A DNA stretch of 64,000 nucleotides from contig OX419762.1 in assembly GCA_948567375.1 (NCBI GenBank), positions 34,229,465 to 34,293,464 on the forward strand, read 5' to 3'. The DNA comes from Lunularia cruciata. Taxonomy: Eukaryota > Streptophyta > Marchantiopsida > Lunulariales > Lunulariaceae. The notes beneath the pieces are model-generated. The model saw only the letters and a list, made by a program, of their open reading frames with translations. It had not been told where the DNA came from and did no database searches. This document shows positions 1 through 64,000 of the stretch, piece after piece. A program made the translations under genes and the position numbers. How positions within the stretch are numbered: position 1 is the stretch's first letter; every line of letters starts with the position of its first letter.

Positions 1-1376
1 GGATAGTTATTGGAAAGAGGAGGAGAGAAATTAGTGCACTCTTCTTATCTTCTTGCTCGTGTTGAAGAACCTCATCAATGTTGATCCAAATCCAAATCAA
101 TTTGGTTGGCTTACTTGGATCGGACTACTTGAAGATAAGTACACTTTTATATGAGGTCATGTGCACTACAAATAAATAAGTAAATATGAAATAAAAATCT
201 CATGATAAATTTTTGAAATCCAATTATTTCATACCACTTTTGATAGAAGTTATAAAAAATATCAACTTAGGTGTTAAACTTACAATTGACTCGCTACTCA
301 TATTTATTGCTAATAAAAAAATATGAATTGTACAGTCCTATTAATCTGTATAAGTTAGCACCAAAATACCACTATGTTGAGAAACTCTATCTCTTGCGAT
401 ATGAATTTCTCAAAACTGGTTGGGTCTACCAAATGGATTGACATGAATTGGAATGTAAAACATATATACAAAAAGGGAGTTAGAAATAGGAAATGCTATT
501 TAGTCATACACTAGACTTCATTTCCTTTATTACATGTCAAAGTCTCAATTCAAAAGTCAGAGTTGAAGTTTCTCCCAATACTTGCTTACTTTATGATATC
601 ACTTCAACCTTGCTCTACATGTAGCTCAATGAACACTATTGGCTTCTATAACAAGTCACTCCACTTTTCTATGTGTTTATTTGATATGTGTACTCCTCGA
701 GATTGATCCATGAATTTGACCAAAAGTGAATTCAACATACCATTTGGATTCGTCTAGCAATTAATGTAGGTATTTTGGTATCTAGAGTTGGATTTGCTGC
801 ACAAATTAAAGCTATGAAACAAGAAGTGGGATAAAAAATAATTAATTAATATAATTTCTAGTAAATAAATTTTCAAATTAAAATTATCTAAAATTTTAAA
901 ATTTTTTTGAGGATAATTGAACTTATTTTTAAATATCTAACAGTGAATTATCTTAATTCACTATTTTAAATGGCAAAATTTTCACATATTGAAATAAAAA
1001 CTATATATAATCCTTTGATTACACAAAAAATTTCAAATTTATTTCAAATATAAATGGGATGTCCAATATTTTAATGAATATTTTAAATAACACTTTTTCC
1101 CATATTTTCTTAAATACATATGCTTGAGAAATTAATATTATTTTTTATAATCAATTTTACATTTCTTGGATTCTTGAAATTTTCAATATTTTATTCTAAA
1201 AATTATTATTAATTGTATGAAAAAAATAATTACATCAAAATTATTTTAATTTTTTCAATATTTTTATTAAAAATTTTTGGTGATTTCCTTCTTAATTCAA
1301 CAAAAATTCATAAATTTTAATTTTTTGGTTTGCAATTTATGAAAATTTTATTGCAATTAAATGTTTTTCTAAAGAT
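1..1376. other. AT-rich stretch without a recognised gene
   Basis: No coding region, RNA gene or element boundary could be supported here. The part from about 830 to 1370 is extremely AT-rich, with long A and T runs, and shows no repeat structure that I could resolve. Confidence 0.5.
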
Positions 1377-1577
1377 TTACTTTGTGAAATAACTCATGCA
1401 TGGTTCTTGCCTGGAGTAACCAAATCTAGTTGGTAAAAGAAATTTGTAATCCTCTTTTTGTTTTGCAATATCACATGTAAACACACCAACAATATGAAAT
1501 GTTCTTAAAGTTAAATGAGTTCCATGTTCTCCCATAGATTGACTTGCAATAATCCCTACTGTTCCTTTTCTCAAAAA
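1377..1577 (-). pseudogene. rpoC2: Plastid rpoC2 fragment in nuclear DNA (NUPT)
   Basis: The minus-strand reading frame contains [20 protein letters not shown] followed by RTFH and GVFT. This is the hallmark of the plastid RNA polymerase beta'' subunit, whose usual form is [28 protein letters not shown]. After a short gap relative to the family, the frame continues with a stretch resembling the PTRTRHG-type segment that follows in rpoC2. Only about 65 of well over 1,000 codons are present, and no other plastid gene flanks the piece. Several normally invariant residues are changed, for example EPGTQ to EHGTH, so the copy is old and non-functional. In the plastid the protein is a core subunit of the bacterial-type polymerase. 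Here it is best read as plastid DNA transferred to the nucleus and then worn down. Confidence 0.75.
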
Positions 1578-3501
1578 AATTTATTATTTTATATAATTAT
1601 TTATTATGGCTGGGAATCATAAAAGATATGTTGCAAGTATTAACCTTTGAGAAACAAGAGGTATTGGATTCCTTACTATTTCTTTATTGAATCTAGTGGG
1701 GTAATTATTTAAATGCAACAACTAAGGTCATATCATATGCTTGATATATGGTTAACATTCCTTTATATCATTATCCTTTACCATAAAAAGAACAAAGTGA
1801 CATTATTACCAAAGATGCTATAATTGAGTAGTTGGTAGGTAAAATAAATCAAGGAGAAAGAAGAACATACAAAAGAGAAGTTCCTTATGGTACAAAATTG
1901 GCATATTGCTTTTGCAAATTGTGATATGGAGTTCAAAATGAAAGATCATATACGATTATCTTTACCAATTTTAGAAATGAGAACATGGATCTACTAGAGA
2001 ACAATTTGGAACATGGCTTTTTGCTTGGAGTTGCAATCTCACTTAAAATAATATCTTTCATGTATCTCTCTTAAGGAATTTTGAGCCCCATTAATTGCAA
2101 TTTATAAATGTGCATCAACCTTGGATGGTGCTTTATTTCAAAATTGTTAACTTGTAGATTATGGTATATCATTTGAAATCCATACAAGTTCATCACTTTA
2201 TAGTAGAGGTGTTTAACCAAATTTCAGAATATAAAGGTGAATAAAGTCTCAAAGTAGCTAACTCAGATATTCTCACTAATAAGCAATTGCGCCACTTGCA
2301 AGAGTGGCTTTCTCCACATTTCAATAGTCAAAGAGACTAAAACTATGAAAAGTTCAAGAAAGATTCATTGATATTCATTTTCTTTCTTGATGGTTATGAA
2401 CAACTGTTTATAACTCTTAACATTTTAAGATTGTTGGATAGAGAACTCTCGTAAAGAAGTCTTGGTGGATCAGGTGAAGATAAAATAACATAAATGAAGA
2501 TAGTAAAGGATATTTGTAAATAAAACTAGCAGGTCTACTGAATCATATTTTATACAAATAATTAGAAATATTATATAATAGCTTTACTTATCACCACTCA
2601 GATCACCTAGATCTAACTCTATTTTTTGCTTTGGCTAGTCTTGCTAAGTGTAATCAAGCTCAACAAGGCTTTATGTGATTACTTTAGAATCAAATAATCT
2701 GACCAAGGGTACTTTGATATACTCATTGATAATCTCAAGATTTCAAGTTGATATAACCAATAACTAAAATCCAGTAAAATAAAACTACTCTTCATAGAGG
2801 GAATTAAAACTTCAAAACTAGCCTTGATACTCCAATGTCAAAAGAAAATAGAAAAATCACTTTGTGCACTTCATAGGCATATTTATGCAAGATTTCATGG
2901 ATGTTTATTGAAATATTTATGAGATTTTCTTTGAAGTACCATAAAATTATAGGTATCTTTGCTACACTCCTCAAGTGTGCCAGTTTTTGCTCCATATTAT
3001 ATATATATATATATAGGTCTACACATACCAGATTTCAGACTTTCTAGATTATGAGTCTATGAGCTTTTCAACTTCGACTCCATCTAGAACTTATGGTGTA
3101 CTTATACAAGTAGTTCAATTTTAACTTCATCAGTTCCATATTAGTTTGAGATTTGGATATTGAAACCTGTCAAGTTCCAAATTATTATTATGTATGCATT
3201 TTTGAGAGAAATAGAAGACCAGATCTCAATTAATTTTAAATAATAAAATTTCTATATACATTGCAAATGTAGAATTATAAATCCAATTAGAGACAATAAC
3301 ACAACAGTTTTTGAAATGCCTAGAACTCTCAAAAAAAAACCAGAGGATCTCTTTTGAATAGGAAAAAAAAAAGTCAGACCGATTGATCAAATAGTTTATA
3401 TTCCATTTATTATTAAAGAGAAATGTCTTATTGGTAGATATGTCAAAAAAACTATGACTTAATCTTTCTATCATATCTAAATCTTTCTCAAATGTAAATT
3501 A
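1578..3501. other. Unassigned AT-rich stretch
   Basis: No gene could be recognised. A short (AT)n tract lies at about 2996-3016. Short open frames, for example on the minus strand at 2804-2995 and 3226-3474, have AT-rich, low-complexity composition and no family resemblance. Confidence 0.4.
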
Positions 3502-3861
3502 CTATTCACTTGGGATCCACTGAGAAAGTTTGAGGACATACTAACCTAACAAGAACTAAGGGGAAAGTGAATTTCTTAAATCATCCTACTACTTTCCTCT
3601 AAGTGAATGGAGTGAAGTTATTGGACTTTGACTTCATGGTATGATTATTTATCGGAGAACACAATGGGTAAACATATCTATATTACTACTTGAATTCATT
3701 TGAAATATTTATGAGTACTCTCTATATACAATCATACGTATCTGCCATAATTATCAATTGTAGAAAAATTATCATGTTAAATATTTTGACAATCAACTTA
3801 CTTTTGAAATTGGAGTTGAATCCCTTCAAATATGGATTGGTTCTGATTATTTCGTCAAAGC

Positions 3862-4089
3862 TTCCCAAGGTCATCTCAATTGAATAATTAATCTATCAAT
3901 TGATTAAACGAGATTGATCAATTCAAGTAGTGATATCAAAGGGAATTGATATTCTCACACCTCTTTTTGATATTTCCGCACCTTCTCCATGTCATCTCAA
4001 GAGAATAATTAATCTATCGATAATGGTTAAATAACATTGATGAATTAAAATAGTAATATTAAAGTGGAATTGATATTTCCATACCCTAA
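3862..4089. repeat. Tandem duplication of a ~115-bp unit
   Basis: The segment from about 3862 (cttcccaaggtcatctcaat) is repeated from about 3982 (cttctccatgtcatctcaag). Both units run through a run related to aataattaatctatc and end in the GGAATTGATATT motif. The units are diverged. They lie in the core of the inverted-repeat element. Confidence 0.6.
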
Positions 4090-4331
4090 CCGTTTGTAGT
4101 CACAAGTGAGAGCATGATGGCTGATTGATGCTCTTCACTTATATATTTCCGCCCATACATGAAGGCTGAGGCAGCCCCGTTATGTCTGATCCACCGCTTG
4201 AACTCGCTGCATTTGTAATAGAGAGAGTAAACTGTCATGCTCTCCAGTAGAGCCTTAGTAACACCCTCACTCATGACTACAATCGACAAGGTGTGTAAAT
4301 ATAAAAAAGGGGATGTGGAAATATCAAGTTC
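3941..4331. repeat. Inner inverted unit with doubled GATATT...CACC subrepeats
   Basis: The left end at 3941 reads GGGAATTGATATT, then CACACC, a T-run, and a second GATATTTCCGCACC. The right end at about 4287-4331 is its reverse complement, AAGGTGTG...AAATATCAAGTTC. Each arm therefore holds two copies of a GATATT-N3-CACC subunit separated by a T-run. The arms are about 48 bp long. The interior at 4090-4280 is less AT-rich and unassigned. Confidence 0.55.
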
Positions 4332-4335
4332 TTTA

Positions 4336-4431
4336 GGGAATTGATATTTCTACACCCCTTTTTGCCTGGTCATACTACCTGGTAGATCCATAGTAACTAC
4401 AACCGACTAAGGTGTGGAAATATCAATTCCC
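4336..4431. repeat. Small fold-back unit, 96 bp
   Basis: It begins GGGAATTGATATTTCTACACC and ends GGTGTGGAAATATCAATTCCC, a near-perfect inverted pair of about 21 bp around a ~54-bp loop. It uses the same subunit as the neighbouring inverted unit and lies directly beside it. Confidence 0.65.
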
Positions 4432-4612
4432 ATGAAATAGGTTTATTGGTTGTGTTCTCCAATATACAATCCTACCACGAAGTCAAAGCCAACACCTTTA
4501 CTTAGTTCAATTAGTGAAAAGTAGTGGTATTATTTGGGAAATTCACTTTGTCCCTCAGTTATTGTTACATTATTATGCCCTCAAACCTTCTTGATAAGTC
4601 TCAAGTGAATAG

Positions 4613-5944
4613 AAATATTTAAATTTATGGTTAAATACTTTACTCAATCCAAGTAGTTATACACAAGATTACTAGAGGTATTTTCACCTCACGTAAGTTT
4701 TCATCAGAAAGTTCAATTTGAATCTCTGTGATTTTTTCAGACGATGGCTGATTCTCATTTGTTGATGTTACTTTAACTTCTATACCATGGAAAACATTTT
4801 ACCATGTTCTTGATATTATGCATGTACAGTTCTATGTGCTACAGCCCAGATGTAATGAAGGAAAAGGATAGCACCATTAAGGGAGGTGAATACTCTAGTG
4901 CTTGTAAATTCGAATAAGTTGATAGCTCTAGAAATTTATCTGTTGATTCACTTCACTTGTGGTAAAACATTCTGAGTACCTTGCATTTCAGTTGCTTATT
5001 ATATTGTTACGTGTTGCAATGGAGTTGAGACAATGCAAACGCCAACATGTAGACTCATTTGATTTACATAGTGATATTCTAGATATAGTAGGCAGGTTTC
5101 TCATGTCGACAATATTGATCCTTAATTCCAGTTTACTTTTCAACATATATCTTTGTATGGTTTTATCGGGTCTTCCTATTCTTCTTATTATCGTCTACGT
5201 GCCAGTCAGAAGATTAAATGCCACGAGAAAATAATTTTCTGATAAGAATTTTTTAGTAACAAATATTTATTTATTAGGGCTTGACTCCAAAGATCTCTTA
5301 TGTTTTATCCCTCGACAATGGCATTGCTGATAGTTTGATCCACGAAGCTCGTTCACCGGGAACAAATTACAAACTGGAGTGTGTTTAATTCATCCGCATA
5401 TTCTCGATACCTACCTCTTAGCTGCTCTCTTTCTTGACTACCATAGGTTCCACCCTTTGCATGCATATTCGTTTCTAAATTCGTTATTCATGCGGTAGGA
5501 ATCAATCTTAGTTATTTTTAAAAGATGATTATTGTTCATATAGTTCATATAGTTGGATACTTAGGAGAGAGAGGGAATGGGAGAGAGAGAAAGGAGACCT
5601 TAAATGAAAGGATATTATAGAGTTTTAGAGAGCTTATCTGCATATGTCACAATAGTGAATAGTTAATTTTGATTGTTTTTCAATTTTGGTTCCATTGGTA
5701 CCTAGATGGAAGGCTGTGGAGAATTGAATAGAAAGTTATGAGGGCTTTTAGATTTTTTTAGGGTTTAGAGTGATTACTTTACATTGAGAATGATAGGTCT
5801 AGAATTTTCATTTCTAATCTCTTGGTATTCATGTTTTACTTCCATGTGAACTTAGTTTGAAAACTTTTCAAATGGAAATTGAAAGTTATGAGAGTCTATG
5901 TTTTTTAGGGTTTGTAGAGATTGCATTTACTCATCTGAGTTGGG
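4613..5944. other. Unassigned stretch before the LINE
   Basis: No supported gene. A plus-strand frame at 4959-5234 is hydrophobic near its end but has no family resemblance. A worn direct repeat of about 45 bp occurs at about 5735 and again at about 5882 (gaaagttatgag followed by a tagggtt motif). It may be part of the 5' untranslated region of the LINE downstream. Confidence 0.35.
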
Positions 5945-6077
5945 ATGTTAGGGGTTGTGGTTTTTCAGGTATGGGGAGATATGGAGAGGAGCATCATTTG
6001 TTATGATCATTATTCTTGTGCTAACCATGGCTACACTTCTCCATGTGGGAGTACGTACAGCGGTTCGGGATACACCA

Positions 6078-6140
6078 TGCCTAGTGTGTCACCGATGCTT
6101 TACCTTGGAAGGGGTAAAGTCCCATGTGGGAAGGGTGCAC
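6078..6140 (+). other. C2H2 zinc finger of the LINE protein
   Basis: The frame encodes PCLVCHRCFTLEGVKSHVGR followed by VH. Spacing C-x2-C-x11-H-x4-H fits a nucleic-acid-binding C2H2 finger. In R2-type LINEs such a finger near the N terminus contacts the DNA target. It lies about 900 bp ahead of the RT remnant. Confidence 0.65.
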
Positions 6141-6956
6141 AAGGACTAGGATTGGATCACTTAGGATACTCACGTGAGGCAAGCAAGCACATTGACAGCA
6201 ATGACACTCAAGATTACGTATGATTCTTTTATATAGACCTTTGTTGATTTATTTAGGGATACCAATCAAGTCATAGGAGTGGTTAGCATCTCGGGCGGGT
6301 TGTATCTTGTGGTTATTTGAGACTAACTTTCCATGTCCACATCTATTCCATAGGCTACCCCATACACTCCATGATGAGGCTAGACATGCTTTTTGCCCAC
6401 CATTTGATTCTTTGGCATGTGATCACATGCCAAGTTAACATGGTTCTTTTTCCTCTTAATCCCTCAATAGCACTTTTGTTATGTTAGAGGAGGATGTGCA
6501 GAGCATAGAGAGGTGGCCGTTAGATTTTGTTGATATTGAGCAAGGGATTGGGCTGCCCTATAGGAGGAGTTGGTTAGGGTTGCACATTTTAGGAGACAAG
6601 TTCTATCATATGATACCATAGAGTCCACTCAATTATGATGGTGTAGGATATTGGGTCAAGTGGGAGAGTTAAGTAGAGTAGCACAAGCACTACATTCTTT
6701 GTTTATAGCTAGTCCCATTGATGAGACTATCTCTTCCTTTTGCTCACTACATCCTATGGCAAGAGAGGGAGTACCATTAGAGGTCTTAGATTTTCAGTTT
6801 GAGCAACTTTTATCTCTTTATAGGTCACTTTTTGCACAAGCATTGTGCATTGCCCCTCGCTTCTCCTCAAAAGGCTTATCAAGGATGGTATATTAGCATC
6901 TTAGAGATTTCTTTCAAGAAAATGATCCTTCTAGTGGATTTACCAAGCTATTTTAG

Positions 6957-7560
6957 GTGGCTGTAGCAATGGCAAGGAGAGATATCCCTATATCATTTAG
7001 TTGGGTGTTAGGGGCTAATCAAATTCTCACAATAAAGAAGGGCACATGGAGCATTAGACCGATTGCTATTGGAGAGATCTTTTTGTGCTTGGTTAGCCAT
7101 ACCATTATCCTTCAACATCAAGTTCACTTCCAAGAGCATCTAAGTCCATATCAATTTGGAGTAGCTACACCTAGAAGTTGTGAAGCTATTTCTCTAAACA
7201 TTAGGGCACTCTTAGATATATGTCCTAAGTGGATTGTCCTACAAGTGAATGTTAATAATGCTTTTAATAGCATCTCTTGGGCATCCATCTTAGAGAGCTT
7301 AAGGATTTCATTGGATCCTTGGTGAGTCTCATTCCTTTTGTGCAGTCATTCCATGGCTCTCTTGCTTCTCTTTACTACAAACATGGGTGGTCATAGGAGG
7401 GAGTATTGTCTTGGAATCAATTGTCAGTACACAATAAGGAGATCCTTTAAGAAGACCTTTGTTTGCTACGGCTCACTTCAAAGCTCTCATATCTACTAAT
7501 TTGGCCATACCAAGTTCTGTATTTCTCCCCTTAGCAAACAATACACACATTGTGAGCCCG
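6957..7560 (+). pseudogene. LINE reverse transcriptase core
   Basis: An open stretch of 122 codons (6957-7325) carries RPIAIGE, the PYQFGV segment, CEAISLNIRALLDICPKW and VLQVNVNNAFNS. These match the fingers and motif A of non-LTR reverse transcriptases, where the last segment normally reads KVDFxNAFNS. A second frame at 7522-7560 carries FLPLANNTHIVSP, matching motif C, which normally reads L-A-D-D. Both aspartate positions are Asn here. The line KLHLVGLRVKASKCKAWSPS at about 7600-7660 fits the thumb-side segment of the same family. Confidence 0.7.
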
Positions 7561-8503
7561 ATAGATCAGATTAGGTAGGCCTTTGCTCAGTTGAGTACCA
7601 AGCTACATCTTGTAGGCTTGAGAGTCAAGGCGTCAAAGTGCAAAGCATGGTCCCCTTCAATTATCCCTTCCTATCTTGAGCTTCTAGAGATGTGTGTCTC
7701 ATCTACAAATGGACTAGGTATTCTTGGAGTGCCAATAGGATCCAAGGATTTTATCATATAGTTCTTAGAAATTGCCCTTGTAGAGGATATTCTCCATGTG
7801 GATGACCTTCTTCTACTAGAAGATCTGCAAGTGGCATTTGGTATACTCTCCTATCAATTGACTTACCTTCTCCGCATGGTTCTCACTTCCTTGACTTTCC
7901 TACCACATTTGAGAGCTTTTGATAGGAGGATTATGGGAGTCTTTGGTGATATCATCAAACCAAGGACATTTGAGTGTGTAATGGGGGATTTGGCAAGTAG
8001 ATAGACATCTCTACCAATATTGTATGGAGGGGTAGGCCTATTATCTATGGAGGAGATGACACCCATGCATTTTTGGGTAGTTGGACTCTCTTGGCACCCC
8101 TACTTTCCTCCCATTTTGTGGTTGCTGATAGGCCAATTTTGGAGACATATGTGACCAAGGTGGAGGAGGGATTCTTTTCTCTCTAGGTTTTTTTATAGTA
8201 GATGAGAGATGGTCTATCAACATAGGCATGAGAGTACCTTCCATCCTTTGCTTCACTACCATAGGATTGGACTAGATGTTTATAATCTTCCTTGATGGAG
8301 CAACCATGTTAGCAATGCTACATTCTCTCTTAGTTGACTTGTCCATTCCTTGGGCCACTAGAGCACATCTTCTCTCTTGCTTCATCAAGGATGAAGACTC
8401 TTGGATCCTAGCTTAATTGTGCATTAGGGCATTCCAACTTGCACCATCCACCTTCTCTACAATGATGAGGTTTTGTTAGGTATGGTCCACCACATCTACA
8501 TCT

Positions 8504-9088
8504 TTGTTACTCACTTGTGAGTGTGGTTCTACGCTAGATGCAATAGCGGTCCATATGACACAATGTCCTTTTGGAGGACAAAGGATAGCTACCCATGATG
8601 CCATCAAGGATATAGTGTATCCACTCTCTTGTGCTATGGCACGAGAGAGTGGATACCTTGCTTGGAGGGGAGCATTCATATTCTTTGTAGACAACATGTG
8701 TCCAAGTAGACTTATACTTGGTCCAAGATGATCAGATAATAATGGCGGATGTTGTAGTTATAGACCCTACGCATGATGTAGTTTTGGAGGGAGTGATTAC
8801 TCATCCTCTTGGATGGATGGAGAGCAAAGCTTTAAAATGGAAGGTCTCAAAGTATAGGGGTATGTAGTGAGGTCACCTCCTTGTTCCTCTAGCCTTGGAG
8901 TTATTGGAGTGATAGACATGGCCTTTGACACATTTGTTAGGGAGTGCACAAGAGCTTATCATATTAGACATAAGGGGCTATCACTCTCACTCTCATACTT
9001 TGTAGCATACTTTAGACAGCATGTGTCCATTGCTCTACAAAGAGCATTGGCTGGTGCAATCCATAGGAGAAGCAATCACTCTAGGTGA
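8504..9088 (+). pseudogene. LINE C-terminal finger and restriction-like endonuclease
   Basis: The frame from 8504 has CECG...H...C, then GGQRIATHDAIKDIVYPL, the usual continuation after the CCHC-type finger in RLE LINEs. A second frame from 8742 has ADVVVIDPTHDVVLEGVITH, with the Asp and Glu of a PD-x12-(D/E) nuclease site in place. A third frame (8867-9088) has GVIDMAFDTFVRECTRAYH and RQHVSIALQRALAGAIHRR, a tail typical of the same proteins. The nuclease nicks the DNA target to prime reverse transcription. The frames are offset, so no protein is made. Confidence 0.65.
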
Positions 9089-9150
9089 TGTTTCTTTAAA
9101 TGCTCTAGTAGTTGGTAGACCTTATGATTTGCATAACTTGGATATTTTAG

Positions 9151-9876
9151 GTGCAGTAGGGCATTTTTAGGTGCAGAAGGGCATATTTCTCATATCAAAA
9201 CTATGTAGACCTAGCGCTATTTCCCTCTTTTCTCTCTCCCTTGTAAGGCTTGATGGGGTCTTCCTATCCTTCATGTGTTCTTTGTGGTTGCCTTTTCTTT
9301 TCCTTTAAGTATTTTGATATGGTACTTTCAAAGTAACTACAAATCCAAATTAGATGCTCAAAATGTTTTGGATAAGGATGAATAAGGACAAAATAGTACT
9401 TTAACTATATACGTTACTACAATTATACAATCTAAATGTAGACAAGATTGCATCAATATGCAAAAATCAGGATCTTGAACTCGGCCTCAATTGCTTAGAT
9501 CATTCTGGAAAAAATATTTCAGTGTCTTCCATACTTCTTGATTAAGCATCAAATTTTACATCATTTAATACCAATTCAACATGGAAATCTCAACAACATT
9601 TGGTTGCTAAAATTTAGATTACATACAATTCTGGATTCAAAAAAGTTATCATTCAAGAGTTGAGACTTATTTTGACCCCGTATGATACTTATTGTGGTAC
9701 TTATACTCTAATTTATCACATTGATGATACAATCATTTACAGTTAGTTAGAAGAGAATAGATCACTTCATACTGATCACGTATGTCTTACAAAGAAGTCC
9801 TTTAAATGGCTTAATAAAATTAATTGCATTGGATATTTAATTGTCTTTCAAGATTATAAGTATTATCTTGAAAGAC
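9151..9876. other. Unassigned stretch between LINE and LTR copy A
   Basis: A 25-bp near-duplicate (aggtgcagtagggcatttttaggtgcagaagggcat) lies at 9150-9185, perhaps in the LINE 3' region. The rest is AT-rich and unassigned. Bases 9872-9876 (AAGAC) are the left target duplication of copy A. Confidence 0.4.
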
Positions 9877-10285
9877 TATGGTACCCACATTTTTTTTTTC
9901 AAAATGGAGAAGAAGAAGTGTATAGAGAAGTTGGATTGCGCCTATATGGCCAAAGAAGGCAAAGAAAAGAGTCTTCAGGATGAAACCCAAGGTAACATGG
10001 CTTCAGGTCATAGGGTGAAGTACTCATACTTGCCTTGTCAGCATACAACCTGAAGTAAGAAGTGTTCATATCGGGGAGAGCTCAACCCGAAGTGAAGATA
10101 GTGTAACAACCTTTCTTCGGGGCAAGAAGTTCAAGAAGGGACAGTTCAAAAACTGGTGGTCATACGTGTGAAGTACACTTGATAGTGACACGCGTATGCA
10201 AGAGGTGTGTTTTCTTGGTAGAAACTTGAATTGAAGAGAGACAAAGAAGGCGCGACTCTATAAAAATCAAGCTAACGACAAAGCA

Positions 10286-12862
10286 ATGTCGAGCAATTTT
10301 CCTTTGCCATTGAGGAGTCGTCCTGCAGGAGATCGTGGGAAGGGAAGTAGAGTTGAAGACGTGCTAGTGTGTAGAGGAGAATTCAAGAGAGTTAAACTAA
10401 GAGATAGTGAGGAAGAAGGAAAGATGGGAGGAAGAAAGAAGAACTCCAAATTTGCAATGAGAAATCATGCGATTTGATGGTTAGATATGATCGCAAGAAT
10501 TGAAGTTTTGAGCCAACTTTGGATCACATTCTTGGCGTGGAATTGAAACGTAAGTTTTCCAGGATTCATGACCGAGATAATAGAGAGTAAGTGTCTCGAT
10601 GGCCCCGAGGAAGAGGGGAAGAGAGGAAATCCGGCTCGCTGGACAGAGTCGGATTGGAGATTGGTGCTCGGAAGAGAGGCAAGCGTAGAGCAGGGTGCCA
10701 CGTTCTTGGGGAAGGGAGAGGTAGCTAAAGAAACCCAAGAAGTGAGGGATACCTTCTCTTTGAAGAGGACAAAGAATGGGTATAAGGTCAAGAGTTGCAA
10801 AGATCCGGTGAAGAGAGGGATTGTGAGTGCTCTCATGGCAATCTTGAAGCCGAAGAGGACAACTTATGTGATGAAACACCAAGCGGTGTTCTTCCATAAG
10901 ATGTTTGCAAGAGAACCTATCAATTGGGCAAGGTGCTTCCATGGGAGGACAAGGCAAATGGTGTGGAATTTGTGGGATAAGTCACTTCCATAGTACATCG
11001 TGCCGTTTGCAACACATTTCTACCTTGGGTTGAATTTGCTTAATGCGGCAGAGCGCAGCAGAATGGTGTCTCACTTTCATCCCGACTTGAGAAGGGACTT
11101 CAACACGGAGGAGCAACAATATATTCTTTAAATCCAAAGCACTAATGAGTACTATGCGTAGACAGGGAAGAGTGCGGAGGTAGAAGTGAGTACTTTGAAG
11201 TCGAAGAAGCAGAGTTGTCAAGGAGAAGGCAAAGACGTAGAGAAGACAAGACCTTAGAAGACCATGAGAGGAAACCTGAGGAAAGGTATGGTGGTGATTG
11301 CATCATCAAAAGAAGACTTGAAAGGCAAAGCCGAGTGCAAGTCCAAAGACTCGGAACACGAGGAGGAACCTGAGCTCACGCTACAAAGTGGGGATACAAG
11401 TAGCGATAGTGATGAAGGTGGAGAGATGACGTTAGTACCCGCTACAAAAGAGGGAGAAGTTTGGGTGGAGCTCGAGGAAGATAATAACACATAGTTGGAG
11501 GACGAGGTACCTGAGCCGGAGGAGAAGAAGATTACGATTCAAAGGGGAGTTTGGTCAAGACACAAAGCAAAGTGTGAAGTGGGTCCAAGCAAGGCAAAGG
11601 AACAGGAGAATGCTAGTTTGGGAAGTGAAGCGTCTATTCCAATACGACAACTGCAGAGAAGAAGGCGAGTATTGGGAGAAGAAGAGGTGAAGAAGTAGAT
11701 CACTCCGTAGGTTGAAGTAGTTGCAAGTGATGGAGTGGAGTACCTACAAGAAATTGTGTGCCCGTTGTTAGTGAAGCTAGAGCACAAGAAGAAAGAAATG
11801 CAATCAAAATGTCTGGAGGTGAAGACTATGTTGCAGGTTTTGGCAAGACTGGAAGAAGAGAACTCGGAGTTGATGAAGAGTATAATCCGAGGTGAGGAGG
11901 AAAGGGAAGTACTGAGAAAGGATGCAGTAGTGCAGAGTCAGGTAATTGAGAACTTAAAGAGAGAAGCAAGGTATCAAGAGGAACTTGTGAAGAAGAATGA
12001 CATAGCAAGGGAGAGAAAAGTAGCTGAGTATGAAATCTTGAAGCAACAGTTTGCTGATTCAAGACTAGAAATTATCCATGCTATGGCGAGGGTAACAGAG
12101 AAGGAACAAGAGCTCAATAGAGTGATGGAGAGTGTAGAAGAGAAGAAGCAATTGTGGCAACGGGAGTTGACAGAGAGATATAGGGAAGAAGAGAGATTAC
12201 GAGAGTTACTTTGTAATCAAGAGGAGAAGATTGTGCAGAAGGAGAAGGAGAAGGAAATTATGAAAGCCAAGTTCGAGACAAAATTGGCAATGTATAGGGA
12301 AGATTGGCTTGCAGATCAGGAGCATGAAAGGAAGATGAGATTGGAGCCATTAAAGGAGATTGTAATCATGATGAATGTGATGCTGAGTACAAAGGCCAGT
12401 GTTTGTATTGAAGAAACGAGGCTACACGAGTTGAAGTTGTTGGTACAAGAGATGAGGAGGAGACATGCAAAGGACCTTGACTTGAATGCTCTGTTAATTA
12501 GTCTTAGAACTCGGGTAGATAGGAAGATATTGGAAGTCAAAGACAATATCACGATTAGATTAGATCTAGTGAAGTTAGAGATAGATAAACTTCAGAAAGA
12601 TGTTAGAGCAAAACCCGAAGTAGATGAAGTAGGAGTGCAAATGTCTTCAAAGTTACCATTGGAGACATTAGAGAAGAGTGGGTCAGAAGATAAGGAGTAA
12701 GATAGATTACCCACTAGTGAAATGTCAGATCATGAAAGAGAATTGTTAGATCTGGTAGAAAATGTAGGAGTTATGAAACCCAAGGACATAGTAGTAGGAA
12801 GTAAAATTACTTTGGTTTCGGGTTTGAAAGCCGAGGAAGAAGAAGACATCAGATCGGATTAG
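10286..12862 (+). pseudogene. Coding remnant in copy A: N-terminal domain plus coiled coil
   Basis: A fossil reading region within the LTR. The first half (to about 11100) has a conserved, probably globular part with segments such as GKRGNPARWTESDWRLVLG, RTTYV and AVFFHKMFA, and a Tyr/Phe-rich segment near 11000. The middle (11264-11700) is very acidic and charged. The second half contains a 321-codon uninterrupted stretch at 11735-12700, rich in Glu, Lys and Leu in heptad-like order, a long coiled coil. The end carries the signature EVGVQMSS...ETLEKSGSEDKE, shared by other copies. The N-terminal part recalls the loosely defined 'putative plant transposon protein' class found in plant retroelements, but I cannot confirm that without a profile search. 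It has roughly ten breaks. The function is unknown. Confidence 0.6.
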
Positions 12863-12979
12863 TAACTAATTTGAGATGTGAATAGGCAGATATGAAGAGG
12901 TGCATTGTCATTTTGGATCTGCAGGTTTGTAGAGTCATTAGGAAGAGGTAGATTAGGAATATAACTGTCAATTGTTTCA

Positions 12980-12988
12980 CTATTTAAG
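12980..12988 (+). promoter_or_regulatory. TATA-like box of copy A
   Basis: CTATTTAAG lies after the coding remnant. The same box occurs at the same relative place in copies B (14055-14064, reverse), C (20506-20515), D (46719-46726, reverse) and E (54487-54495), 670-680 bp before the unit end in A, C and E. It is the likely U3/R core promoter. Confidence 0.6.
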
Positions 12989-13379
12989 AGTGGCATTTGC
13001 AGTCAGATGTTGTTCAGTGCTCATTATTTTTGAGAATAGATAAAGCAAAGTGTTGTGAAGCAGTGTTTGTCACTTAAGCTTAATTCCAAGTATCAGCTTT
13101 GCAATTGTGTTTGTGAGTGTGTGAAGAAATTTGAAATGCAAGTCAGAGTGCTTGTTGGATGTTGGATTTTGCAGCCTTGATCTTCATTCTATGTGTTTGA
13201 TCCTGAGTGAAGTGCAATCGGAGCAATGCCTTGACAGATCTGAGAGGAATTGTAGTGTTGGTAGTATTCTGCATTTGTGATTGTAGTGCAAAGTTGATGT
13301 GAAGAAATTTTGATCGAGGAAGTTGTGCCTTCAGTGGAGGGGTGGAACACAATTCTGAGGCAAAGTTGTTTTGCAGTGA

Positions 13380-13384
13380 AGTGC
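13380..13384. repeat. Target duplication AGTGC of copy B, left
   Basis: AGTGC at 13380-13384 is repeated at 17084-17088 directly beyond copy B. The undisturbed site in copy E (near 54890) reads gaagtgtcatttttggg, which confirms a clean insertion. Confidence 0.85.
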
Positions 13385-16300
13385 TATGACAACCCGACAA
13401 ATATCACTTTTGTGGTAATTGGGTAAGTAAAGTTTGTTCCTGCAGAGATACGAGTCAGAATTGGTCAAATATGAAGTCAAAAGTCACAATTGCAGTTCTT
13501 CTTGATGTCTTCTTTAATCTCTCAGGTAGAAACTACACCTAGAAGAGAGTAACAAGCTCACAATCTTGACAACTTGTCACGAATACACACACATAATCAC
13601 ATCATAGCAAATTTTGTCCAAACAACTCTTGATTGTGATGATTCAGATTCTCCCAAAGACGGCACTTCATTGCAAAGATTGATTTTGCCTCAGAATTGTG
13701 TTCCACCCCTCCACTGAAGGCACAACTTCCTCAATTGAAATTGCTTCACATCAACTTTGTGCTGCACTCACCAATGCAAAATACTACCAACACTACAATT
13801 CCTCTCAGATCTGTCAAGGCATTGCTCCGATGCACTTCACTCAGGATCAAACACACAAAATGAAGATCAAGCCTGCAAATTCCAACATCCACAAGCACAC
13901 TAACTTGCTCTTTGGAATTCTCTACACACTCACAACTACAAACACAAAATTGACAATCGGAATTAAGCTTAAGCGATGAGTATTGAGAACATCACTTCAC
14001 TTTATCTATCTTCAAAAATTTGAATACTGAACAATATTATACTGCAAATGCTCCACTTAAATACTGAAGCAAACGGCAGACTTGCCTACCTAGGCACCGC
14101 TTCCTAACATCTCTTCCTACTTGCAGATCCTAAGTGACAGTCTATCTCTTCATATCTGCCTCTTCCTATCTCAAAATTGACTTTTATCCCAATCCGGCTA
14201 CCTCTTGTCTACCTCATCCATCTACCTCATGTCTACCTCATCATCGGCTTCCAAACCCGATGATCTTCCTACTATTTCTCCTTCTTTGGGTATGGCGAAT
14301 TCCACCAAGTCCTTCATTACTTCTACTACTTCTACACTACAATCTACAATTGAGCTCATGGGTAATCCATCTACATCCTTATCTCCTGACCCACTCTTCT
14401 CTAATGTGTCAATCATCATGTTTGATGACACTTGTATTCCTACTTCTGCGACATCAGGTTTTGTCTCCACTGTCACACTATTCCGAATCTTCTCTAATTC
14501 CGAATTGGCTAAATCCAGTCTAAGACTAACATTGTTCTCTACATCTAACATTTTCCTATCTACGCATTCCCTCAATCGAATCAATAAGGTGTTCATGTCC
14601 ACATCCTTGGCCTTTCTCTTCTGCGTTTCCTGCACAAGTAACTTTTAACTCATGTAGGCAAGCCTCCTCCAATCTCCCTTCAGCCTTCGTGCTTAAGATT
14701 GCTCTTTACTTTCTTGCAACTTCCCCTACTGACTCCGATGCATATCCTCAAGAGCGCTCTATCTTCAACTCCTCACGATACATCTTCAACTCGTCTTTGT
14801 ATTCTGCAGCGAGCATCTTCTTCTCCTCTACATACTGCATGCTTTGCTCTTTTGCGCTCTTGACAAGTTCTCGCAATCGCTCTTCTTCTTCTTGCCTGGC
14901 TGCCAACTCTCTCTGCCATGCTTGATCTTTCGCTGCTGCACTTTTCTTTAAACTGTCCAACTCCTGCTCCATTACAATGTTCATCGATGCGCACATCACT
15001 CACTTCTTCCTTCATCTTGTTGAGCCACATTGCTTGTTCCTTGAATTCTCCAGCTCGCCTTTGTAGTTCTTTTTCTTTTTCTTTGCAGCTTTCTTGTAGC
15101 ATGGTCAGAGTTTTCTTCATCAAGCCTTCCTCCCTCCAAAGTCCTTCCACTTCCTTGCTTCTTTGGACTTATTGCTCCTGCAACTCCTTCACTTCACTCA
15201 ACAAATACTTTGCCATCTGCAATTTGTTCATCCTCTTCCTGCGATCTTGGGGAATTACTCTTTGATGCTCCTTCAACAGCTCCATCAATGGTGTGACCAC
15301 CTTTGTCAAATAGGATATCCCACCAAAGTTTTCTTCCTCTTCTTTGCCATCTTTGTCTGGAGTCTTCTCCTCCGTCATCGGCTACTTCATCCAAAGTTGC
15401 AATCTTTGTATCTTCATCGTTTCGGCACTTTCTTTGTCTTGGCCTCTTGAACTTGGCCCCGCGGGATTCTCTGCTTTCTCTTCTGGTCTTGACTTGTTCA
15501 CCACCATTGCCTGACAAGCCTCACTTACTGCTACCAATTGCTGGACCTCTGGCTCCCCATTGTTATTGCTCCTAGACTCCTCACTTTTCAATGTGAGCTC
15601 CTCTTCTTACGATTCCTCTTCTTGCAACTCAGTCTCTTCCCCAAACTCCGATCCCAATGATGCCTCTTTTACAATCTTTGCCGTCTTCAACATCAGCCAC
15701 CGAGTCTTCCTTTGCATGGGAGGCAATATTGCTTCTTTGGGTTTGCCACATTTCTTTGTCTTTGGATTGGTAATTTCTTTGACTTTCCATTATCCAGTCT
15801 TCGCAAAGTATTCATCATTTGCTCAAAGATGCAACATATACTGGTGCTCTTCCTTGTCTGCTTCCTGTTGTAAATTGGGATGCATGTGAGACACCATACG
15901 ATGACGCTCTTCTTTGGTTAGTTAGTTCAGTCCAAAGTAGAAGTGGGCTGCAAACGGTGCAAAATAATGTGGTGGCGAGCCCGTTTGCCAATTCACCACC
16001 ATCTGCCTCTTTGCCCAATTTATTGGAGCTCCTGCAAACATCTGATGGAAGAAGACAGCCTGCTGCATGTTCACGTAGGTAGTTTGTTCTGGCTTGAACA
16101 TGGCCATCATTGCCCCCACAATACTTCTTTGGATCGGATCCCGATAGGACTCCACCTTGTAGCCATTCGTGGTTCTCGGAGCAAAGAACAAATTGCGGAT
16201 CTCCGCCGTCTCCTCTGTAGCATCACACTTCCGATAGAAGATGATCCCTGTTGGTTCTCTTGCTTCTCTTCCCAATACTAACTTCCAATCTGACTCAGTC

Positions 16301-17083
16301 CATCAAGCCAAATTGCCTCTCTTCCCTTCCACCTCGGGACCCTCCTCACAATTACTGGCAGTGATCTCTGCCATCACTCCCAGGAAACTAAAATTCCAGT
16401 TCCATGCTAAAAAAGTAATACGAAGTCTAATCAAGACTTTGATTCTAGCTACTACATCTACCCTTCGAATTGCAAAACCTCGCACCGCCAGCGCATTGGC
16501 CACCTTCTTCACCATGATCTGTTCTCTTGTTCTACGATGTTGGAAGATGAGACCCTCTCCTGGACAAGACACTCTAACTCCCTCAGGGTTTTGGAAAATC
16601 TCACTCTCGATGGGCTTCCGGACACGCATTACTGCAGGGCGACTACTCAAAGGAATTGGAAATTTACTTGGAGCATTCAACTTTTCCCTGTGTAGTCGCA
16701 ATTTTATATTACCCCGAATCGCAATCATTCTTCAATCGATTTTGGCTGCAAATTTCTCTCTTCTGCATGCAACTCCCGGTCACTATCAAAACATGCTTCT
16801 TTTGCCCCCACCATTTCTTGAAATGTACTTTCTTGCCACGTACAGAGGTTGTTAAACGGTCTTTGTCTTTCCTGCGTCTTCCAACCCGAAGACTGTGATC
16901 TTTGGATTTTTTTCTGGCGTACTCTTCTTCTGAGTACCTCTATCATTGGATCCGATGTCATCTTCTTCGGATTTCCTCCAAAGTTACTTCCATCCATTCT
17001 TTGTCCACAACTTGACTTTCAGTGCTTACTTTGTCTCTTAAACAGAACTAACCATAGAAAAACCAAAAAATATGGGTACCACA
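13385..17083 (-). mobile_element. Copy B: long solo LTR inserted in copy A
   Basis: In plus-strand order it starts TATGACAACCCG and ends GGGTACCACA, the reverse complement of the family ends. It is 3,699 bp long with AGTGC on both sides. Coding remnants run on the minus strand between about 16730 and 14220: first the conserved N-terminal part (16728-15922), then the charged and coiled-coil part (15591-14748), then the C-terminal signature GIQVSS...DTLEKSGSGDKD near 14400. The TATA-like box is at 14055-14064. It is broken by about ten or more changes. Similarity to copies A, D and E is high in the last 700 bp of the unit (13385-14060). It inserted after copy A was in place. Confidence 0.75.
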
Positions 17084-17412
17084 AGTGCCATTTTTGGGAG
17101 AGCCTGAATCGTCACAATCAAGATTGTTTGGAAAGAATTGATGGAGTTGTGATTAAGGAGTGGTAATTTGTGACAAGATTGAGAATTAGTGCTTGTTACT
17201 CTCTTCTGGGTGTGGTTTCTACCTGAGAGATTAAAGACGCAACCAAGAAGAACTACGATTGTTACTTTGACTTTGTATTTAGACATTTTTGACTCGTATC
17301 TCTATGGGAACAAACTTTACTTACTCAATTACCACAAAAGTGATATTTGCCAGGTTGTCACAAAGACATTATAGAAAAAGATTTTATAACTACAATTTCT
17401 AATATTACACAT

Positions 17413-20400
17413 TGTGGTACACACATTTTTGTTTTGACAAGTTTTGAAGAAGAAGTGTATTGATGAAGCTAAATTACAAAGGAAAGAATGGACTTATGTG
17501 TCTTCAGAGTAAACCTGAAGAAGTTGATCTTGGGTTGAGAACTGGAGGTACTCGGATGGGGTTACAAAGAGACAAATCCAAAGAAGTGCGTCTTCAGAAC
17601 ATGAACCAAAGGCCAACATGAAGATGATATAACAACCTCTCTATGTGTTAGGACAATCACAAACATACACTTCAAGAAACGGCAGAGGCTAGAGAAGAAT
17701 ACCTTGACAGTGACAAGAAACCAACATGCACTAGAATTGAGAGTTGATTTTGAAATTGACTGAAGAATGATTGCACTTTGGGGTACTATGAAATTATGAT
17801 TGTGCAGGGGGAAATCAAACATGTCAAGTAGATACCTTGTTCCTCTGAGTAGTTATCTTACAGTAATGCACATCAAGAAGCTGATTGAGAGTGAAATTTT
17901 CCAAAGTCCAGAAGGGGTTAGAGTGTCGCAACTAGGAGAGTGGATAATCTTCCAGTGCCAAAGAACTAATGAGCAGATCATGGCAAAGAAGACTAAGAAT
18001 GCACTCACAGTGAGGAGTTTTACAATTCAAGGATTAGATGTCATAGTTGGGATCAAAGTCTTGAAGACTTTGGATCACATTCCTAGCATGGAATTGGAAT
18101 GTCAATTTTCTAGGCATCATAGCAAAGATAGTTGCCAGTAATTGTGAGGAAGGCCCCGAAGTTATGGGGAAGAGAGGAAATCTAGCTCAATGGATTGAGT
18201 CGTATTGGAGGTTAGTATTGGGGAAGGAAGTAGGAGATGCAATTGGGGTCACCTTTTATAGGACGTGTGACATTGCAAAGGAGAATGTGGAAATCACAAA
18301 TTTGTTCTTTGCTCTATGGACCAACAATGGCTACAAAGTGGAGTCCTATTGGGACCAAATTAAGTGGAGCATTATAGAGGCGCTCATAGCCATGTTCAAA
18401 CCCAAGAAAATGACTTATGTGAACATGCAACAGGCAGTCCTCTTCCACTAGATGTTTGTAGGAGTAAAGGTGAATTGGGAAAAGTGTTTCCATCAAAGAA
18501 CAAGGTAGATGATCGTCAATTGGAGAACCAATTTGCCACCACACTACTTTGCACTGTTTGTAGCACACTTCTACTTTGGATTAAATCTGTTGAGAATGGA
18601 GGAGAGGCAACATATGGTTTTGCATTTCCATCCTGATCTTCAACAAGAAGGGGATGAAGAGGAGCAATGATATATTTTACAATTGCAAGCCTATGATATC
18701 CATTTCATCAAAATGGGATAGAGGGAGATAGTAGAAGGACAAAGTCCAAAGATGAAGAAGCAGACTAAACCCAAAGAGATAACCTTATCCTAGCCACAAT
18801 GCAAGACCCAAAGACTCAATCCATGACGTAAGAAGGCAATGAAGGACAAGACTTTGGAGATAGAGTTTGAAGGAGAGATAGAGTCGAGGAGAGGAGACTC
18901 CAAAGAAGTTGAACTCACATTATAGAGTGAGGAATCCGGGAGTGAGCATGAAGGTGAAGAGGAGGTCCAACAATTGGTTGAGGCAAAAGAAGATGAGGCA
19001 TTCCATGCGGCAATTGATTGTATGGAAGGAGGAGATGGCCCTTGCTTAGAGTTGCCCATGGAGGAGATGGATGAAGAACCAAAGAAGGAAGATCTGAAGG
19101 GAGGAAGAGCCAAGAGGTCAATGATAGCTGAACTTGTAGGTCCAAGCTCAATTGATAAGGAAGAAGTAAGCTTGGCGGGAATGTCATTGAAGGTACAAAG
19201 ATCAAGACTTCAAGGGAAGGCTTTGGCAAAAGAAGTGAAGAATGAAGACGGGTTAAAGATGAAGAAGACTTTGACGGGGTGAAGTACTTATTACAAATTG
19301 TGAGTCCATTGTTAGAGATGCTAAAGAAGTAGAAGAAGGTGATCTTTTCAGATCATATGGAGGTGAAGAATGAGTGGCAAGTGGTGAAGTATTTGTTGGA
19401 CAAAGTAAAGGAACTGAAGGAGATTATAACTCAAAGAGAAGGAGAAGTTGAGGAACTTTGAGTGGATGGAGTCTTGAAGAAGAAGACTTTGGAGAACTTG
19501 CAAGAGAGTTTTGAGAAGCATGGAAAAGAGATGCCCAATCAAGCCAAAGAATTGAAAGAGTAGACAACGTTGCTGGCAAAGATGAAAGGTAAGGTCAACA
19601 AAGTTTGCATTGAAAGCATTCAAGTGAAGGCAATGGCGGCTATGAATAGGAGTTAGAGAGCCTAAAGAAGAGTGCAGCAGGAAAGGGTCAAGCATGGCAA
19701 AGGGAGTTGGCGATCCAACACCAAGAGATGGAAAGATTGATAAGCTTGGTAAGAAGTGCTAAGGTGTAAAGTGCTCAGTATGCAAAGGAAAAGAAGATGC
19801 TTGCCGTTGAGTACAAAGACAAGTTGAAGATGTACAGAGAAGAGTTGAAAGCAAAGCAATCTCAAGGATATGCATCAGAGTCCATAAGAGAAGTTGTTGA
19901 AAGACTAGGAGCAATGCTGAGCATGGAATCTAAAGGAAGACTGGAGGAAGTGAGACTACATGAGTTAAAGTTGCTAGTGTAGGAAACTTGAAAGAGAAGA
20001 GCAAAAGATGTAGATGAATATGAACACTCTATTGATTTGTTTGAGGGAATGAGTAGAGAGGAAGATAATTGAGATAGGAGACAATGTAAGTCTCAAATTA
20101 GACTTAGAGTTAGAGAACTTTGGAGCAATGTGAAGGAAGATAAGAAGTCCAAAGTTGTAGACATAGGAGTGGAAGTGTCTTCAAATTAGTTATCAGAGAC
20201 ATTAGAGAAGAGTGGGTTGGAAGATAAAGAGTCAAATAAGTTACCCATTAGTACAATTGTAGTTTGTAGTGAAGAAGTAGTAGAAATAGCAAAGGAATTA
20301 GTAGAATTAGATAGACCTAAAGAAGGAGAAGTGATAGGAGGATCATTGTGTTTAGCGGCCGAAGACAAAGTTCACATCGGATTGGAGTAGGAACAGATTT

Positions 20401-21177
20401 GAGATTTGAAGATGCAGATATGAAGAGGTGCATTGTCATTTTGGATCTACAAGCTTGTAGAGTTGTTGTAGAACGGTATTTTGGTTAGTTATTGTCATTG
20501 CTTTACTATTTAAAGGAGGCATTTGCAGTCATATGTGGTTTAGTATTCATAATTTTTGAAGATAGATAAAGGAAAGCGCTGAGTTCAGTGCTTGTTGCTT
20601 GACCTTAATTTTGAGTATTAATTTTGTGTGTGTGTTTATGAGTGTTGGGAGAAATTTGAAATGCAAGTCAGTGTGCTTGTTGGATGTTGGATTCCACAGC
20701 TTTGGTATTCATTTTGTGAGTTTGATCTTGAATGAAGTGCAATCAAAGCAACACCTTGACAAATCTGAGAGGAATTGTAGTGTTGGTAGTATTCTGTAGT
20801 TGTGAGTGCATCGTTGAGTTGATGTGAAACAATTTTGATCAAGGAAGCTGTGCCTTCAATGGAGGAGTGTAACACAATTTTGAGGCAAAGATGTTTTGCA
20901 GTGAATAGCCATCTTTGGAGGAATTTGAATCATCACAATCAAAATTTATTTGGACAGAATTTGATGGAGTTGTGATTAAGAAGTGTTAATTTGTGAGAAG
21001 ATTACAATCTAGTGCTTGTTACTCCCTTCTGGGTGTAGTTTCTACCTAAGAGAGTAAAGACGCAACCAAGAAGAACTACATTGTTACTATTTGCTTTGTA
21101 TTTGGATATTTCTGACTTGTATCTTTGCGGGAACAAACTTTACCTACCTGATTACCGCAAAAGTGATATTTGTCACA
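17413..21177 (+). mobile_element. Copy C: long solo LTR
   Basis: It begins TGTGGTACACAC at 17413 and ends TTTGTCACA at 21177, about 3.77 kb. CACAT lies at 17408-17412 and again at 21178-21182. Coding remnants run 17800-20390 on the plus strand in the same order as in copy A: N-terminal part (17800-18640), charged part (18780-19280), coiled coil (19290-20130), and C-terminal signature near 20160-20240. CTATTTAAAG lies at 20506-20515. It has more than ten breaks. It sits only 50 bp from the end of copy A but is a separate insertion, because both have their own target duplications. Confidence 0.75.
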
Positions 21178-21182
21178 CACAT

Positions 21183-22063
21183 TACATACTCAATTCTCCA
21201 TATTAAGAGGTAGATATGATATATGATATCAGGTGTGTAGTTATTATATTTGTTTACTTATTATTATTATTCAAAATATTTATAGGAGAATTTTAGTCTC
21301 TTTTGATCTTGCTACTGAATGCTAGAACTATCCACTCACATGAAACCAAGAATAAAATAATTTCTAGTAGCTGTAAAATTTTTTCCAAAATTTTGTTTTA
21401 AGTTTTTGTAAAGCCCAAATTCTCAAAGTGCATCTTTCAAGAATTAAAGAGAAAATATAGCTCCCAAATTACAACAATCTAAATCCCATAATTTATGCAA
21501 ATGATTTCAAGATATTATTGTAGAACAAAAAAGAATTTTAGTAGATAAGTAGAACTTCTAACATTGGATTATTTTGTATTTCAAATATGTTCTTTTATTT
21601 TGAACCAAATGGAAAAAAAAATATTAATCATAAAGTTGAACTTTAATTTAGATATCTACTCTATACTCTTCCAAATGCTATATATTTCAAGAAGAGGTCC
21701 CTTATGGTCATATGCCCATACGTTATTCTTGTCCAAAACTGTATGCAAAATTATACACATGGAAATGGCAGATATTAATTATAAAGTTGACTTTAATTTA
21801 CGTATCTACTCTATATTCTTCCAAATGCTATCTATTTTAAAAAGAGGTCTTTTATGGTCATATACCCATAGGTCATCCTTATCCAAAACTTTATGCAACA
21901 TTATACAAACATAAGTTCCTTATGATGAATATCTTCTATGCACTATAGGCCATTCTTATCCAGAACCTTACATAGAAGTGTACACAAATAATTCCTCATA
22001 AATACCTTCTACATTAGATAGAAATTGCGTTTTACTATCCTTCTAGGAGTCCGTTTCTATAGC
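21183..22063. repeat. Unassigned stretch with a ~140-bp tandem repeat
   Basis: A unit starting near 21623 (ttaatcataaagttga) and ending near 21757 recurs at about 21777-21905, with about 85 percent apparent identity. A weaker third piece follows to about 21985 (ggccattcttatccagaacc). The shared core reads tctactctatactcttccaa and then tggtcatatgccc. Nothing else could be recognised. Confidence 0.5.
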
Positions 22064-22067
22064 TTAA

Positions 22068-22335
22068 AGGGAGATGATATTTTTACCCTACTTTTTGATA
22101 TTCCTACCCTACCATACGATAAGAGAAGAGCATAGTGGTTCGGTACTGCAGAGAAGAGCAAGATAGTGAGCAGAAAGGCAGAGAATGGAGTGAAGTCAAG
22201 GAATCCGGATGTGCATGCAACAATGGGTTTAGGGGTACTATTATATGGTTATATGCTAGGTAGGGACATGAGGTGTCTTATCGTATGGTAGGGTGGAAAT
22301 ATCAAAATGTAGGGTAGGGATATTATCTGCCTAGT
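22068..22335. mobile_element. MITE with ~57-bp terminal inverted repeats
   Basis: The left arm 22068-22124 and the right arm from about 22276 to 22332 are reverse complements with about six mismatches; the inner ends are CATACGATAAGA and TCTTATCGTATG. Each arm holds two direct copies of a GATATT-N3-ACCCTAC subunit separated by a T-run. TTAA lies directly outside on both sides (22064-22067, 22336-22339) and may be the target duplication. There is no coding capacity in the ~150-bp core. The arm design matches the inner fold-back units at 3941-4431. Confidence 0.7.
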
Positions 22336-22362
22336 TTAAGAAGCTTCACCTTCCTAGTTCTC

Positions 22363-22890
22363 ATGATAGACCAATATTATCTCAGCCTCAAATTATTCAA
22401 GTTATCTCACAAGAGCCACCTACCTTCTACCCTATATAAGATGCTCCTTTGTAGAGGCAAATGCACCATCGCTCTATCCAAAATCTTGGTTAATCTGTTC
22501 TTAAACTCTTGCCTTTATATGCATTTCCTTTGCAAAGGCAAGAGTCTCATGTCCTTGCGTAAATGTTTAGTATTTAAATATGTGGTGATACATTTAACAT
22601 GCCCAAAATCAATTATGATTGCCTAAAATTTGTAAGTAGAGATATGCAAGGTATGCCTCAAAATGACAGAAACTTCCAAGAAGTTTTACCAAGAATTCTC
22701 CAATCTTCTTATATTGAGGCATGTAGTACATATCTGAAAATGCTTGAATCTACTCGAGGCTTATGCAACTTGAATTTTCTTAAATACAGCTTAGTTTTCC
22801 TTATTTATTGCATATCTCAGATACTTCAAATTTTCTCAATATGACTTAATTTACCTAATTTTTCTGGGAACTACCTTAGCCATACACCAA
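22363..22890 (+). pseudogene. Possible leucine-rich-repeat relic
   Basis: Two overlapping open stretches (22363-22626, 22599-22844) are rich in Leu and Cys with spacing that loosely recalls NBS-LRR repeats, for example YLKMLESTRGLCNLNFLKYS and later LNLPNFSGNYLS. If real it is a worn piece of a disease-resistance-type LRR with no nucleotide-binding domain nearby. AT-rich DNA gives Leu-rich frames by chance, so this is a weak call. Confidence 0.25.
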
Positions 22891-24625
22891 CTAATTATAA
22901 AACTACATGAATCTAGACAAAATTAAAAGGTATCATAGTAAAAAATTGAGATGGATCTTTGGCACTACATATTCTCTGCATCTTTTGTGAACTTGCTAAA
23001 GATCTTGCTTGTACTATTAGAGTGAGAAAAAGTGGCTCATGTAGCATATCAATAATATAATACATTTAGAGTTTTAAAGTTATGATACTTTTCCATGGTC
23101 ATTGTGCCTTTTGTAGAGGTTAGAGAGATAGTAAAGCTAAATTGATTCCAAGTAGGAAGCTTTTCTATAAGAGACAAGCAAAGAAGGAAAAGAGCTAATC
23201 CAAATGACCCAACTCTAGGTAATACAAATATAGACATATGAACCACTTTTGAATTCACTAGGCAAGTTAAGGGAAAATTCTACATAATTTCCATTCATTA
23301 TTATTTTTATGTCCTAAATAAATGATATTTATATGTTTCCACAAATTTTGATTGAGTTTTCAATCTATGTAGATATTCCTAATATGGAGTGCGATGCATA
23401 ACATCCTTCATTGCATCTTTATATAATGGTTGTACTACTTCTCATCTCAAATTTTTACTTTTTGACTAAAATCTATGCATGATAATAAGTTTATCTACAA
23501 AGAAAGGAGTACATTAGTATATACATTTTTTTTATATCCAGAACAATGAGCAAGTCCTTGGTTTTTATGAGTAGGATCTCGGTTATCATGAAGGAAAGAA
23601 ATGTTAGTGAAGGACTAGTGTTTGAAAAACAAGAGGTTCTATGTGTATGAAAAAATCTTTTAATTTGAGAGTACTACCATCTAACGACAAGGAAAAGAAC
23701 TAGGCTGCTATGTCTCAATCACTGAATAATTTTTTATGAGATTGTACAATAAAATCCATCCAAAAGCAATACAAAGAAGATAGTCTTGTGTCCTAGTTTA
23801 TGTTTGCACTCATGTTATAAGAATTTATTTACTTGTAGATATTTACAAGTTAATAATTGCTAGTTAATAGTTACAAGTTAATGATTGATTAAACCCACTT
23901 TGATTTATCCAAGTGGATGTCAAATTTTGATGGATTTTTCACATTCATTGCTACTCTTTCTGATTCACCCAATATTATATCTATTTATCATTGACTTAAT
24001 GGAGAGTTGGAGAACCAATCATGGCATTCTTGGATCTGCATTTATCCAAAGCTTGGAATAAAGGAGCTTTTGATGTCCAAGTCATGTAAAAATTCCATGG
24101 GCCTGCAAAGAGGACCAACTAAACCAATACCTTATGTATGAAATAGCAAATTGATGTTTAGTACATAAAAGGACCAAAAATAAGTAGAAGACAAGGTTTC
24201 TTGCAATATTGAGCAACTATTGTACAACCATTAAGGCTTCAATGAAGTACTCTTCCTTGAGGATGACTTATGGGTTGGAATCTAAATGACCAATCCAATT
24301 GACTTAAAAAAAAATAGATTCTTCAATTTGGCTTGTTGCAGAAGAAAAGAGAAGAGACTAAGAAGTCAACCCAATAACAATTCATGGAGCTAGAGGAAGT
24401 TGGAGCTATAGCCTTGGTCCAAATTTGGAAGGCTTTTTCTCAACACAAGAAAAGCTATGATAAAGAATTGGGATGGAGAAAAGAACTTCCTTTCAAGGAA
24501 TAAGATTGGTTAATGCTCTTTGATCCCATTTTCTAGAAGATGCACAAAAGCAATAACCAAGTACTTTTGGTCCTTCTTTGATACAAAAAGTCTATTATAA
24601 TCATAAATATGATATTGAGAAGATT
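22891..24625. other. Unassigned stretch left of the copia element
   Basis: No gene could be supported. The last part (from about 24000) is continuous with the host sequence that resumes at 30086 beyond the copia element. It may be the front half of the older A-family relative seen there, but no conserved segment could be matched. Confidence 0.35.
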
Positions 24626-24630
24626 GGAAT
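24626..24630. repeat. Target duplication GGAAT of the copia element, left
   Basis: GGAAT occurs directly before the 5' LTR and again at 30081-30085 directly after the 3' LTR. Confidence 0.85.
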
Positions 24631-24910
24631 TGTTGAGATTCCAAGCTCTCTATAGGTGTGACCTAATTTCTGGTTAGATTGAAATTGTATAGTAGTGCAT
24701 TCACTCTTAGTACAATTGTCATAGAGTTAGTAAGAAAGTCATTGCCTACTTGGCACACTAGGTTCTTGGCCTTCTCTCCTTTGTGGTAGCGAATTGTTCC
24801 TAGATCTGTATATATATATATATACTATGGAGCACTGCCTACCTAGATCATTCTCTTGGTTTATCTCCACTCTCTCTCTCTCTCTTGTGTGTGCTACAAA
24901 TTTCTTGACA
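24631..24910 (+). repeat. 5' LTR of the copia element
   Basis: It is 280 bp long, starts TGTTGAGATTCC and ends TTCTTGACA. A TATA-like run (tatatatatatata) lies at about 24810. It is followed directly by TGGTATTAGCA, which resembles the initiator-tRNA-Met primer site (usual form TGGTATCAGAGC). Confidence 0.85.
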
Positions 24911-24922
24911 TGGTATTAGCAA
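24911..24922 (+). other. Primer-binding site, tRNA-Met type
   Basis: TGGTATTAGCAA directly after the LTR end. It matches the plant copia primer site at most positions. Confidence 0.7.
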
Positions 24923-25643
24923 AATAGAGAGCATGGAGTGCCTTTCACATATGCTAGTGCAAGGAAAACAAGAGAAATGAAACTTAAAGGCAACAATCCT
25001 TGCTATAATGTAGTGGTAGGATGTCCTACTAAACCCAAAGTTCCATTAGCTAGATGACAGCAAAGAAAGGTGCCAACAATCCATGTTGAAAAAACTTTTA
25101 CTGCCAAGAGGGGCCATGATGATGGTTTTTGACCAAAATGATGTCACCTAGCTCCTTCAAAATAAACCTGCTCAAAAGGCTCACCAATTTTTAGCACAAT
25201 TGGAGCTTTTGATGACCAATTCTTTGAAGGCCAATATCTTCCAAACAAAACCTCCCTAGATTCCTCATGTAGGAAATATAACTAGCAATAAGGATGGGGT
25301 TCACTCCCTAGGAAAATTAGGGTGAAAAGTTTTACATTTTAAGGGGTCACTTTGACTTTTTTCTTCAAACACTAAAATCCATGGTTTTCTTGATGTTCTT
25401 GGCATGTCTTGCCTTTGATCACCATTGAAAAGGTCTCTTTTATATCCATTGCACTTTAAATGGGTGTTTTCTTTGTATTTCATTATAGATTCTTGACTTT
25501 CTTGTCTTCTTTTGGGATCAACAAATGTGCGTGTTAGAGCAACATAAAGTTGGAAGCAAAGTTGAAACAATGTGTGAGGGAGTTATGCTCTATTGGAGTA
25601 GATAACTAAGAAGTTCACTTTCCTTTTTGAGTATAGATCAACC

Positions 25644-26930
25644 ATGGCTGAATTTGATGCAAGCTCTATCACAAGAGAGAAGCTTGACGAGAGAAATTAT
25701 GATGTATGGAAACTATGCATGAAGTATTTCCTTATGGGACAAGAACTATGGGAGATTGTCATAGGAGAGGAGATGAAACAAGAAGGAGATGGTAAGAACC
25801 CAAAGGTGAGGAAATGGACAAAGTGAGCCAACCAAGTCTTATATTACCTTATGATTTCTATTTCTATTTCTATTTATGGCTATGTTTGAGATGTAGAGAT
25901 GCAATAAGGTGCATGGCATGCAATTGAGAAGGTGTTTGAGACATCTACCAAGAAACACAAGTTGCAATTGAAACATAAGGTCAATGTTGTCAAGAAGAGG
26001 TCATAATTTGTGAACTTGTACATTTTGTCCATACGGGGTATTGTTGACTAACTTGATAGCATCGGTGTCATAGTAGATGAAGAGAATTTGACCATGATTA
26101 CCTCACAAGGATTGGATCTTGAGTACCAATCTTTTTAGACATCAATTGCTATGCATGAGACGTTTCTTTCATTTCAAGATTTGACTTCCTTGTTAGTGAG
26201 TGAAGAAATATGATTGACAAGAAACCAACAATCTTCTCAAAATTTGCAGTAGCAAGATCAGGTTTTGTATGTAGGTGCAAGCAGAGGTAGAGCCTTGGAT
26301 GTAGCTGTAGATATGGGAGTTTTCAACACAATGGTTAGGGCGGAGGTGTTTGTAGACATCAACATCAAGCTCCAAATTGTCACTAGATCCACAGACCGGC
26401 CCAACCATAATAGAGTCAAAATTTGAACAAGAGTAGAAGCTCCATTCTCCTTGGGTAGTGCAACCATTGTGGTGTAAAAAACCACTATGCTCATGATTGT
26501 CACAAAAATACCATAATATTGGATAAGGCTATGTTGCTCAACATATTTTTATAGTCTATAATTTTCACAATTGTGATGATCTTGAAGAAGAGAGTTTGTT
26601 AACAATGATTTATGTCATAAGGACTATGGTGTAGCCTATTGAGGAGTGTTACATAGATTCTAGAGCTAGAAATCACATGATATTCCATCAAGATTGGTTC
26701 AGTCATCTCAAACCAATTCAACATCTTACTGTTGTTGTTATAGGCAATGACACCCAACATCAAATCACTCATAAGTGCAAAGTGCTTGTTATTGCCCCAA
26801 AGTCTAAGATGCAAGCATTACGTGATGTTCTCTTTGTACCAAAAATCACTTGCAATCTTGTCTCAATAGGCCAATTGGTAGAGTCAAGGTATCAAGTTTT
26901 GTTCAATCTTGATGGTTGTGTGATTGAAAG
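25644..26930 (+). pseudogene. Copia Gag and protease remnant
   Basis: The start MAEFDASSITREKLDERNYD followed by W is typical of plant copia Gag. A CCHC knuckle follows near 26455-26510. The protease region includes HMIFHQDWFSHLKPI and a VLFVPKITCNLVSIGQL segment, the usual junction between copia protease and integrase. The region is a fossil with several breaks. Confidence 0.7.
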
Positions 26931-27049
26931 ATTGCTACACAAACAATGATAGCTACTAGGACTAGATGTGGCAGGTTGCTCAAATTAGATATGACAATGC
27001 CTCAGATTTAGGCAGCAATGTATGGACAGAGTGGATCATAGGTGACTAA

Positions 27050-27960
27050 TATGCAGACTTGGCATAAGCACCTTGGCTAAATGAATATCTAGAAGTTGAA
27101 GAATCTGCCTAACACTATTGTAGTTACAAGTATTCCGCAATTTACAAGTAGTGATAGTGTAGAGATATGCCTCACTTGTCAATTTGGAAAATAGGCTAGG
27201 CAGTCCTTTAGTCATCAAGGAAAATGTGCCATCAAACTATTTGAGTTGGTGCACAGTGATTTATGGAAAACTTTGATATCCAACTTGAATTTTTCTCAGT
27301 ACTTTGTGTCCTTCATAGATGATTTCTCCAAATTCACTTGGGTGTATATCTTTAAGTAAAAATCTAAAGTGTTTTCTATTTTCCAAACCTTTAAGACCCT
27401 TGTAGAGAAGTAATCCAAACTCCATGTCCTTCAGTTCAGGTCAAATGGAGGAGATGAATACTTATCTACAAAATTTACAATGTTTTTACAACATCATGGC
27501 ATCCAACACTAGCAAAGTTATATTTACAATCCAAAAGAAGATGGAGTTGCAAAAATGCAAGAGTTGTCACACACTATGCTAAACATAACTCATATGCCTA
27601 AAATCTATTGGGCAGAAGCTATTGCATGTGCAGTTTACTTGATGAATAGATGTCCATCTGTAACAATTCCTTCTTGTACTCCCATGGAAGCATTTGTAGA
27701 AACTAAGCCTCACTTGAAACATCTAAAAATCCTTGGTTGTCTATGTTTTGTGCACATTCTAGATGAGAAGCTCAGCAAGCTTGATCCCAAAGCTATGCAC
27801 TATGTATTCTCAGGCTATGCTCTCCCAGCAAAGGGCTATAGACATTCTGATCCTTCTACATAGAAATTGTATGTGTCTTGTGATGTCATTTTTGATGAGT
27901 AGAAGGCTTGGTATGCGCCACTTGAGCCTCTTCTTGCTTCTTGATTAGATGTTGAGGGGG
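27050..27960 (+). pseudogene. Copia integrase remnant
   Basis: It holds the WHKHLG and CLTCQFGK zinc-binding segments, then LFELVHSDLW, FVSFIDDFSKFTWVY and the end segment CLCFVHILDEKLSKLDPKA. This is the typical order of a copia integrase core (strand transfer of the cDNA into the genome). Broken. Confidence 0.75.
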
Positions 27961-28339
27961 AGTCCATTGATTAGCAGATAGAATCCACTATTGAAGGTAG
28001 TGGAGTAATAGAAGCTTCAAGTGTGCAATGTCAATGGTCTGGCAGAGTGCATTATAGACTAAAGTCTAACCCAAAACCTAGAAGTAGTGTGGTTTTAGAT
28101 GTATTTTAGATTGCCATAGGGATGCCACAAGTGTAGTGGCAGATTTAGGAGGTAGCACTAATGGTTCTATAGTGGACCAATTGCCTCAACATTTGAGTAG
28201 ATTCAGACATCCAATTCAAAGGTGCATGCATGAAGGTTTCCTTGCCTCTCATCATGCATATATGATGAATGAGCTCCAAGAACAAGAGCCAAATACAATT
28301 CAAGATGCATTGCAAAACAAGATAGTGGGTAGTAGTCAT

Positions 28340-29770
28340 GGATGAGGAGATTGTTGCCCTAAGCCAACAACAAACTTGGGAGTTAGTAGACTTACCACTT
28401 GATAAGAAGGCAATTAGCTACAAATGGGTGTACAAGATCAAGTAGAACCATGATGGATTTATGAGTAGATACAAGGCCAGATTGGTAGTCAAGTACTATG
28501 CACAAGAGCACAAAATTGATTATGATGAGACTTTTAGTCTTGTTGCTAAGATGGCTACTATTCAAATAGTAGTAGCAATAGCAACTAATAAGCATTGGAA
28601 GTTGCACTAGATAGATTTGAAAAATGCCTTCTTGAAAAGAGATCTTCAAGAAGAGGTGTATATGGTGCAATCACATAGGTATGAAGACCCAAATCTGTTA
28701 GCTCAAGTGTGCAAGTTGCAAGAGGCCTTTTATGAACTCAAGCATGCTTCTAGAGCTTGGTACAATAAATCATTGGTGCTTTGCATGAACTTGGGTTCAG
28801 AGTGTGCAATTCAGACTCCTCACTCTATGTGCTAAGTATATTAAGTTGTTTTATTGTTATTACAATCTCTGTGGATGATTTGGTATTGAGTGGGAGTTGT
28901 GATAAGTAGATTCAACAAATTAAGTGTAGATTGCAGGCTAAGTTCAAGATGAAGGACTTGGGGCAGTTAAGATACTTTCTTGCCATTAAGTTCATCGAGG
29001 ATGGTGAAGCTATGTGGCCATTGCATCAACAATATGTTATCAACATGCTTGCCAAGTATAGTATGATAACATGCAAGCCGGTTTCCACACCCTTAGAACA
29101 GAAATTAAAGTTGAGTCCTATTGGGAGGGAGCTATTTGAAGATCTTGTTATGTAGACGGTAGGGAGTTTAATCTACCTCACTATCACTAGGCTAGACTTG
29201 AGCTACACTGTGGGACTTCTGAAAAAAATTCATGCAGACTCCTTGGAAGTCACATCTTGAAGCAATTTGGAATATGTGAAGTTCACTATATAGTTTGGAC
29301 TTCATTATGTAGCCATAAAGAATGCAATTGTGTTGATTTATAGATGCTAATTGGGTAGGGAGTACTTTGAATAAGCGGTCCATATGTGGTTATGATTTCA
29401 GCTTGGAGAGTGTAGCTATTAGCTGGTCCTCAAAGAAGCGAGCTAGAATATCCTTACCTTTTTGTAAGATAGAGTACAGAGGTGCAACAAACATTCCATG
29501 TGAGGTAGTTTGGCTTTGGAGGTTACTTGTTGACATTGGTGTATGTGTCTCTGGTGTTTTTGTCATCTATGCAAATAAAGAGAGTAGTATTATACTTCTT
29601 AGTAATACCATGGTTCATGCTAGGACAAGACACATTAAGGTGCGCATCACTTCACTAGAAAGAAGGTACTAGCAGGTGAGATAGATCTCATATTTTTGGG
29701 GTACAAATGAGCAAGTAGTTGACATCTTTACAAAGGAATTATTGAGAGACATATTTGAAGTGTTCCAAGA
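28340..29770 (+). pseudogene. Copia reverse transcriptase and RNase H remnant
   Basis: The RT has YKWVYKIK-like, KYYAQEHKIDYDETFSLVAK, LKNAFLKRDLQEEVYM and FKMKDLGQLRYFLAIKF segments. RNase H has SICGYDFSLESVAISWSSKK and TRHIKVRITS segments. All are diagnostic of Ty1/copia. Several breaks. Confidence 0.8.
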
Positions 29771-29812
29771 TCAATTGGGTGTATAATGAATTGGTAGGAT
29801 CTTGAGGAGGAG

Positions 29813-30080
29813 TGTTGAGACTCCACGCTCTCTATAGGTATATATTAGTTCCCATATAGACTAAACTTGTATAATAGTGCATCACTCTTAGTACACTTGT
29901 TACAGAGTTAGTTAGAAAGTTGCCACCTATATGGCACACTAGGTTCTTGGCCTATCCTCCTTTGTAGGTAGCTCCTTCTCAGATCTGTATATATACACTA
30001 GGAGGTGCTGCCTACCTAGATCAATCTCTTGGTTCATCACTCTCTATCTCTCTCTTGTGTGTGCTATGAGTTTCTAGATA
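29813..30080 (+). repeat. 3' LTR of the copia element
   Basis: It is 268 bp long and starts TGTTGAGACTCC directly after a purine-rich tract (cttgaggaggag). It ends TTTCTAGATA in place of the 5' LTR end TTCTTGACA. It differs from the 5' LTR by many substitutions and indels, which points to a considerable age. Confidence 0.85.
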
Positions 30081-30085
30081 GGAAT

Positions 30086-32310
30086 GTGGCGTTGAAGATT
30101 TTGACCTTTTTGACTTTGGTGTTGTTTGGTTAATATTATATAGATGAGGAGGTGTTTCTTTACTTCATTTAAAAGAATTCCTATTTTTATTGAATTGTTG
30201 AACTTTGTCTTAAGGATAGAGGAAGAAGACTTCATCAACAAATTGTCCAAAGGAGAGGCAAAGGACAAAGATGAGTTAGAGGATGACAACCCTACTATAC
30301 TAGAATTGGACTTAGATATTAAATCCAAAGCTAAGAAGGACCACGACAAAGTAAAGTTTACATCTCCTCAAGAAAAACTTATTTTTGAGGAAGAGTTGGT
30401 GGACATGGAAGATGGCAAGGATTATTATTTAGTATATCATACACTCTCTATTAGAAGAAGATTGAGCAATATGGAACCAAAAATAAGACCTTCTTTGCTG
30501 TAGCAATTAGTTAATCCCAAAGAGCAAGAATCCATGTTTTGATAAAGGACAGTGGACCCAAATAGATGAAGCACAGTTTTTTCAAGAGACCATTGTCATT
30601 GCTTAGTCATTTGCAAACATGGTTAACCTTGTATCAAGTGGATTCTACCAAGTTAAATAATTACTTTACAATGGTGAAAACAATACATGCAAATAAATAC
30701 ACACTATGGGTGAAGGAGGAGAGCTTGAAGGACAAAGGGGAGAAAAAAAATTCAAACCTTATATCAAGAAGAGTGTGTGAGTGCAAACACTCTACTGTAG
30801 AAAATCAGAAGCATAAGAGGGAGGTATTGTAGAAATCTATAGGATTGCAATTGCACACAGAGTAGTTAAGATGCATGTGGGGTGAGTTAAGTGACCTTTG
30901 CCTTTCAAGTTCTCAGAAGCAAAAACTATAAGAACTTTGTAGAAAAAACAAAGAATTGGAGCAAGTCAGATTGACAGATGGTGAGTGACCATGAGAAGTT
31001 GGTAACTTTGGAGTCAACCTTTGTAGGCTATTAGAAGGAGACTTTGCAGATTGAGGTGCTACAAGAGCAGTTGAAGAAATAACAAGATGAGAGGGAGGAA
31101 AAATAGGCTAGAAGAGAAAAGGAAGTTGTAGCTCAAATGAAAGAGTTGTAAGATCCAAAGAAGGAGAAGACTCAAAGATTGTATAAAAGCCAAAGGAAGA
31201 TGTTCATGAGGAAAACTTCAATGAACTCAAGGTTTGGCTTCAAGTGATGGTATCTACTATAGCTAATGGAGCAATGGTGGAAGCTCAATTATATGAATTG
31301 AAGTTGTAGGAATCCAAGAAAAAGATTGCAAAGGACATTGATATCAAGATGATGGTGAAGCATTGGGACATTTTTGACCAAAGGGTAGGAAAATCCAGTG
31401 ATATACTTATCTTAAATATACTAGAACAAAAAGTACAAAGTTTAACTCAAAGTGGTTTTGTAGTAATGTCTATTAGAATAGGGAGTTACATGCAAATGTC
31501 TTTATGGTGGAAGTGTAAAGCAATTAGGAAAAAATATAATGAGAGTAGTGAGCAAGTAGTAAGGTGAAAAGGCAAAATATATTGTGCAATTGAAGGTAAG
31601 GTTTAGATTAGTTCCACCTTCCAAGGGGAAGTTGATTAGGTAGTTTCCTTTGTAACTATAGATAAGACGTTAGAGAAGCTAAACAATTGGTACATTTTGT
31701 AACTCAGTCACTCAACTACTTAAGCTTGACACCTGAAGTGCTTTGTCATTCAGTATGAGCATGATGTGAATAAGTGATAGAGAAATCCACTCTATGTTAT
31801 TTTTCTTATTTCATGTGAGTAGTTCTTGTTTCTTTGCATTGAACTTTGTAGATGAATCTTTGAAGTGAGTGGTGGTAAATACTTTTTTATTTGACCCTTA
31901 GAATTTTCTATGTTTGAAGTGGTACTTTGACATATTTTAGCTCATATTTAGTGTTGATTGTATTTAGCAAAGCAAAGGCAAAGAACAAGTGATTATAGGG
32001 ACATTCTTTAAAAAAAAACATGCCTTTGGAGATGAGTAGGATTTGATTCTTTGGGCAAAGATCCTTTGTATGGAAGTAGAAACTTTGGTTCAAACTAAAA
32101 CATCACTTTTTGACTTTAGTTAGAATTTTTCTTTTGTGATCATGATTTTGGATTTTCTCTATTTGTAGTATGCCTTTGAAGTGACATTGTTCTCTTTTGG
32201 GAGTAGTTCCTACCCAAAGAGAGTAAACATATGAGAGTAAAGAACTATATTGGTGACACAATCCTTTGTATCTTTTTTTAATCAATATCCTCATAGGATG
32301 AGACTATTAC
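30086..32310 (+). mobile_element. Diverged relative of the A-C LTR family
   Basis: It follows the copia element and shares the A-C family layout. An acidic coding remnant (30144-30503) comes first, then a coiled-coil remnant (about 31020-31600) including AQLYELKL and KHWDIFDQRVG, at the place where copy A has ETRLHELKLL and TRVDRKI. Then come CTACTTAAG at 31716-31724 and a tail at 32180-32310 (ttctcttttgggagtagttcctacccaaagagagtaa) that matches the end of copies A, C and E (ctcttctgggtgtggtttctacctgagag). The exact ends are not visible. It is much older than A-E, with many breaks. Confidence 0.55.
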
Positions 32311-32568
32311 CTGTTGATATTTTCATTTGTAGCATTATTGAGTCATCACATACTAACTTTTTGGGACCATTGCCATAGATGTATTCCTCAAAAGTAGTTG
32401 GATGCAAAGATCTTCTTATGGTTGTAGAGATGTATGTTGCAAACAAAAGGTGTACAAGGTAAATCTGAACTTGCAAAGCATTACATGCAGCTACCCAATA
32501 AGTGCACCCATGGCAAAAGAAGGAAGACAAGAAAAAAGAGTTTCATAAAGGAAAGGTAGACTGTTGTT
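32311..32568. other. Unassigned short stretch
   Basis: Lies between the A-family relic and the gypsy remnant. No gene or repeat could be recognised. Confidence 0.35.
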
Positions 32569-32829
32569 GTACTTTGCTTTTCTCTCTCTAGGAATAAACA
32601 AGGTGCCTAGCAGTGGAGCCTAAAGATCAGAGGTTGGAGGTAAACCTATCCCTACTAGTTTGAGCACACATAGTTCCCAACCAGTGGAACCTTTCACTCT
32701 AGGTTTTTGGGTAGTTCCTAACCTATCATCATAACATGTACTCCTAGTTTGTTGGTCATCAATTCCAACATTACCAAGGAGAAATACACAAAACTCTTAA
32801 AAGGAAAGAACCTAAGTGCAATGCCCAAT
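32569..32829 (-). repeat. Gypsy 1 flanking repeat, probable 3' LTR
   Basis: The plus-strand sequence tactttgcttttctctctct...cctaagtgcaatg matches 38188-38462 over its whole length, with about 80 percent apparent identity. Read on the minus strand it begins TGCACTTAGG. It follows the RNase H-integrase linker directly. Confidence 0.55.
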
Positions 32830-32999
32830 ATCCATCCATTTTCCTTTATAGAGCTCCTCCATGAAGAACTTGGGATGCTCATACTCTCCCACTTGAGCCC
32901 TTGAGAAGAAAGCAGTGCCGATAGCTTTGATATCATCAATCATCAACTCCTTATCTTGATACTCAGCTTGAGATAACATATTTGCTACTAGGTTACCCT

Positions 33000-34163
33000 T
33001 GCCTACTATGTGTTAGAACTCAAGATTCAAGGATTTGATGTATGCTATCCACCTGAGCATTGCAATGTTTGGGGTATTACAATTTGTTATCATACCCAAT
33101 AGTGACATACAATCTATCTCCACTATAAATGGTGCATCAATCAAGTAGTACTTCTCCAACTTCATTACTGTAACCACTCCCCATAACTCTTGTGTAACCT
33201 AAGGTAGGCTCTTTGGTGCTCACTCAGCACCTTTGCCCCAAAATGTACAACATTGTGATTCTTGTCTTCATCATCTTGCTCTACCGCCCAACCAATAGTT
33301 ATGGGACTAGTATCAACCGTGAGTATTACGAGTTTGTTGTTCTCATAGCTGATCCGTCATAGTGTAGGTGGAGAAGACAATAATTGTTTCAGTTTTCAAA
33401 CCGCTTTTGTGTGTGTCTCCTCCCATCTAAAATTTTGACCTTTCCACAATAAACTATAGAGAGTATATGCCACATGGGCAAAGTGCAGAATCCACACATG
33501 ATAAAAACAAACAAGCTCCCAAAAATCTCCTCACTTTTGTTGGTGAGTTGCATGTGTACTTCATCTGTTGAATCACATCCACCTTGCTTGGATCAGGTTT
33601 GAGACCAAACCATCCACATAAATGTCTTGCAATGACCACCTTTCAAACCCCAAACTTGGATTTAGGACCCAATAAGGTCAAATGAACCTCCTCAAGCTAG
33701 GACAAGATCTGATCACAACCTGAAATATGATCAGCTACAAACTTACAGCACCTCCTCTGATTTAGTACTTCATCCTTCTCTTCTTCTCTTCCTCTTTCTC
33801 TTCACCATTTTATTGGACTATCATCCATAAAAGGCATTGTCTTCTTTAGAATGAACTCCCTAGAACTTTGTTCATCCCAATAATGATGTGTGAAATAGAA
33901 TTTGTTGCTCCTTGTGGCAACATGCACATCCTCATCAATCCCAATGGTGTTCTCATTGTGGTAATGTCTCTTCCCCCTTTGGCAAGTTGGAATTGGTCAT
34001 AACTAGAATGTACATCTCCCAAAGAATATATGGCTCTACCCGCAAAAGCTTCAACAAATTCTCCAACAAAATTTTCCTTCTCCGTGTTCTTGATTGTCAA
34101 TCGATTCATTGGCTGCATATATTGAATGAGCCTGAAAGCTCCATTCTTCTTATAAACCAACAA
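33000..34163 (-). pseudogene. Gypsy 1 reverse transcriptase and RNase H
   Basis: The 105-codon open stretch at 34163-33846 covers the RT fingers and first palm motifs, with NRLTIKN, EAFAGRAIYSLGDVHSSYDQ and TTMRTPLGLMRMCMLPQGAT. Further RT (GLKPDPSKVDVIQQM, about 33600-33560) and RNase H segments follow. Typical of Ty3/gypsy Pol. Fossil. Confidence 0.75.
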
Positions 34164-35608
34164 CTAGAATAAGGCGCAAATGACAGTTCTAGGATCTTTG
34201 CATCAATTTTCTCCTTGAAGAGATCCATAAGTTTTGGCATATAAGCTCTAGGTATCGGAATCAATCTCAAGGATCAATCTCAATTCCCAAGGTGCATGTG
34301 GAACCATAAAGATGATCATTGGAACCACAACACTTGGATTTACACACCCAATTTCAGAAAGCTCAAAAGAGGAAGCTTTCCCATGCTTATTCAACATCTC
34401 TCAAAACCTTTTCTCCTCCATTGGTAGAAAAAAATTTAATGAACCAACCGTCAACTCCTTGAGTGTAGATTCTATGAACATGTGACCTTTCTGATTTGGA
34501 TCCCTTAAGCTCTTTTGTTTTTGAGCAAAATGGACATGTTGATCAAAGTCACTTGGAAGAGGTTCAGCTACAGGCCTGACCTTTTTCTCTACACTCTTGT
34601 GTGGAGAAAAAGGTTTCCATCCTAGCCTTAGAACCTAAAAAGAACTCTATCATTGAGTAGAGCTTCCTCAAATGTATTTCCACCACTTGATCCTCATGCT
34701 CATGCTCAGGCTCAATCCGCTTGAGCTCTCCTAGAGGATCCTTCAACCTTATCTCCATGTGCACCCTTGATACGGTCTCATCCTCATCAATCAACCCCAC
34801 TCCTTTTAGTTCTTTTTCTTGTTCTTGCACACCTTTCCACTCTCTTTTGTGCAAATTGGCAAGTTGTATGTACACACTTAAAACACTCTAAGAAAACCTC
34901 ATCACTCCTATGCATAAGGTACTTCCCCTCTGAAGCAAGAAGACCTTCTCTTATGTACCATTATATTCTTGCCCTATAGTGGTATTTGGAGAAAATGGTT
35001 AAACTCCACCGTCACTTTAGGTAGAGAACCACTCCTCAAGTAGTCCCGATTGCACCCATGGTTTGTAGGTTTAGTGATGAATTGCATTGCTTTCTTGCCA
35101 TCTTGGCTTCTGATTTGAGCATAAGCAAAACCATCATCAAGGACTTTGGTCTCCATCCTCATTGTTGTAATTTATGTATGGTTGTCCAAGGATTATTGGG
35201 TATGATGTAGTCTCTTGAACAAAGAAATTTTGTTTAGTAATTACATCCCCAACCTTCACCTTTACATCTCGGCAAACACCATAGAGTTCTCTGTTAGTGT
35301 TGTTTTCTACCTTGATCACCCAACCATGCTTTATATCAATTGGCTATTTCTTGTGCTTGTAGAGCTCCTTGGAAATAATGTTTATTTCTAACTTATGATT
35401 GATAAGAGCAACCATTGGATCTGTTATGTTCCCAATCTTGATCATGGTTTTAGTAGTAGCTCTGGCCCATTTCCCTCTAGTATAGTGACTAGAGATCCCA
35501 TGATCATCATCCTCATCCTCCTCAAATCTGACCTTATGATTGTTGTAGTATCGAGGTAGCTCTAACTCCACTTCTTTTGTAACCATAGTATCAAGAGCAT
35601 TTGATAGA

Positions 35609-36349
35609 TGTAATACTTCAATGACAAGAGAAGAGAGAGAAACACAAATTACACACTCAACATTTGGTGCCCCAAAGGAGCACCTTCTCTTTATTATATA
35701 GACAAAGAGGATCTCCTTCAAGGAAGCTCCACCATAGGATTAGGCACATAGATAGGTGACATGTCAGCAAGCTCCACCCTTGGATTACTTACTTGGATGG
35801 GTGACATGTCAGTCTAGGTCCTATCTGGTTGGTCAAACAAGCTTTGACCAAAGGGAATCTTTTAGGGAATCTTCCTATAGGAGTCTCAAAATCACGTGAG
35901 TAAGGTATCATTGGAAAGCTCTTGATGAGACAAACCAGGGAGGAGGGAAGGACAGCCTTTTCTTTGTTGGGGAGGGGGGAATTTGCACATTCTTGAGGCC
36001 TAATTTATCTGTTTAGGCCTCCAAGATTGCCTTCAAAGATTTGAGGCATATTTTGGTTCCTACTCTATTAGTAGAAGTCCCCTTTTGGTGATGCCTCTTT
36101 CTGATCTGTTTAGTCCATCATGTGTAACATCCTTCCAAATGTTACTAAACCAATTCTCACCTTTAAATCATATGTCTGGCTATTGGTTCTAAGGTTCTCA
36201 AGTCTATTTTGGTTTCTGATCTATTAGTAGAAGTACTCTTTTGGTGATACTTCTATCTAATCTATTTTGACCATCATGTATAACATCATTCTAGATGTTA
36301 CCAAACCAAATTTCACATCTAGATCATATGGCTAGCTCTTGGTATTACA
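35609..36349 (-). mobile_element. Solo LTR, second family, inserted in gypsy 1
   Basis: In plus-strand order it begins TGTAATACTTC and ends GGTATTACA, 741 bp, with ATAGA at 35604-35608 and 36350-36354. It is the reverse complement of the copy at 39004-39691. Inside, a ~130-bp segment is tandemly doubled (about 36050-36165 and 36200-36310). No coding region. It has no internal element or partner LTR beside it. Confidence 0.8.
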
Positions 36350-36359
36350 ATAGAGCAAC

Positions 36360-38128
36360 TTCTCCTATCAATTGCCACTTATGCTTGATAGTGTCTATGA
36401 TGACATCATAGAACTCCTTGGCAATCCCAAAGATCTCCCAAAGAGTAAACTCTACCTTGGAATCAAGTACTCTCTCTTCTAGGACTCCTTTTAGGTTAGT
36501 AGCCGCTTCAATATCCGATTGAAGCTTGTAAGTGGATGGTTTACCCTTCTCCTTTACATTCACTAGTTTTTTATAATAAGAAGGTAAGATATCTTCCATG
36601 ACCTCCTCTTGTGAAGGTACCACTCCTTGCCTTTGGGGAGCACCCTCTTGAAGGAGTCTATCTTTCCTCAACTATCTCTTTATTAGTTGATCTCTCATCA
36701 CCAAACTCTATGTCGTCTCTCCTTTGCTTTTCTTCACTAAGAGCTTCATGTTGGTTTCATGCCAATTAGGCATGGAATGAAATGGTATCCACAAGATCAG
36801 CCCATTGAGTAGTATTCTCAATTTTTGTAGCCACTCACAATAGTTCTCATCTTGCAGTTTTCCCTTCTCCATTGTATGCAGAATATTGATCCACATGCTT
36901 CCCAAATCTACATGTTTCAGAAATGCTCACTCTCCATTTCCTACTAGCTCTACTCCATAGGTAGCAGCCTTGACTGATATGGTACCTTGTATTGATAAGA
37001 AATCCTTCAACAGCTTCCACATTCTCCCTATCCCAAAATTAGTTTTTAGGATTTCTCTCGTGTCTTTCAATGCAATTTTCCCATCTTTCCGAAATACCCC
37101 TCCTTGCTCAATAGTATCAGCAAAGTCACCACACTCCTTCCTGGTGTGTTCAATTCCATCACACCAAATTCACCTTTGTACATAGCCTTGCTTTGTCACC
37201 GTTCTGGTTTTAGAACTGCTTCCTTTCTCCTCTAACCTTGCCAACTTGACTTGCAAATCTCTCATCCCTTTCACCAAATCATCAATGGTGGTTTTTTGTA
37301 ATGGAATGGTGACAACTAGATTAGGGACAGTTGGTGCTATAGCACCAGGTATCATTGCTTGCCTTGGAGCCCTTGCAACCACTGGGGATGTTGCTTCCAA
37401 TCTTACCACCACCTTTTCCCTATGGTATTCTTGCTTGGCAAGAATACTCATGGCTTCTGGGACCTTCTTTCAATCAAATGTCAATCTACTATCCTCAGAA
37501 CCATCCTCTAGCAAGACCTCCAACCCCCTTTGTAGCTTACTATTTGTTGATTGAAGGAAAAACTCTACCTTGTCACTCTCAAGCGTGAGCTTCTCCATTT
37601 GAGACAATTGTGAATATTATCTCTCAAACTCCCAAAATAGCTTAGTTGCACTCAACCCCTTGGTAGCTTTGTTCACCCACTCCGTGAATGAATTTTTGGT
37701 TTACCCTATTTTCATCCTCCAAGCAGTACTCCTCCTTCAGATGAAAATAAAATTTCTTGCAACTACCTCCATGAGCTTGAATAATCTCCTTTACGTGTCA
37801 CAGAGCTCCTAGATAACTACAAGCTCAAATATAACTATCATCTCTTGTTCAAGAACCTTCTTGAGCTCCATCTCTCTTGAGTAATACTTCAGGTATTTTG
37901 AGATGTTCCTCCCATCAAATTGATCCAATACCTCACAACTGATTGCAAGGCTTTAGTAGCCAATGCCTCCTTATGTTCTACAATTTGTTGTTGTTGCATA
38001 TATAATGCAAATGCTTTGAACATTTGTGCTGTAGCTGGATCAAGCTGTAATGTGGGCAACTTTCCTGAGCTACTATCACCCATATCCCCTATGCTCTTAT
38101 CTGATCTCCTTTCCATGTCTACCAACAA
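36360..38128 (-). pseudogene. Gypsy 1 Gag remnant
   Basis: It begins MLVDMERRSDKSIGDMG and continues with QLDPATAQMFKAFALYMQQQ. A later open stretch (37451-37170) has TTIDDLVKGMRDLQVKLARL and then the zinc-knuckle segment and KDGKIALKDTREILKTNFG. This order matches Gag of gypsy elements with a WCD-type knuckle. Several breaks. Confidence 0.6.
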
Positions 38129-38187
38129 CCTCCTTCCTAACTCTCCACCCCATAAGTTTCATGTATAGTTCACCAAATATCATACTT

Positions 38188-38462
38188 TGCTTTTCTCTCT
38201 CTAGGAACACACAAGGTGCCTAGCTGTGGAGCCTATAGATAAGAGGTTGTAGATCAACCTATCCATACTAGTTTGAGTGCAAGTAGAACCCAACTAGTAG
38301 AACACTTCCTTCTAATTTATTTTTTTTGCTATCGAGTAGGGTAGAAACGGGTGACTTAACCTGCCATCATAACACACACTTCTAGTCTGCTGGTCATCAC
38401 TTCTACTGTTACCAAGGAGAAATAAAAAGCACTCCTAGAAGGAAAGAACCTAAGTGTAATAA
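38188..38462 (-). repeat. Gypsy 1 flanking repeat, probable 5' LTR
   Basis: Partner of 32569-32829. It lies about 60 bp beyond the Gag start. No convincing target duplication was found, so the pair could also be another element's repeat. Confidence 0.5.
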
Positions 38463-39003
38463 CCGCACACCAATCCAAACCAATTGGGCGTAGAAACAGG
38501 CATGCAAGCACGCAAAGGATCCAATCACAAAAATCCAACAACAACTCTCATTGTTTTTTTGTCAAAATTGAGCTTCAAAGCACTCTTGCTTTGTCATCAA
38601 GACAATTTCAACCTATACTCCAAGCATCCTCCAATATGTAATTCAGCCTTCACCCAATTTGTACTCTAAGTGGAGTGATCCTATGTCTGATTGACAAGGA
38701 AAATCCTATGTAACTCAGATAAGCACAATTTTCTCTTTGTAAATTGTATTTTAGTATTCTAGGATTCAATAGAAAGCCTATGAGATAAGCTTTTCAATGA
38801 TATAAAATAAGCCAAAATCTGATCACTACAGCTCTCCTGAAAAGCTCTCAAACTTTGCTGGTTTTCTATGATTTTTACCTTAATTTCAAAGTACCTAATT
38901 TAGGGTTTGCTCCTAGGTCTGGATAACTTTCCCTAGATTTTTGGATCAAAGGTGCATTTAATCCTCAAAACACTCCAAAAACCTAGAATCTTCAATCATA
39001 GAT

Positions 39004-39691
39004 TGTAATACCAAGAGCTAGCCATATGATTTAGATGTGAAATTTGGTTTGGTAACATCTAGAATGATGTTGTACATGATGGTCAAAATAGATCAAATAG
39101 AAGTATCACCAAAAGAGTACTTCTACTAATAGGGCAGAAACCAAAATAGATTTGAAAAACTTAGAACCAATAGCTAGACATATACTTTAAAGGTGAGAAT
39201 TGGTTGGTAATGTATGGAAGGATGTTACACATGATGGACTAAATAGATCAAAAAGAGGTATCACCAAAAGGGGACATCTACTAATAGAGTAGGAACTGAA
39301 ATAGGCCTAAAGTCTTTGAAGGCAATTTCAGAGTCCTAAACTGATGAATTAGGCCTCAAAAATGTGCAGATTCCCCCCAATGGAGGAAAGGTTGGCCTTC
39401 CTTCCCCCCTGCTTTGTCTCATTGAGAGCTTTCTAACGGTACCTCAAGCACATGATTTTGAGATTCCTACAGGAAGATTCACTAAAGATTCCCTCTGGTC
39501 AAAGCTTGTTTGACCAACCAGATAGGACTAGGACCGACATGTGACCCATACAAGTAAGTAATCCAAGGGTGGAGCTTCCTTGGAGGAGATCCTTGTTGTT
39601 TATATATAAAGAGAAAGTGCTCCTTTGGGGCATCGGATGATTGAGTAAAAAATTTGTGTTTTCTCTCTTCTCTTGTCCTCGGAGTATTACA
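39004..39691 (+). mobile_element. Solo LTR, second family
   Basis: It begins TGTAATACCAAG and ends GGAGTATTACA, 688 bp, flanked by TAGAT (38999-39003) and TAGAC (39692-39696). TATATATAAAG lies at about 39599-39609, near the end, as expected for a U3/R border. It has the same doubled ~130-bp segment (about 39045-39320) as its inverted partner at 35609-36349. Confidence 0.75.
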
Positions 39692-39696
39692 TAGAC

Positions 39697-40379
39697 ACAA
39701 CAATAGGAGAATTGACACTCAATCATGATAAATGCTCTACCGAGTTTACAATAGTATTTTTAGTAGAGTTTATTGCATCAACTCTCACTCTCCATAGACC
39801 CAAAGTCCACCAAAATTTTCACAATAGCTAGTGATGCCCTTGTTTGAACCTTTGTAAAGTTTAGTTTAACCCTAATCCAACTCTTAGCCTTAGATATGGA
39901 TCAATTCCTCAGCTGGGCTTACTTGTGAGCTATATAGACCCAGGTGTGCTTGATCCAAGACCCTGAATTGTCCATTTGAGGAATTCACATGAAACATCTG
40001 CATAGAAGTGTAAACCCTAACCACCAACAATACTGGAAATTTTTACAAGGTGATTTGGACCACAACTTCAAGAGTGACAAAATCTTCAAATCTGACCAGC
40101 ATCTCATCTCCAACTACTCACTTTCCAAAGCTTCAACTTCAATTGGCCAGATCTGATTTGAGATTGATCAAACCTATAATTTATTGATCTTAGCAATACA
40201 AGCACTCAGTCAAATCTCCAACCCAATTGACAGATCATGAAGATGTCCCATGAAGCTCTTTGAATCACCTATTTTGTGCTCCTAGGTATGAATTTTACTC
40301 CTTTGATTTAATTGATCATATCTCCCAAAGAATTGACTCAAATCACTAGATACTAGTCTTCAAATTATAGCCTATTAGC
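39697..40379. other. Unassigned stretch
   Basis: No gene, repeat or element end could be supported. Confidence 0.35.
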
Positions 40380-41003
40380 TCCTCTCTCCAACCGTGGTCT
40401 TTTCTCTTCAAATACCTTCCCCAAACTCCCTTGATGGTAAAACAACTCCCAACTTTTTCCTTGGAACCCAATCTCTTGCAATTTTGTCAATTAGCCTCTT
40501 CACTTTTTGACAAGTGGATCCCACAACTCCACCTTGAAGCTCATGAGTGAAAATGAGTCATTTTCCAACTACAAAAGCACATAGATTGTCAAGTTCTAGC
40601 TTGCTTGTAAGTAAGTACTGGAAGGACAATAGGATCTGGGTCCTCCATCATTGACTCTGTGAATACTGCCCCAAAATATGCCACCATCCAATCCCAAAAG
40701 CCATCATAGTGTAGAATCTGAAGTGTGATGAGAAAAGGAATTGGGGGTGGAAAATCAGGAGCATGGGATATCTTCCACTCAATTGCTCTCTCTGCTGCTC
40801 GGCCTCCATGCTCTGCTACTACTCTCACTCTCAATGTCCTCTTGCTTGAGACTCCTCCAACTAAAACACACCTTCCTTTCAACTCTCCACGACCTATATA
40901 TAAAAGAACCCTCAAAGAAGACAATACCATAATCCATGTGGCCAATCATATACATGTACATAGATTGCTCACATTGCAATAGCTTAACCATGGGATCCGT
41001 CAT
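40380..41003 (-). pseudogene. Unassigned coding-like remnant
   Basis: Two overlapping minus-strand frames have protein-like composition. One (40945-40589, 118 codons) includes VVAEHGGRAAERAIEWKISH and APDFPPPIPFLITLQILHYD, followed by WDWMVAYFGAVF. The other (41003-40779) precedes it. Downstream the frame continues in a charged, coiled-coil-like manner to about 40390. I do not recognise the family. The globular-then-charged order recalls the other element-borne proteins in this window. It is not intact. Confidence 0.4.
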
Positions 41004-41229
41004 ACAACCTACTCCGCTAATGTGTAGATAAACTTTGCTAATTTACTTTTCCATGGCTATGCAAACCACAACACAACATTGTGATGCTCTTGAGAAAAAT
41101 TTTTGGAAGACAAAAAGAAAACTCTTGCTTAATTTGCTCTACAAAAGAAGGAAAAAGGTTAGAAGATCTTTGGCCAGATTTGGAGCATTGATTTCCAATC
41201 CAAAACCCCAATTACATCCAGTATAATGC

Positions 41230-43320
41230 AAAGAATTCACATTACCATGCTCCACTTAAGGGATCAATTCTTATGGAATTTGGTCAAGGAGAAACTCTCT
41301 TGGAAGTTTTTTGAAAAAGAAGCCATAATATTTGCTCAAATAGCTCCAAAACCTTGACAAAACTCTCTTTTCATCAAGATCAACCCTCATCTAATCAACC
41401 ACTAGGAAATTTGGAAGAAGAGGGCTTGTAAGAGAATTTGGATAATATCAATCCTTTGCATAAGAGGACTGATATTTTGGATCCCAAACCAGATCTAGTT
41501 GAAGAAGATCATTTTGAAGAGGAAAACACATAGCTCAAATATAGAGAAGTTCTTTTGAAAGAAGAAACTACTAGCACAATGAAGACAACATCCAAACAAC
41601 TTTGTGAAGGGATTTGAGTCTCTCATTATCACCATCAAAGAGGATCCATATGTGGATATACTTTGGGTTTTTTTGAGTCTATGCAAACAAATGCATGAAG
41701 TTGGTTCTTCCATGCCAAGCAAATTGTTGCCAATATTGTGAAATGGCCAATACTTTGACAAATTAATTAGACAAATCTCTAGATTATTTAAGGTGGCAAA
41801 TACATTTGCCTCATAATCTAAAGAGGAGAACAGATAAGAAACTTTATGATTACACAATAAGGTTTCAAAACTTTTGAGTAGAATTCTAGGCCAAGGCAAT
41901 GTCTTGTTTTATTTGGATGCCCAAGGAGTGTCTTGGTTCTTGGGAGGATTACTTATGGAACTTTGTGTCTTTGTCAAAAAGTAAGAGCATGATATCTTAG
42001 CAACAGTTATGAAGTCTATTAAGTTGCACAAATTGGCTTGCTTGAATCCTTTGGGAAGACATCATTGGTCCTAAGATCAAGGAGGAATACAAAGAAGATG
42101 AAGAAGAGGTCATTCCAAATATTGCTCTCTTTGTTATTAGATTGGAGTAGCTCTTCTTCCTTGGTTGGATTGTCCTCATCCAAAGACAAGAAAGTTCAAA
42201 GGAAGAAACTTCAAGGATAATGGAGGCAAAAGGTAATCTTATCTCTTAAGAACTACACAAAGATAGAAAGTAAGCTAGAGGAATTGAACAAAGACTTTGT
42301 AGACTTTAAAGTCCAAATGATTGAAGCAAAGGGAAGACAAAGACCTCCTTCCTACACAAATCCTAACATCTAGTGCACTACCTATGGCCATGCAAAGAAT
42401 GAATTCTTGACTTTACACCAAGACATATGGTAGCAAATTGTCCTTAGTACCTTACTCAAAACCTCCAATAAGGTTCGTATTGATGTTGAACTCTACAAAG
42501 ATTGACACAAATATCTATCATATTTGTGTCAATTGTGTTACCTTGGAGGAATCCGTAAAAGAAAACTTATTGTCTACTAAGAAAGGGAAATAGCTGGACT
42601 TGGAAGTGCATTGAGTAGAAATATGGTCGGGGAAGAAGGTGAAAAAGGAAATCATGTCTTTGGAGCCATTTTTCTCTTTGGGCCATAGAACCAAACGTAT
42701 TTGGTACAAGGAGGTTCTTTCAAAGAAGGAAACAAAACTCCTAGAGAAGGCCAATGCAAAGAAATAGCAAGACAAGGTAAAAGCCAGAGTATTTTGAGCT
42801 ACAAAGACAATTGGATTGGCAAAACAACTTGCAATTTCTTCTTTGATTGTTTCACAAATGTTTAGGAAGAAGCGTGTGTAGCATGTTTGAGCAAGATTGA
42901 ATGGGTTTACGGGTCTTATCCAAGTTGAGGAATTACTTCATGAAGAGCTCAAGAAGGTTCAGCTTAGAGTATTGAGTAAAGCGGACCTTTTTGGAGAACC
43001 TCCTTGATTAATATTTTGAAGCAAGTAACAAAACCAGCAACAAACAAAGTAACCACAAAGGAGATTCTTCCAAAGAATACTATCCCAAAGAGGAGATCAC
43101 TTTGGCAAAAAAAGGCGACATCCTTACTTTATGTGCCTCAATTTAACATTGTTTCGGATCTAGCATTCATCAAGGTAAATATTACCTTCAAACAATTATG
43201 GGAAGGCAAAAAGTTGTATAATAAGCAACTTGCTATTATACTCAAATGTATGGAGGGAGTGAAGCACAATTACTTGCATGTTATATATTGTATTGAACAT
43301 GAAGACTAAGGTTCACTAGA
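41230..43320 (+). mobile_element. Gypsy-type Gag remnant
   Basis: Scattered plus-strand frames show Gag-like parts: a capsid-like region near 41700-42000 (LPIL...NGQYFDKLIRQISRL), a knuckle-like stretch near 42370, and at 43004-43309 a segment (FNIVSDLAFIKVNITFKQLW) that matches the region just before the protease in gypsy Gag-Pol. No pol follows. It is heavily decayed, with many breaks. LTRs were not found. Confidence 0.4.
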
Positions 43321-43544
43321 AGTTAATGTTAAGATTTCTTAATGTATAATAAGGTAAGTCCTAATCTATTTAGGGTTTGGGGTTAACGTGATGATAGGGT
43401 AAACAACACATTGGTTGGGATTTTTCAAATTTGAATCAACTCCTTTCATCTTGAGGTTTGCTGATCAATACCAAAGTAGACAATGGTGCTCCTATTTCTT
43501 AAAAAAATGCTTTTGTTGATCTTATTAGGCTTAAGTGCTAGAGA

Positions 43545-44040
43545 ACCACTAGGACTGATGGAAATACTTGGAGAAGTGCCTCAAATGGAGAGGTACTTGG
43601 AGGAATGATCTTGGCAAGCTAGGATGGGAATAACACTTGGAGTGATATAGGACAATTCTGAGTAAGTGTAGGCAAGTCTACTTGCAGGATGAGAAGCACT
43701 CAAAGAGGTGTAGAATGACCTCGAGTGCTTGAGGATGTTTAGCACTTGGGGTGATGTAGGATAATCCCAAATGCTAATAGGACAAATGAGTTTAGAGGCC
43801 ACATGAGTTACATCACCAAGTGTCATGGTGGCAAGCAAAGATATGTCCCAAAGGAGATGAAAAGCACTTGGAGAAGTGTAGAATGACCTCAAATGCTTGA
43901 GGATAGAACAACACTTAGAGTGTTGAGGGATTATTTGGAGTGCTTGTAGGAGATGCAACACTTGGAGTGCCAACAAGTGAGGCATATAGGCCCAAGTACA
44001 AAGTGTCACCATGGCACTTGGACTAAAGTGCCATCACAAT
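43545..44040. repeat. Degenerate repeats of a GCACTTGG-bearing unit
   Basis: A ~185-bp unit with AGCACTTGGxGTGATxTAGGA and then GTGTAGAATGACCTC and GAGTGCTTGAGGAT occurs at about 43626-43740 and 43741-43925. A third partial unit follows. Shorter GCACTTGG and its complement scatter through to 44600. It lies in the front part of the 43.5-49.1 kb relic. Confidence 0.5.
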
Positions 44041-46042
44041 TTTCACTTGCCGCCGATGGCACTTACCTCCAATTGCACTTGCCACCAAGGATTATTAGCT
44101 ACAAGATAACCATTGATACTTTGTAGGCAAGTGTGATGTAAGAGAAATGGGTTTGCAAATTGATTGTTGGCACGTGGGAGAAGACTTAGCAAAGGTCTTT
44201 GCTTGTGTAATAGTGAGTGCCCACCAACTCTGTAACCATTGGAGTGCTGAGGAATGACTAAGAATGGGTGTATAAATTGAAGTGCTTGGCCTACAATGGT
44301 ACTTTTTGCAAATCTAACTATCTACTTAGCTGATCAAATAATGTCTTGCAAATTTTTTTAAGTGAGTACTTAGAGTTGTTTTGAGAATAGCACTTGGTGC
44401 AATCTCAATTACTCAAAGTGAAGTGAGGCACTCAACGTAGTGGATCAGTGATTTGTAGCCAACTTTTGTGTGCTGGAACCTTGGAAGTCACTCCAAAGGA
44501 TTATAGGAAGGCACTTGAGGCTATCCTTAGCTCCCTTGATGCAAACAGATAGGTAGCATATTGAAGGATGGATGTGATTAGAAGTAAGCACTTGGGATTC
44601 CTACTTTGGAATCAGGAGTTGTTTGACTTCCATATGATCCATGATATGAAAGGCAAGCAAGAGAAAACTTTAGGAGGAATGAGAGGTAACCCATTGAACT
44701 AGACAAAGGACCATTGGAAAATAGTACTCAGCCTGGATGCTAGGGTTGCAAGAGCCATGACTATTGATAGTAAATTTGCAACAAGGAGCTAACCTCTAAA
44801 GTCAAGAGCCACTTTAATAGCAAGCGCTCTAAGAGTAATGGATGGAGTGTATCTAATTATAGACACCTTGGCCAAAGAGCTATTGTAGAAGCAATTATGA
44901 AGCTCTTCAAACAAAAAAGAACCACCTACTTGACCAATGGCCAAACAGTGTTCTTTGATTACATGCATGCAAGAGAGCTTGTAGATTGGACAAAGATGTT
45001 TGAGACGCAATGCAAGCTCTTGCACCAAGACTTTGAAGACCAAGGAGGAGCAACCCACATTGCGCCTTTTGCTGTGCACTACTACATGGGGATGATCTTC
45101 TAAAAAAGAAGAAGTTTCCTCCACATTTTCATCTTGCAAGTTATTTAGAATGCAACGGGAAGGACTACACTGATTGCCAAGTATTGGCTAGCTGATGCTA
45201 AGTTTGTAAAGATATGCCAATTTGTGCCTCTAGATGAAGAATTGCCCTTGCCAAAGGCTCCAAAGAGGAAGAATACCACACCAAAGAAGAAGCCACTTCC
45301 TCCGACAAAGAAGTTGAAGGCAAGTGCCTAGATTGTTGAAGTTCACTCTTCAAAAGATGAGGCCAAGGACACTAAAATGGATGAAGATGAGGACAAAGAG
45401 GAGCAAGGATAATTCACTCTACAAGGATCAACTTCCACTTCAAGAGACAATGATGAAGGAGAAGAAACTTGGGAAGATGCCTAATTTGCTCTACAAGTGC
45501 AGGACCAAAACATGGACAAGGGCAATGTGAATGAAGAGCACATGATGAAATAAGCAATAGTACTCGAGCATGCACCATTGAGTCTAGATGTGTAGGAAGA
45601 GGAATCTACAATGGAGATTTAGGATTGGGCCTAGTGCTTGAAGGATCAAGAACTTTGGTGAAGAAGAGAAGAGGAGGCCAAGGGATTGCACAAAAGACAA
45701 GGATTGTGTCACTAACAATGCCAAAGAAGAGGAGGAAGTAGATATTGTAACTAATATTCTTGAAGATGTACCCAAAGTGCAGATCAAATTGCAAGAGACA
45801 CCAACAAAGTTCCAAGTTGGTGCAGGTGTAGGAAGGCTCAAGCTTCATCATCCATTTGGTGTGCACTACTCTACAATTATTGGAGGTGTTGCGGCCTTAG
45901 TACCAAGCCAAATGCCTTGATGTGATGGACTACACTACTCTGATCAAATCCATGCATAAGCATGTCTACAATCAAAAGGCAAGAGAAGACTTGGTGAAGG
46001 ATAAGGCAGCAAATGCTAGAGATCTGTACTAGGTAGAGGATT

Positions 46043-46047
46043 TAAAG
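46043..46047. repeat. Target duplication TAAAG of copy D, left
   Basis: TAAAG is repeated at 47889-47893, directly beyond copy D. Confidence 0.8.
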
Positions 46048-47888
46048 TGTGACAACCCAGAAAATATCACTTTTGTGGTAATCGGGTAAGTAAAGTTTGT
46101 TCCCGCAGAGATACGATTCAGAATTGGTCAAATACAAAGTCAAAAGTCACAATTGTAGTTCTTCTTGATGGCTTCTTTAATCTCTCAGGTAGAAACTACA
46201 CCCAGAAGAGAGTAACAAGCTCACAATCTTGACAACTTGTCACGAATACACACACATAATCACATCATAGCAAATTCTGTCCAAACAACTCTTGATTGTG
46301 ATGATTCAGATTCTCCCAAAGACGGCACTTCACTGCGAAGAACAATTTTGCCTCAGAATTGTGTTCTACCCCTCCACTAAAGGCACAAATTCCTCGATCA
46401 AAATTGCTTCACATCAACTTCATGCTGCACTCACAAATGCAGAATACTACCAACACTACAATTCCTCTCAGATCTGTCAAGGCATTGCTCCGATGCACTT
46501 CACTCAAGATCAAACACATAGAATGAAGATCAAGGCTGTAGATTCCAACATCCACAGACACACTGACTTGCTCTTTTGAATTCTCCACACACTCACAACT
46601 ACACACATGAAATTGACAATCGGAATTAAGCTTAAGCAACGAGTATTGAGAACAACACTTCACTTTATCTATCTTCAGAAATTTGAATACTGAACAACAT
46701 CATATTGCAAATGCTCCACTTAAATACTAAAGCAAATGGTAGACTTGCCTACCTAGGCACCGCTTCCTAACATCTCTTCCTACTTGCAAATCCCAAGTGA
46801 CAATCTATCTCTTCATATCTGCCTCTTCTTATCTCAAAATTGGCACTTATCCCGATCCGATGTCTACCTCATCATCGGCTTCCAAACCCGATGATCTTCC
46901 TACTATTTCTCCTTCTTCGAGTATGGCTAATTCTACCAATTCCTTCACTAATTCTACTACTTCTACACTAGGAACTACAATTGAGCTCATGAGTGACTTA
47001 TCTAACTCTTTATCTCCTAACCCACCCTTCTCTAATGTATCAATGATCAAGTCCGATGACACTTGTACTCCTATTTCTGCAACATCGGGTCTAATTACAA
47101 TCAATTCCTTTGCTAATTCTACTATATCCTCATCACAAATTGTAATTGAAAGCATGTGTACACTATCTACGCCTTCAATTTGTAACCCACTTTCCTCTAA
47201 TCACTCATGTTATTGACCCGAAGACACTTACAATCTGATCTTGCACTTCAGGTTTATTCACTATTGCTACTTCTCCTTCAATTCTTGTTCCATCTTCAAT
47301 CAAAACTGAAATTGAAGTCACGGGTATCCTAACTATCTATTCCTTCTCTATCCTAACTCTCTCTAATGCCTCTGGCAAGATTCCCAAATTCATCTTCATT
47401 GCACTCCAAAGTCCAACTATCTCAGATATAGTCATCTTTATCTTGAGTCAAAGAAGCTTCTAACCCGAAGTTGTGTAAACCCAAAGTCCGAAGTCCAAAG
47501 TCCGAAGACACTAAACTACTTTGTACAGTTACTCCCTAAACTTTAAATATTTGTAACTTCTTCTACAAACCTCCAAACTTTGCGATTTTGGTAGCAACGG
47601 AAAGCCTTGAATGAGATGCTTCAAACCAGATATAGCACTCTTGATTTGGACTTGTGAACATTGAGATATAGCCCCCGCAAGAATCTCGACCTGTAACTTC
47701 CATTCCTCCTTCAGGTCTGCACTCTTTCAATCGTGGCTGAGTCCGTCTTCATTTGACACAAAGTCTACTTCTTTGAGCTTGACCAAATACAAATTTCCTC
47801 TCATTTCTTCTCCATTTGGTTTCAATTTGGTTTCAGCAAGGCACTTCTTCTTCAAAACTCGTCCAAAATGAAAAATGTGGGTACCACA
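46048..47888 (-). mobile_element. Copy D: short form of the A-C LTR family
   Basis: In plus-strand order it starts TGTGACAACCC and ends GGGTACCACA, 1,841 bp, with TAAAG on both sides. The first 700 bp (R-U5 side) closely match copies A, B and E. The TATA-like box is at 46719-46726. Most of the coding region is absent, but the C-terminal part with IGVQVSS and DTLEK (minus strand, about 47155-46847) remains. Repeated TCCGAAG/CTTCGGA motifs lie at about 47470-47510. It has the same overall structure as copy E, but its own target site. Confidence 0.8.
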
Positions 47889-49150
47889 TAAAGGTAAGAG
47901 CCTTGTGGTAGCAGAACTAAGAGCTCAAGAGGAGAAGTGCCACAACAAAAATCAAACAAGATTATCAAGTAGCAAAGACCCAAAGGTTTGAAGGGGAATT
48001 GGAAGGCACTTTGCCTCAAGGTCAACCATTTCAAGAAGGAAGCTAAAGACCAACTTCATAGAAAGTGCCAAGACATAGAGAGCACTCAGAGTGCTTTGAA
48101 GGAGAAACATGACCAAGTAGTAACATTGGAGTTATAAATTCAAGAGTTCTTGAAGGAAATAGCAATGCAATTGGAAGGTCCCACCAAGGAGGTAGGGGAC
48201 AACAAAGTTAACCATGCAAAAGCCTCCAAGTGTTAGAAGATTAGAAGGCCAAATGGAGCAGAAAGTCAAATTAGAGAGAAGAAGACCAATTAAAGGCATT
48301 GCATGGACTAGAGGAGACCTAGGCCCTATTCATGGATATGTTGAAAGAAGAAGAAAAAATGCACACCTTGAGAACCAAATGCCAAGAACTTAAGATGTAG
48401 GTCCAATACTTACAAAATCAGGCTTATGAGGAATAATGCATTAACAATCTGTCCCTACACTTGAAGGAAAACTTAGACCAAAAGTTCAATGAAGTATGCT
48501 AGAACTTCTTGCTAGAGATAGCTAGGTATCAAGCCCAGACAGACCAACTCATGAGATACCTAAGAGGTGAGCAAAATCCTTCACTTCTAGTAGTTCCATG
48601 TCCAAGGCACTCCTCCAAGAGGAAGTCCTTTGATAAGGCATGCACTCTTTAGTAAAGGATTAGATACTCAAAGTTGTATAGTAGTCAAGCACTTTGTGTT
48701 GGTCAGTCTTGTTTGCAATCAAGGTTGTGTATGTGTATTTAAGGAGGAGTGCACTCAAAGTTAAGTTGAACTTGGAGATGTATAGACTTGAGGATGAGTG
48801 CCTTCAGAATTTCATTGCAATTGGAATTGTATATACTTGTAGGGGAGTACCCTTGGGTTTGAACCGATACTCAAAGTTATACACTTGAAATAAGATCAAC
48901 AAGGTCTGATGTCTCCCCTAACACATGTAGGAGTCTAATCATTTTGCAAATAATTAGGATAAGATAGGATTAGGATAGTGAAATCAGTGATAGATAGTTT
49001 AGATTGGGATTTTCCAAGATTCACTTGGGATTTTGATCCCTTCAGCTTGGAACCAGATTTGCATCTAAGACTCAGTGCAAGTGACACTTGTGTTTTTTTT
49101 GTGTAATGTTGACTTTGATTACTATTAAAGAGTGCTCCTACTACTTTTGT

Positions 49151-49919
49151 GAGTTTTTTGTCCTTCATTTTGTATGTTATTTAATGCCTAGGCAAGAGTA
49201 GAGGTGAGGAATTTCACAATAGATCTTCAATTCTTAGTGTCAAGTAGATATTTGCCCCGGATCTATGAGCCAATCTATCCCTCATTTAGGATGAACCTCT
49301 GATGGCTATGAAGGTAGCACACCATGGACTAAGAAGGCAAGGAACCCCAACTCTATCACACTTTTCCAAGGCTAGAACTCCTAGGCACCTCCAAGACTCA
49401 AGATATTGCTCACTAGAGAACTCAATGAGAGAGATAATTGCAAATGAAAGGATGATGAGTAACTCCTCACTCTTAGCTTATATACTTGTGAAAAATTCAC
49501 AAAACAAAGTAACTCAAGTTACTAGGCTAAAAGTCAAATAAATTCAAAAAGTCTAAAGAAATATCCAAGCATATGGGAGCAATCCCATGGGTAGGTGGTC
49601 TTATCTTCACCTTTCAAGTAAGTCAAAGAATCCTTCACATGTGCTATCCTTGGACTATAGGAAAATTTTGCACCAACAAGGCTTGTGGGCCCAAGAGCTC
49701 TCAACTCTTTCCTCAAAGTCAAATAACTAGGAATAATACCAGGTCAATCCACTAGAAGACAAAATAGTAGTGCTCACTCTTTTCCCTTCCTCTAGAATAG
49801 GATCATCTTTATCTTAGCTAGGACTAACTCATGACTAATATAGAAGCTTAGCTAAACTCCATATAGAATAGTATTTCTCCACTACTTGCAATACTAAACT
49901 TAATATCCCTATAGTACAT
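49151..49919. other. Unassigned stretch, possibly gypsy 2 LTR
   Basis: It lies just beyond the integrase end of gypsy 2, where a 3' LTR is expected; TGATGCATGTACTATAGG (minus strand, near 49925) could be its start. A 45-bp piece (49383-49427) is similar to 57978-58023 beyond the Gag end, but the similarity does not extend. No gene. Confidence 0.3.
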
Positions 49920-50251
49920 GCATCAATGGGTGTTACATTTACCTTTAGACTAAGATTTCATCCTTGGAGTGAAGGTCACTTTACCTTTTATGGTACAATT
50001 TAAACTTATCATGGTTAATCCTATCAAAGTGTCTTCCTCCCAACTCCTTGAGATCATAGGTGTAATTGCTCCACCCACACTATCTCCACTATGAAGGGTC
50101 CAAAGTGCTTAGGCAAGAACTTCTTTTGCACCCTCTTGAATCAAATATAATCAAACAACATTAAGCAATCACCCTCCTTGTAGGGCTCCACCTTTTTCTT
50201 ACCTTACCTTTTGTCATAGCTCTCCTTTTTTTTCTTTTGGGCTTGCTCTAC

Positions 50252-50800
50252 TCAAACTATAGCATTTTCCCTTGCCTCTTCCAATTCCATGAACTGCTCC
50301 TTCCTTGATTTCTCTACATCACCTCCTTGTGCCTTCTTTAATTTCCTATGAATGCTTTGAAAAGTAGGAAAACCAAAATGAATAGGTAAACTAGACTGAA
50401 TACTATATACCAATTGAAATGGAGAATATCCGGTGGATATCTTCATGGTTGTCTTAGACACCCATAAAACTCCATGAATCCTCTTGTCCCAATGGTGTTT
50501 TGGCACCTCTATTTCTGCATCTTTGGCTAGCATCATGCACGAGGTTTGATTGGTTCTCTCTACCAAGCCATTGGAGTTTGGCTTATAGGAGGTAGTCACT
50601 CTATGTATGATAGAGAAATATCTTAGCATGGCTATAGTGATACTTCCCATAAACTCTCCTCCTCTATTAGAAACCGAATCCAAAGGGCTTCCAAACCTAG
50701 TGATGATATGTTCATAGAGAAATCTACCAACTTCGTCTTCATTCTTTTCTCTCAATGGTCTAGCCTCAACCCACTTGGTAAGGTAATCAATAACTACCAC
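50252..50800 (-). pseudogene. Gypsy 2 integrase core
   Basis: This 182-codon stretch has MVVIDYLTKWVEARPLREKN, ITRFGSPLDSVSNRGGEF, YKPNSNGLVERTNQ and GYSPFQLVY, in the order of a gypsy integrase. It inserts element cDNA into the genome when active. It is the longest open stretch of this fossil. Confidence 0.85.
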
Positions 50801-50954
50801 AATGTACCAATTGTTCCTTGGGGTTCTACTTAAAGGACCTACAAAGTCACTTCTCCACTTCTCAAAAGGTCATAGCAATGGAATTGATCTAAGAGGTGGA
50901 GTAGAGGTAGACTTCCTAGCAAAAGCTTGACAAACATTCCAAGTTTCTCAATAA

Positions 50955-52501
50955 TCAAGACAATCTTTGAAAATTCCCATGCAGGTTACCATTGGAACCT
51001 GCATGAGAATGGTAACCTGCATCTAAAATCTTGAAAGCAGTCACCTTTCTTGCAAAGTGACCTCCACATACCAAACCATCATAAAACTCCTTCATGAGTA
51101 GGATAGACTCCTCCTTATCCATTGCTCTTTGAAGTAAGCCATCTTCTCCTTGATGGAAAAGAATGTTCTCCACCATTTTGTAAGATCTAGATCTTATAGC
51201 AAGTGCAACAATATTTGTGTAAGATCTTCTCCCTAAGATGCATCCCATCCAAATAGTTTCCTCTTGTAACAAAATCTACAATCTCCTTGTACTCCAATTG
51301 GATCCTCTTGATGTGTAAGATCTTCTCCCTAGGATGCACCTCATTCGGATAGTTACCTCTTATAACAAAGTCCACAATCTCCTTGTACTCCATTGGAACC
51401 TCTTGAGTGACTGAGATTGTCATGAGTTCCTCATCCGTGAACAAATCATCTACTAGCTCATCTCCATGATGATCATAGGCCCTAGATAACAAATCAACAT
51501 TTTTCATGTTTCTTTCTTCACCTATCTTCAATCATGTAATCATACTTGAACAAGAGTATCATCTACCTTGCTAACCTTCCTTCTACATAAGGCTTGTTGA
51601 AAATGTATTTCAAAGCCTTACGATTTGTGATAATGGTGGCCTTCACTCCAATCAAGTAGTGTTGAAACTTTTTGAGACCAAAAACCATTGCCAACCCTTC
51701 TCTTTTTGTGAGTAAATAGTTATTTTCTATTGACACCATATGTTTACTAGCATAAGCTATTAAGTGATCATGGCCATCTTGGTCTAATTAACTGATAGTG
51801 CATCTTATAGCTACATTGGAAGCATTAGTACAAAGGATGAAAGGCTTACTCCGGTCAAGTTTAGCAAGAATTGAAGCCATAACAAGGAATTTCTTTAGCT
51901 CCTCAAAAGCTTTGAGAGCCTTTTGTCCTTTAAAATCACTATGTATTCTATACCCTTCTTTATGTAAATGGTCAATCCATAAGTGTTGCTAGAAAATGAG
52001 AATATGAAACTATAGGGTATGGCCATTATCACCTATAGTACCCAACTATCCCCAAGAATTAAGTAACTTTGTCAAGCTTGAAAGGAATGGAAGCTTTGAG
52101 ATTTTCCTCACCTTTTTGAGATCCATTGCTATTCCATCCTTGGAAATGATATGCCCCAAAGTAGACCTTCTTCACAACCAAAGATGCAATTCTTTGGGTT
52201 GAGTGATGAATTTGCTTCATCCAAGAATTCAAAAACCTTCATCAAGTGCTCAAAGTGCTCTTCCTTGCTCCCATAGACACAAAATTCATCAATAAAATCA
52301 CTCATAAATTTCCCAATAAAAGTTCCAAACACCTTGTTCATGAACTATTGAAATGTGGCTTGAGCATAACAAAAGGCATGACCTTGAAAGCATAAGTGCT
52401 CCAAGTTGTGGTGAATATGGTGAGATTAGATGCTCTAGTGCAATCTTGATATGGTTATAGCCATTATAACCATCTCCAAAATTATATCTCTCATGACACA
52501 C
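50955..52501 (-). pseudogene. Gypsy 2 RT, RNase H and integrase finger
   Basis: RT segments at 52341-52129 (GKFMSDFIDEFCVYGSKEEH, NPKNCIFGCEEG), RNase H with NVDLLSRAYDHHGDE near 51510, and the integrase finger with GHFARKVTAFKILDAGYH near 51030. A ~90-bp tandem duplication lies at about 51220-51400, where EYKEIVDFV, RGNY and LREKILH occur twice. Fossil. Confidence 0.7.
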
Positions 52502-53299
52502 AACCTACTCCAAGATCTCATCAATAAATGGAAAGAGATAATAACCCTTCTTAGCAATATCATTAAGCTTCTTGTAATCAACACTCACACAAAGCTTGCC
52601 ATTGTTCTTCTTTGCAATCACAATTAGGGACACCCTTTCTTATATCTCCATCTCAAAAATAAACTCAGCCTCCTTGAGCTTATCAATCTACTCTTTACAA
52701 CCAAAGTTGTTGGTGGGCTAATGCAAGATTTCTTTTGGCAGATTTGTCTTGCTTGTGACTCCACATCTATCCGGTCCTCCTCCAATGTGACTTTCTTGAG
52801 ATCCTTGTAACTAAATGCAAACATATGGATAAACTTGCAAAATATCTATTCAAGTTGTACCTTCTCCTCCTTGGTAACATTTGACCATACTTGAGGGTAG
52901 ATAGTCTTCTCTCTATCTCCTTTAGTGTCAATGGTGATTTATTTATGTCCTTCAAAACCTTTGGCTTAGGCACAAAGTCCATAACACACAAGGGTTGCAC
53001 ATCTGAATGAGATTTAGAGTCATCCTCCACCAATGAGGTCTCTTCTTCCATGGTTGTGTCCACACCTAAAGCTCCTTTCTTTGAACCTGATTGCCAACCT
53101 GATTGGTGTTGGTTATAGAAACTATAATCCAATGTTTGATGGTCCAATTCTCAAGTATCATTTGTGCCATCAATCAGTTGTTCAAGCTGCTCTCAACCAT
53201 GGCTTCCCAAGTAATAAATCATAACTTGCATCCTTCAAAAATTGGAAAGTCATGAGATTTCAATCTCCTATAACAAATACCATTACCCTGTCCATCACA

Positions 53300-53304
53300 C
53301 CTAC
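53300..53304. repeat. Target duplication CCTAC of copy E, left
   Basis: CCTAC is repeated at 55164-55168, directly beyond copy E. Confidence 0.85.
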
Positions 53305-55163
53305 TGTGGTACCCACATTTTTCATTTTGGACGAGTTTTGAAGAAAAAGTGCCTTGCTGAAACCAAATTGAAACCAAATAGAGAAGAAATGAGTGGAAAT
53401 GTGTGTTTTGATCAAGCTCAAGGGAGTAGACTTCATGTAAGAGGAGGGAAAAACTCGGATTTGATGTTGAAGGAGGGCAAACCCGAAGGAGAAATAGAAA
53501 TTGCAGGTCAAGATTCTTGCAGGGGGCATATCTCAATGCACACAAGTCTAAATTAAGCGTGCTATATCTCGTTGGAAGCGGCTTATTCAGGGGTTTCCGT
53601 TGCTACCAAAATCGCAAAGTTTGGAGGTTTGTAGAAGAAGTTACAAGCATTTGAAGTTTCAGGAGTAGATGTGAAGAGTAGTTAGGTGTCTTATGGTCAA
53701 TGTGACTTCGGACTTCGTACTTCGGACTTCGGGTTTACATGACTTTGGGTCTAAAGACTTCGCCTCAAGACTAAGATGACCGACTAAATCTGAGGAAGTC
53801 GGACATCGGAGTGCAGTGAAGGTGATTTTGAGAATCTTGCGAGAAGCATCAGAGGAAGTTAGAGTAAGGAAAGAAGATAGTTAGGATACCCATGACTTCA
53901 ATTTCAGTTCTGATTGAAGATGGAACATGAATTGAAAGAGAAGTAGCAATAGTGAATAAACCCAAAATGTAGGATCAGACAGTAAGTGTCTTCGGGTCAA
54001 TTACATGAGTGATTAAGGGAGAGTGGGTTACAAATTGAAGGTGTAGATAGTGTATTCATGCTTTCAATTACAATTCTTGACGATGACGAAGTAGAATTAG
54101 TAAAGGAATTGATAGTAGTTAAACCTAAAGTAAGAGAGATAGGAGTGCAAGTGTCTTCGGATTTGACATTTAACACCTTAGAGAAGAGTGGGTCGGGAGA
54201 TAGAGATTTAGAAGGCTTAATTATGATAAGAATTGCAAATCAGGAAGGAGAAGTATCAGAATTAGTGGAGGAATTAGGAGTTGTGAAACCGAGGATAGAG
54301 TAGTAGGAAGTACAGTTACTTTGGGTTCGGGTTTGAAAGCCAATGACAAAGTAGACATTGGATTGGATTAGTAACAGTTTTGAGATTTGAAGAGGCAGAT
54401 ATGAATATGTGCACTGTCATTTCGGATCTGCAGGTTAGAAGAGTTGTTGTAGAACAATATAGTTGTTAGAACTGTCGATTTCTTCACTACTTAAGAGTTG
54501 CATTCGCAAAGAGATGTTGTTCAGTGCTCATAATTTTTGAGAATAGATAAAGCAAAGTGCTATGAAGTAGTGCTCGTTGCTTCAGCTTGATTTCGAGTAT
54601 CAACTTCGTATCTATGTTTGTGAGTGTGTGGAGAAATTTGAAGTACAAGTCAGTGTGCTTGTTGGATGTTGGATTCCACAGCCTTGATCTTCATTTTGTG
54701 TGTTTGATCTTGAGTGAAGTGCATCAAAACAATGCCTTGACAGATCTGAAAGGAATTGTAGTGTTGGTAGTATTTTGCATTTGTGAGTGCAATGCGAGGT
54801 TGATGTGAAGCAATTTCAATCAAGGAAGTTGTGCCTTCAGTGGAGGGGTGGAACACAATTCTGAGGCAAAATCGTTTTGTAGTGAAGTGTCATTTTTGGG
54901 AGAGCTTGAATCATCACAATCAAGACTGTTTGGAAAGATTTGATGGAGTTGTGATTAAGGAGTGTAAATTTGTGACAAGACTGCAAGTCAATGCTTGTTA
55001 CTCTCTTCTGGGTGTGGTTTCTACCTGAGAGATTAAAGATACAACCAAGAAGAACTTAAATTGTTACTTTGCTTCGTATTTGGAAATTTCTGACTTGTAT
55101 CTCTGCGGGAACAAACTTTACTTACCCGATTACCACAAAAGTGATATTTGCAGGGTTGTTACA
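53305..55163 (+). mobile_element. Copy E: short form of the A-C LTR family
   Basis: It starts TGTGGTACCCAC and ends GGGTTGTTACA, 1,859 bp, flanked by CCTAC. It aligns with copy D end to end in reverse. CTACTTAAG lies at 54487-54495. The C-terminal coding part is present at 54058-54303 with EIGVQVSS and NTLEKSGSGD; the segment ELVKEL.VVKP before it recurs as ELVEELGVVKP after it. Most of the upstream coding region found in A-C is missing. Repeated ACTTCGG motifs occur at 53704-53745. Confidence 0.8.
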
Positions 55164-55599
55164 CCTACTGGTTGAACTTGTTGCTTGTTTGCCATGCTCA
55201 CTACAAATGCTCAAGGTCTAGAGAGTATTGTGATCCAACTTCTTCATCAACTTATCCAACATGGCATTCACCATAGATACACCATCAACAAATGCATCCT
55301 TGATGTTGTGACCATTCACCTTCACATCAATCTTGGAGGCATATTCACAAGCTTCCCATGGTGCTGGTGTTGCATCCACCACTCCCATTGAAATTGGAGC
55401 CTTTGCTTTTTTTTTGCCTCTTGCTCCTTGTAGAACTCAAACCACACTCAGCTCCTTCCTCAAGGTAAGATTTAAAGTATTAGTTACCCCACCTTGATGT
55501 TGGCCTTGTGACTACCAACACCCTCCAACACATTGTAGCCCTATTGTTGCTTTGAGATCAAAAAATCATCCATCTTCAATTTCTTCCTTGGAGTCTTTG

Positions 55600-57421
55600 T
55601 TGATAGTGTTGAACTATTTGTGCAAGTACTCCTTGTGTGCATTGGACTATCCTTGCTAGGAGTGAATTTTGAGAAGACTATATATCATTTTCAAAATATA
55701 CTCTCTTCTTTTCTTGTGCCAAAAGCTCTAAATTAAGATCTTTGGAGTTTAAGCATTCTCTCTTCTCATACTTTATCTCCACCACATCTATGGATGCTAT
55801 CCCTTTATCTCTATTTTTCATTAGAGGTACTTTGGTTTCACCACCTCCTTCTTTCTCTTTATTTTCCATCTCATAAGTCTTTCCTTCATGGTACGTAGAA
55901 TTTGGGCAATTCCTTTAGATGTGACCTCTACTTCCACAACCATAACAATTTCTATCATATAATTGCTAGTTGGTTGGCCTCCTCCATATGGGTAGTTTCT
56001 ATAACCCAAAGGCCTTCACACAACATTTTGGTCCTCCCTTCTCTTCTCCGATAGTTGCACTACATTGATCTTGAAATCTGCAATTTACTCCATGATAGTT
56101 TGAAGAGGATCTTTTGGCGAAGATGCAAGGACAAGAGCAAATACTACTTATGGTACCACTATGTCACCAAAGTATCAGAAACCCCACCATACTTGTAGAC
56201 TTGTGGAGGTTGCACAACCTTCTTCACCAACAAATCACTCTCATCTCCTTCCAAACCCTCCTCCATACAAACTACAATCTTGACAGCTTCTACCTTGGAA
56301 GAAGATTTTTCATATCTCACCTTGCTTTGAATTTGTGGTTTTAACCCTCCTAAAAAATTATTGATGAGCATGGCTCATATCCCAATCATGGTAGTCTCCT
56401 CATCATCTCCACTTTTCCTCAACACTATGCGGAACCTAGACTCTAACTTCTCTACTTTTTTGCATAAACTCTCACTTTCTCTTCATCTCTTTGTTTGCGG
56501 AAGGTAACCTCACTTATTAATCTCTCATTTGGAAGAAATTTCTCTAGGAGTGTTGTAGTCAAACTCTCCCAAGACTCCTCTTGCCCATCTCTCCTCTCTC
56601 TCTCTTATGGTATTCTGACTCATACCGTGTAAGAGCTATCCTCAAATAAATTTAGTAGTAGCAAGGCCCAATCATTCTTCCTCCTCTAATTATTCATGTG
56701 CAAGACCTCTTGAAGTCTCTCACAAAGCCTCCACATCCTCTTTGTTCTTGCCAAAGAAAACCAAAAGTTTTCTCATTTTAGCCTCTCACTACCTTTCTCC
56801 TCTCTCTATTATTATGTTTTATATTCTCTCTCACCCTATAACTAGTAGAGTATATATATGACTAGCACCATTTGAGAATATTCCATTGTAGGTAGTAGAA
56901 AGGGTTAAGGTTGTTCCATGATTTCTATGGCATGATCAAATCTAATGATGCAAATTAAGCAAACTCTCATGGAAATTTTATCCATCAATTGAAAGATTAT
57001 CTCCATAACTAATCTTGAACTCTCTAATGAAGTGGTAGTTTCTCTAAAGTGGTACTATGATTGTCTCTAAGATCCTTCACCAAGATCTCCAACAATGTTA
57101 TTATCCTTTACACTCATGGCTCTTTGGAAGTCCTTCCACTCCACAAACCTCACACAACTCCTTGGTCCTAGATCTCCTCCCTCCCAATCTTGATGAAGAA
57201 GGACTAACATCCAATCCCAATTCAAGTAAGTCTTTCCTTTCTCTCAATCTTTTGACTTCAAGACTCAATAAACATGAACTTGCCTTGTGTCCCTTCTCTC
57301 TATATAAGAAGCACGTAGAATCGCTCCTTCCTCTAAATGGGGAAGCTCTTTGAATCCTCTCATCACTCTCTTCAAATTCTACTCTAAACTCTTGTTTCTT
57401 CAAATCAACCACAAATATCAT
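55600..57421 (-). pseudogene. Gypsy 2 Gag remnant
   Basis: The capsid region includes EKFLPNERLISEVTFRKQRD and EEKVRVYAKK (about 56530-56450). A later open stretch (56371-56159) has NNFLGGLKPQIQSKVRYE. The knuckle NCYGCGSRGHI lies near 55940, and NCPNSTYHEGKTYEMENKEK follows. The front stretch 57421-57101 carries CFLYREKGHKASSC and CEVCG...H..C, finger-like but not standard. Several breaks. Confidence 0.6.
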
Positions 57422-58000
57422 TTCAACCCCTTGAGGAACCTACCACAACCTTAATTTCCACCCATGATTGCCTTCCATGCGTCTAAGATGAGTCAAAACA
57501 CTTAAACATGGTTTTGGTTGAACCTATACTCCTCATTCATGAGAACTTAACTCTCTTGAAATGACCCCTCCTCACAATGTCAACCAATTCTCCTACAGTA
57601 TACCTCTTAGACCTCTGCACATTTGATTAGCAACCTAGGTTGTCTTCCCTTGGAAAATTTTACCCTTTTCATTGAGCCATTTAGCCTTGGCATCTCTCTA
57701 TTCAGCACATATATTTCAGATTTGGTCTCAAAACCCCCCATTCTTTATAAAAACTCATAACTTCTTGTACAAGAATAGCCTTTCCCTAATTCTTAAGCCA
57801 GAAGGTATGATATTATACACTTAATTTTCTTGGAAATTTTCAAAAAGATCCAATGAAATATGAAGAAATGGCAAACTATATACAAAATTCTAGAGAGCTT
57901 GCAGTTTATGGAGATAATTTACCCTACTCCCTTCCAAACTTTTAGCTTAGTGTGTGAAGCAGCCCTTACAAAATTTTTAAGGCACCTCCACGACTCAAGA
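57422..58000. other. Unassigned stretch
   Basis: Where a 5' LTR of gypsy 2 would be expected. No clear repeat of the 49 kb side was found, apart from a 45-bp similarity at 57978-58023. Confidence 0.3.
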
Positions 58001-58145
58001 TATTCTCCACTAAAGAACTCAATGAGACCTAGTATGTCCATGTCCAAGTCAGCTAATCTCTGCTCTCTCTCCATTTCAAAAGTAAGCAAGGTAAGATCCC
58101 TCTCCTCCTTTGCAGCAAGTAAATCCTCTTGCTCACAAAGGAGTC

Positions 58146-58262
58146 TCCTTGCTCTAGCACTAATCTGTCTCTCTCCTCTACACTCTCAATCTACTCTCAT
58201 GCTCAAGCACTAATCTCTCTCTCTCCTCTACACTCTCTAGTCTACTCTCATGCTCAAGGAGA
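58146..58262. repeat. 57-bp tandem duplication
   Basis: The unit ctagcactaatctgtctctc...ctactctcatgctca is repeated directly, as gcactaatctctctctctcc...ctactctcatgctca. On the minus strand it encodes a repeated Glu/Arg-rich coiled-coil segment. Confidence 0.7.
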
Positions 58263-58512
58263 TTTCTCTCTCTACACTTAGCCACTTGAACACAATCATC
58301 TAAAATGTGAATGATGTCAATAGAACAAGAAGGAGGTGAAGGTACTATAAATGCGTGGGGTCACCAACCCCCTCCATAGACGGAGAAAGAGGTGAAGAGG
58401 AAGAAGAGTGAAAAGGAGCTACCTCAACAAAGGGTAAGGGCTGTGTCTCAACACAAATCTGTTGAACAAATGTTCACAAGTGGTACATTTAGTTATCCAT
58501 CAAGTAAAATAT

Positions 58513-58516
<4 letters not shown>

Positions 58517-58590
<74 letters not shown>
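58517..58590. repeat. (AT)37 microsatellite
   Basis: 74 bp of perfect AT dinucleotide. A length this pure suggests recent expansion. Any open frame through it is an artefact. Confidence 0.95.
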
Positions 58591-58593
<3 letters not shown>

Positions 58594-58631
58594 TGACAAA
58601 ACTCAAACCTAATCAATCAATCACTCACCAT

Positions 58632-58712
58632 CTCATCCTCTCCCTCATCCTCTCCCTCATCAGTAGTCTCGCCCTCATCCGAGCATGATCATCATCATGA
58701 TCATCATCATGC
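58632..58712. repeat. CATCCTCTCCCT and ATGATCATCATC short repeats
   Basis: CTCATCCTCTCC is repeated two and a half times at 58632-58660. Two copies of GATCATCATCAT follow at about 58686-58710, partly palindromic. They lie in the coding remnant on the minus strand. Confidence 0.7.
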
Positions 58713-59379
58713 TCTCTCTCGTGTATAATCTCTCCTCTCCATCACTCAGGTACATCACATCCTCCTCTAGAATGAAACCTCTCTCCACAAAGAGATGAGT
58801 GAGTATCTGCCCAAGGAAGGTGACCCTGAACCTGTGCCCCTAAGGATTCCTCAATTGGCTTTGCAAACTCCTCACCTTTGCAATGATAGTTCTAAAGCTA
58901 ACTCTCCCCAATCATAATCCTCCACACCAAATCTCCTCAACTTGGTCTTGGTGTTGAGTATCAAATGCCCATGTCCAATCTTGGGCCTAATAGTGGGTGC
59001 AACAAGTGCACCCATCAACTAGAAGAAAGGTCGGAATGCAAGATATACACATTGCCTTGCAAGATATCTTTTTGCAACCCTGTCCCTTTGTGGAAACCTG
59101 TCTGAAACAATTGTATAAGGAACTATCCTCAGTCTTGGTGTTCTCCCCCTCGGCATGGCAAGTGCATCTCTAACTATATCTGCGGTCAATTGAAACTGCC
59201 TCCCTCTTACCAAACCTATGAAAGAGACCTTGTCCCATGAACTTCCAAACTCTATACATGGAAGGACTTGCAAAACCCACAAAAAAAATTAGCTCAAACT
59301 TCTGTCCTAAGGACTCAAGCCTAGGGGTGCTACTCGCAACCGCTTGAAGATGCCCTCGGACAATAGATACCTCATAAGC

Positions 59380-59645
59380 GCCATTGGTTGCCACTGGTTG
59401 CTGCCACTGGGAGCCGTGTGGTGCTAGGGGGACAGCCAATGCCGCGTGTAGGCTCCCATAGACGCTGCCCACATGCGCAGCTGCACTGGAATCCGCTGCA
59501 GGACAAGAAGGAAGACGTGCAGAGACATTGGGTGATGCATGGAGTCGCTAGAAGGCGCTTGCACGCGGAGGGTTTAGGGTTTAGGGTTTAGGGATGCCAT
59601 AGGATGGTGCTGGGAGATGCGGGTAGACACTGGGAGGCACTGATA
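59380..59645. repeat. GC-rich degenerate repeats with telomeric tract
   Basis: Much richer in G and C than the surroundings. Loose repeats of the type gg(a/t)gTCGCTaGaAGGCGC and gATGgTGCTGGGAGaTGC recur. A similar block with the same flavour (ggagcgccattgagtggtgc) lies at 60485-60760. Unit length is irregular. Confidence 0.45.
59570..59593. repeat. Interstitial telomeric repeat
   Basis: Three perfect GGGTTTA units followed by GGG, the plant telomere repeat. Too short for a former chromosome end. It may be a telo-box-like element or a repair scar. Confidence 0.85.
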
Positions 59646-59982
59646 ATTTGAAAGACTTAAACAAGCATAAATCATAATCTTGAGGTGTTGGAATGTTTGA
59701 AAGTAGAGAGAAATGAAGAGCAAACAATGAAGAAGGTTCAAAGAATACCTCTGGCCATGAATAGTGAAGTCCAAGAGTAATTTTGAGCCCCATTACATCT
59801 AGATTGATCTCCCAAATTCCAGAGACAGCAATTCAAATCTGATGTTTGTCCAGCCAGCACCACTTGATGAAATTTGCTGGGTGTTGAATGCTATGAAATG
59901 CTATGAGCCAATCCCCTTCCTGAGTATTTCTCATGTTGGGCCCATCAACTATCTTTTCATATCCCTAGATTTCTACCATAGT

Positions 59983-60354
59983 TCAAATTGAGTCTGCTCT
60001 CAATCTCTCAAATGCTCTCCTTATCTCTCTTCTCAATCTATCAAATGTTCTCCTATCGTTTCTCTTGAGTCTCCAAAGCACTCCTTCATTTAGAAATCTA
60101 AATGGAGCTCTTCCTCTCAAAATTCCAACTCTCTCAAGCTCCACAGCGAGTTGGTCTCCTAACAGTTTGCCTCCATCAGCTTCAGCTAGTTTGCCTCCTT
60201 TGAGGGAGTATGCTTCCTTCCCACCCCATTTGTGAAATGACTCTTTCTCCTTTGAACAACTCACACACCCACACACACTCACAAAATGAGCCTTTCTCTT
60301 TCCAACACCCCACACACTTGAAAAATGAGGCTTTCTAACACACCACATACCCAT
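59983..60354 (-). CDS. Hypothetical 123-codon frame behind a TATA box
   Basis: An open minus-strand frame begins MGMWCVRKPHFSSVWGVGKR and ends in an Arg-rich helix-like part (RRTFDRLRREIRRAFERLRA). A TATA-like TTATATAAACC lies about 35 bp upstream on the same strand (near 60383-60393), closer than usual for a start codon. There is no family resemblance. It could be untranslated leader of the element-type locus that continues below 59472, rather than a real gene. Confidence 0.25.
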   Translation of the reverse strand: MGMWCVRKPHFSSVWGVGKRKAHFVSVCGCVSCSKEKESFHKWGGKEAYSLKGGKLAEADGGKLLGDQLAVELERVGILRGRAPFRFLNEGVLWRLKRNDRRTFDRLRREIRRAFERLRADSI

Positions 60355-60382
60355 GGGAATAACATGAATTGAAAAGAGGAAG

Positions 60383-60393
60383 GTTTATATAAC
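60383..60393 (-). promoter_or_regulatory. TATA-like box
   Basis: Reads TTATATAAACC on the minus strand (ggtttatataa on plus), followed by C/T-rich sequence. It suits a core promoter for a minus-strand transcript through 60350-58000. Confidence 0.4.
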
Positions 60394-60484
60394 CCCAGGC
60401 AGCTGGAAAAAAAAGTTGAATACCAAACATCCAAAATGTACACATCTAGGGAAAAAATCCATATTTCAACCGAAAGAACTCAAA

Positions 60485-60800
60485 TTCTGAGCAGCAACAT
60501 GTGGCACTCCATGGTGCCAACCAATGCAGGCAAGCATTGCATATTTTGCTTATCGCCTACCAGCACCTACCAACGCAAACGAGTGCATTTATTATTTATT
60601 GATCTTGGAATGTAGACCCCGGCGTTTACCAACGTCTAGGAGCGCCATTGAGTGGTGCCGTCAGGCGCTACTTGATGGACGCAAGCCTTTTTTGTGCATT
60701 TGTGAGCGGCCTCCAGCGTGTACGAGTGTGTACGAGTGCCATCTCATGGTGTCTACAACATCGGCACACTTTTTTCCAACAACATCCAACAAGTGACTTT
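60485..60800. repeat. Second GC-rich degenerate repeat block
   Basis: Phrases such as caccTACCAaCGcaaaCGAGTGC and GTTTACCAACGTCTAGGAGCGCC and tacgagtgtgtacgagtgcc recur loosely at about 36-45 bp spacing. Similar in flavour to 59380-59645. It may be promoter-proximal repeat DNA upstream of the TATA-like box. Confidence 0.4.
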
Positions 60801-61026
60801 GAAGTGTAAACTTGCTAAACACCACATCATGTAAGTGTACGCTCAGGCCTTACAAATGTATAGATTAAGCTCCATAGAATTATTTTTGCATCCTTCAAAT
60901 CCTTGATCCCAATATTACATCAAGATACACTCATGGTCTAAGATAGAAACTCATGGTCTAAGTTACCAGACTATGAGATAGGAGATGAATAACTGAAAAC
61001 ATATATTTTATTATATGGAAACTTAG

Positions 61027-62370
61027 TCAATCAAATATATCATCATTATTATAATCAAGGCAATGTTGCATCATCCTTGATCTACTTTCTTCTCTACCGA
61101 GTTCTATACCATGAAAAGACATTTTTGAATCTATTTGAGTTTCCTTTGTAAATCTACCATCATTTTCTGACCAAAGGTCAGAACTATTGATTAAAAAACT
61201 ATGTAAAATAATACACACTGATACCCACTTTAAAAAATAAGCATTTCTACTATTGTCTTTCAGTTGCACTCTTAGCTCACAAAGAGAATGCCGTCTAGCT
61301 TTCAATACTCCTATACAATGCTCATTTATCACTCTTGCCTTTGCTAAATATTTATTAAACTCCTGCTTGTCCTCTGATCAAGCCTGCTTGAAAGCGGTGA
61401 CTAGGTGATGCATGGGTACATAACCTGAATCACCTAAAAGGTACTCCTTTGCCTCAAATGTGTGACAACTCCCTCTTAGGTTCAAATCATTCCATAATGA
61501 AATTTTTTTCAAACAAGTCATGTCATGACATGACCTTGGCATTCCTGCAAATAAACAAATCAAATTATAATTTTAGTAAACTATACAAAAAGGATCACCA
61601 ATGCATTGCAAAAATACCTAACAAAGCAACACATAACATAAAACATACCTCCGGAAAAATGTATAAATCTTCTTTTATTATCACAAGTAATTTGGTTGTT
61701 TATAGAATATGAACCCTTGCGGCTAAAATATATTTCCCCATCCACCATTGGTAGAGCTGCAAGAGGAAACAATGTTCCATCTACCAAACCAACACAACCA
61801 GGAAAACCTTTCTGTGCAAAAATAGTGGATATCCTCCTCCTCTCTTTGAGCTTGGGCCAAGCAACTTGACTCCTCATCACATCTAATATGGCTATCATAA
61901 CTCTATCAATAAAAGCAATTGTTGAACCAACACTAATGCCCTAAATATTTAAACCCCGTGCAACACAAGCTCCATTTCTGTTTTCTCAAATCTATCCAAG
62001 GCTAGTGCAACTTGGATCCACATAGGTGTTTGCTCTTTTTGGTAGCTTTTCTAAAAAATTGTGTGAGTCTTAATCAAATCCACTAATGTTCTAAAAATCC
62101 ACTAAAAATCAAATCCACTAAAAAAAGAATCCCCATCCATTCTAGTAAGCTGGCAAAAGGCCTTAGTATCAAGATTTCTAAAATACTCCTTCACAAACTC
62201 TCTACTACAAGGGTAAGTAACACGGGGTTCCAAGTATTGATTAGTATGTGCATACTTCCACCCATTAATAAAACATTCTAGCATATCTAAATCTCCTTCT
62301 AATTCTTCATCTTCATCTTCTAATCCTTGTAGAAATATCTCCAAATTTAACCAAATCATCCATTGAATAC
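61027..62370 (-). pseudogene. PIF/Harbinger transposase gene, one intron, damaged
   Basis: The minus strand encodes a DDE transposase of the Harbinger (DDE_Tnp_4) class, which cuts and pastes its own element. The front part (62359-61900) holds an acidic start and a helical region with QEQTP-type segment YQKEQTPMWIQVALALDRFE, in shifted frames. Then come ERRRIST...GFPGCVGLVDGTLFPLA (first Asp near 61780), EIYFSRKGSYSINNQITCDN, RRFIHFSGG, an intron at 61648-61545, MPRSCHDM (second Asp near 61523), LLGDSGYV, and INEHCIGVLKARRHSLCEL (Glu near 61322). It ends at about 61027. The triad is complete. Damage is light: one in-frame stop at 61378-61380 and frame changes near 62100 and 61940-61900. Terminal inverted repeats and the partner Myb-like gene were not found. 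Confidence 0.8.
61545..61648 (-). other. Intron in the Harbinger transposase gene
   Basis: On the minus strand the exon ends CCGGAG, then GTATGTTTTATG begins the intron. It ends TTTGTTTATTTGCAG before GAATGCCAAGG. It is 104 bp long, phase 1, and AT-rich. Joining the exons keeps the family segment H-F-S-G-G-M-P-x-S-C-H-D in frame. Confidence 0.8.
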
Positions 62371-64000
62371 ATTTTCTAATATTTCTGGTTAGTTCTACAT
62401 GAGTGCTCCTCTTAGCATGACTTGACTCAATTTTTAATCACCACGGATAACTCCTTGCAAAGGTGCATCTCTCTTCTCGGCAAAGGGGCATTTCTCTTCT
62501 CGGTCAAATTTCAGGAAAGGAGCATCTTTATTCTCTGCACACACACAAAAAAAAAAATCTTATAAATTTCATTTCATCACTCAAGGAGGAAGAAGGGCAT
62601 ACATTTCATACTTGTACCAAGAGACAACAATCATAAATTAAACTTTTTTAAATAATGAAATCAAGTATTCTGGAGAGTAACACTTCAAACAAAATCACTA
62701 CTCCTTCTAACCTTCCCACTGCACACACTCAAATCTTCCCACTCCAAACAAATTCACTCCCCTTCCAACTATGGCGATGAAGAGGTCAATTTTTGCATGC
62801 ACTCAAATCTTTCCACTCATGCTCCCTCCAATCTTCCTTGGTGGTAAAAAATTGTGTTCCCACTCGTCATTTGATTACCATGGGTGTTCTCAAACATCAT
62901 GGATGCTCCCTTTGGTGGCCATTACTTTCACTCTAACCCTAAACGATAAACTTTATTAACCCTAATATGCAATCAATACACTATGGAGTGAGAACTGAAA
63001 ATTCCTTATCCCTTATTATCTACAAACCGCCTCATATGGAGTGTGCTAATAATAAGGAACTTGGCCAAAACTCCGTAACAATACCTTTTCTTACTCCTGG
63101 TCACACCTTGTATCCATTTAGTCAATGCTTCTTAGCTATCTATATGAAAAGTTATGAAACTTCGTATAACTAATTCTGACACCCCCTATTGTTTGACTGA
63201 TAAACCGTTTCTTCTAATGGGGCTCAAGGGACAGATGAAGTAGGAAAACATGCATCGTACCGCATACAGGTACACATGATTAGTATTTCGTGTTAAACAG
63301 AGGTTAAAAAGTATGAAATCTTAGCTGATTAAATATTTGAAAATTGAAGATTTGGCGGCACACACATTCCACATAAGAGCACATGCTTCATATAGTACTT
63401 AATGTAATGTAGTATTACCTGACACGCTGCAAAGAAATAATTTGTAGGCTTTTTCATAGGAAATCTTAAAAGGTTTAGCTCATCGTCTTGCATTGTCGAT
63501 GGAAACTTACAAGTATTTTAGAGCTGAAAATGATTGTGTAATCTGAAAGAAACTCGAAATCGGAGTGTTGACTCCTCGAGGAGTGACTTCAGAACATTTA
63601 AAGTGATCTTCGTAGCAGTAAAAGAACCATATATTCCATGGGTCACAACCGCATTTAACACCCAATTTGCAAAATGAAATTTGTTGTACAACAAATGAAG
63701 TATTTTGAAAATGGTTAATTTGTTATATATATCTATAAACAAAAAAATTAACCATTTTCAAGGTATTTCATTTTCAATATATAGATCTTTGGTATTGCTT
63801 GAGAGGTCCGATTCTTTGGCAATCATCGCAAGTTCTAGTTTGGGTATCTTTGAATGCGGTTAACCAGACAACTACTATCTGTAATGCGATGGCCCATGAC
63901 TTCAGGTATGCAATGTCCTCCCATTGGTCTTTCATTGGCTTGATGACCTAATGGTACATGAGATCCTTCAAATATTATAAAACCCTCCGTTGCATCGGGC
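62371..64000. other. Unassigned right end
   Basis: No gene could be supported. TCTTCTCGG(C/T)AAA repeats lie at about 62470-62505. The short plus-strand frames at 62771 and 62967 have no family resemblance. A hairpin at 63679-63770 is listed separately. Confidence 0.4.
63679..63770. repeat. Palindrome and ~30-bp-arm hairpin
   Basis: ATTTGTTGTACAACAAAT (63679-63696) is a perfect palindrome. Directly after it, TGAAGTATTTTGAAAATGG (from 63696) pairs with CCATTTTCAAGGTATTTCA (to 63770), extended inward by TTAATTTGTT and AACAAAAAAATTAA around a loop of about 13 AT-rich bases. Confidence 0.7.

Follow-up and report, generated by a model that had tools for sequence, protein, structure and literature searches.

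The repeated units in a 64,000-nt stretch of contig OX419762.1 of Lunularia cruciata (hereafter the window, at 34.23-34.29 Mb of C12 in a 565.8 Mb genome) are very probably long terminal repeats (LTRs) of an element of the Ty3/gypsy order, which carries in its U3 region a separate, selected gene, a putative accessory gene that would be translated from a 3'-terminal RNA. In the long LTRs, this gene comprises about 850 codons and is situated in U3 between the polypurine tract (PPT) and a promoter-like box. The genome has 37 matches to the chlorophyll a/b-binding family, and its owner is accordingly photosynthetic.

Five units were found in the window (Table 1), S1 and S2 in addition to the three of the initial annotation, all with ends of the TGTGG...TCACA type and each with an exact 5-bp duplication; the second base of the start is mutated in unit A (TATGG), unit B ends with CATA and unit S2 with TTACA. 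The units A, B and C measure about 3.78 kb, 3.70 kb and 3.76 kb, respectively, and S1 and S2 about 1.85 kb each. The initial annotation had described A, B and C as units of 3.7-3.8 kb with TG...CA-type ends and 5-bp duplications, and the three duplications proved to be exact; its order of a coding remnant of about 2.6 kb, a box and then the unit end was likewise recovered, with 682 bp from the TATA-like box to the end of unit A. The coding region of A comprises an N-terminal domain, an acidic part and a probable coiled coil in this order, forms a single frame interrupted by stops, four of them counted in the N-domain stretch, and terminates about 117 nt upstream of the TATA-like box. The units in the window are all solo LTRs. 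The assumption that S1 and S2 represent the ends of one element was rejected, because each has its own duplication. These two units have opposite directions and stand 5.4 kb apart, with an integrase-like ORF between them. The search of the window against Rfam gave no match.

Table 1. Positions of the LTR units, their coding regions and the TATA-like boxes in the window.
Feature	Position	Strand	Remarks
Unit A, part 1 (U3 including the coding region, start of R-U5)	9877-13384	+	LTR copy
Unit A, part 2 (rest of R-U5, 3' of the B insertion)	17084-17362	+	followed by duplication AAGAC
Unit B	13385-17083	-	LTR copy nested in R-U5 part of A; duplication GCACT
Unit C	17413-21177	+	LTR copy; belongs to a different subfamily with greater divergence; duplication CACAT
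Unit S1	46048-47888	-	LTR of derivative without most of the gene; duplication CTTTA
Unit S2	53305-55163	+	LTR of derivative without most of the gene; duplication CCTAC
Coding region of A, inside U3	10286-12862	+	degenerate; ATG at 10286, stop TAG at 12860-12862
Coding region of B, inside U3	14222-16728	-	ATG at 16728; frame broken by stops and frameshifts
Coding region of C, inside U3	17767-20390	+	degenerate
TATA-like box of A	12980-12988	+	CTATTTAAG
TATA-like box of B	about 14063	-	
TATA-like box of C	20506-20514	+	

The flanks were compared for 32 units, five from the window and 27 from elsewhere, the latter taken from the best-scoring genome matches and hence biased to well-kept copies. 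Three units (L030, L031, L048) showed a duplication with one mismatch, three (L004, L034, L039) no clear duplication, and four (L007, L027, L029, L032) are LTRs of full elements. An exact 5-bp duplication was detected in 22 of the 32 units, and also for a further S-type copy outside this set (L026). The finding that most examined copies are single and bear their own duplication would suit a self-contained element, such as a DNA transposon with 5-bp duplications, instead of an LTR. Such a reading retains hardly any probability, because a PBS directly after or a PPT directly before the unit exists for hundreds of copies, gag-pol is located between pairs, and the junction copies examined lack a duplication of their own; the DNA transposon was rejected once PBS, PPT and paired LTRs had been found.

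Among the LTRs of full elements, L007 and L027 are directly followed by a PBS-like site, which we take to be of the tRNA-Asp type, and L029 and L032 are directly preceded by the PPT. L027 and L029 represent the two same-direction LTRs of one element (C12:56497838-56521761) that are 91.2% identical, with the PBS after the first and the PPT before the second LTR and with GACCC as outer duplication; their spacing of 16.5 kb results from another gypsy-like element nested inside. A Dnmt3-like ORF in the nested element had been a by-eye reading and was dismissed, as it found no match in Pfam or PDB. Both LTRs of this single element, which was fetched whole in pieces, carry the coding region, in agreement with the earlier expectation that it occurs twice in each full copy. 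Matched outer duplications were also observed for the elements at C1:41.86 Mb (L049 and L032; CACTC) and at C2:23.11 Mb (L056 and L057; CTCAT), and in five further elements one of the two predicted outer ends was located in each. Altogether, an LTR end was present in 8 of the 13 pieces at predicted outer ends, and no LTR sequence was found in the other five (L051, L052, L055, L058, L061). The A-type element formed by L007 and L019 has an internal region of 6,190 bp with PBS and PPT, which is colinear with the internal region of the B-type element. The layout of a full element is an LTR of 3.7 kb, about 6.1 kb of gag-pol and a second LTR of 3.7 kb, in total about 13.5 kb. The same-direction pairs around gag-pol, for which the initial annotation had proposed a genome-wide search, do exist with PBS, PPT and one outer 5-bp duplication, and its counter-scenario that the units never flank a PBS-bearing internal region is contradicted by three elements with matched outer duplications. 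Units that are paired in this way are LTRs, and those that stand alone between a duplication of their own represent solo LTRs, as had been supposed from their behaviour.

On the scale of the genome, the exact 18-bp unit start TGTGGTACCCAYATTTTT occurs 4,201 times, a count that mixes gene-bearing and gene-less copies, since this start is common to A-, B- and S-type units. It directly follows GGGGGTA, the PPT, in 281 of these 4,201 cases, and the pattern of LTR end plus PBS gave 559 exact matches; the reversed-pattern controls gave 0 for the unit start, for PPT plus start and for LTR end plus PBS. These exact-match counts are lower bounds, as family copies differ by about 10%, and agree with solo LTRs being far more numerous than full elements. 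For 8 of the 40 scored 5' junctions, a same-strand 3' junction was present downstream among the 40 scored, six of these pairs at 4.73-4.78 kb and two longer, and one further pair showed a shared LTR in reverse order. For 7 of 35 LTR-start pieces, a listed N-domain match followed the piece at a constant distance of 52-55 bp (the pieces being drawn from 39, with four short ones omitted), and for 4 of 38 PPT places (hand-picked from 100 listed) one was found at 324-333 bp from the PPT; the N-domain table holds only 128 places, and missing matches say little.

The internal region of the C12 element gave Pfam matches in the order RVT_1 (2.6e-22), RT_RNaseH_2 (1.4e-30) and Integrase_H2C2 (1.9e-11), and before the RT there is a weak match to Asp_protease_2 (2e-4, below its curated cut-off). 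The gag had no Pfam match and was assigned by its position together with a zinc knuckle recognized by eye. The order PR-RT-RH-IN is that of Ty3/gypsy, and the parent element is an abundant plant retrotransposon of this order. A PBS of non-Met type points to non-chromoviruses according to the available part of a published survey (PMC6317226).

The gene was analyzed in an alignment of 30 copies (8 A, 20 B and 2 C). Its start codon is kept in 21 of the 22 B and C copies, namely the ATG at nt 356 of the U3 of B in 20/20 B and 1/2 C copies, and the A copies have a different ATG (position 10286 in unit A) that is kept in 8/8. The stop codon is retained in 29 of the 30 copies, and the motif TATTTAA of the box exactly in 27/30. 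The coding part is located after the PPT and upstream of the TATA-like box, and its earlier placement in U3 was correct. A position directly downstream of pol could also indicate a C-terminal pol extension into the 3' LTR, for which the polyprotein of the plant CRM group A, a centromeric chromovirus, provides a precedent in the accessible text of PMC3059260. This CRM-type extension is highly improbable and was rejected, because the integrase-core frame at L029, the one copy examined, stops well before the PPT, and the conserved ATG of the gene itself comes only after some 355 nt of U3 in which no codon signal is present.

The distribution of differences over the codon positions points to selection on the encoded protein. 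Fixed differences between the 20 B and the 2 C copies at codon positions 1/2/3 amount to 29/222, 14/211 and 77/214 in the N-domain (13/7/36%), to 50/273, 47/301 and 104/258 in the coil part (18/16/40%), and to 16/195, 24/185 and 20/192 in R-U5 (8/13/10%). Between A and B, the corresponding numbers are 66/232, 50/231 and 110/221 for the N-domain, and 45/115, 56/122 and 55/100 for the acidic part, which has a weak codon signal; a third-position excess is absent from the first 420 nt (40/100, 28/95 and 41/100) and from R-U5. The dN/dS values are 0.14 (N-domain) and 0.12 (coil part) for B-C, 0.18 and 0.20 for A-C, and 0.16 for the coil part of A-B, the N-domain being saturated in this last pair. 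Shifted frames of the N-domain gave 0.88 and 1.07 (B-C) and 1.05 and 1.37 (A-B). These comparisons show that the U3 gene was under purifying selection during the divergence of the subfamilies.

This result also bears on the question of whether the element has captured a host gene or pseudogene, which would travel as a passive passenger without a role for the element. The lack of any Pfam or PDB relative, the disruption of 30/30 aligned copies and the spread of the S-type derivative without most of the gene would be compatible with a passenger. However, the codon-position bias, dN/dS values of 0.12-0.14 (B-C) and 0.16-0.20 (both parts of A-C, coil part of A-B) against 0.88-1.37 in the shifted N-domain frames, the conserved start and stop columns and the missing third-position excess in the first 420 nt and R-U5 make it an improbable explanation that we regard as largely refuted.

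Within the subfamilies, differences are nearly even over the codon positions with a slight third-position excess, and pairwise dN/dS averages 0.33-0.44, as expected if the copies stem from lineages active until not long ago. Every one of the 30 aligned copies is broken by one or more stops within the two stretches that were counted, and the N-domain match is stop-free at 11 of the 128 places scored, counting the query. Hence, individual copies decay. This bears on another scenario, in which the gene, driven by a promoter within nt 1-355 of U3, serves mainly from solo LTRs as a scattered, independent gene family that has only a secondary link to the element. Solo copies do keep the gene region, as seen in 20 gene-bearing units with an exact duplication in the flank comparison, and the non-coding first 355 nt could hold a putative promoter; the almost even differences inside the subfamilies and the stops in every aligned copy, however, leave such a gene family only a very slight chance.

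The protein has no relative in the databases searched. No Pfam family was found at E<=1 with the 14 members of alignment A1 or at E<=0.01 with the 9 members of alignment A2, the window pieces of the U3 protein had no Pfam relative either, and there was no Pfam match between the U3 protein and plant mobile domain, Transposase_28 or Athila ORF-1 proteins. In PDB, no match to the U3 protein was better than E 1.2, which is chance level, and the U3 N-domain is unrelated to one gag ORF of the same element (hhalign probability 0.1). AlphaFold2 reached a mean pLDDT of 40.8 on three window sequences, i.e. the fold is not predictable. The coil periodicity is moderate and non-specific (z is 2.9 for a period of 3.5 residues and likewise for 5.0 residues), hence the assignment as coiled coil rests mainly on composition. 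With neither a Pfam or PDB relative nor a predictable fold, the molecular role of the U3 protein is a guess.

The A-type and B-type elements differ to a variable extent along their length. DNA identity is highest in RT-RNase H (86-93%), intermediate in R-U5 (82%), at the beginning of integrase (77-80%) and in leader and gag (72-82%), and lowest in the U3 gene (56%). Within this one A-type/B-type pair, no other part evolves as fast as the U3 protein, and RT and R-U5 give the impression of having been exchanged between the lineages. The S-type units offer a related picture. Over the first ~650 nt of both S1 and S2, matches to the long units at the threshold used are confined to the initial ~60 nt; from about nt 800 they contain the last ~250 nt of the gene followed by R-U5, and a diverged repeat of these last ~250 nt stands before that segment. 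The tail is B-like in S1 (88.8%) and A-like in S2 (82.6%), which is again apparent module exchange. The PPT plus S-type start was found 83 times with up to 3 mismatches and 23 times exactly, with 0 in the control. A complete S-type element at C2:66.91 Mb has the duplication ACCTC on both sides, a PBS-like site with the first triplet changed, a PPT and an internal region of 534 bp, in which the open frames are one of 128 codons in sense and one of 160 codons in antisense direction. This internal region is too short for gag-pol, therefore these elements were moved in trans, and their spread without most of the gene implies that the gene is not needed in cis. LARD and TRIM are non-autonomous LTR elements, and the S-type derivative resembles them in its LTRs, PBS-like site, PPT and short internal region; it differs in that its LTR keeps ~250 nt of the lost gene and the R-U5 modules of the coding subfamilies.

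How such a gene could be expressed may be deduced from its position. The copy in the 3' LTR would be the only one downstream of the element promoter, and translation would use either the 3' end of the element RNA or a subgenomic RNA that arises by splicing or by an internal start. By analogy with MMTV sag and HIV nef, such an RNA would end at a poly(A) site in R, where the U3/R border is put near the TATA-like box and R is placed from that box only. The U3 protein might be an accessory protein able to act in trans, and a function in self-assembly or tethering is suggested by its long charged part, which is probably a coiled coil. During reverse transcription, priming at PPT and PBS would copy the gene into both LTRs, and therefore the formation of a solo LTR would lose gag-pol and keep the gene.

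Sense-strand accessory genes in or overlapping U3, and hence in both LTRs, are known from MMTV sag, HIV nef and foamy-virus bet. The initial annotation had named MMTV sag as the known U3 example, which is a valid parallel, but not the sole one, as nef, bet and the plant CRM group show. The likeness consists in the sense accessory gene in or overlapping U3; here it is a separate gene wholly inside U3, and those systems are vertebrate retroviruses with unrelated proteins, whereas the present case concerns a plant Ty3-order element with a larger protein. In CRM group A, as far as the available text of PMC3059260 goes, the coding part is a pol tail in LTRs of 299-1,225 bp, in contrast to a separate gene of ~850 codons with its own start and stop in an LTR of 3.7 kb. 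Additional ORFs of plant elements are placed in the internal region in the accessible parts of PMC7264820 and likewise of the Retand paper (PMC11963269). The env-like or aORF-3S genes of Athila, Bagy2 and SIRE are extra sense genes downstream of pol as in the present case, but according to the portions at hand of PMC7264820 and PMC6317226 they lie between pol and the 3' LTR, whereas the gene described here follows the PPT and is in both LTRs. Retrosat2, RIRE3 and RIRE8 are gypsy elements whose LTRs reach or exceed about 3 kb and which possess an additional ORF, Retrosat2 exceeding 12 kb; their ORF0 is upstream of gag-pol, and the available part of PMC3485330 describes no LTR-borne gene. A literature search, mostly without subscription papers, found no plant family in which the LTR contains a separate gene. 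Hence, coding in a plant LTR has its precedent in CRM, and a separate whole gene in the LTR is new as far as the literature was searched.

Since additional ORFs of plant LTR elements are catalogued as internal in the papers cited here, genes inside LTRs can be missed, and gene-carrying solo LTRs may be taken for genes of the host. Through its place in U3, such a gene is doubled in every element, persists when only a solo LTR is left and is subject to exchange between LTRs. This location makes it directly testable how a retroelement retains an accessory gene and whether solo LTRs help or inhibit their parent. We see an even chance that a plant Ty3-order family possesses a complete, selected and trans-acting U3 gene, that the arrangement of sag and nef evolved independently outside the vertebrate retroviruses, and that gene-bearing solo LTRs are potential stand-alone copies. 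If this is true, gene cassettes derived from the element may be very numerous in the genome and able to outlive the element, and these cassettes may feed back on it, either by help or by dominant-negative interference via the coiled coil.

A derivative from which the greater part of the gene carried in U3 of the long LTRs is missing occurs in the window as two solo LTRs (S1 and S2), and is present as a complete non-autonomous element at C2:66.91 Mb, where the internal region of 534 bp contains a sense frame of 128 codons. S1 and S2 are not the LTRs of the integrase-like ORF that lies between them. The reverse-transcriptase fragment in the window perhaps derives from a LINE, and both arms of the inverted repeat pair contain internal repeats of ~140 bp.

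Retroelement-related and repeated features in the window and in the C12:56.50 Mb element
Feature	Position	Strand	Remarks
S1, solo LTR of derivative	window 46048-47888	-	own 5-bp duplication
S2, solo LTR of derivative	window 53305-55163	+	own 5-bp duplication
Integrase-like ORF	window 50252-50800	-	Pfam rve 0.014, below cut-off
Reverse-transcriptase fragment	window 6957-7325	+	Pfam RVT_1 3.2e-5, below cut-off
Inverted repeat pair, ~0.7 kb each	window 35608-36351 and 39002-39692		82% identity
Gypsy-like element nested in C12:56.50 Mb element	L027:7574-7894, 8224-8760; L028:1759-2634	- (all)	

The gypsy-like element nested in the full copy at C12:56.50 Mb encodes a PHD finger past the integrase (Pfam 2.2e-7). 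By eye, an ORF in it also resembles a Dnmt3-type methyltransferase, a likeness that was unconfirmed by Pfam and PDB searches; retrotransposons with Dnmt3 are known from Klebsormidium (PMC5890265). The flanks of two solo LTRs elsewhere in the genome (L035 and L042) appeared by eye to be the same sequence as this nested element.

At C12:55.79 Mb, a 3' junction (polypurine tract and LTR start) is located upstream of a 5' junction (LTR end and PBS), with one LTR length separating them. One LTR seems to be common to two internal regions, an arrangement that is likely the product of unequal recombination.
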